NCBI GenBank assembly: GCA_028687335.1
Contig: JAQUAI010000011.1
Span: 1-64,000, forward strand
DNA from: Gallionella sp.
GTDB lineage: Bacteria; Pseudomonadota; Gammaproteobacteria; Burkholderiales; Gallionellaceae
DNA: 64,000 nucleotides
Direction of reading: 5' to 3'
In this document: piece by piece, positions 1 to 64,000 of the stretch
Numbering within the stretch: the stretch's first letter is position 1
Layout: the number at the start of each line of letters is the position of its first letter
Notes under the pieces: generated by a model
Seen by the model: the letters and a program-made list of their open reading frames with translations, nothing else
Told to the model about the DNA's origin: nothing
Database searches by the model: none
Made by a program: the position numbers and the translations under genes

Positions 1-228
1 GGAGTGAACAGACAGAACAGTGTTTTTTTCATCGGATCAGACTACCACCTTGTCTAATTATTCCGCTTCGCCCAATAGCCACGGGCGTTACAGACGGAAA
101 AACCTCCACGAAATGTCACTTAACTCCTGGATATTTAAGATTGCCAAGTGTCACAAGTTTTACTTTGATTTTCTTCACTCAAGACCTCCCTTTATTCTTC
201 AATGTACCGAAGTCGAATTGTTTTGACT
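1..228. other. Intergenic stretch with no recognised feature
   Basis: No open reading frame here has a convincing start, ribosome-binding site or family resemblance. The short frames present are low-complexity translations of AT-rich DNA. I see no tRNA, no long hairpin and no T-tract terminator. It probably lies between polA and a gene just outside the window. Together with the repeats at 229-532 it makes a gene-free stretch of 544 bases. Confidence 0.5.
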
Positions 229-532
229 ATGGTGGGCAGCGAGCTGCCCACCATTCGGTTTTGATCTTCGCTTTACCTTCCCCTGTGCGCCGCCGAGTAG
301 CGCAGGCTGGTCAGGGGATTTCGGCGAGGACTGTCTGAGCGCGTAGCGCGAGTTCCGCAGCCGCCTGACCAGTCGAGCAACGCAGGGAACTGCGAAGCAG
401 CGGCGCGCCGGGGTCGCCTTCTTTTTGGTTACTTTTTCTTGGCGAAGCAAGAAAAAGTGACTAGCTGTCGGGCTACCCCCGACGGTGTTGGGTTAGCGGA
501 ACGTTCACCCTTCGACAAGCTCAGGGCGAACG
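229..532. repeat. Composite of palindromic repeats downstream of polA
   Basis: Four inverted repeats sit side by side. Bases 229-240 and 243-254 form a perfect 12-bp palindrome separated by GA. Bases 431-441 and 448-458 form a perfect 11-bp stem (ACTTTTTCTTG) with a GCGAAG loop. Bases 467-472 and 478-483 pair as GTCGGG/CCCGAC. Bases 502-532 form an interrupted palindrome of the CGTTC-CCCT...AGGG-GAACG type that ends 12 bases from the polA stop. The minus strand of 199-450 has an 83-codon frame rich in Arg, Lys and Ser. I regard it as spurious, although from memory similar repeats recur between genes in many proteobacteria. Likely roles are dispersed intergenic repeat and transcript end of polA; neither is proven. 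Confidence 0.6.
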
Positions 533-544
533 GGCAATAGATTA

Positions 545-3319
545 TTAATGCGCCTCATCCCAATTAGCCCCCTCACCCATTCCCACTTCCAATGGCACTT
601 TCAACTGCGCCACATTGCACATCAACTCGCGCACTTTCTCTTTGACGAGAGCTAACTCATCAAGCGGCACTTCCAGTACTAATTCGTCATGCACTTGCAT
701 GATGAGTTTGGTTTGGAGTTTTTCTTTTGGCCGTCCCTCGAAACTCGCCGATGGCTCGTTTTCCAGCCAACTCTGCACGGCGATCATCGCGAGTTTTATC
801 AGGTCTGCTGCTGTGCCTTGCATGGGGGCGTTGATGGCGGCGCGTTCGGCTCCTTGGCGTTTCATGCCGTTGCTGGCGTTGATTTCCGGTAGCCACAGGC
901 GGCGGCCAAATACGGTTTCGACGTAGCCTTGTTGTTTGGCTTGTTCGCGGGTGTCTTCCATGTAGCGTTTCACACCGGGATAACGCGCGAAGTAGAGGTC
1001 GATGTATTGCTTGGCGGCACTGTTTTCGATGCCGAGTTGTTTGGCCAGCCCAAAGGCGGACATGCCATAGATGAGACCGAAGTTGGTGACCTTGGCGAAG
1101 CGGCGCTGTTCACTACTGACGGCATCGAGCGGCACGCCGAACACTTCGGCGGCAGTAGCGCGGTGGATGTCTTCGCCATTTGCAAACGCGCGCAGCAAGC
1201 CTTCGTCGCCGGAGAGGTGCGCCATGATGCGCAGCTCGATTTGCGAATAGTCGGCGGAGACGATGCGCGAATTTGCGGGTGCAATGAAGGCTTCGCGGAT
1301 GCGGCGGCCTTCGGCGGTACGCACGGGGATGTTCTGCAAATTGGGATCGCTGGATGCCAAGCGTCCGGTTACGGCAACGGCTTGCGAGTAGCTGGTGTGT
1401 ACGCGCCCGGTGCGGCGGTTAACCATTTGCGGCAGTTTGTCGGTGTAGGTGGATTTCAGTTTTGCCATACCGCGATAGTCGAGCAGCAGTTTCGGCAGCG
1501 GGTAATCCAGCGCGAGTTCTTGCAATACTTCTTCGTCAGTGGAGGGGTCGCCGCTCGGCGTTTTTTTCTTCACTGGCAGTTGCAGTTTGTCAAACAGGAT
1601 TTCGCGCAGTTGCTTGGGCGAGTTGAGGTTGAAAGGTTGTCCGGCAGCTTCGTGTGCGCGCGCTTCGAGCGCGATGAGTTTTTCGCCCAGCTCGCGGCTT
1701 TGCACTTGCAACAGGGCGCTGTCGAGCAGTACACCGTTGCGCTCCATCACATATAGCACGTGCATACTCGGCAGCTCGATATGGCGGTAGATGTGTTGCA
1801 AGCCGCTTTGCGCGCTGATTTGCGGTGCGAAGTTTTGGTGCAGTTGTAGGGTGATGTCGGCATCTTCTGCCGCGTAACGGGAAGCGGTGTCGAGATCAAC
1901 CTGATCGAAACAAATTTGCTTTGCGCCTTTACCGACAATCTCGGCATAGCTGATGGTTTTGACGTTGAGATGGCGCAACGCGAGGTTGTCCATGTCGTGC
2001 GGTTTGTGCGATTCCAGCACGTAGGATTGCAGCAGTGTGTCGTCGTGAATACCGGCTAGTTGAATGCCGTGGTTGGCAAAAATGTGCCGGTCGTATTTCA
2101 GATTTTGGCCGAGCTTTTTGTGCTGTTCACTTTCTAGCCAAGGCTTGAGTTTGCTCAGTGCGTGTTCGCGTTTAAGCTGGTCGGGCGCACCGGGGTAGAT
2201 GTGCGCCAAAGGCAGGTAAGCGGCTTCATGTGCAGTGATGGCGAACGAGATGCCGACCAGTTGCGCATTCATCACGTCCAGCCCAGTGGTCTCGGTATCG
2301 ACACACACCAATTCGGCGGCGAGTAGCTTGTCCAACCAAGTTTCCAGTTGCGCATCCGTGAGGATGGTTTCGTAGTGCGCCTGATCGGTTCGGGTAGGCG
2401 GGGTGTCAAACAAATCCAGCGTGGCGGACGGTGTGCTAGCGGCGGAAGGCGGTGTGGAAATTTCTTTTCCGCTATCCAATTCGCGCAGCCAAGTTCTAAA
2501 ACCAAAACGCTCAAATAGGGCACGCAGCTGTGCTTTATCCGGCTCGGGCGCGGTGAGTGCATCGTAACGTTGTGCCAGTTCCACATCGCATTTCACGGTG
2601 AGCAGGCGGCGGGCTTGCGGCAACCATTCGAGTGCGCTGCGCAGGTTGTCACCGACCACGCCTTTTACCTCGGTGGCACGACTAACAAGGTCGTCCAGCG
2701 TGCCGTATTCGGTCAGCCATTTCACGGCTGTTTTAGGGCCGCATTTGTTCACGCCGGGCACGTTGTCCACTGCATCGCCGGTGAGAGTTAGGTAGTCGAC
2801 GATACGTTCCGGCGGCACGCCAAATTTAGCCACCACGCCGGGCACGTCCAAGGTTTCGTTGTTCATGGTATTGACCAGCGTGATGCGCTCGTTCACCAGT
2901 TGCGCGAGGTCTTTGTCACCGGTGGCGATGATGCAACGCACGCCGTCACGTTCGGCTTGTTGTGCCAGCGTGCCGATGACATCGTCGGCCTCGACACCAT
3001 CCTGCGCGAGTACGTTCCAACCGGAAGCGATGATAAGTTGGTGCAGCGGTTCGATCTGCACGCGTAAGTCGTCCGGCATTGAGGGACGGTTAGCCTTGTA
3101 TTCGGGGTACCAGTCGTCGCGGAAGGTTTTGCCCTTGGCATCGAACACGCACAAGCTATAATCCGCCGGGTAGTCGTGGCGCAACTTGCGCAGCATGTTA
3201 TGCACGCCATAAATCGCGCCGGTCGGCTCACCCTGCGGGCTGCGCAAATCGGAGTTGGACATGGCGTGAAATGCGCGGTATAGAAAGGACGATCCGTCCA
3301 CCAACAATAATGTTTTCAT
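545..3319 (-). CDS. polA: DNA polymerase I
   Basis: This 924-residue protein fills gaps and removes RNA primers during Okazaki-fragment maturation and excision repair. All three domains of the E. coli-type enzyme are present. The N-terminal 5'-3' nuclease covers about residues 1-290 and includes VDGSSFLYRAFHA and GDKDLAQL. The 3'-5' proofreading domain covers about 320-510 and appears active: the DTETTGLD, NLKYDRHIF and YAAEDAD motifs keep their acidic residues. The polymerase domain follows, with motif A (DYSQIELR), motif B (RRFAKVTNFGLIYG) and motif C (QVHDELVLEV). Length matches the family. The gene is divergent from a LOG-family gene with only 21 bp between the start codons, so its promoter must overlap coding sequence. 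Identification is secure; no strong Shine-Dalgarno is visible. Confidence 0.98.
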   Translation of the reverse strand: MKTLLLVDGSSFLYRAFHAMSNSDLRSPQGEPTGAIYGVHNMLRKLRHDYPADYSLCVFDAKGKTFRDDWYPEYKANRPSMPDDLRVQIEPLHQLIIASGWNVLAQDGVEADDVIGTLAQQAERDGVRCIIATGDKDLAQLVNERITLVNTMNNETLDVPGVVAKFGVPPERIVDYLTLTGDAVDNVPGVNKCGPKTAVKWLTEYGTLDDLVSRATEVKGVVGDNLRSALEWLPQARRLLTVKCDVELAQRYDALTAPEPDKAQLRALFERFGFRTWLRELDSGKEISTPPSAASTPSATLDLFDTPPTRTDQAHYETILTDAQLETWLDKLLAAELVCVDTETTGLDVMNAQLVGISFAITAHEAAYLPLAHIYPGAPDQLKREHALSKLKPWLESEQHKKLGQNLKYDRHIFANHGIQLAGIHDDTLLQSYVLESHKPHDMDNLALRHLNVKTISYAEIVGKGAKQICFDQVDLDTASRYAAEDADITLQLHQNFAPQISAQSGLQHIYRHIELPSMHVLYVMERNGVLLDSALLQVQSRELGEKLIALEARAHEAAGQPFNLNSPKQLREILFDKLQLPVKKKTPSGDPSTDEEVLQELALDYPLPKLLLDYRGMAKLKSTYTDKLPQMVNRRTGRVHTSYSQAVAVTGRLASSDPNLQNIPVRTAEGRRIREAFIAPANSRIVSADYSQIELRIMAHLSGDEGLLRAFANGEDIHRATAAEVFGVPLDAVSSEQRRFAKVTNFGLIYGMSAFGLAKQLGIENSAAKQYIDLYFARYPGVKRYMEDTREQAKQQGYVETVFGRRLWLPEINASNGMKRQGAERAAINAPMQGTAADLIKLAMIAVQSWLENEPSASFEGRPKEKLQTKLIMQVHDELVLEVPLDELALVKEKVRELMCNVAQLKVPLEVGMGEGANWDEAH

Positions 3320-3340
3320 TCTCGGAACAAGGGAAATCGC

Positions 3341-4057
3341 ATGAGTAAAACGTCCAAATTGCCTGCCTCTGCCGTCCCTGAAACATGGAACTCGAAAGAA
3401 GCCTGGCGCGTGTTCGGCATTATGTCAGAGTTCGTCTCCGCGACCGAACGCCTGAACCATATTCACCCCGCCGTGAGCATCTTCGGCAGCGCGCGCACCA
3501 AGCCCGGACAGCCCTATTACAAACTCACCGAAGAAATCGCGCGTCTGCTTTCGGATGCAGGCTTTTCGGTTATTTCGGGCGGCGGCCCCGGCATCATGGA
3601 AGCCGCCAACAAAGGGGCGTTTTACGGCAAATCACCCAGCGTCGGACTCAATATTCAACTGCCGCACGAACAAGTCGGCAACTCGTATCAGAACATCAGC
3701 CACACCTTCCAGCATTTCTTCACGCGCAAAGTGATGTTCGTCAAATTTGCCAGTGCTTATGTGGTGATGCCGGGCGGTTTTGGCACGCTGGACGAATTGA
3801 TGGAAGCGCTCACGCTGGTGCAAACCGGTAAAACTCGGCGCATGCCCATCATTCTGGTCGGCAGCGCATTCTGGGGCGGCATGGTCGAGTGGTTCCGCAC
3901 CGCATTACTTGCTGAAAAAGTTATCAGCCCAGACGACCTCGATTTGATTCAGGTCACCGACGACCCCGAGGCGGTAGTCAGCGCGATTTTCAAGCACTAC
4001 GAGACGCGCGGATTCGAGCCGTCGGAAGCCGAACGCGAGCGGCAGCTGTACCTATAA
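3341..4057 (+). CDS. LOG family (TIGR00730) nucleotide phosphoribohydrolase
   Basis: This 238-residue Rossmann-like protein carries both LOG signatures: SGGGPGIMEAANKGA at about residue 79 and PGGFGTLDE at about residue 143. Enzymes of this family cleave nucleoside 5'-monophosphates, including cytokinin ribotides, to a free base and ribose 5-phosphate. Physiological roles in non-plant bacteria are poorly defined. The N-terminal 30 residues before the core are variable in such proteins, so Met28 at 3422 is an alternative start. The chosen ATG is preceded by AAGGGAA. It is divergent from polA, and a hairpin repeat starts directly after its stop codon. The family call is secure; the substrate is unknown. 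Confidence 0.88.
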   Translation: MSKTSKLPASAVPETWNSKEAWRVFGIMSEFVSATERLNHIHPAVSIFGSARTKPGQPYYKLTEEIARLLSDAGFSVISGGGPGIMEAANKGAFYGKSPSVGLNIQLPHEQVGNSYQNISHTFQHFFTRKVMFVKFASAYVVMPGGFGTLDELMEALTLVQTGKTRRMPIILVGSAFWGGMVEWFRTALLAEKVISPDDLDLIQVTDDPEAVVSAIFKHYETRGFEPSEAERERQLYL

Positions 4058-4200
4058 CATGGCAGCAGCAATCTACTGCGCAACCGGATGGCGGCGTTGC
4101 GCGGTGCTCGGAATCCTCATGTACGTTGAGTACATTCCGGTTCCTGCGCTCCGTGCGCCTTGCCCTCCAGTCGCTCGCTACGATTTCTGCCACCATGTAT
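4058..4200. repeat. Palindromic MITE-like element abutting a stop codon
   Basis: An imperfect inverted repeat of about 143 bp begins with the base after the LOG-family stop codon. The ends (CATGGCAGCAGCAATC and GATTTCTGCCACCATG) match as inverted repeats in 13 of 16 positions. Internally, GCGCAAC...GTTGCGC pairs, and TGTAC-GTTGA-GTACA sits at the centre as the tip of the overall hairpin. It encodes no protein. Its skeleton resembles the element at 47676-47816. Such elements often act as transcript ends or are moved in trans by a transposase; neither is shown here. The right end runs into the probable promoter region of the DUF2782 gene (TAAAAT at 4209-4214). Confidence 0.65.
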
Positions 4201-4244
4201 AAATCAGCTAAAATGCCCCCATCCCATCTTTCTAGGCCACTACG

Positions 4245-4580
4245 ATGCGCTTCCCCACCTTATTACTGTTGAGTGCCCTGTCATTTTCCGCTTACGCTGC
4301 TGAAAGGCCCTCCAATTTAGAGCCGCTACCGCCGCCGCCCGCTTTTGACGCTAGCGCCGAGGCCGCACCGGACAGCGAACCGGAGGTAACCATCTCCAAA
4401 GAATCCGAGCAGACTGTGGAAGAGTATCGCGCCAACGGCAAGCTCTACATGATTAAAATCACGCCAAAACATGGCGTGCCGTACTATCTGGTGGATGATC
4501 GTGGCGACGGTAAATTCGTGCGTCAGGAGGGCTTGGATTCGGGCTTGCGCGTTCCCCAGTGGATCATTCACCGCTTCTAA
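4245..4580 (+). CDS. DUF2782 family periplasmic protein
   Basis: This 111-residue protein has a clear signal peptide (hydrophobic residues 3-18, cleavage after AYA) and a proline-rich linker. A C-terminal domain of about 60 residues follows, containing VEEYRANGKLYMIKI and PYYLVDDRGDG. These features match DUF2782, a short exported family of unknown function found mainly in beta- and gammaproteobacteria. The gene is followed by thrB after 3 bp and is probably co-transcribed with it. From memory, the polA-DUF2782-thrB neighbourhood recurs in betaproteobacteria, although no mechanistic link to threonine synthesis is evident. No function is assigned. Confidence 0.85.
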   Translation: MRFPTLLLLSALSFSAYAAERPSNLEPLPPPPAFDASAEAAPDSEPEVTISKESEQTVEEYRANGKLYMIKITPKHGVPYYLVDDRGDGKFVRQEGLDSGLRVPQWIIHRF

Positions 4581-4583
4581 ATT

Positions 4584-5522
4584 ATGGCTGTCTTCACTAG
4601 CGTCTCCGAAGCGGAGCTGGGTGCTTGGCTGGGCGATTATTCGCTTGGCCGTTTGGTCGAGTTGCAAGCCATCGCTTCCGGTATCGAAAATACCAACTAC
4701 TTCGTCACTACCGACAATGGTCGCTTCGTGCTGACCCTGTTTGAAAAACTCAGCGCCGACGAGCTGCCTTTCTATCTCAATCTGATGGCGCATTTGGCGC
4801 GGCACGGTATTCCCTGCCCCGCACCGATGGCGAATCGCAGCAACCAGTTTCTCGGCGCACTCAACGGGAAGCCAGCCTGCATCGTCAGTCGCCTCAGTGG
4901 TAAATCTGTCACCGCACCAAGTGTGGCGCAATGCAGCGCAATGGGCGCGATGCTGGGACAGATGCACATCGCCGGACAAAGCTTCAGCCAGATTATGCCT
5001 AATCCACGCGGCACGGCATGGCGCTCAAGCACTGCGCCGCTGGTGCGCGGCTTTCTCAGCGCGGAACAAGCCGCTTTGCTGGATAGCGAAGTGGCGTTGC
5101 ACCAGCAGCAAAATTGGGGGGCATTACCGCAGGGCGTGATTCATGCCGACTTGTTCCGCGACAACGTGTTGTTGGAAGGCGACCGTGTCGGCGGCCTGAT
5201 CGATTTTTATTTCGCTTGTAGCGATGCGCTGTTGTACGACGTGGCGATCACCGTCAACGACTGGTGTTTGCAACACGCCGAAGGCACGCTCGACAGCGCA
5301 CGTACGCAGGCGTTTCTTTCCGCTTACCATGCCGTGCGGCCATTGCAGGATGCGGAGCGTGCCGCTTGGCCGCTGATGCTGCGCTTGGCCGCATTACGTT
5401 TCTGGATTTCACGTTTGTTCGACATGTATTTGCCGCGCGAAGGCGAGTTGATTCATGCGCATGATCCGCGCCATTTCGAGCGTGTGTTGCAACAGCACAT
5501 CGCCGCACCGCAAGCCATTTAA
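4584..5522 (+). CDS. thrB: Homoserine kinase, APH-type
   Basis: ThrB phosphorylates L-homoserine with ATP to O-phosphohomoserine, the penultimate step to threonine. This 312-residue cytoplasmic protein is the aminoglycoside-phosphotransferase-fold form used by many proteobacteria, not the GHMP-kinase form of E. coli. The N-terminal lobe contains the GIENTNYFV nucleotide-binding loop. The catalytic loop reads VIHADLFRDNVL (HxDxxxxN), and the metal-binding aspartate lies in GLIDFYFAC, followed by YDVAITVNDWC. Length is typical. It begins 3 bp after the DUF2782 gene and is followed 13 bp later by a membrane protein gene. All catalytic residues are in place. Confidence 0.95.
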   Translation: MAVFTSVSEAELGAWLGDYSLGRLVELQAIASGIENTNYFVTTDNGRFVLTLFEKLSADELPFYLNLMAHLARHGIPCPAPMANRSNQFLGALNGKPACIVSRLSGKSVTAPSVAQCSAMGAMLGQMHIAGQSFSQIMPNPRGTAWRSSTAPLVRGFLSAEQAALLDSEVALHQQQNWGALPQGVIHADLFRDNVLLEGDRVGGLIDFYFACSDALLYDVAITVNDWCLQHAEGTLDSARTQAFLSAYHAVRPLQDAERAAWPLMLRLAALRFWISRLFDMYLPREGELIHAHDPRHFERVLQQHIAAPQAI

Positions 5523-5535
5523 GGGAGCACAAGTT

Positions 5536-6312
5536 ATGGAAGTAAAACACGTCGCCGCCGGACACGGCTGGCTCTGGCTCAAACAGGGTTACGCGCTATT
5601 CATCAAGTCGCCCCTGCTATGGATGGTGCTATTGATGATCTGCTTCATCGGTGCTGCGGGCGTGTCGCTCGTTCCCGTGGTCGGCCAGCCGCTGGTGTCC
5701 TTGTTGACTCCGGTCATCATGGCCGGACTGATGGCCGGATGCCGCACGCTGGAAGAAGGTGAAGAGTTAGAGCTCGCGCATCTCTTCAGCGGCTTTCAAA
5801 ACATGACCAACCAGCTGGTCACGCTGGGCGGCATCACGCTGGTGGCGCAGTATCTGATCTTCGGCGTGATGATCGCGGTGGGCGGCGGCGCGCTGGTCAC
5901 GATTTTGATGAGCGGGGAACAGCCACCTGATCCGAATGCGTTCGCGCAAATTATCGCCGGAGCGGGCATCTCGGTGATGATTGGTATGGTGCTGTTTAGC
6001 GTGTTGCTGATGGCGATGCAATTCGCGCCGATGCTGGTTTACTTCAACAAAGTAGCTCCCATTGCCGCACTCAAATTAAGCTTGAGTGCTTTTCTTGCCA
6101 ATGTTGGCGCGATGTTTGTTTACGGCATGATTTTCATCGGCCTCGCCATCATTGCCAGCATTCCGATGATGCTCGGCTGGCTGGTGTTGATCCCGGTGAT
6201 GATTACCTCGATCTATGCTTGCTACCGCGACATTTTTCCACCAGTCGCTATCGTCTCCGCCGAGCCACCCCAAGCCGACGATCCTTTCAAACCCGAACAA
6301 GGAACCTTCTAA
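5536..6312 (+). CDS. BPSS1780 family membrane protein
   Basis: I place the start at the ATG at 5536, preceded by GGGAGCACAAGTT. A longer in-frame reading from 5455 would overlap the end of thrB and add unrelated residues. The 258-residue product begins with the motif MEVKHVAAGHGWLWLKQGY and has about six hydrophobic helices: residues 25-45, 50-65, 95-120, 140-170, 180-205 and 210-232. The tail is soluble and rich in proline and acidic residues. This matches the BPSS1780 membrane family, whose role is unknown. The next membrane-protein gene starts 3 bp after its stop, so the two are probably made together. Confidence 0.8.
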   Translation: MEVKHVAAGHGWLWLKQGYALFIKSPLLWMVLLMICFIGAAGVSLVPVVGQPLVSLLTPVIMAGLMAGCRTLEEGEELELAHLFSGFQNMTNQLVTLGGITLVAQYLIFGVMIAVGGGALVTILMSGEQPPDPNAFAQIIAGAGISVMIGMVLFSVLLMAMQFAPMLVYFNKVAPIAALKLSLSAFLANVGAMFVYGMIFIGLAIIASIPMMLGWLVLIPVMITSIYACYRDIFPPVAIVSAEPPQADDPFKPEQGTF

Positions 6313-6314
6313 TC

Positions 6315-6806
6315 ATGCTCTACGAAGCCGCCAGCAAAGAAGAACGCCGCCAAGCACAAGCTCCGCACAACTTGTTCATCATCGGCGTGTTCGCCTTTGA
6401 TCTGCTGATGACTCCGGCGATGATTGGTTTGAAAATCGGCATGATCGCCTTGCTGATTCCGTTGTTTTGCTCCAGTGCGCTGCTGGCTTGGATTTACCTG
6501 CGCGGACGCAATCACAGCGACTGGTTTATTCGGATGCACTGGCTACAAGCGTGGGCACGTGGCCGTTTGCTGCTGCTGGGCTATGCCGTTTCCGGCACGT
6601 TGATTTTGCTGGCTTGGCTGCTGAGCCTGAACTCCAGCGACGCGCACATGGGACACATTTTGTGGACCGCACTCACCCGCGTCGCATTGCTGCCCACGCT
6701 CATCATGGTGATGGTCACTGTGGTGATGGAATTCAGCGCGGCTTCGCAAGCGGCAAAAGGAGAAGTTGCGGACGATCTGGCCGCCAAGTTTCCGCCACCG
6801 GGTTAA
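6315..6806 (+). CDS. Small polytopic membrane protein, function unknown
   Basis: This 163-residue protein starts at the ATG at 6315 behind AAGGAACC, two bases after the previous stop codon. It has about four predicted membrane helices, near residues 22-40, 42-62, 82-104 and 120-142, with a short charged N-terminus and a soluble C-terminal tail. I do not recognise a named family. Spacing suggests one transcription unit with the BPSS1780-type gene upstream. Its stop overlaps by 4 bp the stop of the convergent MEKHLA gene, so the two transcripts must overlap at their 3' ends. Confidence 0.7.
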   Translation: MLYEAASKEERRQAQAPHNLFIIGVFAFDLLMTPAMIGLKIGMIALLIPLFCSSALLAWIYLRGRNHSDWFIRMHWLQAWARGRLLLLGYAVSGTLILLAWLLSLNSSDAHMGHILWTALTRVALLPTLIMVMVTVVMEFSAASQAAKGEVADDLAAKFPPPG

Positions 6807-7261
6807 GGTAGCGCAACGAACACCGCAGCCTGTCCGTGGTAATCGCCCTGCTCGTCTATCAGATTCCACAAGGTGCAATCCGCAATCGTGAAACGTTTGC
6901 CACTGCTGGCAATGCGAATGCCGGAATAGCCGTCGATATAGCCACACTCCATTACTTTACGCAGCACCTGTTCACGCGCGTCCTGTAGCACCGGTTCTGC
7001 CGAAAGGCGCGACGGCAAACGCGAAAATTCGTCGAACGTCATTTCAAAACAGCGCAACGCATAATCGTTAGCGTAGAAAAAGATAGGATCGACTTCCGTG
7101 CCGTGCGCGACGATTGCGCGCGGCGCTTCCCATATGGCGGCGCGCAACTCGCTGTCATTCTCATGCAGGGGGAGGTGCTCAAGCAGCGGCTTGCCGGTGA
7201 GCCGTTGATAGCTCTCGGCGATTAGCCGCAGCGTGGCATCAGAGGGCTTCGAGCTTGGCAT
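6803..7261 (-). CDS. MEKHLA domain protein (PAS-like)
   Basis: This 152-residue cytoplasmic protein consists almost entirely of a MEKHLA domain, a PAS-related ligand or redox sensor fold. Recognisable segments are FFYANDYALRCFEMTFDEF and a C-terminal half with GYIDGYSGIRIASSGKRF and an ending near AAVFVAL. No output domain is attached, so it may act by protein contact or small-molecule binding. It starts inside the end of uvrD with a 23-bp overlap in another frame, so it is likely translated from the uvrD message. No ligand can be predicted. Confidence 0.82.
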   Translation of the reverse strand: MPSSKPSDATLRLIAESYQRLTGKPLLEHLPLHENDSELRAAIWEAPRAIVAHGTEVDPIFFYANDYALRCFEMTFDEFSRLPSRLSAEPVLQDAREQVLRKVMECGYIDGYSGIRIASSGKRFTIADCTLWNLIDEQGDYHGQAAVFVALP

Positions 7262-9410
7262 ATTCGAGTGCCAGCCATTTGCTGCCAGCGCGTTTGAAAT
7301 TCACTTGCACACGACCTTCCGTACCGGTGCCTTCGCTGCCCGTCACCACGCCCTCGCCAAATTTCTGATGGAACACGCGCTGACCGATGCGCCACATCGC
7401 ACTCGGCGCAGGAGGCGCTTTCTCCATGGGCACGGCGTTGAACGCTTTGGTGTAGCTGTTCGCCTCATAGCTGCTGGGCTGGAACGACCTGATGGCACTA
7501 ACTCTGGGCGTGATCCAATGCAGCAGTTCCTCGGGCAACTCGCGCATGAAGCTGGACACACGGCTGTAGTGCGTCTGCCCGTGCAACATGCGACGCTGTG
7601 CGAAGGTGAGATACAAACGCCGACGCGCGCGCGTGATCGCCACGTACATCAGGCGGCGCTCTTCATCGAGGTCGTTATTGTCGATACTGTTCTGGTGCGG
7701 GAATAGACTCTCCTCCAAACCCGTGATGAACACGGTGTGGAACTCCAATCCCTTCGCTGCATGCACCGTCATCAGATGCAGCGCGTCATCACCGTCTCCT
7801 GCTTGATGTTCACCCGACTCCAGCGAGGCATGGGTCAGAAATGCGGTGAGGCTGTCGTCTTCACTCTCATGCACAAACATAGTGGCCGAGTTGATGAGTT
7901 CGTTCATATTCTCCAAACGCTCTTCCGCTTCGCGCCGTTTGGAGGCGACCGCCTTTTCACCCTCGTAATGCGCGACCAAACCGCTGTGGTGCAGCACATG
8001 CTCCATGATCTCCGGCAGCGGCAAACCTGCGATGCCACTGCGCAGGGATTCGATAAGGCCGACGAATGCCGTTACTTTGCCGCCAGCACGCGCAGCGGCA
8101 TCCCATAACGTCGTGTTGTTGATGCGTGCCGATTCTTGCAACTGCTCGATGCTGCGCGCACCGATGCCGCGCGTGGGGAAGTTGATGATGCGCAGCAAGG
8201 CGTTGTCATCATCTGTGTTCTCCATCAAACGCAGATAGGCCAGTGTGTGCTTGATCTCTTGCCGCTCGAAGAAGCGCAACCCGCCATACACACGGTACGA
8301 CAGCCCCGCCGACACCAGCGCATGTTCCAACACGCGCGACTGTGCATTGGAGCGATACAGCAAAGCCATCTCGGTCAGCTTCACCCCCTCGCGTTTAAGC
8401 TCCTGAATCTCCTCGACGATGAACCTTGCCTCGTCCACATCCGTCTCGGCTTCATACACGCGCAACTGCTCGCCGCCATTCTCGGACGTCCACAGATTCT
8501 TGCCGAGGCGGTTCTTGTTGTTGCTGATGAGTGCATTGGCGGCATCGAGGATGTTGCCGTGCGAGCGGTAGTTCTGCTCCAGCTTGATGACGTTCTCGAC
8601 ATGGAAGTCACGTAACAGCTCTTGCATATTGCCCACGTTGGCGCCACGGAAGGCGTAGATGGATTGATCATCGTCACCCACCGCAAAGAGGGAGTTATTG
8701 CCGCCCGCCAGCAGTTTCAACCAGCGGTATTGCAGCGGATTGGTATCTTGGAACTCATCCACTAGGATGTGTTTGAAGCGCTCTTGATAATGTTCACGCA
8801 AGCCTTGATTGCGCGAGAGCAACTCATAGCAACGCAACAACAACTCGGAGAAATCGACCACACCTTCGCGCTGACATTGCGCATCGTATTCGGCGAACAC
8901 TTCCACCTTGCGTCGTGTGAATGGATCGTAGGCTTCAACTTCGTGTGCGCGCAGGCCTTGCTCTTTGCTACCGCTGATGAAGTTCTGCACATCACGTGGG
9001 ATGAACTTCTCTGGATCAAGGTTCTGCGCTTTCATCACGCGTTTGATGGCGGAGAGCTGATCACCCGAATCAAGAATCTGAAAAGTCTGCGGCAGATTCG
9101 CCTCGCGAAAATGCGCGCGCAACAAACGATTACATAGTCCGTGGAAGGTGCCTATCCACATGCTGTTGATGTTGACGGGAAGCATGCTCGACAAGCGCGT
9201 CTTCATCTCCTTCGCCGCCTTGTTGGTAAAGGTCACCGCCAAGATGCTGTGGGGGTTAGCTTGCCCTGTGCTGATGAGATAAGCGATACGCGTGGTGAGC
9301 ACGCGCGTCTTGCCGCTACCCGCACCCGCCAATATCAGTGCAGATTGGGCAGGCAGTTCGACGGCGGCACGTTGTTCGGGATTAAGACCGGAAAGTAGAG
9401 ATGAATTCAT
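7239..9410 (-). CDS. uvrD: DNA helicase II (UvrD)
   Basis: UvrD is the SF1 3'-5' helicase that displaces the UvrC-incised oligonucleotide and unwinds nicked DNA in mismatch repair. The 723-residue protein has every SF1A motif: Q-motif LNPEQRAAV, Walker A GAGSGKT at 29-35, AVTFTNKAAKEM, GTFHGL, Walker B DEFQDTN, GDDDQSIYAFRGA, QNYRS and VHAAKGLEF. The C-terminus ends in a Tudor-like module (RVFHQKFGEGVVTGSEG) that in E. coli UvrD contacts RNA polymerase and UvrB. The overall match to UvrD is better than to Rep or PcrA, given the GTFHGLCNRLLRAH region. Its 3' end overlaps the MEKHLA gene. Confidence 0.97.
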   Translation of the reverse strand: MNSSLLSGLNPEQRAAVELPAQSALILAGAGSGKTRVLTTRIAYLISTGQANPHSILAVTFTNKAAKEMKTRLSSMLPVNINSMWIGTFHGLCNRLLRAHFREANLPQTFQILDSGDQLSAIKRVMKAQNLDPEKFIPRDVQNFISGSKEQGLRAHEVEAYDPFTRRKVEVFAEYDAQCQREGVVDFSELLLRCYELLSRNQGLREHYQERFKHILVDEFQDTNPLQYRWLKLLAGGNNSLFAVGDDDQSIYAFRGANVGNMQELLRDFHVENVIKLEQNYRSHGNILDAANALISNNKNRLGKNLWTSENGGEQLRVYEAETDVDEARFIVEEIQELKREGVKLTEMALLYRSNAQSRVLEHALVSAGLSYRVYGGLRFFERQEIKHTLAYLRLMENTDDDNALLRIINFPTRGIGARSIEQLQESARINNTTLWDAAARAGGKVTAFVGLIESLRSGIAGLPLPEIMEHVLHHSGLVAHYEGEKAVASKRREAEERLENMNELINSATMFVHESEDDSLTAFLTHASLESGEHQAGDGDDALHLMTVHAAKGLEFHTVFITGLEESLFPHQNSIDNNDLDEERRLMYVAITRARRRLYLTFAQRRMLHGQTHYSRVSSFMRELPEELLHWITPRVSAIRSFQPSSYEANSYTKAFNAVPMEKAPPAPSAMWRIGQRVFHQKFGEGVVTGSEGTGTEGRVQVNFKRAGSKWLALEYAKLEAL

Positions 9411-9547
9411 GGCTGAATTATCCCATAGAAGCCATCACGCTCAGTTGAGTCAGGGATAAATCGGGACTGCAAAACAAGGTATTAATTTCTACACCACACT
9501 AATTACGCCTGTCATGCGCGCACCGCTCTGAAGCACAGTGAAAACTA

Positions 9548-10372
9548 TCAATCTGCCGCTGGTAAGCGAATCGTGTACTGCCCCGATTTTTCATCCTTCA
9601 CTAGGATGACCAACTTGTTTTTCTGCGCATCCTCGATCAACTCTTTGAATGAGCGGTAGCCGTAATAGGATTCGGTAAAGCCGGGTTTGCGGCGTTGCAT
9701 GGTGGGTTTGACCATGGAGCCCCAAAGCTTTTCGTCCGACCCGCGCTCGGAGATGAGGCCTTCGACAGTCTCAACCAAGAAATCCATCGCCTCCTGTTTT
9801 TTATCATCCTCAACTTTGGCTTCAGTTGGTTTAGTAGTCTCGGCTTTCACTTTCGCAGGGACTTTTTTCGCAGCCTGTTTCTTCTTTGCTTCCTGCACGC
9901 GCACCAGATCGTCGTAGAAAATAAACTCGTCGCAATTCGCACTAAGCAGGTCGGAGGTCGAGTCTTTCACGCCGATGCCGATGACGTATTTGTTGTTCTC
10001 GCGCAGTTTGGAAACTAGCGGTGAAAAATCGGAATCGCCGCTGATGATGACGAAAGTGTCGATGTGAGCTTTGGTGTAGCAGAGGTCGAGTGCATCGACG
10101 ACCATTCGGATGTCGGCGGAGTTCTTGCCGCTTTGTCGCACATGCGGGATCTCGATGAGTTCGAAAGCGGCTTCGTGCATGGTGGCCTTGAATTCCTTGT
10201 AGCGCTCCCAATCACAATAAGCTTTCTTGACCACGATGCCGCCTTTAAGCAGTAGACGTTCCAACACTTTTTTGATGTCGAATTGCGCGTACTTGGCATC
10301 GCGCACGCCCAACGCCACGTTCTCGAAATCGCAGAACAGTGCCATGTTGGTGATCTCAGGTTGGTTTGCCAT
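9548..10372 (-). CDS. NYN (PIN-like) nuclease with LOTUS/OST-HTH domain
   Basis: The start is set at the ATG at 10372 because GAGGAGGAACG lies just upstream; 12 extra codons are possible from 10408. The 274-residue protein begins with a NYN domain (about 1-160) of the LabA/Limkain group, a PIN-like RNase fold. Its acidic residues are visible in CDFENVA, NSADIRMVVDAL and ISGDSDFSPL. A lysine- and alanine-rich linker (about 160-195) leads to a C-terminal OST-HTH/LOTUS domain containing YYGYRSFKELIEDAQ and ending in YTIRLPA. The combination suggests RNA binding and cleavage, but no substrate is known. It lies upstream of uvrD on the same strand. Confidence 0.88.
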   Translation of the reverse strand: MANQPEITNMALFCDFENVALGVRDAKYAQFDIKKVLERLLLKGGIVVKKAYCDWERYKEFKATMHEAAFELIEIPHVRQSGKNSADIRMVVDALDLCYTKAHIDTFVIISGDSDFSPLVSKLRENNKYVIGIGVKDSTSDLLSANCDEFIFYDDLVRVQEAKKKQAAKKVPAKVKAETTKPTEAKVEDDKKQEAMDFLVETVEGLISERGSDEKLWGSMVKPTMQRRKPGFTESYYGYRSFKELIEDAQKNKLVILVKDEKSGQYTIRLPAAD

Positions 10373-10431
10373 GCACGTTCCTCCTCGGTATGAATCGGAT
10401 AGCGACACGGATGCGTCGCTTGCCTAGTGCC

Positions 10432-11844
10432 TTATATCACTTTACCCGGATTCATCAAGCCGCGCGGATCCAGCGTGCGTTTGATGTTGCGCATCAGCTC
10501 CAGCTCCAACGCGCTCTTGTAGTGCGTGATCTCTTCGCGCTTTAGCTGGCCAAGGCCGTGTTCGGCGCTGATACTGCCATCCAGTTGGGCGACGACCTCG
10601 TACACGATGCGATTTACTTCATGCTCTTGCTGGCCGATGAACGCATCGTTCTGCGCGGCATCGAGCATGGAGATGTTGTAGTGGATGTTGCCGTCGCCGA
10701 TGTGGCCAAAGGCAACGATACGAATGCCGGAATAAGTGGCACGCAAGTCGGCACTGGCCTGCGTGATGAATTGCGGCACGCTGCTGATCGGCACAGAGAC
10801 ATCGTGTTTGATGCTGATGCCTTCTGCTTTTTGCGCTTCGGCGATGTTCTTGCGCAGCCGCCACCAACGTTCAGCATCGGCTTCATCGGCAGTGATTTCA
10901 AATTCGACAATACCTTCTCCAAACGACTTAAGTGCGTCACGCAAAGGCTCGTCCAGCGGGGCAGGCAACACGTCAGCCAATTTTGTGATGACGATCCATT
11001 CGTGCTGATTTACGAAAGGTTCGCGCGTATCGGCAATGTGTTTGAATACCAGATCAAGGCAGCTGCGCGAGATGATTTCGAAGCCGCTGATCTTATCGCC
11101 GCAATTGGCACGCAGATGCGACAGCAAGGCAACTGCCACTGCCGGATCACGCACCGCGATACAGGCGGTCGCCACCGATTTCGGACGTGGAAAAAGTTTG
11201 AGTACGGCGGCAGTAATGATGCCCAGCGTGCCTTCCGCCCCCATGAACAAATGTTTGAGGTCGTAGCCGGTATTGTCCTTGCGCAAACTGCGCAGGCCGT
11301 TCCAGATACGCCCGTCTGGCAAGACCACTTCCAAACCCAGCACCAGATCGCGCGCGCTACCGTAACGCAACACGCCGATGCCACCCGCGTTAGTCGAGAG
11401 GTTGCCGCCGATTGCGCAATGCGGCGCAATGGCGGTCAAGCCCAGAGGAAACAGCCGCTCCGCATTTTCCGCTGCCGTATAAAGCGCAGCCAGCTTGCAG
11501 CCCGCCTCGACAGTCATGGTGTAGTTAACGGCATCCAGCGCGCGGATGTGATTCATGCGCGAGAGGTTTATGACGATCTGCTGACTGCCGTCGGCCAACG
11601 GCACAGATGCGCCGCACAAGCTGGTGTTGCCGCCCTGCGGCACGATGGCAACGCTCTGCGCCACGCACAGTTTTACAACCTCGCTCAGCTGTTGCGTATT
11701 GGCTGGAAATACCACCGCAAGCGCAGTACCGGAATATCGTCCGCGCCAATCCTTGTAATACGGCGCGGCCGCCTCTCCCGTTAAAACGGCATCGCCGCCA
11801 ACGAGGGCGGCGATGCTTTCAAGCAAGTAAACCGTTTCTGTCAC
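10432..11844 (-). CDS. FAD-linked 2-hydroxyacid dehydrogenase (GlcD/D-lactate/D-2-hydroxyglutarate type)
   Basis: This 470-residue flavoprotein belongs to the VAO/PCMH family. The N-terminal FAD-binding domain includes VVPQGGNTSLCGASVP (about 71-86) and GGNLSTNAGGIGVLRYGSAR. The C-terminal FAD-oxidase_C domain contains GHIGDGNIHYN and ends with EHGLGQLKREE and RGLMNPGKVI. The family oxidises D-lactate, glycolate or D-2-hydroxyglutarate. The exact substrate cannot be told from sequence, and no GlcE or GlcF partner is adjacent. The gene starts 3 bp after the stop of the membrane c-haem gene at 11848-12612. That spacing points to a shared message and suggests that the flavin passes electrons to that membrane protein. 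Confidence 0.9.
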   Translation of the reverse strand: MTETVYLLESIAALVGGDAVLTGEAAAPYYKDWRGRYSGTALAVVFPANTQQLSEVVKLCVAQSVAIVPQGGNTSLCGASVPLADGSQQIVINLSRMNHIRALDAVNYTMTVEAGCKLAALYTAAENAERLFPLGLTAIAPHCAIGGNLSTNAGGIGVLRYGSARDLVLGLEVVLPDGRIWNGLRSLRKDNTGYDLKHLFMGAEGTLGIITAAVLKLFPRPKSVATACIAVRDPAVAVALLSHLRANCGDKISGFEIISRSCLDLVFKHIADTREPFVNQHEWIVITKLADVLPAPLDEPLRDALKSFGEGIVEFEITADEADAERWWRLRKNIAEAQKAEGISIKHDVSVPISSVPQFITQASADLRATYSGIRIVAFGHIGDGNIHYNISMLDAAQNDAFIGQQEHEVNRIVYEVVAQLDGSISAEHGLGQLKREEITHYKSALELELMRNIKRTLDPRGLMNPGKVI

Positions 11845-11847
11845 AGC

Positions 11848-12612
11848 TTATTTTGTACCTGTCACTTGCTTGGCTTTGAGCTTCATTGGCAATACCCACA
11901 TCTGGTACAGCGAGGTGAAGATCATGATGCAAGCTGCCATGCTGTAGCCGAAGCCACCGATGATGACGAACCAAGCAAAGTTAGGGCTCCACTTAGTCAA
12001 CCACCAAGATGCAATATCGATGATAAGGAAAGCAAACGGAGTGAAAATCAGAATGGCCTTGTTCAGCGGCGAAATGCCGGTCGCGTAAGTGAATATCCAG
12101 CCCACGAAGAAGAAGATAAAGGAGATGCCGAACAAGTGGATGTGCGACACACGCGTCAGCGTGGAGACGGTTGCCCCTTCATCCTGTTTCACCATTTCAT
12201 CCATCACGGCCTTGTCGGCGATATTGGCCAAGCCCGGCATATTGGCGTGGCAAGGTGAGCAATACTGTTCCACCTTAAGCTGAATATCGTCCGCCCACTG
12301 CGCTTCGGGAGCGCCTGCCGCTGACCATTTGAGCAATGCCATGCGAATTTCGGGCGGTGCATTCTCTTTCATCGAGCCATTCAGTTTGGACTCCAGCTTG
12401 GTCGCATTCCCGCCGTCATGGTTGCCGTGATAGCTGTAGATGATGTCGTCTACCGACAATCCAAACTTGCCGTCCGCCATGCCGTGAGTCAGCATAATCT
12501 GACCGCCCGCCACTAGCAAACCCACGCCGATGGCCAGCAGATATCCGGTAAACAACGTTTTAATCGGTAAAGCAAGGTCGGCCAGGGTAAAGCGTTGAAT
12601 CTCTTTCAGCAT
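11848..12612 (-). CDS. Membrane-anchored mono-haem c-type protein
   Basis: This 254-residue protein has one N-terminal membrane helix (about 20-41). A periplasmic stretch of about 110 residues follows, bearing one haem c attachment motif, C118-S-P-C121-H122. Three further helices lie at about 155-178, 183-203 and 208-235. Met125 follows the motif by three residues and other methionines and histidines could serve as axial ligand; which one does is unclear. From memory, similar proteins occur in betaproteobacteria, sometimes under the misleading name elongation factor-1 alpha. I find no resemblance to translation factors. It has a GGAGAAG ribosome-binding site and a TATAAT box 34 bp upstream, and leads a two-gene unit with the FAD oxidoreductase. 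Confidence 0.75.
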   Translation of the reverse strand: MLKEIQRFTLADLALPIKTLFTGYLLAIGVGLLVAGGQIMLTHGMADGKFGLSVDDIIYSYHGNHDGGNATKLESKLNGSMKENAPPEIRMALLKWSAAGAPEAQWADDIQLKVEQYCSPCHANMPGLANIADKAVMDEMVKQDEGATVSTLTRVSHIHLFGISFIFFFVGWIFTYATGISPLNKAILIFTPFAFLIIDIASWWLTKWSPNFAWFVIIGGFGYSMAACIMIFTSLYQMWVLPMKLKAKQVTGTK

Positions 12613-12645
12613 GATTCTTCTCCGTGCGGTAATTTAATTGCGGGC

Positions 12646-12651
12646 ATTATA
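12646..12651 (-). promoter_or_regulatory. Probable -10 element for the c-haem/FAD oxidoreductase unit
   Basis: The minus strand reads TATAAT exactly at 12651-12646, 34 bp before the start codon at 12612. No good -35 is found at 16-18 bp spacing. The position that would hold it is occupied by a 9-bp inverted repeat (12664-12686), which could be a binding site or simply the 3' hairpin of priA. Confidence 0.45.
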
Positions 12652-12663
12652 CCCCTTCCATTA

Positions 12664-12686
12664 GTCAGGGCTCATATAGCCCTGAC
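12664..12686. repeat. 9-bp perfect inverted repeat after priA
   Basis: GTCAGGGCT (12664-12672) and AGCCCTGAC (12678-12686) form a perfect stem with a CATAT loop, 12 bp from the priA stop codon. There is no T-tract on either strand, so it is not a canonical intrinsic terminator. It also lies just upstream of the -10 element of the next gene. Confidence 0.5.
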
Positions 12687-12697
12687 GGGTCACCGCC

Positions 12698-14869
12698 TCA
12701 AAAGTCCATCGGGTCGATATCCAGCGACCAGCGCAATCGTTGTGCGGGAATGGCATCCAGCGATGGTCGCCACGCCCGCACAAATGTTTGCAGTATTTTG
12801 CGCGTATCGCCCTGCACCAATAGTTGCGCGCGAAAATGATTGGCACGCTTCGGCATAGCTGCCGCGACCACGCCATAGACTTCAACTGTATGTGCCAACG
12901 CCTTGGCTTCCGCATGCGCCCGTTGCAAAAACGCATACACCTCACCTTCTTGTCTGCCCTCGGCACGCAGCAACACTTGGAAAACAAACGGCGGGAATCC
13001 GGCCATCTCGCGCTCGATCAATAATGTCTGCGCCCATGTTTCGTAATCATGCTCACGTAACGCGCGGAACAAAGGATGGTCGGGGAACGCGGTTTGAATA
13101 ATCACTTCACCCGCTTTGGCACTACGCCCCGCCCGACCTGACACTTGCGCCAGTTGCGCAAAAAGTTTTTCCGAAGCGCGAAAGTCAGCGCTATATAACG
13201 CGCTGTCGGGATTCAACACACCAACCAGCGTTAGCTCAGGAAAGTCGTGTCCCTTTGCCAGCATTTGCGTCCCCACCAGCACATCCACTTCGTTTGCGTG
13301 TATCTGCTCGCGCATGGTTTGCCAGGCGCGTTTGTTACGCGTGCTGTCGCGATCCACGCGCAGGATACGTGCCTCGGGAAAATGTTCTTGCAACACCGAT
13401 TCGATGCGTTGTGTGCCGCTGCCCACGGCTTGCAGATCGGCATTGCCGCAACTCGGACAGGCATGGGGCACTCGAATCTGATAACCACAGTGATGGCAAC
13501 GCAACCGTTTGTCGCTCAGATGCAACACCAGCTTGCCCGCGCAATGCTTGCAACCGGATAGCCAACCACATGACGTACACATCAGCACCGGCGAATAACC
13601 GCGTCGGTTGATGAACAACAAACTTTGTTCTTTACGCGCGATGCGTTGCGCGATTTCACGTAGCAGGTTTTCGCTGATACCGTGATGCATCGTCGTTTGA
13701 TTGATGTTGAGGCAACGCACGCTCGGCAAGCGTGCCGCCGCCTGCGCGCGACCGCTTAACTTAAGCAAGTGATAACGCCCACTTTGCGCGTTGTGATAGC
13801 TTTCCAGCGACGGTGTGGCTGAACCCAATACGATAGAAATGCCACGCTGACTCGCGCGGAAAATCGCCACATCGCGCGCGGAATAGCGCAGACCGTCCTG
13901 CTGCTTGAAGGAACTATCGTGCTCTTCGTCCACGATGATCAGTGCCAGCTTTGGTAGTTCCGCAAATACCGATAAGCGTGTTCCCAAAATGATTTGCGCC
14001 GCGCCGGATTGCGCCTGCAGCCAGTTGTGCATCCGTTCACCTTCGCCCAATCCGCTGTGCAAACTCACCAGCTCCGCATCGGGAAAGCGGCTGCGGAAAT
14101 AGTGTTCCAGTTGCGGAGTCAGATTGATTTCCGGCACCAGCAGCAACACTTGCGCGCCCTGTTGCAACACGTGATGCATGAGATGCACATACACCTCGGT
14201 TTTGCCGCTGCCAGTAATGCCGTGCAACAAAAAACAGCCGAAGCCTTTTTGCCGCGTCACCGCCTGCACAGCCACCTGCTGCTCATCGGTCAATGTGTGG
14301 GCATTTACTAGGCTGTGCGCCGCGCGCACCGGCTCGCAACGCACCACATACCCAGCTTCCAACAAAGCTTTGAGCTGCCCGCCCGCCGTCGATGACAAAC
14401 GTTTGATCTGATCAAGGCTGCACGACTGTTGTGTCAGCATATCGAGAATGCGGTGTTGCACCACTTTACGCTTGGGCACAACAAGTGGATCAGGTGTACT
14501 GCCTGCTTCGCTCAGTCCATACCATTCCGGCAAACGTACCGTTAGCGGTTTGTCGGAGCGCAAGCGCGTCGGCAACGCGGACAGCACCGTCGGCCCGATA
14601 GGGTGATGGTAGTAATCGGCGCAAAAATTCAAGAGCCCAAGCAACTCTGCGGACAATGGCGCGCTGTCTTGCAATACGCTTGTCAGCGGTTTGATCCGCT
14701 CTGCCGCCATTTCGGATTCGGCAATCAGTTCCATCACCACGCCCACCATCTGCCGTTTGCCAAACGGCACAAGTACACGTTGCCCTACGCTGATTTCCAT
14801 GCCTTCGCCCACCGTGTAATCAAACAAAGTGGGAAGTGGAATATCAAGGGCGATGCGGGCAATAGGCAT
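12698..14869 (-). CDS. priA: Primosomal protein N' (PriA helicase)
   Basis: PriA recognises stalled or repaired forks and reloads the replisome. The start is taken at the ATG at 14869 (MPIARIALDIPLPTLFDYTV), giving 723 residues; eight more codons upstream would fall inside the hemE terminator hairpin. The N-terminal 3'-DNA-binding domain is followed by a SF2 helicase with Walker A GITGSGKTEVYVH and Walker B IVDEEHDSSFKQQ. A zinc-binding insertion has eight cysteines arranged as CTSCGWLSGCKHC and CHHCG...CPSCG. Motif VI-like QVSGRAGRSAKAGEV follows. Length and all motifs fit the family. Confidence 0.97.
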   Translation of the reverse strand: MPIARIALDIPLPTLFDYTVGEGMEISVGQRVLVPFGKRQMVGVVMELIAESEMAAERIKPLTSVLQDSAPLSAELLGLLNFCADYYHHPIGPTVLSALPTRLRSDKPLTVRLPEWYGLSEAGSTPDPLVVPKRKVVQHRILDMLTQQSCSLDQIKRLSSTAGGQLKALLEAGYVVRCEPVRAAHSLVNAHTLTDEQQVAVQAVTRQKGFGCFLLHGITGSGKTEVYVHLMHHVLQQGAQVLLLVPEINLTPQLEHYFRSRFPDAELVSLHSGLGEGERMHNWLQAQSGAAQIILGTRLSVFAELPKLALIIVDEEHDSSFKQQDGLRYSARDVAIFRASQRGISIVLGSATPSLESYHNAQSGRYHLLKLSGRAQAAARLPSVRCLNINQTTMHHGISENLLREIAQRIARKEQSLLFINRRGYSPVLMCTSCGWLSGCKHCAGKLVLHLSDKRLRCHHCGYQIRVPHACPSCGNADLQAVGSGTQRIESVLQEHFPEARILRVDRDSTRNKRAWQTMREQIHANEVDVLVGTQMLAKGHDFPELTLVGVLNPDSALYSADFRASEKLFAQLAQVSGRAGRSAKAGEVIIQTAFPDHPLFRALREHDYETWAQTLLIEREMAGFPPFVFQVLLRAEGRQEGEVYAFLQRAHAEAKALAHTVEVYGVVAAAMPKRANHFRAQLLVQGDTRKILQTFVRAWRPSLDAIPAQRLRWSLDIDPMDF

Positions 14870-14891
14870 GGGGCGATTGTCGCAGAAATGC

Positions 14892-14920
14892 AAAAGCCGC
14901 AGGGAGTACCTGCGGCTTTT
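14892..14920 (-). terminator. Intrinsic terminator of hemE
   Basis: AAAAGCCGCAGG (14892-14903) and CCTGCGGCTTTT (14909-14920) form a perfect 12-bp stem with a GAGTA loop, 16 bp past the hemE stop. On the minus strand the stem ends in CTTTTGCATTT, giving a short T-rich exit. It lies between hemE and priA, so hemE transcripts probably end here and priA needs its own promoter. Confidence 0.75.
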
Positions 14921-14935
14921 GGTGCTTACGATTGA

Positions 14936-16000
14936 TTAGTGATACTTACGGCTCAGCTCGTGTACCGCCGCCACCAGTGCTGCGGCATGGTCAGGGTTGG
15001 AGTGCTGCGAAATACCGTGCCCCAAATTGAACACGTGACCGCTACCGTAGCCGTAACTGGCGAGGATACGTTCCACTTCGTTGCGAATCGCATCCGGCGA
15101 GGCAAACAGTACGGCTGGATCCATATTGCCTTGCAAGGCAACTTTATCGCCTACTTTTTGGCGCGCAATGCCGATATCCATCGACCAATCCAAACCCACT
15201 GCATCGCAGCCGGTGTTGGCAATACTTTCAATCCACAATCCACCGCCTTTGGTAAACACAATGGAAGGGATACGCACGCCATCTTTTTCCTTGATCAGAC
15301 CATCAACAATGCGTTGGGTGTAAGCCAACGAGAATTCGTGGAATGCAGCATGCGACAACACGCCGCCCCAAGAGTCGAAAATCATCACGGCTTGCGCGCC
15401 CGCTTCAATCTGCGCATTCAGATAAGCAATCACAGACTGCGCAGTCACTTCCAAAATATGGTGCATCAGCTTGGGTTCGTTGTACATCAAGGTTTTAACC
15501 TTGGCGTAGTCGTCGCTGCCACCGCCTTCAACCATGTAGCAGGACAGTGTGAACGGGCTGCCGGAAAAACCAATCAAGGGCACGCTGCCATCCAATGCCT
15601 TGCGAATTTGCGATACCGCATCGGTGACGTATTTCAAGTCGGTGCCAATGTCGGGCACACGCAATGCCTTGATATCTGCCTCTGTCTTCAAAGGGCGCTC
15701 AAACTTCGGGCCTTCGCCTTCGGAGAAATACAAACCCAAACCCATCGCATCTGGCACGGTAAGAATGTCGGAAAACAGAATTGCGGCATCCAGCGGGAAA
15801 CGCTCCAGCGGTTGCAGGGTAACTTCAGTAGCGAAATCTGGGTTCTTGCACAAGCCAAGAAAGCTGCCCGCCTGCTTGCGCGTGGCACGGTACTCCGGCA
15901 GATAACGACCTGCTTGGCGCATCATCCACAATGGGGTGTATTCAGTCGGCTGGCGTAACAAGGCGCGCAGGAAGGTGTCGTTCTTTACTTTGAAGTTCAT
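14936..16000 (-). CDS. hemE: Uroporphyrinogen decarboxylase
   Basis: HemE decarboxylates the four acetate side chains of uroporphyrinogen III to give coproporphyrinogen III in haem synthesis. The 354-residue sequence shows the family signatures: [16 protein letters not shown] near the N-terminus (residues 23-38) with the invariant Arg pair, [14 protein letters not shown], and [25 protein letters not shown] and FNLGHGI follow in the C-terminal half. Length is standard. The gene is monocistronic as far as can be seen: a terminator lies downstream and a hairpin repeat separates it from gltD upstream. Other haem genes in the window (hemB, hemL) are not linked to it. Confidence 0.97.
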
Positions 16001-16042
16001 TGTTATTTTCCGAATTTAATTTCTAAAACCTAAAATAAAAAC

Positions 16043-16158
16043 TGTCCACGAAAAACACGAAACTCACGAAAAAAACCGAAGAAAAAATTCTCCTAACGAC
16101 CTGTAGCAAAATACCTGAGAATTTTCTTTGTTCGTGGCTTTCGTGTTTTTCGTGGACA
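16043..16158. repeat. 116-bp palindromic element, likely terminator of gltBD
   Basis: The outer 20 bp (16043-16062 and 16139-16158) are perfect inverted repeats, and pairing continues inward imperfectly to AAAAAATTCTC and GAGAATTTTCTTTG. The result is a long hairpin with an unpaired centre of roughly 25 bases. It starts 11 bp after the gltD stop. On the minus strand the hairpin is followed by TTTTTATTTTAG, so it can work as an intrinsic terminator for gltBD while also isolating hemE. It encodes no protein. The structure resembles a non-autonomous miniature element; no target-site duplication is obvious. Confidence 0.75.
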
Positions 16159-16169
16159 AATGTTTTGAA

Positions 16170-17633
16170 TTAACGAGGCAACACCGACGCGCCCATCAAA
16201 AACTCATCCACTGCACGTGCTGCTTGACGACCTTCGCGGATAGCCCATACCACCAGCGATTGGCCGCGACGCATATCGCCCGCCGCAAAAACTTTTTTCA
16301 CGTTGGTGTGATAACAACCCGCACCTTCGGTACCCGCTTTGACATTGCCGCGCCCGTCTTTTTCCACGCCGAAAGCATCCAATACTTTTGCCAGCGGATT
16401 GGTGAAACCCATCGCCAAGAAAACGTAGTCAGCTTTGATCTCGAATTCGCTACCGGCAACTTCGTTCATTTTGCCGTCTTTGAATTCAACGCGCACGGCA
16501 CGAACCGCTTTGAGCTTGCCGTTTTCGCCGATGAATTCTTTGGTTGCAATCGCCCAATCGCGCTCGCAACCTTCGTCGTGCGAACTAGAAGTGCGCAGTT
16601 TCATCGGCCAGTACGGCCAGGTCAGCGCTTTGTTTTCTTGTTCTGGAGCACGCGGCATAACTTCGATTTGAGTAATCGCGGCAGCACCGTGACGATTCGA
16701 TGTACCAACACAGTCAGAGCCGGTATCACCGCCCCCGATTACCAACACATGCTTACCATCAACATGTATCGGATTGCGGCCATCGCCCGCCACTTCTTTG
16801 TTTTGCGGAATCAAAAACTCCAGCGCGAAATGCACACCGCTCAACTCGCGGCCGGGCACTGAAAGGTCGCGTGGTTGCTCGGCACCACCCGCGAGAATCA
16901 CGGCATGGAATTCCTTCAGCAGCTTTTTTGGGCTGATGGTCGTGGTCGCATCATTGGTAACCTTGCCCAAATCGGCATCGTCGCCGATGTAGGTGTTGGT
17001 GCGGAAAGTCACGCCTTCAGCTTGCATCTGCGCCATGCGCCAATCGATCAAACCTTTGTCGAGCTTAAAATCAGGAATGCCGTATCGCAATAGGCCGCCG
17101 ACGCGGCTGTTCTTTTCGAACACAGTCACATCATGCCCAGCGCGTGCCAGTTGTTGCGCGGCCGCCAAACCGGCAGGACCGGAGCCGACGACTGCCACTT
17201 TCTTGCCGGTTTTCTTCGCGGCAGGCTGCGGTACGACCCAGCCGTTTTCACCAGCCTTGTCGATGATGGCGTGCTCGATGGATTTGATACCAACAGCATC
17301 GTTGTTGAGGTTCAACGTACAAGCAGCTTCACATGGGGCGGGGCAGATGCGTCCGGTAAATTCAGGGAAGTTGTTAGTCGAGTGCAACACTTCCAGTGCC
17401 TGTTTCCAATTGCCGCGATACACCAGATCATTCCAATCAGGAATGATGTTGTTAACCGGACAGCCGTTGTTGCAGAACGGAATGCCGCAATCCATGCAGC
17501 GCGCACCCTGTTGCTTGGCTTCGGCATCGCTCAGATGCATGACGAACTCTTGGTAATTTTTCTTACGCTGTTCAACGGGCAGGTAGCCCTCGTTCACACG
17601 CTCGAATTCCATAAAACCGGTTGGCTTGCCCAT
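16170..17633 (-). CDS. gltD: Glutamate synthase (NADPH) small subunit
   Basis: GltD takes electrons from NADPH and passes them through FAD and iron-sulfur clusters to GltB for glutamate formation from glutamine and 2-oxoglutarate. The 487-residue protein carries the N-terminal cluster cysteines C46, C49, C54 and C58 ([13 protein letters not shown]) and a second set in CPAPCEAAC near residue 97. The FAD-binding [10 protein letters not shown] lies near residue 151 and the NADPH-binding GGGDTGSDC near 300. AMGFTNP precedes the C-terminus. Its ATG overlaps the gltB stop by one base (TAATG), so translation is coupled to the large subunit. Confidence 0.96.
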
Positions 17634-20600
17634 TATGCGGCCTCCTTCTGTTGTTGCGCCGCGATCTCCAGCAGGGCGCGACGATATTCTGTCGGCATCA
17701 CTTTGACGAACTTGGGCAAGTAACTCGCCCAGTTATCCAAGATGTGTTTTGCGCGCAAGCTGCCGGTGTAGCGCAGATGCTTTTCGATCTTGCCGCGCAG
17801 CGCGGCTGCATCAGCTTTATTTAGGTGATTGAAATGCACGCGACCTTTGCTGTGCACTTCGCCAGTTTCGCTAGCGGCCACTTCTTCTGGAATGGCTTCC
17901 AGTTGCACCATGCTCATGTTGCAGCGTTTAGCAAATGTACCGTCTTCGTCCAGCACGTAAGCGACACCGCCCGACATACCTGCTGCAAAGTTGCGACCGG
18001 TTTGACCCAGCACGACAACCATGCCGCCGGTCATGTATTCGCAGCCGTGGTCACCCACGCCCTCGACTACGGCAATCGCACCGGAGTTGCGTACGGCAAA
18101 ACGCTCGCCCGCCACGCCACGGAAATAACACTCACCGCTGGTCGCGCCGTACATGACGGTGTTGCCGACGATGATGTTGTCTTCGGCAACAATCTTGCAA
18201 TCGTCCGACGGCTTGATGACGATACGTCCGCCGCACAAACCCTTACCAACATAGTCGTTACCCTCGCCAGTCAACTCGAAGCTAACGCCGTGCGCAAGGA
18301 AGGCACCAAAACTTTGCCCAGCGGTTCCTTTCAGCTTCACCTTGATAGTGTCGCTAGGTAAACCGCCGTGGCCATAACGTTTGGCCACTTCGTGCGACAA
18401 CATGGTGCCAACGGTGCGGTTCACGTTCGAGACGGTTGTCTCAATCGTCACATGCTGCTTGGTATCCAACGCGGGTTTGGCTTGTTCAACCAGATATTGG
18501 TCGAGTGCTTTTTCCAATTCGTGATCCTGCGATTCGGCATGACGACGGGCAACGCTGGCAGCAACATCAGGCTGATGGAAAATCTTCGACAAGTTCAAGC
18601 CCTGCGATTTCCAATGGGTAATGCTCTGATTAGTATCCAGCAAATCGCTGCGACCAATCAGTTCGTCAAATTTTCGGATACCCATTTGCGCCATCAGTTC
18701 ACGCACTTCTTCGGCGACAAAGAAGAAGTAGTTAACGACGTGCTCCGGCTGTCCGGTAAATTTCTTGCGCAACGCGGGGTCTTGTGTGGCCACGCCGACT
18801 GGACAGGTATTGAGGTGGCACTTGCGCATCATGATGCACCCCTCAACCACCAGCGGTGCTGTCGCAAAACCAAATTCATCCGCGCCCAGCAACGCGCCGA
18901 TCAGCACGTCACGGCCAGTTTTGAGCTGACCATCCACTTGCAGCGCGATACGACCGCGCAGCTTGTTCAATACCAGCGTCTGTTGCGCCTCGGCCAAACC
19001 TAGCTCCCACGGCGTACCGGCGTGTTTGATTGAGGACAAAGGTGAAGCACCCGTACCGCCGTCGTAACCCGAAACAACGATATGGTCAGCTTTCGCTTTT
19101 GACACACCGGCGGCCACGGTACCCACACCAACTTCGGACACCAGCTTGACCGAAATGGAAGCCGACGGATTGGCATTTTTCAGATCATGAATGAGCTGCG
19201 CCAAGTCTTCGATGGAGTAAATGTCGTGATGCGGCGGCGGTGAAATCAAACCTACGCCTGGCACCGAGAAACGCAGCTTAGCGATGTACTCGGATACTTT
19301 TCCGCCCGGCAGTTGACCGCCTTCGCCCGGCTTTGCGCCTTGCGCCATTTTGATTTGAATCTGGTCGGCACTGCTCAAATATTCTGCCGTAACGCCAAAG
19401 CGACCGGATGCGACTTGTTTGATGCGCGAACGCAGCGAGTCGCCTTCTTGCATCACCAGATCGGCTTCAATACGTTTTTTACCGATGATATCGGACAGTT
19501 TTTCGCCCGCCTTCAAAATGCGGAAACGGTTGGCATCTTCGCCACCCTCGCCGGTATTCGACTTACCACCGATGCGATTCATCGCAACCGCCAAGGTGGT
19601 ATGCGCCTCGGTCGAGATCGAGCCTAGCGACATCGCGCCAGTTGCAAAACGCTTCACGATCTCCTTAGCCGATTCTACTTCCTCTAGCGGCACGGCCTTA
19701 CCTGCCGACTTGATCTCAAACAAACCGCGCAGCGTTTTCAGCTTGTGCGCTTGGTCGTTAATCAGCTTCGCGTACTCTTTGTATGTTGCGAAATTGTTGG
19801 CACGTGTTGCATGTTGCAACTTGGCAATCGAGTCCGGTGTCCACATATGCTCTTCACCGCGAATACGGAAAGCATATTCGCCGCCTGCATCAAGCATCTC
19901 TGCCAGTAACGGATCATTGCCGAAGGCGGCGCTATGCATGCGCACTGCTTCTTCCGCCACTTCGCCCAAACCGATCCCTTCGATTTGAGTTGCTGTGCCA
20001 GTAAAGTATTCGGTGATGAATGCTTTATTCAAACCAATTGCTTCGAAAATTTGCGCGCCGCAGTATGACTGATAAGTCGAGATGCCCATCTTGGACATCA
20101 CTTTCAGTAAGCCTTTATTCACGCCCTTGATGAAACGTTTTTTGGCTTCTTTGGCATCAATGCCGCCGGGCAGTTGGTCGGCAATCGACGCGATGGTTTC
20201 AAACGCAAGCCACGGGCAAACGGCTTCTGCGCCATAACCTGCAAGCAGCGCGAAGTGGTGCGTCTCACGCGCAGAACCGGTATCCACCACCAGCCCAGTG
20301 CTGGTACGCAGCCCCGCACGAACTAGGTGATGATGTACGCCGGATGTCGCCAGCAGCGCGGGAATTGCCACGCGCTCGGCCGTAACGTTACGATCAGACA
20401 GGATCAGTACGTTGTAACCGTCGGCAACCGATTGACTCGCCGCTTTACGCAGTGCTTTCATCGCCGCATCACAGCCTTTAGCACCTTGTTTGGCTGGATA
20501 GGTGATATCCAAAACCAGCGATTTGTATTGCCCCTTGGTCAGCTTGCTGATGTCGCGCAATTTAGCGATGTCGTCATTCGACAAAATCGGCTGGTGCGCT

Positions 20601-22315
20601 TCAAGACGCAGCGGAGGATTGGTTTCATCTATGCCGAGCAGATTCGGTTTAGGGCCGATAAATGTCGTCAATGACATCACGATCTCTTCGCGGATCGGAT
20701 CAATAGGCGGGTTGGTCACTTGAGCAAACAACTGCTTGAAGTAGTTGTACAGCACCTTGTTCTTGTTAGACAACACGGGCAATGCCGCGTCGTTACCCAT
20801 CGAACCAGTTGCTTCTTCTCCGGCTGCGGCCATCGGCGCGAGCAGGAACTTCACGTCTTCCTGCGAATAGCCGAACGCTTGCTGAGTATCCAGCAACGAT
20901 GCCGACAAGGTCAGCTTGTCTTTCACAACAGGCAGATCATCTAGGTAATAGCGCGATTTTTCGATCCACTTGCGATAAGGCTTGGCTGTCGCCAGCTGCG
21001 TTTTCAACTCGGCATCGTCAATGATGCGACCCGCTTCCATGTCAATCAGGAACATCTTGCCCGGCTGCAAACGCCACTTGCGCACAATCTTACTTTGCGG
21101 AATCGGTAGCACGCCCATTTCGGAGGCCATCAGCACAACATCATCGTCGGTGATGAGATAACGCGCGGGACGCAAACCGTTGCGATCCAGCGTCGCACCG
21201 ATCATTCGACCATCGGTAAATGCGACGGCTGCGGGACCATCCCATGGCTCCATCAGGGCGGCATGGTATTCGTAAAAAGCGCGGCGCTCTTCATCCATTA
21301 GCGGATTGCCTGCCCATGCTTCAGGAACCAACAACATCATTGCATGCGGCAGCGAGTAACCTCCTGCCACCAGCAACTCCAACGCGTTGTCGAAACAAGC
21401 GGAGTCGGACTGACCATCAACAATCAGCGGCCACAATTTTTCCAAGTCTTCACCCAGTAAGGCAGAAGACATGGTCTCGTGACGCGCTGTCATCCAGTTC
21501 ACGTTGCCGCGCACGGTGTTGATCTCGCCGTTGTGAGCGATCATGCGGAACGGGTGTGCCAAATCCCAAGTTGGGAAGGTGTTGGTGGAGAAACGCTGAT
21601 GCACCAGTGCCAATGCACTAATTACGCGCGCGTCCTGCAAATCGAGGTAGTACTTACCCACTTGATCGGCCAGCAACATGCCTTTATAGACGATGGTGCG
21701 AGACGATAAGGACGGAATGTAGAACCCCTTGCCTTGATCTTTGGCAAGTGCTTTGACTGCATGTTCTGCCGTCTTGCGAATTACAAACAGTTTGCGCTCA
21801 AAACTATTTTGGTCGGCAGTCTTTTTACCGCGCCCGATAAACACCTGACGCACAACTGGCTCGACTGCTTTGACGCTTTCACCCAAGCCACTGCTATCCA
21901 CGGGAACATCGCGCCAGCCCAGCAGAATTTGACCTTCTGCCTTGACCTTTTTCTCAATGATCGCCTCGCAAGCTGCGCGGGCAACCTGATTGCGGGGCAG
22001 GAACATAATGCCCACGCCATAATCACCCACCGGCGGCAACTCAATCTTGCCCCAGCCCATTTCATCACGTAGGAATTGGTCGGGAATCTGGATCAGAATA
22101 CCCGCACCGTCTCCGGCCAGCGGATCCGCACCGACCGCGCCGCGATGTGTCAGATTCTCCAGAATCTGCAATCCCTGACGCACCATATCATGGCTTTTTT
22201 TGCCTTTGATATGCGCCACAAACCCCACGCCGCACGCATCGTGCTCATTACGCGGGTCATACAAACCTTGTTGTTCCGGCAAACCTTGCTGCACAGACAT
22301 AGAAGAGTTACTCAC
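17633..22315 (-). CDS. gltB: Glutamate synthase (NADPH) large subunit
   Basis: This protein of about 1560 residues is the catalytic subunit that hydrolyses glutamine and channels ammonia to 2-oxoglutarate. The class II glutaminase nucleophile is the Cys in [12 protein letters not shown], exposed after removal of a propeptide of about 27 residues. The central domain and the FMN/3Fe-4S synthase domain ([38 protein letters not shown]) follow, then the C-terminal beta-helix with repeats of the GxxG...G type. I prefer the GTG at 22315, five bases after GAGGA; TTG at 22327 or ATG at 22300 are possible. A promoter candidate lies at 22395-22423. gltD follows with a TAATG overlap. Confidence 0.96.
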
Positions 22316-22394
22316 GGCATTCCTCAATCATTTTTTAGAGCCAAAAAATGGCGACACACGCCGCCACGTCATTTGATAAAGCAAAAGGGCGGGA

Positions 22395-22423
22395 ATATTA
22401 CCTTTTCTGGGGAACGCGGGCAA
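22395..22423 (-). promoter_or_regulatory. Sigma70-like promoter of gltBD
   Basis: On the minus strand TTGCCC (22423-22418) and TAATAT (22400-22395) are separated by exactly 17 bp. Each hexamer matches the consensus in four of six positions. The predicted start leaves an untranslated leader of about 70 bases before gltB. The region is AT-rich compared with the flanking genes. No other promoter-like pair stands out between dgt and gltB. Confidence 0.5.
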
Positions 22424-22475
22424 CCATAACCAGTTGCACAACTTGACTTGGGTGAATCCCGTATGGCAGGAAAAA

Positions 22476-23603
22476 TTAAGCCAATGTCTCTTCCACCGCA
22501 AAAATACGGCGGTGTTCGCGGATGGCATAGCGATCAGTCATTCCAGCGATGTAGTCGGCAACAGCCCGAGCGCGGTCCTGCTCAGCCGTACGCTGAAATT
22601 GCGGCGGCAATAAGCGCGGATCATCCATAAATGCGGTAAATAGGTCTCGCACGATACGCTGAGCTTTGGCACTCATGCGCATCACCCGATAGTGCCGATA
22701 AAGATTGATGCGCAGAAATGTTTTGAGTTTACGCTGCGCCTCGTCGATTTCCGCACTGAATCCAATCAAGTTCGGCGCGGCACGTACGTCATCAAGGCTA
22801 TCCAGTTGCTGTCCGGCGATATTTTGTTCGCTGCAAACAATCAAATCGGAGACCAAGGTGTTAATCATACGGCGAATGGTTTCATGCACTACACGACGTT
22901 CGTTCAATGCCGGGTAAGCACCCCGAACTTCACTCAGATGCTCCGCCACCAGCGGCACTTCGGTCAATTGATCCAACGTGATGAGCCCTGACCTCAGACC
23001 ATCGTCCACATCATGGTTGTTATAAGCAATTTCGTCGGCAAGATTGGTAATCTGCGCTTCCAACGAAGGGCGGCGGTTGTTCAAAAAGCGCTCGCCCAGC
23101 GCACCAAGCTGGGCCGCATTTTCCATCGAGCAATGTTTGAGAATGCCTTCCCGGGTTTCAAAAGTCAGATTGAGTCCATCAAAATCGGCATATTTCTCTT
23201 CGAGCTGATCGACCACCCGCAGCGATTGCAAGTTGTGCTCAAAGCCTCCGAATTCTTTCATGCAGGCATTTAGCGCATCCTGCCCAGCATGACCAAACGG
23301 CGTATGTCCCACGTCATGCGCCAGAGCAACCGCCTCGGCGAGGTCTTCATTCAGGCGTAAACGCCGCGCGATGGAGCGCGCGATTTGGGCAACCTCAATG
23401 CTGTGTGTAAGGCGGGTGCGAAACAGGTCACCTTCGTGATTAACAAATACCTGGGTTTTATATTCGAGGCGACGAAATGCCGCCGAATGGATGATGCGAT
23501 CACGATCACGTTGAAACTCACTGCGCCCTGCTGGTGCAGGCTCGGAATACGTACGTCCACGCGTGTTTGCACCCGTAACAGCATAGTTAGCCAGTTTACT
23601 CAT
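22476..23603 (-). CDS. dgt: Deoxyguanosinetriphosphate triphosphohydrolase-like protein
   Basis: This HD-superfamily enzyme of 375 residues probably hydrolyses dNTPs to deoxynucleoside and triphosphate; substrate range varies in the group. The metal-binding HD signature is visible as [10 protein letters not shown] and [15 protein letters not shown] (H...HD), with the second Asp region in [16 protein letters not shown]. The start is set at the ATG at 23603 ([11 protein letters not shown]), which overlaps the end of aroB by 8 bp; a longer frame would extend unproductively into aroB. The next gene on this strand, gltB, has its own promoter. It is the type 2 (shorter) Dgt form, lacking the E. coli-specific insertions. 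Confidence 0.9.
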
Positions 23604-24684
23604 GGACGCAGGCATCCAGTGTTTGCCGCACCAATTCGGCAGGGGCATCACCATAAATAACTGCTTGCCCAAGCTGCTTTAGCAGAACAAAGCGTATTTT
23701 TCCACCCTCGACTTTTTTGTCCAAACCCATCAGGTCCAAATATTTTTCAGCACCAAGATTCGGGGCAACAACCGGCAATTTAGCCCGCAGGAAAAGGTTG
23801 CGCACTCGTTCCGCATCTTGTGCGCTAATCCAACCAAGTCGGCATGAGAGATCAGCGGCCATTACCGTTCCTGCCGCCACGCCTTCGCCATGCAGCCACT
23901 TGCCATACCCCATCCCTGATTCGATAGCATGGCCAAACGTATGCCCGAGATTCAGCAAAGCTCGCTCGCCACTTTCACGCTCGTCCGAACCCACCACTTC
24001 GGCTTTGTTTTGACAACTGCGCTGAATCGCGTACTGCAAAGCAACTTTGTCGCGCGCCAACAACTTTTCCATATTCTGCTCTAACCATGCCAGAAAAGGC
24101 AGGTCACGTATCAGCCCATACTTAATCACTTCAGCTATTCCTGCCGACAATTCTTTGTCGGGCAAGGTCCCCAGCGTTGCCGTATCCGCCAGCACCACAC
24201 TGGGTTGGTAAAAGGCACCAATCATATTTTTACCCAAGGGGTGATTTATGCCGGTCTTTCCACCAACCGAGGAATCTACCTGAGCTAATAATGTAGTAGG
24301 GATTTGAATAAACGGTACGCCACGCAAATAACTCGCCGCTGCAAATCCCGTCATATCTCCAACCACGCCACCGCCCAAGGCAATTAGTGGCGTACTACGC
24401 TCGCATCGGGCTTGCAAAAGGCCGTCGTAGATTAGATTTAAGGTCTCAGTAGTTTTAAACTTTTCTCCGTCCGGCAATACAATTGCGATACTTTGCACAC
24501 CAATCCGCTTTAGTGTGCTTTCCAACTGCCCTAAGTACAGGGGCGCAACCGTTGTATTGCTAACTATCGCCACACGCTTTCGCGGAATGGCCCGCTCCAA
24601 TAACCCCTCTTGGTCGAGCAGCCCTCCGCCAATATGGATCGGATAACTTCTTTCAGCTAAACCAACTTGAAGTGTTTGCATCAT
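23596..24684 (-). CDS. aroB: 3-dehydroquinate synthase
   Basis: AroB converts DAHP to 3-dehydroquinate, the second shikimate-pathway step, using NAD and a divalent metal. The 362-residue protein shows [12 protein letters not shown], the NAD-binding [32 protein letters not shown] and the metal-ligand region [11 protein letters not shown]. Two adjacent start codons exist, ATGATG; the second lies at 24681, and the aroK stop overlaps this position. The order aroK-aroB downstream of pilQ is a classical arrangement in beta- and gammaproteobacteria. dgt begins within its last codons. Confidence 0.96.
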
Positions 24685-25262
24685 TCTTCATTTTCCTTGG
24701 AGACATAAGCATCAATTTCGCCGAGCAGATGGTGCATCAAGGCGTGTACATTCTGCCTGCCCGTGTGAACTACAATATTCGCCACCTGTTGATACAACGG
24801 ATCCCGCACCAATAGCAGCTCGGTTAATTTTGCACGGGGATCCGCAGTTTGCAACAATGGGCGGCCTCGATCATGACGTGTCCGCTGGTATAAATCAGAA
24901 ACACTGGCTTTTAAGTAAATAACCACGCCACCTCGCGCAAGCAATGCACGGTTCTCTTCAGCCACCACAGCACCTCCGCCCGTGGCCAGCACCAATCCCT
25001 CATGCTGAAGTAGATCGCCAATCACGGCCGTTTCTCGCGCTCTGAAACCCAGCTCTCCTTCAACATCAAATATATGAGGTATGGTCACTCCGGTACGACG
25101 CTGAATTTCCTCGTCGGTATCAATAAAACGCTTGCCAAGCTGCTTGGCAAGTAAACGTCCCATTGTTGTTTTACCGGAACCCATCATGCCGACCAGAATT
25201 AAATTCTCCGATCCAAGTTTGTGTTGGGGTGTTTTCGGATGACTGTCGGCTTCGCTATGCAT
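24681..25262 (-). CDS. aroK: Shikimate kinase
   Basis: AroK phosphorylates shikimate with ATP. The 193-residue form from the ATG at 25262 contains Walker [13 protein letters not shown] (25-36), the shikimate-binding [13 protein letters not shown] and ATGGGAVV, and the lid region [16 protein letters not shown] at 25289 would extend the frame into the pilQ terminator hairpin, so 25262 is preferred although no clear Shine-Dalgarno precedes it. The C-terminal 20 residues are acidic. It overlaps the start of aroB by a few bases, so the two are translated as a unit. Confidence 0.94.
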
Positions 25263-25287
25263 GGAGATATTGTAATCGATAAAAACC

Positions 25288-25310
25288 AAAGCCCGGACTA
25301 GCCGGGCTTT
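25288..25310 (-). terminator. Intrinsic terminator of the pilMNOPQ operon
   Basis: AAAGCCCGG (25288-25296) and CCGGGCTTT (25302-25310) form a 9-bp stem with an ACTAG loop, 20 bp after the pilQ stop. On the minus strand it is followed by GGTTTTTATCG. It separates pilQ from aroK, and may be partly read through to express aroK and aroB because no separate aroK promoter is obvious. Confidence 0.75.
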
Positions 25311-25330
25311 GAGAGTAACAACTTGCTAGA

Positions 25331-27382
25331 TCATCTTAGGTTCAGTGTATCTTTCATGATCTTCGGTGAAATAAAGATCAACAACTCGCTCTTGTTATCA
25401 GTGCGATTAGTACTTCTGAATAACCCACCAAGAACCGGAACATCTCCCAGCACTGGCACTTTGTTTGTTGTGAATGTGTCGGTCTGAGCATACACCCCGC
25501 CGATTACGACGGTACCACCATTCTCCACCAACACTTGCGTTTTAACTTTATTGGTATCTATGGTTGGTACACCGTTAAACGTTGCCGCACCTACCGAGTC
25601 TTTAGTGACGTTCACATCCATGATCACATTATCATCAGGCGTAATCTGCGGTGTCACTTTCAAACTAAGTATCGCTTTTTTAAACGAGGTCGTGGCAGCA
25701 CCACTACTGCTGGCCTCTTGGTACGGCACTTCAGTACCTTGTTCAATATTTGCTTCAACCTTGTCCGCTGTCACCACACGAGGGCTCGAAATAATCTTAC
25801 CTTTGGTATCGGTTTCCAATGCCGACAACTCCAAATTAAGCAGGCGGGTTGCAGCAGAGTTAAACAAGATCATCGAGAAAGTTCCTGCTGAAGCAGCCGC
25901 AGGCAGATTAACATTGGAACCATTGATCGTGCCGCGTACCGCCGACGGATTATTACTGCCAACCGCAAAACCTGCTCCAGCAGCGGGGGCTGGTGCTGTA
26001 TAGCCCAATTTTACGCCAAGATTCCGCCCAAATTTATCCGATGCCTCAACGATACGCGCCTCAATCATTACTTGACGAACCGGCACATCAATTTGCTTGA
26101 TAAGCTTGCGAACTTCTTCAAGTCGAGAAGGCGTATCCTGAACAAACAAGGTATTAGTACGCGGATCAACCACTGTGCTTCCGCGCTTGGACAAAATACG
26201 CTGTTTATCGTTGGAGAGAATCTTGGTGATTGCGTCACCTTTTTGATAACTCAATTGGAAGCTCTCGGTACGTAGCTCCTCCAGATCCGATATTTCTTGC
26301 TTTGAGGTCAAGTCAATCTTTTCTTTGGCTGCAATTTCTTCGCGCGGGGCAACTTGAATCACGTTGCCATTTTTGCGCATATCCAAACCCCGACTGCTCA
26401 AGATGATATCCAACGCCTGATCCCATGGAACATCTTTCAGACGCAAGGTCAGATTTCCACCCACAGTGTCGCTAATCACCATGTTCAGATTTGTGAAATC
26501 CGCAATTACATTTAGCGCTTCGCGAACATCAATCTTTTGGAAATTCAAAGTCAGCTTCTCACCTGCATATCCAGCCTGATTACCCTTAACTAACTTGTTC
26601 GGGTCTTCAGCAACCGGCTTCACTTCAACAATAAATTTATTATCTGTCTGGTATGCCGCATGCTCCCAAGTACCTTTGGGATCTATCACCATACGCACGT
26701 TATCGCCTTGGGTGTAGGTATCGATCCCCTGCACTGGTGTAGCAAAGTCAACCACATCCAGCTTGCGTTGAAGACTACGTGGCAAAGATGTTTTCACAAA
26801 CTCCACAATCAGCGTAGTTCCCTGCTGCTTAATGTCGATACCAATATTAGAATCCGACAGATCAACCTGAATACGGCCTTCGCCGTTCTTGCCGCGCCTG
26901 AAGTCGATATCCCGCAACGAGTGTTTTTGATTGCCTGATTTAGCTTCGGCAAAACGCGACGTACTACCCTCGCCTGTCGCTGCCTTGCCCTCAAGCGTAA
27001 TCAACACACTATTTCCATCTACTTTCGTGTTGTAAACGAGCATTTGATTCAGATTTACCACCAAGCGCGTACGGCTACCCGCTTGTACGACGTTAGCTCC
27101 GCGCAGATCCCCCTCAGAAAATTCTTGCGCAGTTTTTCCCAATCCGTTTGTTGTGTTAGGAAAGTCGAAAGCGATACGAGGTGGCGTATTGATTGTGAAA
27201 CCGGCAGGAGGATTAGCTAGCGGTTGAGCCAAGTCAACTCTGAGCACAATTTTGCCGTCTCCACTTGAACTTGCACTCAAGCCAGTAATGTTATTCTGCT
27301 CTGCCGCTTGAGCGCAAACAACTCCCAAGGAAAGCAATAACAGCAAAGAATGCGCCACTTTTTTAATCACAGAATCAATCAT
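25331..27382 (-). CDS. pilQ: Type IV pilus secretin PilQ
   Basis: PilQ forms the outer-membrane ring through which the pilus passes. The start is the ATG at 27382, six bases after GGGGGT; an upstream TTG adds four codons. The 683-residue precursor has a signal peptide ending CAQAA. Two AMIN domains (about 30-130 and 150-240) bind peptidoglycan. A secretin/TonB short N-terminal domain with NLNMVISDTVGGNLTLRLK and an N1 domain follow. The C-terminal secretin domain contains VPYQEASSSG and VPVLGDVPVLGGLFRS. It is the last gene of the pil operon and is followed by a terminator. Confidence 0.96.
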   Translation of the reverse strand: MIDSVIKKVAHSLLLLLSLGVVCAQAAEQNNITGLSASSSGDGKIVLRVDLAQPLANPPAGFTINTPPRIAFDFPNTTNGLGKTAQEFSEGDLRGANVVQAGSRTRLVVNLNQMLVYNTKVDGNSVLITLEGKAATGEGSTSRFAEAKSGNQKHSLRDIDFRRGKNGEGRIQVDLSDSNIGIDIKQQGTTLIVEFVKTSLPRSLQRKLDVVDFATPVQGIDTYTQGDNVRMVIDPKGTWEHAAYQTDNKFIVEVKPVAEDPNKLVKGNQAGYAGEKLTLNFQKIDVREALNVIADFTNLNMVISDTVGGNLTLRLKDVPWDQALDIILSSRGLDMRKNGNVIQVAPREEIAAKEKIDLTSKQEISDLEELRTESFQLSYQKGDAITKILSNDKQRILSKRGSTVVDPRTNTLFVQDTPSRLEEVRKLIKQIDVPVRQVMIEARIVEASDKFGRNLGVKLGYTAPAPAAGAGFAVGSNNPSAVRGTINGSNVNLPAAASAGTFSMILFNSAATRLLNLELSALETDTKGKIISSPRVVTADKVEANIEQGTEVPYQEASSSGAATTSFKKAILSLKVTPQITPDDNVIMDVNVTKDSVGAATFNGVPTIDTNKVKTQVLVENGGTVVIGGVYAQTDTFTTNKVPVLGDVPVLGGLFRSTNRTDNKSELLIFISPKIMKDTLNLR

Positions 27383-27395
27383 TATTACCCCCAAA

Positions 27396-27905
27396 TCATT
27401 CCGCCAGTTGTAGACTACTCATGCGTTCAGACCAATCACCTGCGCTGTCCTGAACCATTTCTTTCACCACAACCTCGGTTTCATGCACTTCTTTAATCAA
27501 ACCGAAATTCATTCCCAAATAATTGCCAACTTTCACGCGATGCAGCTTTCCATCCGGCGCGCGCACAACAGCGTAAGGCACTTTATTTTGAAACAGATAC
27601 CCGACCATACTTAAGCCTTCAAGCGGAAACTCTTCAAGCTCCTCTTTGGGACGATCCAAATCCGGCTGATTAATCCCTGACTTGCCTCCGCCACGCAACT
27701 CCGGTTTGCGTGGCTTGAAAGGATCTGCCATACCCGCATCATTATTGTAAGCAAAGGGCTCGTAAGGCTTCACTTCGGGGGGAGGGTCAATTTTGCCGCG
27801 CATATCGGCACCGGCATTTTGCACAAACTCACGCAAATCCTGAAACTCCTCGCCGCCGCACGCGACAAGTAGCAATGGAAGTAAGACTACGCCTATGCGC
27901 TTCAT
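27396..27905 (-). CDS. pilP: Type IV pilus assembly lipoprotein PilP
   Basis: PilP is a lipoprotein that links the PilMNO inner-membrane complex to the PilQ secretin. The 169-residue sequence starts with a lipoprotein signal peptide whose lipobox is LLVACGG (Cys16). A flexible proline-rich stretch carrying FRPRKPELRGG-like sequence (DPFKPRKPELRGG) follows, and then the C-terminal beta-sandwich domain, with SMVGYLFQNKVPYAVV and VKVGNYLGMNFG. Length fits the family. Its start overlaps the pilO stop by four bases (ATGA). Confidence 0.94.
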   Translation of the reverse strand: MKRIGVVLLPLLLVACGGEEFQDLREFVQNAGADMRGKIDPPPEVKPYEPFAYNNDAGMADPFKPRKPELRGGGKSGINQPDLDRPKEELEEFPLEGLSMVGYLFQNKVPYAVVRAPDGKLHRVKVGNYLGMNFGLIKEVHETEVVVKEMVQDSAGDWSERMSSLQLAE

Positions 27906-28519
27906 TTCTTCGCCCCTGCTGGTTTCTTTTGTGCCGCAGTCTCAGTTTCATCAAGATAACGGAATGTTTTGGCTATCGCATCCATAGACAAACCCGCGCC
28001 AGTTGGATTGATCGACACCTCGTTTAACGTAACAATTCGAGGTAACATCGCGATATCGCTAGCAAACTTACCCAAGTCATCGTAATTCCCAGTGACGCGT
28101 ATCGTAATTGGCTGCTCGGCAAACGCACCATTCATTGTTTCACCACCAGGGCGAAACAAATCAAACTGCAAGCCACGCCCCAAACCGGCCTGATTAATAT
28201 CGGTCAGCAACGCGTCCATCTCGGACTTGCTTGGTAATTGCTTCAGCAATGCACCAAAAGATTCCTGCGTTTCCGTCAACTGCTTCTTAATTAAATCAAG
28301 ATTGATCGCTTCTTTTTTCTTTGCCAAGAAGGTGTCTTTCAAACTGACCTCTTCCTGTTTCGCAACATCCAGCGTTTCCCATTGAGACTGCCAATCAAGC
28401 AAGGCACCCGCAATCACAACCGCAAGAAACATCAGCCCAAACGCCATCAATTTTGCCACCCAAGGCCAAGAGCCAGGGTTGTTTGGGTTAAGGTTTTTTA
28501 ATTCTTCAATATTAATCAT
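27902..28519 (-). CDS. pilO: Type IV pilus inner-membrane protein PilO
   Basis: PilO pairs with PilN in the periplasm as part of the alignment complex. The 205-residue protein has one N-terminal membrane helix (about 24-44, KLMAFGLMFLAVVIAGALL), a coiled-coil region (about 50-100) and a ferredoxin-like C-terminal domain. It begins with MINIEELKNLNPNNPGSWP, a common PilO opening in which the short cytoplasmic tail precedes the helix. It starts 4 bp after the pilN stop and ends in an ATGA overlap with pilP. Confidence 0.93.
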   Translation of the reverse strand: MINIEELKNLNPNNPGSWPWVAKLMAFGLMFLAVVIAGALLDWQSQWETLDVAKQEEVSLKDTFLAKKKEAINLDLIKKQLTETQESFGALLKQLPSKSEMDALLTDINQAGLGRGLQFDLFRPGGETMNGAFAEQPITIRVTGNYDDLGKFASDIAMLPRIVTLNEVSINPTGAGLSMDAIAKTFRYLDETETAAQKKPAGAKK

Positions 28520-28523
28520 GGCA

Positions 28524-29108
28524 TTAGCCCTTCACTGCCGGGATTGCAGCATTCCCAGAGACAGACTGCCCTTTAGTCAAATTGAACGTGAGTGTAAACT
28601 CACTTACACGAGCCCCATTTGCACTCGCCGCATGAATCTCTACCAGCGCGGGAGAATCCAGCCACGGAGAATCTTCAACCGCACGCATCAATGTTGAAAT
28701 ACGTGCATTGGATTGAGCATATCCCGTAATAGAAATCTTGCTTCCGGTTTGTTTCAACGTTCTGAGATAGACACCGTCAGGCAGAATACGCAGCATCTGA
28801 TCCATCAGATGAACGACATCCGCACGATCACTTTGTAGCTTTTCGACCGCATCTTTACGCAGCATGAGCGCATGAGTTTGCTCGCGCAGCTTTTTAATCT
28901 CGACAATCTGCTTATCCAGCACCGCAGTTTCCGCGCGCAAATAATCGTTTCTAGCCTGCTGATTTGATATTTGAGCACTAATCGCAGCGTGAACAAATCC
29001 CACCAATAGCGCCCCTAATACCAGCGAAATGACACTCAATGCGGCAAATTGAATTTGCCTAGCCCGTCTCTTTTCCGCGCGATGCGGCAATAAGTTGATG
29101 CGTATCAT
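28524..29108 (-). CDS. pilN: Type IV pilus inner-membrane protein PilN
   Basis: PilN carries the cytoplasmic motif that binds PilM. That motif is present at the very N-terminus as MIRINLLPHRAEKRR. One membrane helix (about 24-46) is followed by a coiled coil (residues 50-95) and a ferredoxin-like domain containing LRILPDGVYLRTLKQ. The 194-residue length is typical. Translation is coupled to pilM by an ATGA overlap. Confidence 0.94.
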   Translation of the reverse strand: MIRINLLPHRAEKRRARQIQFAALSVISLVLGALLVGFVHAAISAQISNQQARNDYLRAETAVLDKQIVEIKKLREQTHALMLRKDAVEKLQSDRADVVHLMDQMLRILPDGVYLRTLKQTGSKISITGYAQSNARISTLMRAVEDSPWLDSPALVEIHAASANGARVSEFTLTFNLTKGQSVSGNAAIPAVKG

Positions 29109-30205
29109 GATGGATCAAACCTCCGCATTGCCAATCCGCAAGCAACGATCAAAGACGGAGCATCTGCCTGCAATTGTCGCGGTTTAATACGGCTCGAGAG
29201 AGCCATCAAGGCAAAAGGATTTGCCACCATGGTGCTCACCTGCGTGCGCGTTGCAACAGCATCATCCAAACCTGGCAGCACAGCACAACCACCCGCCAGC
29301 ACAATGTAATCGACCTCATTGTATTGCGTCGATGTAAAGAAGAATTGCAACGCCCGCGCAATTTCCATCACCACATTTTCGCGGAACGGTGCCAGCACAT
29401 CGCTTTCGTAATTATCGGGCAAACCGCCATTTCTCTTGGCAGATTCGGCCTCTTCAACCGACAACCCGAACATACCCTGAATTTGCTGAGTCAATTGATT
29501 GCCACCAACCTGTTGGTCGCGCGAATAAACCGATTGCCCATTGCGCAGAACATTGACGTTCATCACGCTTGCGCCAATATCAATCAAGGCCACGCACTTA
29601 TCTTCCGCTCCATCGGGAAGCTGTAGACGGATTTGCTCAAATGCGGTTTCAGCCGCATACGGCTCGACATCTACCACCACAGCCTTCAAGCCAGCCGATT
29701 GCGCCGCAGCAACACGATCTTCCACGTTAGCCTTACGCGAAGCCGCAAGCAAAACCTCAATTTCTTCTGGATTACCAGGAGCCGGGCCAATGACCTGAAA
29801 GTCGAGATTTACCTCATCCAGCGCAAAAGGAATGTACTGATTGGCCTCCGACTCGACCTGATACTCGAGATCTTCTTCACGCAATCCAGCTGGAAGCAAA
29901 ATCTTTTTGGTGATAACTGCGGCGGCAGGCAGCGCAACACTAACATTCTTTATGCGCCCGCCCAAACGCTTCCAAGCACGCTGGAGGGTTTCAGACACCG
30001 CATCAAGATTATTTATGTTGCCATCGGTAACCGCATCTTTGGGCAAAGGCTCGATTGCGTATCGCTCAACAATGTAGCCCGCTTTTTTGGGAACCTCGCT
30101 TAGCTCAACCATCTTTACCGATGACGAACTAATATCCACCCCAATCATTGGGGGTGTCGAGGCCTGCAGAAAATCTAATGGAATATCAAAATTTACTTTA
30201 GCCAT
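29105..30205 (-). CDS. pilM: Type IV pilus ATPase-like PilM
   Basis: PilM is the actin-like (FtsA-fold) cytoplasmic protein that anchors PilN and communicates with the pilus motors. The 366-residue sequence shows IGVDISSSSVKMVEL near residue 22, the ADP/ATP-site segment ALIDIGASVMNVNVL, and the C-terminal VLAGGCAVLPGLDDAV. It is the first gene of pilMNOPQ and is divergent from mrcA. A good promoter lies at 30242-30270. The arrangement mrcA/pilM is conserved across many pilus-bearing proteobacteria. Confidence 0.96.
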   Translation of the reverse strand: MAKVNFDIPLDFLQASTPPMIGVDISSSSVKMVELSEVPKKAGYIVERYAIEPLPKDAVTDGNINNLDAVSETLQRAWKRLGGRIKNVSVALPAAAVITKKILLPAGLREEDLEYQVESEANQYIPFALDEVNLDFQVIGPAPGNPEEIEVLLAASRKANVEDRVAAAQSAGLKAVVVDVEPYAAETAFEQIRLQLPDGAEDKCVALIDIGASVMNVNVLRNGQSVYSRDQQVGGNQLTQQIQGMFGLSVEEAESAKRNGGLPDNYESDVLAPFRENVVMEIARALQFFFTSTQYNEVDYIVLAGGCAVLPGLDDAVATRTQVSTMVANPFALMALSSRIKPRQLQADAPSLIVACGLAMRRFDPS

Positions 30206-30241
30206 AGGCCAGTTATAGCTCTTTTGTATAAAGTGGTTTAA

Positions 30242-30270
30242 ATCCTAGCAATAACTATAAATCATGTAAA
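30242..30270 (-). promoter_or_regulatory. Extended -10 promoter of pilMNOPQ
   Basis: The minus strand has TTTACA (30270-30265), a 17-bp spacer, and TAGGAT (30247-30242) preceded by TGC, an extended -10 arrangement. The -35 matches the consensus in five of six positions. It lies 37 bp upstream of the pilM start. Confidence 0.55.
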
Positions 30271-30308
30271 GCTATTTCTCGCAACACCATTCGCCAGCAA
30301 GCTGACTA

Positions 30309-30314
30309 TATAAT
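30309..30314 (+). promoter_or_regulatory. Probable -10 element of mrcA
   Basis: A perfect TATAAT lies 52 bp upstream of the mrcA start in the 161-bp divergent region. No strong -35 is found at standard spacing. The leader from here to the ATG is rich in A and C and has no Shine-Dalgarno. Confidence 0.4.
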
Positions 30315-30366
30315 CGCATCACGTCCCGCACCTTAACACCAATATATCATTTACAACAACCACACC

Positions 30367-32678
30367 ATGTCATCTCGCCCTTGGCTGCTACCTGCTCTTA
30401 TCACCACCACATTATTGATGCTCCCCGCTATTTTGCTCGGATTGGCCGTAATGCTGACCTATCCGACCTTACCCTCACTTGAGACATTGACAGACTACCG
30501 CCCCAAAATACCGTTGCGCGTATATAGCGCAGAAGGTTCGCTCATTGGAGAGTTTGGTGAAGAACGTCGCGCCTTGGTAAAAATCTCCGAGGTCCCCGAT
30601 GCTATTAAACACGCTATTCTGGCAGCTGAAGACGACGGCTTTTATAAACACGGCGGCGTTGATTACATGGGCGTGTTACGCGCCGCGCTTTCCAATTTCA
30701 CCGCTGGCGGAGCAAAGCAAGGGGCCAGCACAATTACCATGCAGGTAGCACGCAATTTTTTCCTATCCAAAGAAAAAACACTCACACGCAAATTCAACGA
30801 AATTTTGCTCGCCTTCAAAATCGAACACACACTCAGTAAAGACGAAATTCTTCAGCTTTATTTCAACCAAATTTATTTAGGGCAACGCTCATACGGCTTT
30901 GCTGCCGCTGCACAGATTTATTTTGGCAAAGACTTGAAACAACTCTCCGTCGCCGAGTCAGCCATGTTGGCCGGACTACCCAAAGCACCTTCCGCGTACA
31001 ACCCCGTCGCCAATCCAAAACGCGCGAAATTGCGCCAGATGTATGTATTGCGTCGCATGCACGAATTACGCTACATCTCCGACGAACAGTTCGCCGCCGC
31101 CCAACAGGAGGCTTTGAACATCAAACATGGCAACCAAGAGTTCGGTACAAAAGCCGATTACATCGCGGAGATGGCTCGTCAAGTCGTTTATGACAAGCTT
31201 CAGGACGGTGCTTACTCACAGGGAATCAAAGTTTATACGACAATACATCAGAACGATCAGCTCGCAGCTTATACCGCCGTGCGTAAAGGCGTACTCGACT
31301 ATGATCGTCGTCACGGTTATCGCGGCCCAGAAAGCTTCGTTAGCCTCCCACCAGAGGCCGGCGATGAACAACTAGAAGAAGCTCTCCAAGACTCCATTGA
31401 GAATGACGATCTACTTCCCGCTTTGGTTCTTCGTGTCACACCGCAGTCGGTACGTGCCTATCGAAAGGGCGGAGAAACAATCGAAATTGCCGGTGACGGA
31501 CTGCGCTTTGCGCTGCGCGCTTTGGGTGACAAAGTCGCCCTTAATCAACGTATCCGCGCCGGATCCATTATCCGCGTTCAGCAAGATAGCAAAGGTTTCT
31601 GGCAAATTACCCAACTCCCACAAGTTGAATCGGCTTTCGTATCGGCGAATCCGCAAACAGGGGCGATTTTGGCACTGGTCGGCGGGTTTGATTTCAACCG
31701 AAATCAATTTAACCATGTCACTCAGGCATGGCGTCAACCCGGCTCCAGCTTAAAGCCGTTCATTTACTCAGCCGCACTGGAAAAAGGCTACACGCCGGCA
31801 ACTATGATTAATGATGCACCTCTTGTTTTTGATGCGGAACAAACCGGAAGTGAGCCTTGGCAACCAAAAAATTACGACGGTAAATTTGAGGGGCCAATGC
31901 GCATGCGTCAAGCCCTAACAAAGTCAAAAAATCTTGTATCCATTCGCATCCTACAAGCCATTACGCCGCAGTATGCCCAAGACTATTTGACCAAATTTGG
32001 TTTCGATGCCGAAAAACATCCACCTTATCTGACAATGTCACTAGGCGCAGGCACGGTTACGCCGATGCAGATGCTGACTGGATATTCGGCATTTGCAAAC
32101 GGCGGCTTCCGCATCCGCCCTTACTTTATTGATCGAATTGAAGATAGCCGTGGAAATCTCATCAGCAAATCATCGCCCGCCGTAGCGGGCCAAACTGCGG
32201 AACAAATCATTGATGTACGCAATGCATTTACGATGGTTAGCATGATGCAGGATGTTGTTCAGCACGGTACCGCCATCCGCGCCATGTCTCTGGGGCGGCA
32301 TGATTTAGCTGGCAAAACCGGCACCACCAGCGACTCAATGGATGCGTGGTTCTGCGGCTTTCATCCCGCCGTAGTCGGTATTTCTTGGATAGGCTTTGAT
32401 CAACCGCGCAGCCTTGGAGACAAAGAAACCGGCGGCGGCGCAGCATTGCCAATGTGGATCGATTACATGGCGCAAACTCTGAGAGGAATTCCCGAGGGCG
32501 CTTACTCCATGCCGGAAGACATGGCCGCCGTGCGCATCAACAACAATGGCCACCGTGACGAAAATGGAAATCTAGTAGAGTTTTTCTATAAAGAAAATAT
32601 CCCAGCTGAACACTCCATGCCCGCACCTGAAGAAAACAGCGGAAATTCGCCCGAGGCCGTGAAGGACCAATTGCTTTG

Positions 32679-32679
<1 letters not shown>
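30367..32679 (+). CDS. mrcA: Penicillin-binding protein 1A (bifunctional)
   Basis: This class A PBP polymerises and cross-links peptidoglycan. The 770-residue protein has one N-terminal membrane helix (about 8-32). A GT51 glycosyltransferase domain follows, with the catalytic AAEDDGFYKHGG (about 87-98), GASTITMQVARN and KFNEILLAFKIE. After an OB-like insertion comes a transpeptidase domain with SxxK in QPGSSLKPFIY, SxN in TKSKNLV, and KTGTTSDSMDAWF. All catalytic residues are present. No Shine-Dalgarno is seen before the ATG, so the start is chosen by homology of the helix. Its TGA overlaps the ATG of the next gene. Confidence 0.95.
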
Positions 32680-34437
<1,758 letters not shown>

Positions 34438-34442
34438 GCCAG

Positions 34443-35033
34443 CTATTTCAACCAACCACCGATCACAGTCTCAGCTTCATCCGTCCCCAGTTTTTTCAAG
34501 CTGGAAAAAAGCTGCGCCGAACATTGCGGAAAATGCTCCGTTAAATATTCTTTTACTGATCGTAGTGTTTGCGTAGCCTGCTGGCGACTAAGCTTGTCTG
34601 ATTTGGTCAATAACACATGAATTGGTTTTCCCGTAGGTGAAAACCAGTCCAACATCCCCACATCACGCTCGGTCAAGGGATGTCTCGCATCCATGATAAC
34701 CACCAAACCCGCCAACTCTTCGCGCGTCTGTAAATACTGTCCCAGCAAAGCCTCCCAGTGCTTCTGCACATCAGGCGGCACTTTGGCGTAGCCATATCCC
34801 GGCAAGTCAACGATGAAACGTTGGTCGCCTAGATCGAAGTAGTTCAGATGTTGCGTGCGTCCCGGTGTCTTACTGGTGTAAGCCAGACGCACATGGTTTG
34901 CTAGCGTGTTGATGGCGCTCGATTTACCTGCATTGGATCGACCAACGAAGGCGACTTCCTTGCCGCCGTGGAAAGGAAGGTCCTTGATGTGGTTGACCGT
35001 GGTGTAGAAGGTCGCTTTGGAGAATAGTCCCAT
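34443..35033 (-). CDS. engB: Ribosome biogenesis GTP-binding protein YihA/EngB
   Basis: EngB is an essential small GTPase implicated in late 50S subunit assembly. The 196-residue protein shows G1 GRSNAGKS (31-38), G2/G3 region [13 protein letters not shown] and [11 protein letters not shown], and G4 LTKSDKLSR. Length is typical for the family. Its ATG overlaps the hemL stop by one base (TAATG), so it forms a translationally coupled pair with hemL. The sense strand continues toward hemB 171 bp downstream. Confidence 0.95.
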
Positions 35034-36316
35034 TATTTCCAGGCCGCGAAAACTTTGTCAGCCGCCGCGATGGTCGCCGCGATGTCTGCATCGCTATGTG
35101 CCGCCGACACAAAGCCAGCCTCAAATGCGGAGGGTGCAAGGTACACACCTTCAGCCAGCATGGCATGGAAGAAGCGATTGAACGCGGCCTTGTCGCTGGC
35201 CATCACCTCGGCATACGAAGTTGGCGCGGTTGCGCTGAAATAAAGGCCGAACATGCTGCCAATGGATTGCGCGCTGAAGGGGATGCCGTGTTTCTTAGCA
35301 ACCGCAGTCAGGCCTTCTGTCATCTGTTTGGCGAGTTGCGTCAGGCGATCATAGAAGCCGAGCGCTTGCACCAGCTTCAAGGTGGTCAAGCCTGCGGCGA
35401 CGGCGACGGGATTGCCCGACAAGGTGCCTGCTTGATACACCGCGCCAAGCGGGGCGAGGCATTGCATGATGTCGCGACGTCCACCGAATGCTGCGGCAGG
35501 CAGACCGCCGCCCATCACCTTGCCCAAGGTGATGAGGTCCGGCTTGATGCCGTAATGACCGTGTGCACCTTGCAGGCCGACGCGGAAGCCGGACATGACT
35601 TCATCAAGGATCAGCACCGCACCGTGCTTGGTGCAAAGCTTGCGCATCGCATCGAGGAACTCGCGCTTCGGTAGGATCAGATTCATGTTGCCCGCGACCG
35701 GCTCTACGATCACAGCGGCGATCTCGTTGCCATATTCAGCAAAGGCTTTTTCCAGACCGGCTGCATCGTTGTAATCCAGCACCGTGGTCAACGCGGCGAT
35801 CTCGGCGGGTACGCCGGATGAGCTAGGTTGGCCGAACGTCAGCGCGCCGGAGCCCGCTTTCACCAACAGGCCATCCGAGTGGCCGTGGTAGCAACCTTCG
35901 AATTTGATGATGCGTGAACGGCCCGTGAAACCACGCGCCAAACGAATCGCCGTCATCGTCGCCTCAGTGCCGGAGCTGACCAGACGCACCATCTCCAGCG
36001 ACGGCAAAATCTTGCACAAAGTTTCAGCGATCTCCAACTCGGCAGCTGTCGGCGCACCGAAGCCCAAGCCTTCGGCCGCAGCAGCTTGCACCGCTTTCAC
36101 GACTTCGGGATGGCAGTGCCCAACGATCATTGGCCCCCATGAGTTCACGTAATCGATGTATTGCTTGTCGTCTGCATCCCACACATAAGCACCCTTGCCG
36201 CGCTTGAAGAACAGCGGTGTGCCACCCACGGATTTGAATGCGCGCACAGGCGAATTCACACCGCCAGGGATGAGCTTCTGGGATTGGTCGAAGAGTTCTT
36301 GATTGTGAGAGGTCAT
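35033..36316 (-). CDS. hemL: Glutamate-1-semialdehyde 2,1-aminomutase
   Basis: HemL converts glutamate 1-semialdehyde to 5-aminolevulinate with pyridoxal phosphate, so this organism makes haem by the C5 route. The 427-residue class III aminotransferase-fold protein has [11 protein letters not shown] near the N-terminus, [26 protein letters not shown] and [13 protein letters not shown]. The PLP lysine lies in [19 protein letters not shown], and QAGTLSGNP follows. It starts 3 bp after the thiE stop on the same strand and couples to engB downstream. The neighbourhood thiD-thiE-hemL is common in betaproteobacteria. Confidence 0.97.
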
Positions 36317-36319
36317 TAC

Positions 36320-36952
36320 TTAAGTCCTACTGAATAAGGTTGAAAATTCTTTTGCTGCTTGTTCGATATCGGGTGCATCCCACAGAGCCGAGATGACAGC
36401 GAGTGAGTTTGCGCCAGCCTCAATCAACATCGCGCCATTCTGTTGTGTGATGCCGCCAATCGCCACGATGGGTACGTGTATCTCAGGGCGCGCTCCGCGC
36501 AACATAGATACTTCCGCTTTCACGGCTTCGGGTTTCACACTCGATGGGAAGAACGCGCCGAACGCCACGTAATCCGCACCTTGTTGCACGGCCGCCAACG
36601 CCAAGGGCGCGCGATTATAGCAAGATACCCCGATGAGCTTGGCTTCACCGAGCATCGCACGTGCCGCCCCCACGCTGCCGTCCTCGCCACCTAGATGCAC
36701 CCCATCAGCATCGACCTGTGAGGCGAGTGCCGCATCATCGTTCACGATGAAGGTGGTGTTGAACTCGCGTGTGAGATCTCTTAAGGCCGACGCTTGGTGT
36801 AATTGAAGTGCGGCATCAGCACTTTTGTTGCGGTATTGCAGTACGCGAGCGCCGCCTTGTAGTGCGCGGCGGACTTTGCGTATCAATATCGCTGTATCCG
36901 ACTCATCCGGCGTGACGGCGTAAAGGCCGTTAATTTTTGAGAGCGGGCTCAT
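36320..36952 (-). CDS. thiE: Thiamine phosphate synthase
   Basis: ThiE joins HMP-PP and the thiazole phosphate to form thiamine phosphate. The 210-residue protein from the ATG at 36952 begins MSPLSKINGLYAVTPDE. It contains the pyrophosphate-binding residues in LQYRNKSADAAL, IVNDDAALASQVDADGVHLG and the Gly-rich AIGGITQQNG. GVSCYN and YVAFGAFFPSSVKP are also family hallmarks. The start overlaps the end of thiD by 23 bp, and AGAGG immediately abuts the ATG, so a slightly upstream GTG at 36964 is an alternative. It follows thiD and precedes hemL. Confidence 0.92.
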   Translation of the reverse strand: MSPLSKINGLYAVTPDESDTAILIRKVRRALQGGARVLQYRNKSADAALQLHQASALRDLTREFNTTFIVNDDAALASQVDADGVHLGGEDGSVGAARAMLGEAKLIGVSCYNRAPLALAAVQQGADYVAFGAFFPSSVKPEAVKAEVSMLRGARPEIHVPIVAIGGITQQNGAMLIEAGANSLAVISALWDAPDIEQAAKEFSTLFSRT

Positions 36953-37763
36953 CCTCTTCGCCACGAGCCCAGAACAAACGATCAGGAATATGTTGCCCCA
37001 TACCGGGACGGAACCCTGCATTCAGCGTTTGCCAAGTATATTCTTGTGCCTCTTTGACCGCGTCCGGAACATCCACATCCTGCGCCAACAGTGCTGCAAT
37101 GGCGGATGCCAAGGTACAGCCAGAGCCGTGATAAATACCGGGCAAACGATCCCAGCTATCGCTACGAATCACCCCGTTTTCGCCGTAAAGCGTATTGACA
37201 ACTTTGGCGGTTTGCTCGTGCGTGCCAGTAATCAGCACATACTCGCAACCCATGCGCAACAAGCGCTTGGCACATTCTTCCAAGCTGGGGTCATCATTTT
37301 CGTCATCATCATTCAAAGCCAGACGGCGTGCTTCGATACTATTAGGCGTAATGATGGTCGTTTGCGGGATGAGCAATTCACGCATTGCATCCAGCATATC
37401 CTCGTCGGCCAACTCGTCACCTCGACCGGATGCCAGCACCGGATCAAGTACCAACGGGATATCAGGGTAATCCGCCATCACTTCGGCAATCGCTGCAATA
37501 TTTTCAATGCTGCCGAGCATGCCAATCTTGAATGCCGCAACCGGCACATCTTCCAGCATTGCCCGCGCCTGATCGACCACACACTCTGGGTCGATTGGAA
37601 ACACATCTTCAACTCCGCTGGTATCTTGCACCGTCACTGCCGTAACCACCGAAAGTGGATGACATCCCATACTGGCAATGGTCAACAGATCTGCCTGCAT
37701 ACCCGCTCCGCCGCTCGGGTCGGTAGCGGAAAAAGTCATTACTAAAGGAAATGATTCAGACAT
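36930..37763 (-). CDS. thiD: Hydroxymethylpyrimidine/phosphomethylpyrimidine kinase
   Basis: ThiD phosphorylates HMP and HMP-P in the pyrimidine branch of thiamine synthesis. The 277-residue ribokinase-family protein shows FSATDPSGGAGMQADL at residues 11-26, PLVLDPVLASGRGDEL, ITPNSIEARRL and the catalytic GSGCTLASAIAALLA. Its C-terminus is extended by an acidic tail (GEEDEPALKN). It lies upstream of thiE with overlap, giving a thiD-thiE pair. thiC is elsewhere in the window (58667) under TPP riboswitch control; no riboswitch is seen before thiD. Confidence 0.95.
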   Translation of the reverse strand: MSESFPLVMTFSATDPSGGAGMQADLLTIASMGCHPLSVVTAVTVQDTSGVEDVFPIDPECVVDQARAMLEDVPVAAFKIGMLGSIENIAAIAEVMADYPDIPLVLDPVLASGRGDELADEDMLDAMRELLIPQTTIITPNSIEARRLALNDDDENDDPSLEECAKRLLRMGCEYVLITGTHEQTAKVVNTLYGENGVIRSDSWDRLPGIYHGSGCTLASAIAALLAQDVDVPDAVKEAQEYTWQTLNAGFRPGMGQHIPDRLFWARGEEDEPALKN

Positions 37764-37808
37764 GATTTTGGCCTAATGCCACTAGATGAAACGACGCGTC
37801 ATTCTACC

Positions 37809-38582
37809 TTATCGCCCAGCCACATACGCCGCGACTTTGGCAAATTCGGCGACTGGCAAATTCTCGGCGCGCAGCCCAGCATCAATCCCCAGCAAGACAA
37901 ATTCATCATCCGTCAGATACGCGCGCAAAGTGTTGCGCAATGTTTTGCGCCTTTGACCAAACGCGGCCGCAACAATTTGGGCAAACACAAGCTCATTTTT
38001 CACCACAATTTGCTCCGTTCGCAGAGGAATCATGCGCACGATGGCAGAATCTACCTTAGGCGCAGGTCGGAACGATTCCGGCGGCACGTCCAGCAACTTC
38101 TCCATATAAAAACGGTATTGCAACATCACAGACAAACGTCCGTAGGCAGGTGTTGAGGGATCGGCCACCATGCGTTCCACCACTTCGTTCTGCAACATGA
38201 AGTGCATATCGGTGATGCGCTCGGCGTACTCGGCGAAGTGGAACAGCAACGGCGAGGAGATGTTGTAGGGCAGGTTGCCCACGATGCGCAGCGGCGTGCC
38301 TAGTGTAGCGAAGTCGAACTGCAACGCATCACCTTCATGGATGACAATCTTGTCCTGCGGATAGTCAGTCTTCAAACGCGCGATGATGTCGCGGTCGATC
38401 TCCACCACGTGTAGTTTGTTCAGCTGTTTCAACAGCGGACGTGTCAGCGCACCAAGCCCAGGGCCGATCTCCACCATGTTGTCATTTGCTTCGGGGCGGA
38501 TGCAACGCACGATGTCAGCGATGATGTTCTGATCAACGAGGAAGTTCTGCCCAAACTGTTTTTTAGCTTTATGCCCGCTCAT
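37809..38582 (-). CDS. rsmA: 16S rRNA dimethyladenosine transferase
   Basis: RsmA (KsgA) dimethylates two adjacent adenosines near the 3' end of 16S rRNA, a late quality step in 30S assembly. The 257-residue protein has [12 protein letters not shown], the SAM-binding [18 protein letters not shown], and the catalytic [14 protein letters not shown]. The C-terminal domain contains [13 protein letters not shown] and [12 protein letters not shown]. Its start lies within the end of pdxA with a 14-bp overlap. The order lptD-surA-pdxA-rsmA is the conserved gammaproteobacterial and betaproteobacterial cluster. Confidence 0.97.
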
Positions 38583-39558
38583 TTTTTGCCATTTCTATTG
38601 CGACTTTGATCGCCTCCAACAAGCTGCCGACATTGGCTTTGCCCGTACCGGCTAATTCGAGTGCGGTGCCATGATCGACGGAGGTGCGGATGATGGGGAG
38701 GCCGAGGGTGATGTTCACGCCTTCGCCGAAGCTGGCGTGTTTGAGTACGGGTAAGCCTTGGTCGTGATACATCGCTAGCACGGCATCGCATTCGTGCAAG
38801 CGGTGTGCGACGAACAGGGTGTCTGCAGGTAGCGGTTGGCTCACATTGAAACCTTCGGCGCGCAATTTATCCAGCACCGGAATCATCACATCCATCTCTT
38901 CGCGACCGAGATAGCCGCCTTCACCCGCATGGGGATTCAGCCCTGCAACCAAAATACGTGGATACGCGATGCCAAAACGACATTGCAAATCCCGTTGCAT
39001 GATGCGCAGGATATTTTCCAATAGCGGCTGTGTGATGGCATCGGCCACCTCGCGCAAAGGTATATGTGTCGTGGCCAAGGCCACGCGCATGCCGCCACCG
39101 GAGAGCATCATCACAACCAACGGCGTATTCGTCTGCTCGGCGAGAAATTCGGTGTGACCAGTAAAAGTAATGCCGGCATCATTAATGATGCCTTTGTGTA
39201 CAGGGGCAGTGACCATGCCTGCAAACTCACCAGACAAGCAGCCGCGTAGCGCATAGCGTAACGTCTCCAATACATATTGTCCGTTTAGCGCATCTAGTAT
39301 GCCAGCCTGGCACGGCACGACTAGCGGCACATGCATCACCGTCAGCGTATGTGGCAATGGCAGACATGGATCACCTGCCGCGTAATCACGCAGTTGCAAC
39401 GGCACACCCAGTCGAGCCGCCCGCTGTTGCAGCATTTCCTTATCGGCAACAACAAGCAATGGCTGTGTCAGTCCGGCACTGGCGAGACGCACACACAAAT
39501 CAGGGCCGATACCAGCAGGCTCGCCCGACGTGACGATCAGTGGTGCAGAATTCAGCAA
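38569..39558 (-). CDS. pdxA: 4-hydroxythreonine-4-phosphate dehydrogenase
   Basis: PdxA oxidises 4-phosphohydroxy-L-threonine in the DXP-dependent route to pyridoxal phosphate. The 329-residue protein has [16 protein letters not shown] at residues 10-25, [14 protein letters not shown], the metal-binding His in [21 protein letters not shown] and [15 protein letters not shown]. The reading frame opens at a TTG directly following the surA stop; no ATG is available before the conserved TSGEP motif, so a TTG start is very likely. It overlaps rsmA downstream. Confidence 0.95.
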
Positions 39559-40908
39559 TTAATTTTGTTCGAGGCGATATTCGATGAAAGCGCGGTCACG
39601 CAGTTGACGCAACCAGTCCTGATACAGCTCATCCGATTTAAACGAGCCGATTGCCTGCCGAGCCTGCTGGCGTTTTTGCTGCTCACTGACATCGGTGTTG
39701 CGACGCTCAATCACTTGAATCAAATGCCAACCGAACTGAGTCTGTACCGCACCGATCATGCCCGGCTCCAACCGATTCATGGCTTCTTCGAACTCGCCCA
39801 CCGTCTGGCCGGGAGATAGCCAATCCAGGTCACCACCTTGCTGAGCGCTACCATCCTGCGAATAGCGTTTGGCCTGTTCGGCAAAGTCGGCACCGCTCTC
39901 GATGCGCGATTGAATCTCAAGAATACGTTTACGCGCTTCTGCCGCCGGAACAATTTCGCTGGTCTTAATCAGAATATGGCGCGCATGCGTTTGTACAATG
40001 ACCACCGGCGCACTACCGCTGCGACGCTCAACCAATTTCAAAATATGGAACCCGCTTGGACTGCGCAACACTCCGGTCATTTGCCCCGGCTGAGCCGATT
40101 GCAATTCGTTCAAAAATAATGGCGGGATACGGTCGCTGGGACGCCAGCCGAGATCGCCACCCTTTAACGCATCTTTTGCGTCCGATGCACCAGCTGCCAC
40201 TTGCGCAAAATCGGCACCGCCGCGCAGTTGCGCAAGTGCTTGCTCGGCCTTTTCGCGCGCGGCCTGAATTTTGTCGGCGCTAGCTTGTTCGGGCACGACA
40301 ACCAAAATGTGCGCCAAGTGCAACTCTTCTGTTTCGCCACCCGCCTTAGCTTTGTTGGCCAAATAACTATCCACTTCGGAATCGCTGATAACCAACTTGC
40401 TTTCCACTTCACGCTCGCGCAAACGGGTAGAAATAATTTCATTGCGAATTTCCTCGCGGAATTTTTTGTAGTCAACTCCCTCCGCCTCCAGCTTGGTACG
40501 AAATTCCGCTAGCGAAGGAAAACCGTTTTGTTGCGCAATCCGCGAAATCGCCATGTCAAGCTGAGTATCGTCCACACGAACGCCTACTTCTTTGGCATAT
40601 TGAGTTTGCAGCAAGTCCGAAATCATGCGTTCGAGAATTTGCTTTTCCAAGACTTCAGGTGCGGGCAGCGGCGTACCCTGCTTATTCAACTGCCCCACCA
40701 CCACACGCAAACGGTCATCCAATTCGCGCCGAGTAATCACATCCTCGTTGACGACGGCCACCACGGAATCAATCACGGCAACCTGTTTTTGTGGGTCAAG
40801 CGCGGGAGAGACAACAACAGGAGCCGCTTCTGTCGGCGGCACATCAGCCGCAAATGCAGCCTGAGCTACCAACAACAAACACATCATAGAAAGAGACTTG
40901 GCTTGCAT
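39559..40908 (-). CDS. surA: Periplasmic chaperone and peptidyl-prolyl isomerase SurA
   Basis: SurA escorts unfolded outer-membrane proteins, including LptD, across the periplasm. Three ATGs occur in a row; the third, at 40908, has the best spacing from AAAGG (six bases), giving 449 residues. The signal peptide ends QAAFAA. The N-terminal chaperone domain (about 45-185) precedes two parvulin domains, marked by ELHLAHILVVVPEQ...GGDLGWRPSDRIPPLF and QTHARHILIKTSEIVP...GGDLDWLSPGQTV. A C-terminal helix completes the fold. A TTG at 40929 overlapping the lptD stop is a less likely start. Confidence 0.95.
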   Translation of the reverse strand: MQAKSLSMMCLLLVAQAAFAADVPPTEAAPVVVSPALDPQKQVAVIDSVVAVVNEDVITRRELDDRLRVVVGQLNKQGTPLPAPEVLEKQILERMISDLLQTQYAKEVGVRVDDTQLDMAISRIAQQNGFPSLAEFRTKLEAEGVDYKKFREEIRNEIISTRLREREVESKLVISDSEVDSYLANKAKAGGETEELHLAHILVVVPEQASADKIQAAREKAEQALAQLRGGADFAQVAAGASDAKDALKGGDLGWRPSDRIPPLFLNELQSAQPGQMTGVLRSPSGFHILKLVERRSGSAPVVIVQTHARHILIKTSEIVPAAEARKRILEIQSRIESGADFAEQAKRYSQDGSAQQGGDLDWLSPGQTVGEFEEAMNRLEPGMIGAVQTQFGWHLIQVIERRNTDVSEQQKRQQARQAIGSFKSDELYQDWLRQLRDRAFIEYRLEQN

Positions 40909-40925
40909 CATCATCCTTTGGTTAT

Positions 40926-43142
40926 TCAACGTAATACGACCGATTTTTTGTCGCTGGGCTTGTCATTGAGTTTGGTATAGCCAGGCACACTACGTTTGAG
41001 CAAGCCCAAGGGATCGGAACCAACCTTAACTAAGTCATTTAATTCGAGTTGTATGAAAAAGCCGGTATTGGCTTGCTGGGTACCCACAGTAAAACGCTGT
41101 GCTACAAAGCGTAGCGTCCAGCAGCTTTCATTATACTCAAGCCCGCCAATCGCCTCCAAAAGGCGAGCATCTTGGAACGAGTAATTCCAACGTGCCACTG
41201 CGTGCCAGCGATGCGATAACGGCCATTGTGCCGACATATCGACTTGGCGCAAGGTGTTGCGCTGGAAGCGATAACCCAAGTTAAGTACTTTCCCCGGCTC
41301 TGGCACATAACGTGCAGCAAGGTTGTAGCGTTGGGTATGCGACTGATTCGGATCAATCTGAAATTCACTATCCAGCGTCAAGGCATCAGTCAGCCGCCCA
41401 CTGGCCGCCAGCAAAATATCGGAACGGCTAGTACCCAAAGTAGGGGCCACTAAATTCACTTGCGGCGCACTGAAGCTGAAACGCTCGCCCACCGTCACCT
41501 TCAAACGCTCAGCGCCGTTGCTCTGTTCCAGCAGACGCGATGTCATCGCCAATGTGACGTGATTGGCATCACCAACTCGGTCACTGCCGAAAAAACGGTT
41601 TTCAGAAAATATCTGAGAGAAATTGAACGTCGCTTGTGCGGTGTCAAAATTAGGCAATTGCGCTTGATCACGATAGGGCACAAAAACATAAAACAGGCGT
41701 GGCTCCAACGTATGGGTGTAATCCGTCCCGAGCAAATTCCAGTCACGCTCCAATGCCACGCCGCTATCCACACTCAACAAAGGCAAAGTGCGTGAAGCAT
41801 TAGGCAATGCGGCAGCATTATTGGCACCCATCACATAATGAGTGCTGTGCAACGCCAACTTAGGTGTCAAGTAAAAAGCGGGATTGCTGATGAGCGGGTA
41901 AGTCACGCTTGGATTGAGCACCAGACGCCGCGCATTCAGCGCCGAAGGATGGCTAAAATCAACGAACTCACCCGCAAATGTAAGCGCGGCACCGTTATAG
42001 TCCTGCTGTGCGGAAATATTTAACTGTGGCAGGCGCGCATACGGCACCGCAATCGGCGCGGCTTGATCCTGCAAAGTCTGATAGCGCTGCACGCGCGCAC
42101 TCGCATTCCACCAACCTCCGCTATAAGCCAGCACCCCCTCTTGCAGCAAGTTCACCTGCGAAGTCGTCGTCACACCATCGGCCAAATCACGGAAATAAGC
42201 ATCATCCGAAGCCCGATTAAAATTAACATAAGCACTGAAGCCGCCACCTAACGCCTGCGAATGCTTCAAGGCAAGGTATCCCCGACTCCGGTTGGCGATG
42301 GCATCGCCAGGCAGTACATCTACTCTTAATTCACCCGCATACTGCGGCTCAAGATAACGAAACTCGGTATTCAGCATCACCCCGCGCTTAGTCATTACTC
42401 GCGGTGCAAATGTTGCATCGCGATTAGGTGCGATATTCCAGTAATAAGGAACCGTAATTTCGGTACCGCTCTTGGTTGTGCCGCCGAACACTGGCGCAAG
42501 AAAACCGGATTTGCGGTTGTCGCCCAGCGGGAAGTCCATCCAAGGCGAATACAAGATCGGCGTACCCATAAACTCGACCGTAGCATGATGCGCCACGCCA
42601 ATTTGTGCTTCACGGTCAATCTCCAGCCCTTTCATCTTGAGCTGCCAATCCTCATTGTCGGCAGGGCAAGTGGTATAGCTTGCATTATCCAGTGTGTAGT
42701 GTTGCTTATCTTGAAAATGCATCACATCAGCTGCACCGCGCCCGTCATTTTCAGCTAGATAGTAGACCGGCTGCGTCATCGTGCCGACACTGGTTTCGAG
42801 ATTAAGCACCAGATGCGGGCCGCTCATCGTATTGCCCTCTTGCTCAACCACAACATGACCCTGTGCATCCAGATCCTGCGTCTCCTGGTAATACAGTAGC
42901 GTATCTGCCTTGATCGACTGCCCACGCTTGCGCACGATGGCGTTGCCCGTCGCCTCGATCTGATTTTCTTTTTTACCAGTCAGATGATCCGCCTCGACAA
43001 AAGCGGGCGTATCTTCCTCGGTCTCGGCCATCGCCATAAAAGTCTTATCCATTCGCAGGGCGAGCACATCCACTTCGGCTCCAGCCGCAGGGGCAAGGGA
43101 GCAAAGCAGGGCAAACACAACAGGCTTAAGACGGAACTGCAT
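40926..43142 (-). CDS. lptD: LPS-assembly protein LptD
   Basis: LptD is the outer-membrane barrel that inserts lipopolysaccharide with LptE. The 738-residue precursor has a signal peptide (to AGAE near residue 22). A periplasmic OstA-type beta-jellyroll domain covers about 45-200 and includes FVEADHLTGKKENQIEATGNA and IKADTLLYYQETQ. A long barrel domain follows, with YYWNIAPNRDATFAPR. The mature protein shows only two cysteines (YTTCPAD and NESCWTLR), compared with four in E. coli, so only one inter-domain disulfide could form. It heads the surA-pdxA-rsmA series and is divergent from amgK. Confidence 0.95.
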   Translation of the reverse strand: MQFRLKPVVFALLCSLAPAAGAEVDVLALRMDKTFMAMAETEEDTPAFVEADHLTGKKENQIEATGNAIVRKRGQSIKADTLLYYQETQDLDAQGHVVVEQEGNTMSGPHLVLNLETSVGTMTQPVYYLAENDGRGAADVMHFQDKQHYTLDNASYTTCPADNEDWQLKMKGLEIDREAQIGVAHHATVEFMGTPILYSPWMDFPLGDNRKSGFLAPVFGGTTKSGTEITVPYYWNIAPNRDATFAPRVMTKRGVMLNTEFRYLEPQYAGELRVDVLPGDAIANRSRGYLALKHSQALGGGFSAYVNFNRASDDAYFRDLADGVTTTSQVNLLQEGVLAYSGGWWNASARVQRYQTLQDQAAPIAVPYARLPQLNISAQQDYNGAALTFAGEFVDFSHPSALNARRLVLNPSVTYPLISNPAFYLTPKLALHSTHYVMGANNAAALPNASRTLPLLSVDSGVALERDWNLLGTDYTHTLEPRLFYVFVPYRDQAQLPNFDTAQATFNFSQIFSENRFFGSDRVGDANHVTLAMTSRLLEQSNGAERLKVTVGERFSFSAPQVNLVAPTLGTSRSDILLAASGRLTDALTLDSEFQIDPNQSHTQRYNLAARYVPEPGKVLNLGYRFQRNTLRQVDMSAQWPLSHRWHAVARWNYSFQDARLLEAIGGLEYNESCWTLRFVAQRFTVGTQQANTGFFIQLELNDLVKVGSDPLGLLKRSVPGYTKLNDKPSDKKSVVLR

Positions 43143-43211
43143 GAATTACGATAGGCGATGTCAGTGGTAAACTGGCGCGAGTTTACCATTAAGCCTCTCT
43201 GGAATCTTCCT

Positions 43212-44207
43212 ATGCAACGTCAGCAACAACTGACAACCTGGTTGACCGGGTTGTACCCCAACAAAACCTTCACCCTCGCCCCCGCTTCTGCGGATGCCAG
43301 CTTCCGCCGCTACTTTCGCGCCACTTTTGCGGATGACACAAGCAAAATCGTCATGGATGCGCCGCCGCAACACGAGGATTGCAAGCCATTTTTGCATATC
43401 GGAAAATTGTTCGAAGATGCCGGAACTCATGTCCCGCACGTTTATGCGCAAGATTTGGAACAAGGCTTTCTACTGCTCTCCGACCTTGGCAACACCACCT
43501 ATCTGCAAGCACTGAATGCGGACAACGCAAAGCAACTTTATAGCGCAGCAACTGATGCCCTGATTCAAATTCAACTCGCATCCCAAGCGGACGAACTACC
43601 CGTTTACGACGAGGCACTGCTGCGCCGCGAGCTAAATCTGTTCCCAGAGTGGTACATCAACAAACACCTCGGCATCACACTCACCGAAAAACAACAGGGC
43701 AAACTGGAAGAATGTTTCCAGCGCATCCTGCGCAACAATCTTGCCCAACCGCGTGTTTACGTACACCGCGACTATCACTCCAGAAATCTCATGGTGACCG
43801 AACCCAATCCCGGCATCATCGACTTTCAGGATGCCGTGTACGGCCCCATCACCTACGACCTAGCCTCGCTTTTCAAAGATGCCTATATCCGCTGGGAAGA
43901 GCCGGAAATCATGGACTGGCTGATCCGTTACTGGGAAAAAGCGCGTAAAGCCGGATTGCCGGTACGCGAAGATTTCGGCGAGTTCTACCGCGATTACGAA
44001 ATGATGGGCGTGCAGCGCCACATCAAAGTGCTTGGCATTTTTGCGCGGCTTTACCACCGTGACGGAAAAGACGGCTACCTGAAGGATATGCCGCTGGTAT
44101 TCGACTATCTGCATCGCGCTTGCGCACGTTATATCGACCTCAAGCCACTGCTGAATCTTTTGGATGAGCTGGTTCCGCAGGATCAACGGATGGGGTACAC
44201 ATTTTGA
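43212..44207 (+). CDS. amgK: Anomeric N-acetylmuramate/N-acetylglucosamine kinase AmgK
   Basis: AmgK phosphorylates the anomeric position of MurNAc or GlcNAc salvaged from the wall, bypassing de novo UDP-MurNAc synthesis. The 331-residue APH-fold protein shows ADASFRRYFR near the N-terminus, DLGNTTYL, the catalytic loop YVHRDYHSRNLM and the metal-binding IDFQDAVYGPITYDLASL. The ATG at 43212 is preferred over the upstream frame, which would run toward lptD. It is immediately followed by murU, whose TTG overlaps its stop, and the divergent lptD neighbour is also seen in Pseudomonas. Confidence 0.92.
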   Translation: MQRQQQLTTWLTGLYPNKTFTLAPASADASFRRYFRATFADDTSKIVMDAPPQHEDCKPFLHIGKLFEDAGTHVPHVYAQDLEQGFLLLSDLGNTTYLQALNADNAKQLYSAATDALIQIQLASQADELPVYDEALLRRELNLFPEWYINKHLGITLTEKQQGKLEECFQRILRNNLAQPRVYVHRDYHSRNLMVTEPNPGIIDFQDAVYGPITYDLASLFKDAYIRWEEPEIMDWLIRYWEKARKAGLPVREDFGEFYRDYEMMGVQRHIKVLGIFARLYHRDGKDGYLKDMPLVFDYLHRACARYIDLKPLLNLLDELVPQDQRMGYTF

Positions 44208-44893
44208 TCGCAATGATTCTGGCGGCTGGACGCGGCGAACGCATGCGCCCGCTGACCGACCACACCCCCAAGCCACTGCTACAAGTCGGCGACAAACCAC
44301 TCATCGTTTGGCATATCGAACGCCTTGCCCGCGCGGGCATCACCCAGCTTGTCATCAACCATGCCCACTTGGGCGAACAAATTGAATCCGCACTGGGTGA
44401 CGGTTCACGCTTCGGCGTATCCATCCACTATTCGCCCGAACGCCCTGCCGCGCTGGAAACCGCAGGCGGCATCGCCCATGCCTTACACCTGCTGGGCTCC
44501 ACCCCGTTCGCGGTCATCAACGGCGACATCTGGTGCGACTACGATTTCACCCACCTGCCCGCGTTAGCAACCGCCATGCAAAACAACGGGGATCAGGCTC
44601 ATCTGATATTAGTGAATAACCCCGAGCACAATCCCAAAGGTGATTTTGGCTTGCATGATGGCCGCGTACTCAATCCGCCGCCCCTTTCCGGTGCCTATAC
44701 CTTCAGCGGCATCGGCCTCTACCAGCCCGAGCTATTCGCCCATATTCCGCATGGAACCAAGGCCCCGCTCGCCCCACTGCTGCGCGAACAAATCGCGCTC
44801 GGTAAGGTTAGCGGCGAACATCATGGCGGACGCTGGATTGATGTTGGCACACCGCAACGGCTGTTCGCGCTCGACAACGAACTAAGCGCCTAG
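44204..44893 (+). CDS. murU: N-acetylmuramate 1-phosphate uridylyltransferase MurU
   Basis: MurU makes UDP-MurNAc from MurNAc-1-phosphate and UTP, completing the recycling route begun by AmgK. The 229-residue nucleotidyltransferase has MILAAGRGERMRPLTDHTPKPLL, with the signature GxGxRxxPxT and the following Lys (shown here in parts: LAAGRGERMRPLT, KPLLQVGDKP), then VINGDIWCDYDF for metal binding. A TTG start at 44204 overlaps the amgK stop (TTGA) and gives an N-terminus (M-I-A-M-I-L) aligned with known MurU proteins (M-K-A-M-I-L). ATG at 44213 would be three codons shorter. Confidence 0.92.
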   Translation: MIAMILAAGRGERMRPLTDHTPKPLLQVGDKPLIVWHIERLARAGITQLVINHAHLGEQIESALGDGSRFGVSIHYSPERPAALETAGGIAHALHLLGSTPFAVINGDIWCDYDFTHLPALATAMQNNGDQAHLILVNNPEHNPKGDFGLHDGRVLNPPPLSGAYTFSGIGLYQPELFAHIPHGTKAPLAPLLREQIALGKVSGEHHGGRWIDVGTPQRLFALDNELSA

Positions 44894-44900
44894 CTTCGCC

Positions 44901-45173
44901 ATGCCGCTCTCCCGCGCCAATCGCCTCGTCCTGAAATACATCAAACACATCGAAATGACCGGTGTACTGATGCGTATTTTCAGCTTTTCTCTGGTGAGCT
45001 GGATGGGCCCCGCCAGTCCGTTCATGTTCGTCTGGGTATTCAACACGATAGATGCCGTGATGCTGTCGTGGTGCTCGGCGCTCAAGAAAGATACTGCCTA
45101 CACCCTGCTCAACACCTTCTGGATACTGGTCGGCATCATCGGCATTCTCAGGGCTGGGGATTGGCTGCATTAA
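44901..45173 (+). CDS. Small membrane protein, function unknown
   Basis: This 90-residue protein starts 7 bp after murU. It has two or three hydrophobic segments (about 22-40, 41-58 and 68-86) separated by short loops such as SWCSALKKDTAY, and a basic N-terminus (RANRLVLKYIKH). I do not recognise a named family, though the sequence looks like a small polytopic inner-membrane protein. Position between murU and pepP on the same strand suggests co-transcription; no functional link is evident. Confidence 0.6.
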   Translation: MPLSRANRLVLKYIKHIEMTGVLMRIFSFSLVSWMGPASPFMFVWVFNTIDAVMLSWCSALKKDTAYTLLNTFWILVGIIGILRAGDWLH

Positions 45174-45207
45174 GCGCTTTGCGCGCAAATCGGTTTATCA
45201 TCCGCCC

Positions 45208-46527
45208 ATGACACGCCCCAACCCAAACATCGCCCTGTATGCCGAGCGTCGCCGCAAGCTGCAACAACAATTGCAACGCGGCATCGCCATCATCCCCACC
45301 GCCACTGAAGTTGCGCGCAATGCCGATACGCATTACGACTACCGTTACGACAGCAATTTTCATTACCTGACTGGGTTTGCCGAACCGGAATCGGTACTAG
45401 TGCTGATCGCGGGTGAAAAACCGCAAAGCATCCTGTTCTGCCGCGACAAAAATCTGGAACGCGAAATCTGGGACGGCCATCGTTATGGCCCCGATGCCGC
45501 ATGCGAACAATTCGGTTTTGATGCCGCCTACCCCATCGCACAACTGGACGAAAAACTCGCCGAACTCATCGCCGACCAGCCCGCATTGTTCTATCCGCTG
45601 GGTGCTAATCAGGCATGGGATACGCGCATCATTCAAGCGCGTGAAGCCGTCAAAGCCAAAGCTCGCAGTGGCGTGCGCGCGCCAAGCGACATTTCCGATA
45701 TTTGTGTGCATCTGAACGAAATGCGCCTCATCAAAGACGCGCACGAACTGGACATCATGCGTCGCGCCGCCACCATCTCCTGCGGCGCACACCGCCGCGC
45801 GATGCGCCACACCCGCCCCGACCGTCAGGAATACGAGATCGAAGCCGAGCTACTGCACGAATTTTGCCGCCACGGCGCCCGCCACCCCGCTTACACCAGC
45901 ATCGTCGCTGGCGGCGCAAACGCCTGTACGCTTCACTATGTCGGCAACAATGCGCGTCTCAAAGACGGTGACCTGCTGCTGATCGACGCAGGTTGCGAGC
46001 TCGACGGTTACGCCGCCGACATTACCCGCACCTTTCCGGTCAATGGCCGCTTCGACAGCGCGCAAAAAGACGTGTACGAAATCGTACTCGCCGCACAAGC
46101 TGCTGCCATTGCAGCCGCGCAGCCGGGCAATACTTGGAACATGCCGCACGATGCCGCCGTGCGCGTGCTGGCACAGGGCTTTATCGACCTCAAAATTTGT
46201 CATGGCAGCCTTGATGCCGTGCTCGAAAAAGAAAGCTACAAACGTTTCTACATGCACCGCACCGGCCATTGGCTGGGACGCGACGTGCATGATGTCGGCG
46301 ATTACAAAATCAACGGCGAATGGCGCGCTCTGCAACCCGGCATGACACTCACCGTTGAACCGGGCTGCTACATCCGCCCCGCCGACGATATACCGCTGGC
46401 ACTGTGGAATATCGGCATCCGCATCGAAGACGATATCCTCGTCACCGCAAGCGGCAACGAAGTATTGACACAAGCCGCGCCCAAAACCGTAGCAGACATC
46501 GAAGAGGTGATGCGAAATGAAGACTGA
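45208..46527 (+). CDS. pepP: Xaa-Pro aminopeptidase
   Basis: PepP removes N-terminal residues preceding proline. The 439-residue protein has the aminopeptidase-P N-terminal domain (DYRYDSNFHYLTGF) and the pita-bread metallopeptidase domain. The two-metal ligands are visible in LLIDAGCELDGYAADITRTF (two Asp, quoted to 20 residues), HRTGHWLGRDVHDVG (His), LTVEPGCYI (Glu) and NIGIRIEDDILV (Glu). Length matches E. coli PepP. Its last codons overlap ubiH by 11 bp. The pepP-ubiH order is conserved in many proteobacteria. Confidence 0.95.
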   Translation: MTRPNPNIALYAERRRKLQQQLQRGIAIIPTATEVARNADTHYDYRYDSNFHYLTGFAEPESVLVLIAGEKPQSILFCRDKNLEREIWDGHRYGPDAACEQFGFDAAYPIAQLDEKLAELIADQPALFYPLGANQAWDTRIIQAREAVKAKARSGVRAPSDISDICVHLNEMRLIKDAHELDIMRRAATISCGAHRRAMRHTRPDRQEYEIEAELLHEFCRHGARHPAYTSIVAGGANACTLHYVGNNARLKDGDLLLIDAGCELDGYAADITRTFPVNGRFDSAQKDVYEIVLAAQAAAIAAAQPGNTWNMPHDAAVRVLAQGFIDLKICHGSLDAVLEKESYKRFYMHRTGHWLGRDVHDVGDYKINGEWRALQPGMTLTVEPGCYIRPADDIPLALWNIGIRIEDDILVTASGNEVLTQAAPKTVADIEEVMRNED

Positions 46528-47674
46528 ATGTGACATCGCCATCATCGGCGGCGGCCCCGTCGGAGCGGCATTGGCGCTCGCGCTACGCCACAGCAATCTG
46601 AACATCACCCTGCTGGAAGCCCGCGCACCCGAAGCCGCCGAGGCAGACCCTCGCGCACTGGCACTGTCTTACGGCAGCCGTTTATTGCTCGACCGTCTTG
46701 GGGTGTGGGATCAAATCACGCAGGTATCTTCCATTCGCACCATCCACATTTCGCAACGACACAGTTTCGGTCGCGCCATCTTGCGCGCCGAAGATATGCA
46801 AGTCGCCGAACTTGGTTACGTGCTGCCTTATCCGGCTTTACACGGCGCGCTGCGCTCACGCTTGCAGCAATCGGTAGTGCAGTATCTCAACCATGCCGCC
46901 GTTACCGAACTACATAGCAGCGACAACGAAACAACGCTAAGCTATCAGCACGAGGGCTCAACTTGCGAACTCAACGCCAAACTAGCCGTCGTTGCCGATG
47001 GCGGAAAACTGCTGGAACAATCGCACCCGCCTAGCGTCCACGAGTACGGTCAGAGTGCCGTCATCTGCCACGTCACCTGCGCACAGCCCCTGCCACAAAC
47101 CGCGTTTGAGCGCTTCACCACGCAGGGCCCGGTTGCCCTATTGCCGTACAAAGACGGCTATGAACTAGTCTGGACAGCCGCACACGAACAAGCCAATGCC
47201 ATGCTGCAATGGGACGACGCAAGCTTTCTTTCCGCCCTACACCAGCACTTCGGCGACCGCGTCGGTGCATTTATCAGCGCAGGCAAGCGCAGTTGCTTCC
47301 CGCTGCGTCTCAAACGCGCACCGGCCATCACACTGCCGCACACCGTATTGATCGGCAATGCGGCGCAAACCCTGCATCCCGTTGCCGGACAAGGTTTCAA
47401 CATGGGAGTGCGCGACGCGTGGGAATTGGCGCAAGTGATTCTCGACACCCCGCCCGCCGCATTGGGCGATGCCGCCATGCTGGCGAACTATGTGAAATCA
47501 CGCCGCGTTGATCGTACCGGCGGCATGCGCTTCACCGACAGTCTGGTAAAAATGTTTTCCAACGACCTGCCAGTGATCGGCGGTGTGCGCGGCACGGCAC
47601 TCAGCGCGCTGGATTGCCTACCGCTCGCCAAACGCTTTGTTGCAAAACGAATGATGTTTGGGGCAAACGGTTAA
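46517..47674 (+). CDS. ubiH: UbiH/UbiF-family FAD-dependent hydroxylase
   Basis: The enzyme performs an aerobic ring hydroxylation in ubiquinone synthesis. The 385-residue flavoprotein has the dinucleotide motif IAIIGGGPVGAALALAL at the N-terminus, and the C-terminal GNAAQTLHPVAGQGFNMGVRD (the GD/GQG motif, split here as GNAAQTLHP and VAGQGFNMG). DPRALALSYGS is a UbiH-like segment. The adjacent pepP, as in E. coli pepP-ubiH, supports UbiH over UbiF or UbiI. A hairpin repeat begins two bases after the stop codon. Confidence 0.88.
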   Translation: MKTECDIAIIGGGPVGAALALALRHSNLNITLLEARAPEAAEADPRALALSYGSRLLLDRLGVWDQITQVSSIRTIHISQRHSFGRAILRAEDMQVAELGYVLPYPALHGALRSRLQQSVVQYLNHAAVTELHSSDNETTLSYQHEGSTCELNAKLAVVADGGKLLEQSHPPSVHEYGQSAVICHVTCAQPLPQTAFERFTTQGPVALLPYKDGYELVWTAAHEQANAMLQWDDASFLSALHQHFGDRVGAFISAGKRSCFPLRLKRAPAITLPHTVLIGNAAQTLHPVAGQGFNMGVRDAWELAQVILDTPPAALGDAAMLANYVKSRRVDRTGGMRFTDSLVKMFSNDLPVIGGVRGTALSALDCLPLAKRFVAKRMMFGANG

Positions 47675-47675
47675 T

Positions 47676-47816
47676 GGGGACTTCTATAAACCCAAATTTC
47701 GTCGCAATACTGCGTTGCTCACAAAAAATAGCTCCTTACATATCAAACATATGCCGCGTCGCAATTTTTTGTTCGCGCCTTGTCTTGCTTAAAACTTTGA
47801 ATTTATAGAAGCCCCC
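47676..47816. repeat. Palindromic MITE-like element filling the ubiH-xthA gap
   Basis: The 141-bp element has 15-bp terminal inverted repeats, GGGGACTTCTATAAA (47676-47690) and TTTATAGAAGCCCCC (47802-47816), with one mismatch. Inner parts pair imperfectly (ACAAAAAATAGC with GCAATTTTTTGT), and the tip is CATAT-CAAA-CATATG. It occupies all but one base of the interval between the ubiH and xthA stop codons, so both convergent transcripts must run into it. It has no protein-coding capacity. The inner skeleton resembles the element at 4058-4200. Confidence 0.75.
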
Positions 47817-48575
47817 TTAATTCAGCTCTGCCACTACCGGCGTGTGATCCGAAGGGCGTTCGAGCTTGCGGGGAGACTTGTCGATTTCGCATGCCACACA
47901 CGTCAGCGCTTCGCTAATCAGAATATGGTCGATGCGCATACCCATGTTGCGACGGAAAGCCATCATGCGGTAATCCCACCACGAATAGCTTTTCTCGGCT
48001 TGCTCGAACAAACGGAAAGCATCGCGCAAACCCAGTTGCAGTAAATTCCGAAATGCATCCCGCTCCGCTTCGCTTACTAAAATATTGCCCTGCCAAGCTA
48101 CCGGATCATGGCAATCGCGGTCTTCTGGCGCGATGTTGTAATCGCCCAGCAAAACCAGCTTGGGATATCGCGCCAGCTCCTGCTTTAGCCACGTCTGCAA
48201 TGCCGCCAGCCATTTGAGCTTGTAGTGATATTTGTCGGAACCGACTTCGGAACCATTGGGAATATAGACACACACCACACGCACGCCGTCTATCGTGGCA
48301 GCAATAACGCGCTTTTGCTCGTCGTCGAAATCGGGAATGCCGACCTGCACATCACTGATCGCGGCACGGCTCAAAATCGCCACACCGTTATAAGTTTTTT
48401 GACCCACAAAAGCGACGTGATAACCCGCTTGCTGTAACGCTTCCAACGGGAAGTTTTTATCCTCAGTTTTAGTCTCTTGCAGGCACACCACATCGACCGG
48501 ATTGGCCGTCACCCAGTCAAGCAGATGCGGTAAACGCACCTTGAGAGAATTTACGTTCCAAGTTGCTATTCTCAT
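47817..48575 (-). CDS. xthA: Exodeoxyribonuclease III
   Basis: ExoIII cleaves abasic sites and trims 3' blocked ends in base-excision repair. The 252-residue EEP-fold protein has the metal-binding Asn in TWNVNSLKVRLP and Glu in VVCLQETKTED. The catalytic LLGDYNIAPEDRD follows, then MRIDHILISEAL and the final SDHTPVVAEL. All active-site residues are in place. The start overlaps by four bases (ATGA) the stop of an upstream exported protein gene, so it is translated from that message. Confidence 0.95.
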   Translation of the reverse strand: MRIATWNVNSLKVRLPHLLDWVTANPVDVVCLQETKTEDKNFPLEALQQAGYHVAFVGQKTYNGVAILSRAAISDVQVGIPDFDDEQKRVIAATIDGVRVVCVYIPNGSEVGSDKYHYKLKWLAALQTWLKQELARYPKLVLLGDYNIAPEDRDCHDPVAWQGNILVSEAERDAFRNLLQLGLRDAFRLFEQAEKSYSWWDYRMMAFRRNMGMRIDHILISEALTCVACEIDKSPRKLERPSDHTPVVAELN

Positions 48576-49102
48576 GGCACGACGGGAGCAACATCCGAAC
48601 TAGGGGCGGGAGCCGGGGTGGGTTTTGGCGCGCGATAGGGTGCGGTTGCCGGATAACCCGCCACGTCCAATTCGCTCGCCCAACTTGCCGAGCTATAGCC
48701 GATCAGAAAATTTTTGCCGACCGACAGCGAAGGTATCTGGTCACTGCCAGACTTGGCTTTGAATGCGTCGATCTCTTCTTTCATCACCAGCTTTTGCTCA
48801 TCGAATGGAATCCCGCGTTTGTTCAGATAAGCGCGTGCTTCATCGCATGCACTACCGCAGCCCTCACCCACATACAGCGTAACGGGGAAACGTTCGCGCG
48901 CGCGGCGTGCGGCATAGGGCAAATTTTCATCGGATGAAGCATTGATGTGGAATTTTTTTTCTTCCACCTGCGTCGCATCAAGTGCCGGTCGATCACCGTA
49001 ATGCACCTTGCCCTGCGCATCAACCCAGCGATACAACTCGCCCGCCTGAGCAGACATCGCCGCAAGCAAAGCGGCAGAAATAAACCATGTTATTCGTCCC
49101 AT
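48572..49102 (-). CDS. Exported DUF4124-glutaredoxin-like protein
   Basis: From the ATG at 49102, behind AGGAG with 7-bp spacing, the protein has 176 residues. A signal peptide of about 20 residues ends SAQA. A DUF4124 module follows (LYRWVDAQGKVHYGDRP), then a glutaredoxin-like fold containing VTLYVGEGCGSACDEARAYL, IPSLSVGKNFLIGYSS and a proline-rich tail. The redox site is C-G-S-A-C (CxxxC) and not the usual CxxC, which may alter or abolish thiol-disulfide chemistry. A longer frame upstream is not supported. xthA follows with an ATGA overlap. Confidence 0.78.
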   Translation of the reverse strand: MGRITWFISAALLAAMSAQAGELYRWVDAQGKVHYGDRPALDATQVEEKKFHINASSDENLPYAARRARERFPVTLYVGEGCGSACDEARAYLNKRGIPFDEQKLVMKEEIDAFKAKSGSDQIPSLSVGKNFLIGYSSASWASELDVAGYPATAPYRAPKPTPAPAPSSDVAPVVP

Positions 49103-49145
49103 ATTTATCTCCTTTCTGAGCCAATCAACGCCCGGGCAACTGGGC

Positions 49146-51173
49146 TCACACCAAGCCGTTATGCCGCAACAGCGCATCAATGTTCGGCTCACGCCCACGG
49201 AATGCACCAAACGACTGCATCGCCGGACGCGCGCCGCCCACCGCCAAGATTTCGGCACGAAAACGCGCGCCGACATCGGGGTTCAACACGCCGTGCTCCT
49301 CGAACAAGCTATACGCGTCGGCAGACAATACCTCCGCCCACTTATAGCTGTAATAGCCTGCGGAATAACCGCCGGAGAAGATGTGCGCAAAACTCTGCGG
49401 AAAGCGATTGAACTCAGGCGGGATCAGCACTGCCACTTCGGCGCGCACTTCGTCCAGTAACTGCAATATCGTCTTGCCTTGACCGACTGCAAAGTGGCTA
49501 TGCATCAGCATATCAAACAGCGCGAATTCGATCTGGCGCAGCGTCTGCAAACCGCTTTGGAAATTCTTCGCGGCCAGCATTTTGTCAAACAAATCGCGCG
49601 GCAGGCTTGCGCCGTTTTCCGCATGGCGTGTCATGCCCTGCAACACATCCCACTCCCAGCAGAAGTTCTCCATGAACTGGCTAGGCAACTCGACCGCATC
49701 CCACTCCACACCGTTGATGCCGGATACGCCCATGTCCTCAACCTCGGTCAGCAGATGATGCAAACCGTGACCGCATTCGTGGAACAGCGTGATGACTTCG
49801 TCGTGCGTAAACAGCGCGGGCTTACCCCCCACCGGCGCGGAAAAGTTGCAATTGAGATAGGCCACTGGCGTTTGAATACCGCCATCGACTTTGCGACGAC
49901 GGGTGATAACTTCGTCCATCCACGCGCCGCCACGCTTGCTATTACGCGCGTACATATCCAAATAGAATTGGCCGACCAGCTGATTTTGCGCGTTGCGCAT
50001 ATCGAAAAAGCGCACATCCTCGTGCCACAGTGGTGCGCTGGCGGGCGTAATGCGCAGGCCATACAGCGTTTCAATCAGTTTGAACAAACCGTCCAGCACT
50101 GCATCTTCAGGAAAGTATTGTTTTACCTCCTGCTCGGAAAATGCGTAACGCTGCTCGCGCAGTTTTTCGCTGGCAAATGCCACGTCCCACGAATGCAACT
50201 CGGCCAAGCCCAACTCGGTTGCAGCGAATGCGCGCAACTCCTGCAAATCGCGTTCGGCAAAAGGACGCGCGCGCCCAGCCAACTCGCGCAAAAATTCGGC
50301 CACCTGCTGCGGTGATTCCGCCATCTTGCTCGCCAGCGACAGCTCACCGAAATTGGCAAACCCAAGCAAGGCCGCCTCTTCCGCGCGTAAAGCTACAATC
50401 TCATCCATCAGCGGCGTATTGTCCAACTCTGGCTTGCCAAATTCGGAAGCACGCGTGGCATAAGCGCGATACAGTTTTTCGCGCAGTTCGCGGCGCTCCG
50501 CAAACTGCATCACCGGCAGATACGACGGCGCTTTCAGCGTGAATAACCAGCCCGTCTTGCCTGCCGCATCCGCTGCCTCACGCGCGGTTTGCAACACATC
50601 CTCGGGCAGACCGTTCAACTCACCGCGATTCTCGACCACCAGCGTGTACGCGTTAGTCGCATCCAGCAGATTGTCGGAAAAGCGCGAAGTCAGTTCGGAC
50701 TGGCGTTCCTGAATTTCCAGATAGCGCTTCTTTTGATCGTCCGGCAACTCCGCCCCGCCCAGACGAAAATCGCGCAACTCGTTCTCGATAATCTTTTTGC
50801 GTGCCGCACTCAGCGTGGCAAATTCGGCGCTGTTGCGCAGCGCTTTGAATTTATCGAACAGCGCAAGGTTTTGCCCCAGCTCGGCGTAATACTGCGTGAT
50901 CTTCGGCAACGTGGTGTTATACGCCTCGCGCAATTCGGGCGAATTCATCACCGCATTCAAATGCCCAACTGGTCCCCACGCACGCGCCACGCGCTCGTTG
51001 GCATCTTCCATCGGCGACACAAAAAGATCCCACGCGGGCGGTGCGGAGTCGGCAATCAGCCGCGCCACCAGCGCGCGGTTCTCGTCCAGCAACTGCTCGA
51101 TGGCAGGCGCAACGTGTTCAGGTTTGATCTCCGCAAAACGCGGCAGACCGGAGCAATCAAGCAATGGATTCAT
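49146..51173 (-). CDS. prlC: Oligopeptidase A (M3 family)
   Basis: PrlC degrades signal peptides and other oligopeptides in the cytoplasm. The start is the ATG at 51173 (MNPLLDCSGLPRF), preceded by AGGT; the ATG at 51188 would add five codons. The 675-residue metallopeptidase contains the zinc-binding HECGHGLHH in ITLFHECGHGLHHLLTEV and the downstream Glu in GINGVEWDAVELPSQ. YSYKWAEVLSADAY and the RDLFDKMLAAKNFQSG region are M3 hallmarks. Length fits. It is divergent from the diguanylate cyclase gene at 51370. Confidence 0.95.
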   Translation of the reverse strand: MNPLLDCSGLPRFAEIKPEHVAPAIEQLLDENRALVARLIADSAPPAWDLFVSPMEDANERVARAWGPVGHLNAVMNSPELREAYNTTLPKITQYYAELGQNLALFDKFKALRNSAEFATLSAARKKIIENELRDFRLGGAELPDDQKKRYLEIQERQSELTSRFSDNLLDATNAYTLVVENRGELNGLPEDVLQTAREAADAAGKTGWLFTLKAPSYLPVMQFAERRELREKLYRAYATRASEFGKPELDNTPLMDEIVALRAEEAALLGFANFGELSLASKMAESPQQVAEFLRELAGRARPFAERDLQELRAFAATELGLAELHSWDVAFASEKLREQRYAFSEQEVKQYFPEDAVLDGLFKLIETLYGLRITPASAPLWHEDVRFFDMRNAQNQLVGQFYLDMYARNSKRGGAWMDEVITRRRKVDGGIQTPVAYLNCNFSAPVGGKPALFTHDEVITLFHECGHGLHHLLTEVEDMGVSGINGVEWDAVELPSQFMENFCWEWDVLQGMTRHAENGASLPRDLFDKMLAAKNFQSGLQTLRQIEFALFDMLMHSHFAVGQGKTILQLLDEVRAEVAVLIPPEFNRFPQSFAHIFSGGYSAGYYSYKWAEVLSADAYSLFEEHGVLNPDVGARFRAEILAVGGARPAMQSFGAFRGREPNIDALLRHNGLV

Positions 51174-51369
51174 AGTGACCTGCATCAAAAACGGGAATAA
51201 ATGTCGGCACGCATTATCGCATCAGACCTTTGTTTGGCGATAAAGATACAGCGAAATGCACCCGATGATACTCATTAGCCCACGTCTTCCAAGCCTTCAA
51301 GCGCTCTTCCGCCTATAATCCCCGCACCGAGCGGGTAATTATTTCCGCGACCCTAAAGGTGTTCAAACC

Positions 51370-53076
51370 ATGTTGAACTCAATACGCACACGCTGGCATA
51401 AGTTAGGGGTACAGGAAAAACTGCATATCCTGATTCAAGGCTCGCTTATTTTCTTGTTTGTCATCTCAATGAATTGGGTGATCGAACGCTTTGAGCAGCA
51501 GATCATCGCTCACGCCGAGCAGCGCGCTGACGAAACGGCGGATGGTCTGATCAATGGCATGAACTTGCTGATGCTGACCGGCACGATTTCCGATCCAGCT
51601 AACCGTCAGTTGCTTATCGAAAAGATGGCCAAGTCTGACGGCATCAAGCAGCTACGCATCGTGCGCGGACAGTCGGTCATTGATCAATTCGGTCCCGGCT
51701 TGCCCGAGGAACAGGCGATAGACGAGCTGGATCGGCAAGTACTTCGCACCGGCAAGCCTGCTTTCCAGCGCATCAATGAGGCCGGTCAGGCTCCGGCACT
51801 TCGCGTGGTGGTGCCGTTTATTGCGACGGAAAATTTTCGCGGCACGAACTGTCTTTCTTGCCATCACGGTGCGCCCGGCAGTGTCAACGGGGCGGCCAGT
51901 GTAACGATCGATTTGAGCAAAGATGCGGCAAATCTGGCCGATTTGAAAGCGAATCTGTGGTGGGGGCATCTCGTCATTCAGCTATTGTTGTCGGTGCTGA
52001 TTTGGTGGTTTGTGCGCGCACTCATCGTGCGCAATATCGCCGAGCCGGTGAAAAAGCTGCAATTGGCAATGGCCGAAATTCAGCACAGCAAAGACTTGTC
52101 AAAACGTGCTGATGTGAATGAGCGCAACCCGGACATCGGTGCCATGGCACACAATTTCAACGATCTGCTGGCCAGTCTTGAACGTGCCAACGAGCGGCTC
52201 GATTTGTTTGCTCGAATGTTCGAAAACAGCAGCGAAGCCATCATCATCACCGATGCTAACAGGCGCATCATTACGGTCAATCCGGCCTTCGAACATATCA
52301 CTCAATTCAGTTCGGCAGAGGTGGTCGGACAAAATCCGAAGATTCTCAGCTCAGGCAAACAGACCGACGAGTTTTATCAGCAAATGTGGACTGCGATCAA
52401 CACCGCAGGACAATGGTCGGGCGAGATATGGAACCGACGTAAAAACGGCGATGTGTATCCAGAATGGCTGTCTATTGGCGCGGTAATAAATGCCAAAGGC
52501 GAGGTGATTAATTACGTCGCCCTTTTTTCCGACATCACTCAGCGCAAAGAGGCCGAGCAGCGTATTGAGTTTATGGCGCACTACGATGCGCTCACCAAGC
52601 TACCCAACCGCGTACTGTTCCATGACCGCCTAAAACGCGCACTGGTGTTGGCGCAGCGCAATCAAAGCAAAGTCGGCCTGATGTTCCTCGATTTGGATAA
52701 ATTCAAATCGATCAATGACACGCTCGGCCATCTGGCGGGCGATCAGTTATTACAATCGGTGGCAGAGCGGCTGCGGTCATGCGTACGCGAATCCGACACG
52801 GTCTGCCGTCAAGGCGGGGATGAGTTCATCGTCTTGCTGGAAGAGATTAAAACCACGGACGATATCAGTCTGGTCGCGCACAAAATCATGCAAGCCATGT
52901 CGCTTCCGCATCGCTTGGGCGAAGTGGAGCGCATCGTTAGCTTCAGCATCGGCGCGGCACTCTATCCCGATCATGCGCAAGACGATGAAATGCTGACTCG
53001 TCGCGCCGATGAAGCCATGTATTTAGCCAAAGAAACTGGGCGCAACAATTTCAAGCTTTACCATCCGTCGGAGTAA
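51370..53076 (+). CDS. Membrane diguanylate cyclase with periplasmic CxxCH motif
   Basis: The 568-residue protein makes c-di-GMP. A membrane helix (about 22-40) leads to a periplasmic domain of about 150 residues carrying C161-L-S-C164-H165-H, a c-type haem attachment motif resembling Tll0287-like sensors. A second helix (about 196-216) precedes a HAMP segment (215-268) and a PAS domain (about 280-395, FENSSEAIIITDANRR). The GGDEF domain (about 400-566) has the intact motif CRQGGDEFIV and an I-site RESD five residues before it, so product inhibition is expected. A TATAAT at 51314-51319 and a GC hairpin lie upstream. Haem binding is inferred, not shown. Confidence 0.88.
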   Translation: MLNSIRTRWHKLGVQEKLHILIQGSLIFLFVISMNWVIERFEQQIIAHAEQRADETADGLINGMNLLMLTGTISDPANRQLLIEKMAKSDGIKQLRIVRGQSVIDQFGPGLPEEQAIDELDRQVLRTGKPAFQRINEAGQAPALRVVVPFIATENFRGTNCLSCHHGAPGSVNGAASVTIDLSKDAANLADLKANLWWGHLVIQLLLSVLIWWFVRALIVRNIAEPVKKLQLAMAEIQHSKDLSKRADVNERNPDIGAMAHNFNDLLASLERANERLDLFARMFENSSEAIIITDANRRIITVNPAFEHITQFSSAEVVGQNPKILSSGKQTDEFYQQMWTAINTAGQWSGEIWNRRKNGDVYPEWLSIGAVINAKGEVINYVALFSDITQRKEAEQRIEFMAHYDALTKLPNRVLFHDRLKRALVLAQRNQSKVGLMFLDLDKFKSINDTLGHLAGDQLLQSVAERLRSCVRESDTVCRQGGDEFIVLLEEIKTTDDISLVAHKIMQAMSLPHRLGEVERIVSFSIGAALYPDHAQDDEMLTRRADEAMYLAKETGRNNFKLYHPSE

Positions 53077-53148
53077 ACTCTGCCCGCAGCCGTTTTAGCA
53101 ATACCAGACCCTAAGCCCATAGATGGCGGGCTGGAGAATGAGGAGATT

Positions 53149-54135
53149 ATGAACACACCACCCGATCCGTCACGGCGGATGTTTTTGCACGTGTTAGCCG
53201 CTTTGGGGCTGCTCGGCTTGGGCGGCTGCACGCCGCCGCGCTCACCGCTTAAAATTTCCGGGCAGATCTGGCCGGGTTTCGAGTTTATGTTTCTGGCGCG
53301 CGATCTAGGATGGATGGACAACAACGAAATTCGTCTAATCGAAACCACCGATGCCACCGATTCAGCACAGTTACTCGCTGAAGGGTTAGTTGACGGCGCG
53401 GCACTGACGCTAGATGAGGTGCTACGCATTCGCGCCAGCGGGCTCCCTTTGATTGTGGTCAATATATTCGACTTTTCGGCTGGGGCAGATATGTTACTGG
53501 TCAGACCCGGTATTCATTCGCTCGCCGAGTTGCGCGGCAAACGCATCGGCGTGGAAGAAACTGCGCTTGGCGGGCTGATGCTCTCCAAAGCATTGCAACA
53601 TGGCCACTTATCAATCAAACAAGTCGAATTGGTTCACGCCAGCGTGGACGAGCACGAGTCGCTTTGGCAGCACGGTAAGGTGGATGCCTTGGTCACTTAC
53701 AATCCGGTAGCCGCCCGCCTAGAACGGCAAGGTGCACAACGAATATTCGACACGCGCGCCATTCCCAATAGCGTGGTGGATGTGTTGGCGGTAACGCCGC
53801 ATGCATTGCAAGAACATTCCACCGCCATCAAAAAATTAGTTGATGCACATCACCGTGCTCGCGCGTATTTCAAAACCCAACCGCTGGATGCGCATCTGCA
53901 CATGGCCGCCCGCTTGGGCACCAGTGCCGATCATGTGAGTGACGAGTTCGAGGGGCTGCGTTTGGTGGATGTGGAAGAAAATCGGCGCTTACTAGCAGCG
54001 ACCAACAGCCCCTTACTACAAAGCGCGCGCGATCTGGTTGCCACTATGTTGCAACAGCAATTGCTGGCGCGGGAAGATGCACTCGACGGGCTATTTGACG
54101 CGGGTTATCTGCCGGCAGCGGGAGTGGCTCCATGA
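53149..54135 (+). CDS. ABC-type substrate-binding lipoprotein (SsuA/NMT1/THI5 class)
   Basis: This 328-residue protein has a Tat motif SRRMFLH (residues 8-14) merging with a lipobox LGGC (Cys27), so it is probably exported folded and lipidated. The mature part has the periplasmic binding-protein fold of the SsuA/NMT1/THI5 superfamily: LKISGQIWPGFEFMF, DGAALTLDEVLRIRASG, ADMLLVRPGIHSLAELRGKRIGV (motif given in parts: LAELRGKRIGVEE) and VDALVTYNPVAARLE. No permease or ATPase lies beside it. Instead its end overlaps the next gene, a membrane GGDEF-EAL protein, by four bases (ATGA). It may therefore act as a signal receptor. GAGGAG precedes the start. Confidence 0.88.
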   Translation: MNTPPDPSRRMFLHVLAALGLLGLGGCTPPRSPLKISGQIWPGFEFMFLARDLGWMDNNEIRLIETTDATDSAQLLAEGLVDGAALTLDEVLRIRASGLPLIVVNIFDFSAGADMLLVRPGIHSLAELRGKRIGVEETALGGLMLSKALQHGHLSIKQVELVHASVDEHESLWQHGKVDALVTYNPVAARLERQGAQRIFDTRAIPNSVVDVLAVTPHALQEHSTAIKKLVDAHHRARAYFKTQPLDAHLHMAARLGTSADHVSDEFEGLRLVDVEENRRLLAATNSPLLQSARDLVATMLQQQLLAREDALDGLFDAGYLPAAGVAP

Positions 54136-56971
54136 TATTTAAACCATTCAATCGCCTACCTTTACGTTTTAGCCTGCCGCTAGTGGTGCTGGTAAGCTTT
54201 CTGTTTGCCACGCTGATCTCGCTGATGATCGGCTTGCATCAGGCACACGAGCAATTGCTGGAAGCCGCCTCGCAACATGCGCGCGCCGAAGCGCACCGTT
54301 TTGCCCGCCGCGCCGAAAACGAACTTTCGCACGACACCAAAGACGTACGGCGCATGATTATGCTGCACGCCGCCGAGGTGGAAGACTTTAACTCCACCAT
54401 GACAGCATTGCTCGACCCGCAGGGACGGGTGATCTATTCCTTCCGCAGCGATTGGAGCGGACGTGAATTTGGCGCAGTACATCCGGGCTGGGACAAGCAG
54501 CGCTTTTTGCGAGTGCAGCAAGGAATAACCAGCGATATCAGCCTTGATGTCGAGCATGAAAAATTAAGCGTGCTCACTCCCTACCTTTATCCGCGCGACG
54601 AATCACGTATCGCTTCCATACAAAAAGGCGTGGTGTATGTGGAATACGATTTGCGCCCCGCGTATGTCATCGCTCGGCACCACGAACTGGAACATCACGC
54701 CCCGCATTTACTGGCGGCACTGCTGGCTTTTTTGCTGCTGGCATGGTGGTTGCGCCGTAATCTTTATCAGCCGATTAACGAGCTTTCCCGTCACACCAAA
54801 CGGATCGGCTCCGGCCTGCCATCGGTTGTGTCCGCCAATGATTTCCCCGGTGAGTTGCAAGATCTCGGCCACAGCCTTGCCGATATGGGCGAGCAACTGC
54901 GGCGCGAACAGCACAACTTAATTCAAGAACGTGACCGTAGCCAGCAGTACCTCGCCACCGTCAATGCCATCGTGGTGGTGCTCGACAACGAAGGCCGCGT
55001 GCAAATGATTAACCGCAAAGGCTGTGAGTTGCTGGGGTGGACAGAAACTGAGCTGCTTGGCCACAACTGGTTTGTCCGCTGCCTGCCGCAGCCGCAGGGC
55101 ATGACCGAGGTTTATCCGATATTTCGCCGCATGATGGCGGGTGACCTTCAAGCCGTCGAATATTTCGAAAACTCGATTCTCGCCAAAGATGGTTCGCGCC
55201 ACTTGATTGCTTGGCACAACGGCTATTTCAAAGACGACGCGGGCAACATTACCGGCACCATTTCGTCCGGAGAGGACATCAGCAAGCGTGCCGCACAGGA
55301 AGAAACGCTGCGCAAATTAAATCAGGCCGTCGAGCAAAGTCCAGAAAGCATCGTAATTACCGATCTGCTCGGCAATATCGAGTACGTCAACGAAAGTTTC
55401 GTACGTACCACCGGTTACGCGCGCGAGGAAGTATTGGGACGCAATCCGCGCATGCTGCAATCGGGAAAAACACCGAAGTCGATTTATACCGCCATGTGGG
55501 AAGCGCTAAAACGCGGTGATGTTTGGCAAGGTGAATTCACTAACGGCGACGCAACGGCGGCGAATATGTCATCGCTGCCACGCTTTCCGCCGTGCGCGAT
55601 GCACGCGGTCAACCCAGCCACTATGTCGCGGTGGAGCAGGACATCACCGCGCGCAAACAGGATGCGCAAACTATTCATCATCTGGCAAATTTCGACGCGC
55701 TTACCGGCCTGCCCAACCGTGCCATGCTGCTCGACCGCATTGAAATGATGCTGCCTTTTGCACGCCGCCAAAAACGTCAGGATGCGCTGCTGGTACTTAA
55801 TATCGACCGCTTCAAAACGCTCAACGATGCGCGCGGCCATGCCACCGGCGATCTGCTGTTACAGGCAGTGGCTTTGCGCATCAAAGAGGTGTTGCGCGAA
55901 GGCGATTTACTGGCGCGTATGGGTGGTGATGAGTTTGCCATTCTGGTGCCGGAGCTAGCCTCGCGCAGCGACGATGCCATGCTGCGTATGTTGCATATCG
56001 CCGAACATGTACACGATAGCTTGCACATTCCTTTTGCTGTGGACGGCGAGACCATCCGGCTCGGTGCAAGCATGGGCATTGCGCTCTTCCCACAAAATGC
56101 CGACGACTCGCAAATCGACATTTTGCGCCGTGCCAATACCGCACTGCACCAAGCCAAAACACAGGGCGGCGGGCGTACCGCATTTTTTGAAAGCGCAATG
56201 GACGAGGCGGCCAAACAACGATTTCAGGTGGAACGCGAACTGCGTACCGCCATCCCCAATGGTGAGTTGCGCGTGTTCCTGCAACCGCAGGTGGATGCTC
56301 AAGGCAATATGGTTGCCGCCGAGGCGCTGGTACGCTGGCAACACCCGCAGCGCGGACTACTCGCACCAGGTGTGTTCATCCCCATCGCGGAAGAGAGCGA
56401 TTTGATTGTCGATCTCGATGACTGGATGCTGGCCGAGGTATGCCGTTTACTGGCACGGGATATGTTTGCAGGTCGCCAGTTCCGCATCGCGGTCAACGTC
56501 AGCCCACGCCAATTCCGCAAGGCGGGGTTTGCCGAAGGCGTGCTGGCTCGCTTGCGCAACAGCGGTGCCGAAGCCAGCCACCTCACACTGGAAGTTACCG
56601 AGGGACTCATGTTGCAAGATGTGAATTCGGTTATCGCCACAATGAGCGGCCTGTCCAACAGCGGCATCCATTTTTCCGTGGACGACTTTGGTACGGGCTA
56701 TTCCTCGCTCGCCTACCTAAAGCGGTTGCCGCTTAACGAGCTCAAGATCGATAAGACGTTCGTGCAAGACGCACCCAGCGACCCGGATGATGCGGCACTG
56801 GTTGAAGGTATGCTGTCGCTCGCCAAACACTTGCACCTGAGCGTGGTGGCCGAAGGCGTGGAGACACAGGCACAAGCCGACTTCCTCAACGCGCACGGTA
56901 CGGTTATTCATCAAGGCTATTTGTTCGGCAAACCCGAACCGGCCGAAACAATATTGGCAAAATTAAAATAA
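54132..56971 (+). pseudogene. Membrane PAS-PAS-GGDEF-EAL protein, frameshifted
   Basis: Two frames together encode a dual-domain c-di-GMP protein of about 946 residues. Frame one (from 54132) has a helix at about 13-34, a periplasmic domain, a helix at about 196-214, HAMP, and two PAS domains, up to WQGEFTN. Frame two continues with RRNGGEYVI and an intact GGDEF (RMGGDEFAIL, I-site REGD). An intact EAL domain (AAEALVRWQHP, VDDFGTGYSSLAYLKRLP) follows. The break falls at 55544-55547. Restoring one C there makes the PAS segment read as in the paralogue at 51370. The lesion is either a real mutation or a base-calling error. The SBP gene overlaps its start. Confidence 0.85.
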
Positions 56972-56983
56972 AGGCATTGCAGT

Positions 56984-58438
56984 ATGAAAGAGCTCTCCGT
57001 TATTTTTCCTTGGAATCCGAATTTTGAAACCGGCGTAGCCATCATCGATGAGCAGCACAAAAAGCTGGTCGATCTGCTTAATGCGCTGGCCGAGCATCTG
57101 GCTTACGGTTCCGATGCACCCACGCTGGAGCGCGTGTTCGACGAGTTGACCGATTACACCGTGTACCACTTTCAGACCGAAGAAAAACTGTGGCACCAAT
57201 ATCTGCCGCAGGACGAAATGACGCTAGCTCACGAACGCACTCACCTAAGCTTCGTTAATGATGTGATGCGCTTCCGGCAAGACATTGATCGTTTGACTTC
57301 GGATCAGGTAGTGGAAGAAGTGGTGTCTTTTCTCACCCACTGGCTGGCATTTCACATTCTCGAAACCGACAAGCATATGTCCAAAATTCTGCTCGCCTTA
57401 CAACAAGGGCAGACGTTGGAACAGGCCAAGGCTTTTGCCAGCGTGGAGATGAGCGGCGCGATGCGTGTGCTGATCGAAACGATTCTCAAAATGTACGACA
57501 ACCTTTCCACTCGCACTCTGCAACTGATGCGTGAAATCGCCGAACGGCAACGCGCCGAAGCACGCCTGCGCTTATCCAAAGATGTGATCGATAGCACGCT
57601 GGAAGCAATTTTCGTAACCACTGCTACCGGCGAGATCATTGATACCAATCCCGCATTTAGCAGCGATGTCGACGCAACTCACGAAGCCCTGCTCGGACGC
57701 AATATCCGTGCGATTAAACCGACGCTATTCACCAATGAAAAGACCGATGAGATATGGGAAATCGCCGCCGCTAGCGGCCACTGGGCGGGAGAAATTATCG
57801 GGCGTGACGCGCATGGCGCAATGGAATCAGGCTGGCTGTCACTCTCGGCTATCCGCGATAAAGAGGGAGAAATTACCCACTACGTTGGCGTACTTTCCTC
57901 CATCCGCCAATTAATCGCGCGCCAGCAAAGCTTGGAGCAAGCCGCAAATTTCGACATGCTGACCGGCTTGCCCAATCGCCGACTACTGAAAGACCGACTC
58001 GACCATGCGCTACGCCGCAGCCAGCGCAGTGGTGAAATGCTGGCGATTTGTTTCCTTGACTTGGATGGCTTCAAACAAGTCAACGACCAATACGGTCACG
58101 ATGCGGGAGATGAATTACTGCGGGTGGTAGGCGCACGTCTTGGTCATCTGCTGCGCGGCGAAGACACTGTGGCACGGCTGGGCGGCGACGAATTCGTGCT
58201 GTTGTTTGAATCGCTACATCAAACAGAAGACCTACCTCCCGTGCTGGAACGCGTCCTCGCCGAAGTGGCGTTACCCATTATCTGCGACGGCCGCGCCGTG
58301 CAAGTCACCGCCAGCATCGGTGCAACCGTGCATCCGCGCGACAACAGCGAAGCCGAACAACTACTCGCCCACGCCGACCAAGCCATGTATGAGGCCAAGC
58401 GACTAGGTAAGTCGCGTTACTCGCTATTCGTCAGCTGA
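56984..58438 (+). CDS. Bacteriohemerythrin-PAS-GGDEF diguanylate cyclase
   Basis: The 484-residue cytoplasmic protein starts 12 bp after the GGDEF-EAL gene. The N-terminal hemerythrin domain (about 8-137) keeps all seven expected di-iron ligands: H25, H62, E66, H83, H87, H124 and D129. A coiled segment (about 165-195) leads to a PAS domain (195-310, STLEAIFVTTATGEIIDTNP). The C-terminal GGDEF domain (about 318-484) has ARLGGDEFVLL and an I-site RGED. The layout suggests oxygen or redox sensing coupled to c-di-GMP synthesis. No membrane helix is seen. Confidence 0.93.
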   Translation: MKELSVIFPWNPNFETGVAIIDEQHKKLVDLLNALAEHLAYGSDAPTLERVFDELTDYTVYHFQTEEKLWHQYLPQDEMTLAHERTHLSFVNDVMRFRQDIDRLTSDQVVEEVVSFLTHWLAFHILETDKHMSKILLALQQGQTLEQAKAFASVEMSGAMRVLIETILKMYDNLSTRTLQLMREIAERQRAEARLRLSKDVIDSTLEAIFVTTATGEIIDTNPAFSSDVDATHEALLGRNIRAIKPTLFTNEKTDEIWEIAAASGHWAGEIIGRDAHGAMESGWLSLSAIRDKEGEITHYVGVLSSIRQLIARQQSLEQAANFDMLTGLPNRRLLKDRLDHALRRSQRSGEMLAICFLDLDGFKQVNDQYGHDAGDELLRVVGARLGHLLRGEDTVARLGGDEFVLLFESLHQTEDLPPVLERVLAEVALPIICDGRAVQVTASIGATVHPRDNSEAEQLLAHADQAMYEAKRLGKSRYSLFVS

Positions 58439-58535
58439 TGCCAACGATTGGACGGAGCCTGCACGCAAACTAAACGGCGATAGCACCTCCCCCATGGGGG
58501 TCAAAGCTTGTCTTTCTCCCCTGTTTCCAGTACCT

Positions 58536-58630
58536 TGCGTCCCTCGCTAGGGGTCTGCCCGAGAAATTAAAATCGCGGCAGTGAGACACACCCTTTGAAC
58601 CTGTACGGGTCATGCCGTCGTAGGGAAGCA
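58536..58630 (+). promoter_or_regulatory. TPP riboswitch of thiC
   Basis: The thi-box cores are present: GGGGTCTGCCCGAGAAAT and ACCCTTTGAACCTG, then CGTAGGGAAGC. The P1 stem forms between TGCGTCCCT (58536-58544) and AGGGAAGCA (58622-58630) with one mismatch. It lies in the thiC leader, 36 bases before the ATG. TPP binding should lower thiC expression. Confidence 0.93.
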
Positions 58631-58636
58631 TCCGAT

Positions 58637-60538
<1,902 letters not shown>

Positions 60539-60542
60539 TGGG

Positions 60543-60564
60543 CTACTACTGACGGAGGTAGTAG
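60543..60564 (+). promoter_or_regulatory. Ribosome-binding-site hairpin before DUF4153 gene
   Basis: CTACTAC (60543-60549) and GTAGTAG (60558-60564) form a perfect 7-bp stem that ends at the base before the ATG. The Shine-Dalgarno GGAGG (60554-60558) lies in and at the edge of the loop. The hairpin begins four bases after the thiC stop and may modulate initiation or coupling. Confidence 0.45.
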
Positions 60565-62328
60565 ATGTTGCGTAAATTATTGTTGGTTGGCGCGCTACAA
60601 GGGTGGGCACTGTGGGGACTCTGGAAGGCGCGCGAATTAAAAGTATGGCCCGCGACAGATGCCCTCAGCGAACGCACATTCCTGTACCTTTTTCTTGCCG
60701 TTCCCCTCGCAATTTATCTAACTGAAGGTATCGTCGCGCTCGCTCGCCAACGGCGTTTATGGCTGCTTGGAGTGATAGCCGCACTTTTTCCTTTACTCGG
60801 CGCATACAGTGGATGGGCAGACTATGCCGTCAGCTTTATGGGCAACGTAGGCAACCTTCCACCTGCACGTCCATCAGATTTATTTGCCGCCGCCGTGCTC
60901 GGATTTGTCTTAATTCCTTTGCTGACACACTTTGACACGCAACAACGTAGCTGGCCTTACCACGAGCTGTTTGAGACAGCGTGGCGCAATGTCATTCTGT
61001 GCATCAGTGCGGCATTTTTAACGGGTGTTTTTTGGGGTGTGCTCTTTGCGGGGTCAGAGTTGTTGAATCTGATTGGACTAGGCTTCATGCGTGAGCTCAT
61101 CAAACAGCCTCTCTTTTCAATCACCATCACGAGCATCGCTTTTGCTACCGCCTTTGCGCTAGCGTTAGATCGTGCCGAAATGGTAGTTACCTTACGACGC
61201 TTCCAGCTTTCTATGCTGGCATGGTTGCTGCCGTTGTTAATGATGTTCATCCTGATATGGGTGGTAGCCGTTCCTTTCACAGGGGTTGAGCTACTGTTCC
61301 AAACGCATAGCGCAGCATTCATCCTGCTATGGTGTGCTGCTTTATGTATCAGCTTCGTCAACGCTGCGTATCAGGATGGCACCGCCACCCCGCCTTATGG
61401 CAAACACTTGAGCAAATTACTCGCATGGACTTGGCTGGCACTTCCCGTTGTTATCGCGGTTGCGTGGTGGGCAATCGGGCTACGCATCGCGCAATATGGT
61501 TGGAGCGAAGATCGTGTGTGGGGCGTATTTGTTGTGGTGATGACAACGTTGTACGTAATTGGCTACTCCGCCTCTTCGTTGCGCAATAAGGGCTGGTTAA
61601 GCTCTATCGGCAAAACCAATATGTGGTCAGCCGTGGTGCTGTGCTTAGGCTTGTTTGCATTGCTTTCACCCATTGCCGACGCCCGCCGTATCGCGGTGAA
61701 TAGTCAAATGCAACGCTTAACTCAACAAGCGATTGCCAGTAATGAATTTGATTTCGATTATTTACGTTGGCACGCAGGCAAATATGGCCAAGAAGCTTTG
61801 CACACATTGGCCGCAGGGATTGAGCATCCTGACCACGATTCCTTGGCTTCCAAAGCCAAGCAGGTATTAGCGCAAACACAACGCTGGCAAACTGAAGTTG
61901 GTATTAAAGCACTCACGCTGGATGAGGTGCGTTCGCGTATTCATGTATTGCCGACCTCGGCACAGCTAGATGATGCGCTATTACAAGCCATGCAATCTAA
62001 ATCTAAGAACTGGCAACTTCAGCAATGCTTTAACACTGATACCGAATGTACGGTGTGGATGATTGATTTAAACGGCGACCACACTCAAGAAGCTGTTGTA
62101 CTAATTAAGCACCGCACCGCAGATTCGGGCACGGCACTGGTAATGCAACGCGGCGTGGAAAATCAATATCAGTTAATCGGCACACTCGATTGGCCTAATG
62201 ACACGCCACTTTCCCAGCGTCTTAAGGAAATAGAAAACGGTCAATTTAAGGTTGTTGCACCCACTTGGAATGCAATTGAATTAGCGGGAAAACGCCTGCA
62301 AGTTAGCCCCTACCGTTTTAACCCGTAA
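60565..62328 (+). CDS. DUF4153 domain membrane protein
   Basis: This 587-residue protein has about ten to eleven hydrophobic helices in residues 1-380, ending around [19 protein letters not shown] soluble C-terminal region of about 200 residues follows; [22 protein letters not shown] there resembles an FG-GAP/EF-hand-like calcium-binding segment (DLNGDHTQE). The N-terminal membrane part matches DUF4153, whose role is unknown. It begins 26 bp after thiC. Its stop overlaps the next start codon (TAATG), so the YkgJ-type gene is coupled to it. Confidence 0.8.
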
Positions 62329-62588
62329 TGAACTGCCGTCCCGCCTGCGCCGCCTGCTGCATCGCGCCTTCCATCACCTCTCCCTTACCCGGTATGCCGC
62401 ACGGCAAACCCGCCGGATTGCCGTGCGTGCAGCTTGATGCTGAACTGCGCTGCAAAGTATTCGGCAAACCGGAACGTCCGGTTTTCTGTGGCGGGCTGCG
62501 ACCGTCAACCGAGATGTGTGGCGAATCGCGTGAGCAAGCGATGCAGTGGCTATCAAGCTTAGAGCTTGCTACGCGACCGTCGGTATAA
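62328..62588 (+). CDS. YkgJ family cysteine-cluster protein
   Basis: This 86-residue protein has seven or more cysteines, concentrated as CRPACAACC at the N-terminus and as [16 protein letters not shown] and MCGES further on. This is the YkgJ/UPF0153 pattern, thought to bind zinc or an iron-sulfur cluster. Its function is unknown. The start overlaps the DUF4153 stop (TAATG), and its own stop overlaps the next start in the same way. Confidence 0.82.
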
Positions 62589-62818
62589 TGCGCGCCATGT
62601 CACGCAGCCATTCTTTGTTTCCTTCGTCCGAGGTTACCTCCGATTCACCTTGCATCGGCCATTGCACTACGGTGCTAGGCGATAACGTGTGCCGCAGTTG
62701 TTTACGCACGTTTGACGAAATCACGCACTGGGTGGAGATGAGTGAAGACGAGCGGCGGCAGGTCAATCAACGTATCTTTAATCTACAAACCACTGGATTC
62801 CGGCCTACGCTGGAATGA
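62588..62818 (+). CDS. DUF1289 family protein
   Basis: The 76-residue protein from the ATG at 62588 shows the DUF1289 motif: DSPCIGHCTTV, NVCRSCLRTFDEITHWVEM and DERRQVNQRI. Four cysteines are arranged as CxxxC...CxxC. The ATG overlaps the preceding stop (TAATG); ATG at 62597 is also possible. DUF1289 proteins are small, probably metal-binding, and often found next to Fe-S or YkgJ-type genes. uppP follows after 9 bp. Confidence 0.85.
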   Translation: MRAMSRSHSLFPSSEVTSDSPCIGHCTTVLGDNVCRSCLRTFDEITHWVEMSEDERRQVNQRIFNLQTTGFRPTLE

Positions 62819-62827
62819 CGAAAACTT

Positions 62828-63652
62828 ATGGACATCACCCTGTTATTTAAAGCCGCCATTCTTGGCGTAGTCGAAGGTCTGACCGAATTTCTGCCGATTT
62901 CTTCCACTGGCCATCTCATCATCTTAGGTGACTTGATGGGCTACAACGACGAGACCAGCAAGGTATTTAAGATCGTGATTCAGCTCGCGGCCATTCTTGC
63001 CATCTGCTGGGATTACCGCGAGCGTTTGACCAAGATGGTGGTCGGGCTGCCGACTGATCCGCTGGCACAGCGTTTTGCCGGCATGTTGTTCCTGGGTTTT
63101 CTGCCCGCAGCGGTGTTGGGGCTGATGTTTCACTCCACCATCAAGGAACTGCTGTTTAATCCAATCACGGTTGCCACGGCGCTAATCGTGGGCGGCTTTA
63201 TCATCCTGTATGTGGAGCGTCGCGCTTACCACCCAACGATCAATTCAGTAGATGAAATGCGCTGGCAAGATGCGCTCAAAGTGGGCTTCGCGCAGGCGCT
63301 GGCGATGATCCCCGGCACTTCCCGTTCCGGTGCCACCATCATGGGCGGAATGATCTTCGGCTTGAGCCGGAAAACAGCGGCAGAATTCTCGTTCTTCCTC
63401 GCCATTCCAACCATGTTCGCCGCGACGGCTTACGACTTGTATAAGAACTGGGCTCTACTGCGCGTCGAAGATGTGCCGGTATTTGCCGTTGGCTTTATTG
63501 CTTCGTTCCTCGCCGCGATGTGGGCGGTGAAGAGCTTCATCAAGTTCATCTCCAACCACACCTTCGTGGTCTTCGCTTGGTACCGCATCGTGTTCGGTTT
63601 AATCGTGCTGCTCACGGCTTATACCGGAGTAGTGAACTGGTCCACGCCGTAG
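62828..63652 (+). CDS. uppP: Undecaprenyl-diphosphatase UppP (BacA)
   Basis: UppP recycles the lipid carrier by removing a phosphate from undecaprenyl pyrophosphate. The 274-residue membrane protein has seven to eight helices. The catalytic motifs are visible as [19 protein letters not shown] (E/Q-rich motif near residue 16) and [16 protein letters not shown] (PGxSRSGxT-like). Length is typical. It is the last gene of the thiC-to-uppP series; a bidirectional terminator lies 36 bp after its stop. Confidence 0.95.
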
Positions 63653-63687
63653 TTATTCCTACTGCTACAGCAGCAATGTCGCGCAAT

Positions 63688-63719
63688 AAAAAACCGCCGG
63701 GGGCTCCGGCGGTTTTTTT
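63688..63719. terminator. Bidirectional intrinsic terminator
   Basis: CCGCCGG (63694-63700) pairs with CCGGCGG (63706-63712). Six A residues precede the stem and seven T residues follow it, so both strands show a GC stem with a T-run. It separates convergent uppP and the TonB-dependent receptor gene. Confidence 0.9.
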
Positions 63720-63741
63720 ATTTCCAGAACGACAATGGAAA

Positions 63742-64000
63742 TTAGAACTTCACAGTAACACCCGCATTGATAGAGCGTCCCATGCCTGGTACTGCTGTGC
63801 CATATAGAACGCCGGTTCCCATGGTTGCACCTTGGCCAACATAGGCACCGCCCAGCGGATCGGCATAAGATTTGTTAAGCAGGTTTTCCACGCCAACATC
63901 GAAGCGCATTTGTTTCCACTCATAGCTGCTGTACACATTGAGCAAACCATAACCAGCGGTTCTCATTTCTTTACGCACGGCTTGCACGCGTGTTTTGGAG
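63742..64000 (-). CDS. TonB-dependent receptor, C-terminal fragment
   Basis: Only the last 85 residues are inside the window; the gene continues past base 64000. The visible part has barrel strands (GYGLLNVYSSYEWKQ, RFDVGVENLLNKSYADPLG) and a C-terminal GRSINAGVTVKF ending in Phe, the usual outer-membrane signal. FDVGVENLLNKSYADPL is the typical last-but-one TonB-receptor motif (N-L-x-x-x-Y). The substrate cannot be told. The stop lies 22 bp from the bidirectional terminator. Confidence 0.9.
   Translation of the reverse strand, partial: SKTRVQAVRKEMRTAGYGLLNVYSSYEWKQMRFDVGVENLLNKSYADPLGGAYVGQGATMGTGVLYGTAVPGMGRSINAGVTVKF

What the first reader, a model, noticed from the sequence alone, without database searches (positions are those of the whole stretch)
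51370..58438. Four-gene c-di-GMP block with haem, ligand and oxygen-type inputs
Seen: three GGDEF proteins and one binding protein lie on one strand with small gaps or overlaps. Inputs are a periplasmic CxxCH domain, an orphan SsuA/NMT1/THI5-class lipoprotein, a periplasmic domain with two PAS modules, and a hemerythrin with all seven ligands. All three GGDEF motifs and their I-sites (RxxD five residues upstream) are intact, and one protein adds an intact EAL domain. Inference: an integrated redox/oxygen and small-molecule module controlling c-di-GMP, possibly surface behaviour or the type IV pili encoded in the same window. I know of no described system with this composition.
Basis: partly seen in the sequence, partly recalled or inferred. 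Interest (0 to 1): 0.72.

Follow-up and report, generated by a model that had tools for sequence, protein, structure and literature searches.

The report
Binding-protein-gated c-di-GMP receptor pair
The four-gene block is not a conserved unit, but its middle two genes, a periplasmic binding protein and the membrane receptor encoded right behind it, belong to a widespread and apparently undescribed family of paired sensors whose output end is swapped between c-di-GMP enzymes and histidine kinases.

Summary
Genes, domains and motifs are as described, with one correction: the third gene is not intact. Its sensor/PAS half (54132-55748) and GGDEF-EAL half (55592-56971) lie in different frames; three relatives read through.

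The four-gene order is not conserved in what I read. Of 108 distinct loci of the binding-protein (SBP) family, four have a P1-type or a hemerythrin gene nearby, none both. P1 follows an oligoribonuclease-type gene in 7 of 10 loci read.

The middle pair is conserved. Of 107 distinct SBP genes, 96 are followed within 100 bp, same strand, by a receptor gene, 39 with a 4-bp overlap; other genes there, 42 of 833. In a phylum-wide sample a receptor gene follows in 37 of 38 places (26 of them from one family, one seen before); in the 38th the SBP frame is broken and a receptor follows. On the SBP tree (92 rows) the receptor's periplasmic type changes 2-4 times, the output (histidine kinase or GGDEF/EAL) 19 times: expected if the SBP docks on the periplasmic domain.

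Best reading: an NspS-MbaA-like, SBP-gated c-di-GMP receptor using another SBP family. The ligand is unknown.

The parts
51370..53076 (+). P1: membrane diguanylate cyclase with a CxxCH domain (no Pfam match), HAMP, PAS, GGDEF (GGDEF at residue 482, I-site RESD at 473). Not a conserved partner of the SBP pair
   Evidence: orthologues
53149..54135 (+). SBP: NMT1/SsuA-family binding protein with RRxFL-type leader and lipobox at C27; predicted TauA/SsuA fold; core of the conserved pair
54132..54135 (+). 4-bp ATGA overlap of SBP stop and receptor start
   Evidence: same overlap in 39 of 107 distinct relatives
54132..55748 (+). P3 receptor, sensor half: TM, single Cache-like periplasmic domain (about residues 37-186), TM, HAMP, PAS, start of second PAS; the ORF then runs on in the wrong frame
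55538..55550 (+). Place where the conserved second PAS domain changes reading frame
55592..56971 (+). P3 receptor, output half: GGDEF (I-site REGD) and full-length EAL, in the other frame; conserved sequence in this frame begins at about 55544
56984..58438 (+). P4: bacteriohemerythrin-PAS-GGDEF, soluble diguanylate cyclase. Not a conserved partner
   Evidence: orthologues

Best explanation
The functional core is a two-gene sensor. The periplasmic NMT1-family binding protein takes up a small ligand and docks on the single-Cache periplasmic domain of the receptor encoded by the overlapping next gene; docking changes the helix/HAMP state and so the balance of the receptor's GGDEF (c-di-GMP synthesis) and EAL (c-di-GMP breakdown) domains. 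It works like NspS-MbaA of Vibrio and Sinorhizobium and like LuxP-LuxQ, with a different binding-protein family. P1 (CxxCH domain) and P4 (hemerythrin) are two further, independent diguanylate cyclases, probably redox/oxygen-responsive, that sit beside the pair in this genome. Shown by computation: gene pairing, overlap, predicted folds, co-variation of SBP with periplasmic domain type. Inferred: physical docking, direction of control, ligand (perhaps a small nitrogen compound). In this genome the receptor gene is frame-broken as assembled, so its output may be lost or may come from a separately translated GGDEF-EAL half.
Against: The window's receptor gene is broken in frame. No interaction was modelled or measured; a transporter for the SBP elsewhere in the genome was not searched for. 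In 4 of 113 rows the next gene is on the opposite strand (L071, L077, L095, L181); in L058 and L078 the receptor is upstream instead. Near-copies inflate clustering on the tree, and the output label is clustered too (19 against 30.8 shuffled). The window's own SBP lies in no starred small group. Only 58 of the 120 closest proteins show a lipobox by pattern, so the lipid anchor is not a family feature. The PAS domains could be the main input.
Confidence: 0.72

Rival explanations
1. The four genes form one operon-level module that integrates haem/redox, ligand and oxygen inputs into c-di-GMP.
For: Same strand, gaps of 72, -4 and 12 bp; terminator-like sites no more than expected (8 against a shuffled mean of 9.0). 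P1 and P4 orthologues are close neighbours in G466 and G028. One same-genus genome (G009, L041) has a GGDEF-hemerythrin gene 121 bp behind an SBP-receptor pair.
Against: No other locus with all four was seen; 3 hemerythrin and 1 P1-type neighbours in 108 distinct SBP loci, none both. P1 stands behind an oligoribonuclease-type gene in 7 of 10 loci. P1 relatives occur in 99 and P4 relatives in 41 of 158 family genomes (own included), SBP relatives in 43.
Confidence: 0.15
2. The SBP is an ordinary ABC-transporter subunit (sulfonate/taurine or urea type) whose permease lies elsewhere; its place beside a receptor gene is incidental.
For: Fold and family are those of SsuA/TauA transporters. Outgroup rows read in detail sit with permease, creatininase-like, type III glutamine synthetase, urea carboxylase and allophanate hydrolase genes.
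Against: Receptor directly downstream in 96 of 107 and 37 of 38; an ABC permease downstream in 2 of 113 rows over 100 bits, both outgroup rows (L044, L045).
Confidence: 0.08
3. The SBP senses a thiamin precursor (ThiY/THI5-like), which would tie the block to the TPP riboswitch and thiC just downstream.
Against: TauA and SsuA fit better by 5 to 7 Z units; four thiC neighbourhoods read in the genus (L270-L273) show no GGDEF or SBP gene; no thiC match in any of 158 mapped loci of the SBP sets.
Confidence: 0.03
4. The pair is decaying: the receptor gene is a real pseudogene and P3 has no c-di-GMP function here.
For: Frame change inside the second PAS domain; another same-genus receptor is split in a like place (L178), and one same-genus SBP match holds two stops (G451).
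Against: Draft genome with possible one-base errors; both halves keep intact motifs and domain matches, and the SBP is intact.
Confidence: 0.25

Closest known systems
NspS-MbaA (polyamine sensing, Vibrio cholerae, Sinorhizobium meliloti)
   Same: Binding-protein gene directly upstream of and overlapping a membrane receptor gene that turns over c-di-GMP (PMC9993111, passages)
   Different: NspS is PotD/PotF-like; here NMT1/SsuA-like. In relatives of this pair the output is often a histidine kinase, and many receptors carry a second binding-protein domain (PF12974)
LuxP-LuxQ (autoinducer-2)
   Same: Periplasmic binding protein with a PDC/Cache-fold receptor; LuxQ appears in the Foldseek list for the receptor domain
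   Different: Another binding-protein type and kinase output (recalled); here NMT1 SBP and, in the window, GGDEF-EAL
TtrS / ThsS (tetrathionate, thiosulfate kinases) and AioX-AioS (arsenite)
   Same: PhnD-type (Phosphonate-bd) sensor domain in the receptor (PMC5408782, passages), as in 71 of 102 labelled receptors paired with this SBP family; AioX is a separate periplasmic binding protein working with a kinase (PMC5908839, listing and start of abstract only)
   Different: I saw no NMT1 partner described in those passages; the window's receptor has a Cache-fold domain instead
Bhr-DGC of Vibrio cholerae (hemerythrin-GGDEF)
   Same: P4 has the same input-output combination (PMC8846402, passages)
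   Different: P4 has a PAS domain between hemerythrin and GGDEF

Membership tests
NspS-MbaA system | SBP gene directly upstream of and overlapping a GGDEF-EAL receptor gene | tested here: met
   (receptor frame broken in the window, unbroken at that point in P0122-P0124)
NspS-MbaA system | SBP of the PotD/PotF polyamine type | tested here: not met
   Pfam hits are PF09084 NMT1 and PF13379 only; best folds TauA and SsuA
NspS-MbaA system | Polyamine-dependent control of c-di-GMP | not testable with these tools
   needs binding and activity assays
SsuA/TauA ABC transporter SBP | Fold and sequence family | tested here: met
   SsuA_fam score 95.2 is below its 163.5 cut-off
SsuA/TauA ABC transporter SBP | Permease and ATPase genes beside it | tested here: not met
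   none among the block's genes; receptor downstream in 96 of 107 and 37 of 38 relatives
ThiY/THI5 pyrimidine-precursor binders | Specific family match | tested here: inconclusive
Cache/PDC sensor domains | Fold of the P3 periplasmic domain | tested here: met
   (predicted model, pLDDT 87.9)
Cache/PDC sensor domains | Match to a named Pfam Cache family | tested here: not met
   24 members scanned at E 0.01: HAMP in 22, two single stray hits, no Cache family
Bacteriohemerythrin diguanylate cyclase | Seven metal ligands plus GGDEF | tested here: met
Conserved four-gene redox/ligand/oxygen module | Gene order kept in relatives | tested here: not met

The most novel reading that the evidence does not exclude
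A previously undescribed, widespread class of binding-protein-gated receptors: an NMT1-fold protein that has left transport and become the dedicated input of membrane receptors. Its partner domain is either an unnamed Cache-fold domain or a second, unrelated binding-protein domain (PhnD type), so that in the latter two different binding proteins meet on one receptor, while the cytoplasmic output is freely exchanged between histidine kinase and c-di-GMP enzymes. The signal may be a small nitrogen compound, judged from the transporter-type outgroup.
Probability: 0.45. Interest if true: 0.7.

Novelty: new variant of a known kind. Interest (0 to 1): 0.52.

Why it matters
A 2022 review says that, of the binding-protein clan, only one Pfam family had been studied in c-di-GMP networks (PMC8846402, section 10 read). 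Here another one is tied by gene coupling to a receptor family. It was found in 40 of 398 genomes sampled over the window's phylum and, by record titles, in genera known (recalled) as iron oxidisers, methanotrophs, sulfate reducers and denitrifiers. One ligand found for any member would explain the input of many kinases and c-di-GMP enzymes at once, and the natural swapping of outputs behind one input makes the family a test bed for how binding proteins gate receptors.

Tried and rejected
Rejected: the four-gene unit. Rejected as main reading: the thiamin link. Considered: a programmed frameshift in P3; I saw no slippery heptamer around 55,542 (own reading, no tool), and the relatives need none. 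Rfam at gathering score over 20 kb gave nothing; a small-region search gave the TPP riboswitch at its gathering score. A search for the P3 sensor half in 399 order genomes (at most four candidates scored per genome) gave one match over nearly the whole query (G311, 30%); no SBP ORF over 80 bits lies in the stretch read around it (L163).

Literature: ten paper searches. NMT1+GGDEF+periplasmic binding protein (21), NMT1+GGDEF+histidine kinase (43) and PhnD+histidine kinase+GGDEF+periplasmic (63) found 0 papers; THI5-like+c-di-GMP found one riboswitch paper (85). 'Undescribed' means not found by these searches in an open-licence library. A survey says 13 of 22 SBP families were known to act on receptors without naming them in the passages I saw (PMC9602780), so NMT1 may already be one of them.

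Caveats on counts. The 80 genome-contig loci are the best 80 of 393. Five pairs of loci hold the same SBP (L051/L165, L055/L166, L063/L167, L067/L169, L119/L121); one search counts them, drop identical C-termini. The phylum sample is not fully independent: 26 of its 40 SBP-positive genomes are of one family, and one of its 38 fetched places (L275) is the same SBP as L116. By three of the 38 matches hold an internal stop. In the trees two rows (L058, L078), whose receptor lies 30 bp upstream, were labelled by hand PhnD/HK. 'Cache-type' in the tree means no PhnD match: 31 rows, the window's included; 24 such receptor domains were aligned (A3), one modelled. Domain labels in my maps come from phmmer with single query domains; seven PhnD labels were checked with Pfam and 7 of 7 held. 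The ORF maps behind the control may include spurious ORFs. L306 and L307 receptors start 107 bp away by my script's start choice. The family counts are at E 1e-25, 1e-15 and 1e-25, include the window's genome, and the SBP count includes transporter-type matches.
Full report
Where it is. The window is part of contig C24 of a 2.40-Mb draft genome, 88.5% complete in 31 contigs.

What the block holds. P1 (51370-53076) is a membrane GGDEF protein with a CxxCH between its hydrophobic segments; no Pfam family was listed for residues 1-217 at E 10. The SBP (53149-54135) is an NMT1/SsuA-family protein with a lipobox. P3 (54132-56971) is a receptor in two frames. P4 (56984-58438) is bacteriohemerythrin-PAS-GGDEF. 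All three GGDEF and I-site motifs are intact. The genome has 44 GGDEF matches, 43 over the cut-off, so GGDEF neighbours as such are common.

The broken third gene. The first ORF ends at 55748 and the GGDEF-EAL ORF lies in another frame. Conserved sequence leaves the first frame and enters the second near 55,542, inside the second PAS domain. A protein search with the sensor half found P0122 (82%, 863 aa), P0123 (56%, 945 aa) and P0124 (53%, 950 aa); aligned with the two pieces they run through that point without a break. P0122 itself has SGDEF instead of GGDEF and a deviant C-terminus, so errors in such drafts are plausible. Whether the window's break is real cannot be told here.

The four-gene order. 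In 158 genomes of the family, own included, SBP relatives occur in 43 (E 1e-25), P1 relatives in 99 (E 1e-15), P4 relatives in 41 (E 1e-25). Besides the window, 12 genomes have P4 matches of 61-66% identity in the rows. I read 8 P4 loci: in two (G466, G028) the P1 orthologue is a close neighbour, without an SBP; in six neither P1 nor an SBP lies beside it. In 10 P1 loci read, 7 have an oligoribonuclease-type gene directly upstream; four of these were tested and all four match the oligoribonuclease equivalog. In this genome that gene is on contig C11, so P1 here is away from the usual place. Of 108 distinct SBP loci mapped, three have a hemerythrin gene (L041, L081, L091) and one a P1-type gene (L066) within 7.5 kb or what was held (median about 6.9 kb a side), none both. 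The block is therefore a local assembly as far as these searches go.

The pair that is conserved. SBP relatives were mapped in three sets: relatives (fetched), the best 80 of 393 in named records and the family (20 regions fetched). Of 113 rows above 100 bits, 102 have a receptor gene on the same strand within 100 bp: 49 GGDEF/EAL, 41 histidine kinase, 12 with PhnD or PAS only (7 of these cut by the end of the DNA); 40 have a 4-bp overlap. The other 11 are: 2 ABC permease (L044, L045), 4 opposite strand (L071, L077, L095, L181), 2 same strand without a domain match (L037, whose next gene has HAMP and PAS by Pfam, and L078), 2 beyond 100 bp (L031, a PhnD kinase at 110 bp, and L058), 1 contig end (L032). 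In L058 and L078 the receptor is 30 bp upstream instead. After removing identical copies it is 96 of 107, against 42 of 833 other genes of at least 150 aa in the same loci.

A wider test. Of 398 genomes drawn over the phylum, 40 have the SBP (E 1e-40). The 38 places outside the window's genome and G056 were fetched: 32 are followed within 100 bp by a kinase receptor, 3 by a GGDEF or EAL receptor, 2 at 107 bp by a PhnD-domain ORF without a visible output; in one (L285) no SBP ORF stands because of a stop, and the next ORF has its Cache-type domain from right behind the SBP match, then PAS and kinase; none has an ABC gene next. One place (L275) repeats L116, and 26 of the 40 genomes are of one family, f79, 24 of whose 26 places have kinase receptors. 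Outside f79 the 12 places give 9 kinase (L285 counted) and 3 c-di-GMP receptors. So kinases look commoner over the phylum, and the c-di-GMP version is the frequent alternative in the window's family and several of the named genera.

Co-variation. On a tree of 114 SBPs the seven outgroup rows L044-L050, four of them with an ABC permease next, lie across a starred branch from the others (the root is for drawing only). For 92 rows with both labels, the receptor's periplasmic type changes 2 times (quick tree) or 4 times (careful tree), the cytoplasmic output 19 times in both; shuffled means on the careful tree 24.8 and 30.8. An SBP that touches the periplasmic domain but not the output predicts this. 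Near-copies help any label to cluster, so the contrast between the two labels counts, not the single numbers.

Comparison with the known. NspS-MbaA is the nearest in logic: overlapping SBP and receptor genes (PMC9993111, passages); the SBP family differs, so this is not a member. PMC8846402 (section 10 read) says only SBP_bac_3 of the clan had been studied in c-di-GMP networks; PMC9602780 (passages) says 13 of 22 SBP families were known to act on receptors, so NMT1 may be among them.

Verdict. Observation right except for the broken third gene; the four-part module not supported; the binding-protein/receptor pair is real, widespread, and a new variant of a known kind.

Noticed in passing
58539-58643 and 58667-60538: TPP riboswitch (54.3 bits, equal to the gathering score) upstream of thiC; not listed in the 20-kb gathering search, found in the small-region search.
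   Followed up: partly
L040 (own genome, contig C17): A second SBP-receptor pair in the same genome (32% identical SBP), behind another GGDEF-EAL gene; that upstream gene is two ORFs (481 and 1007 aa, 4-bp overlap) where G009 (L041) has one of 1238 aa.
   Followed up: partly
L255, L256, L257, L258, L259, L261, L263: P1-type CxxCH diguanylate cyclase directly behind an oligoribonuclease-type gene (four of seven tested by family search), the enzyme that (recalled) removes pGpG, the c-di-GMP breakdown product; the CxxCH stands in the 10 P1 orthologues found by that pattern.
   Followed up: partly
Genomes of family f79: 26 of the 40 SBP-positive genomes of the phylum sample fall in one unnamed family of 1.4-3.1-Mb genomes outside the window's class; 24 of 26 have kinase receptors. 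They might be Zetaproteobacteria iron oxidisers (guess).
   Followed up: no
L071, L077, L095: In three loci (Methylomicrobium, Methylotuvimicrobium and a gammaproteobacterial draft) the SBP stands without a receptor gene directly beside it.
   Followed up: partly
L178: Another same-genus pair whose receptor is split between the PAS and GGDEF-EAL parts (518 and 420 aa), much like the window's.
   Followed up: no
25331-27394: Secretin with AMIN domain (pilus-type) in the window, about 24 kb from the block.
   Followed up: no
60565-62328: 587-aa ORF with several hydrophobic stretches behind thiC without a Pfam match at E 1e-8.
   Followed up: no
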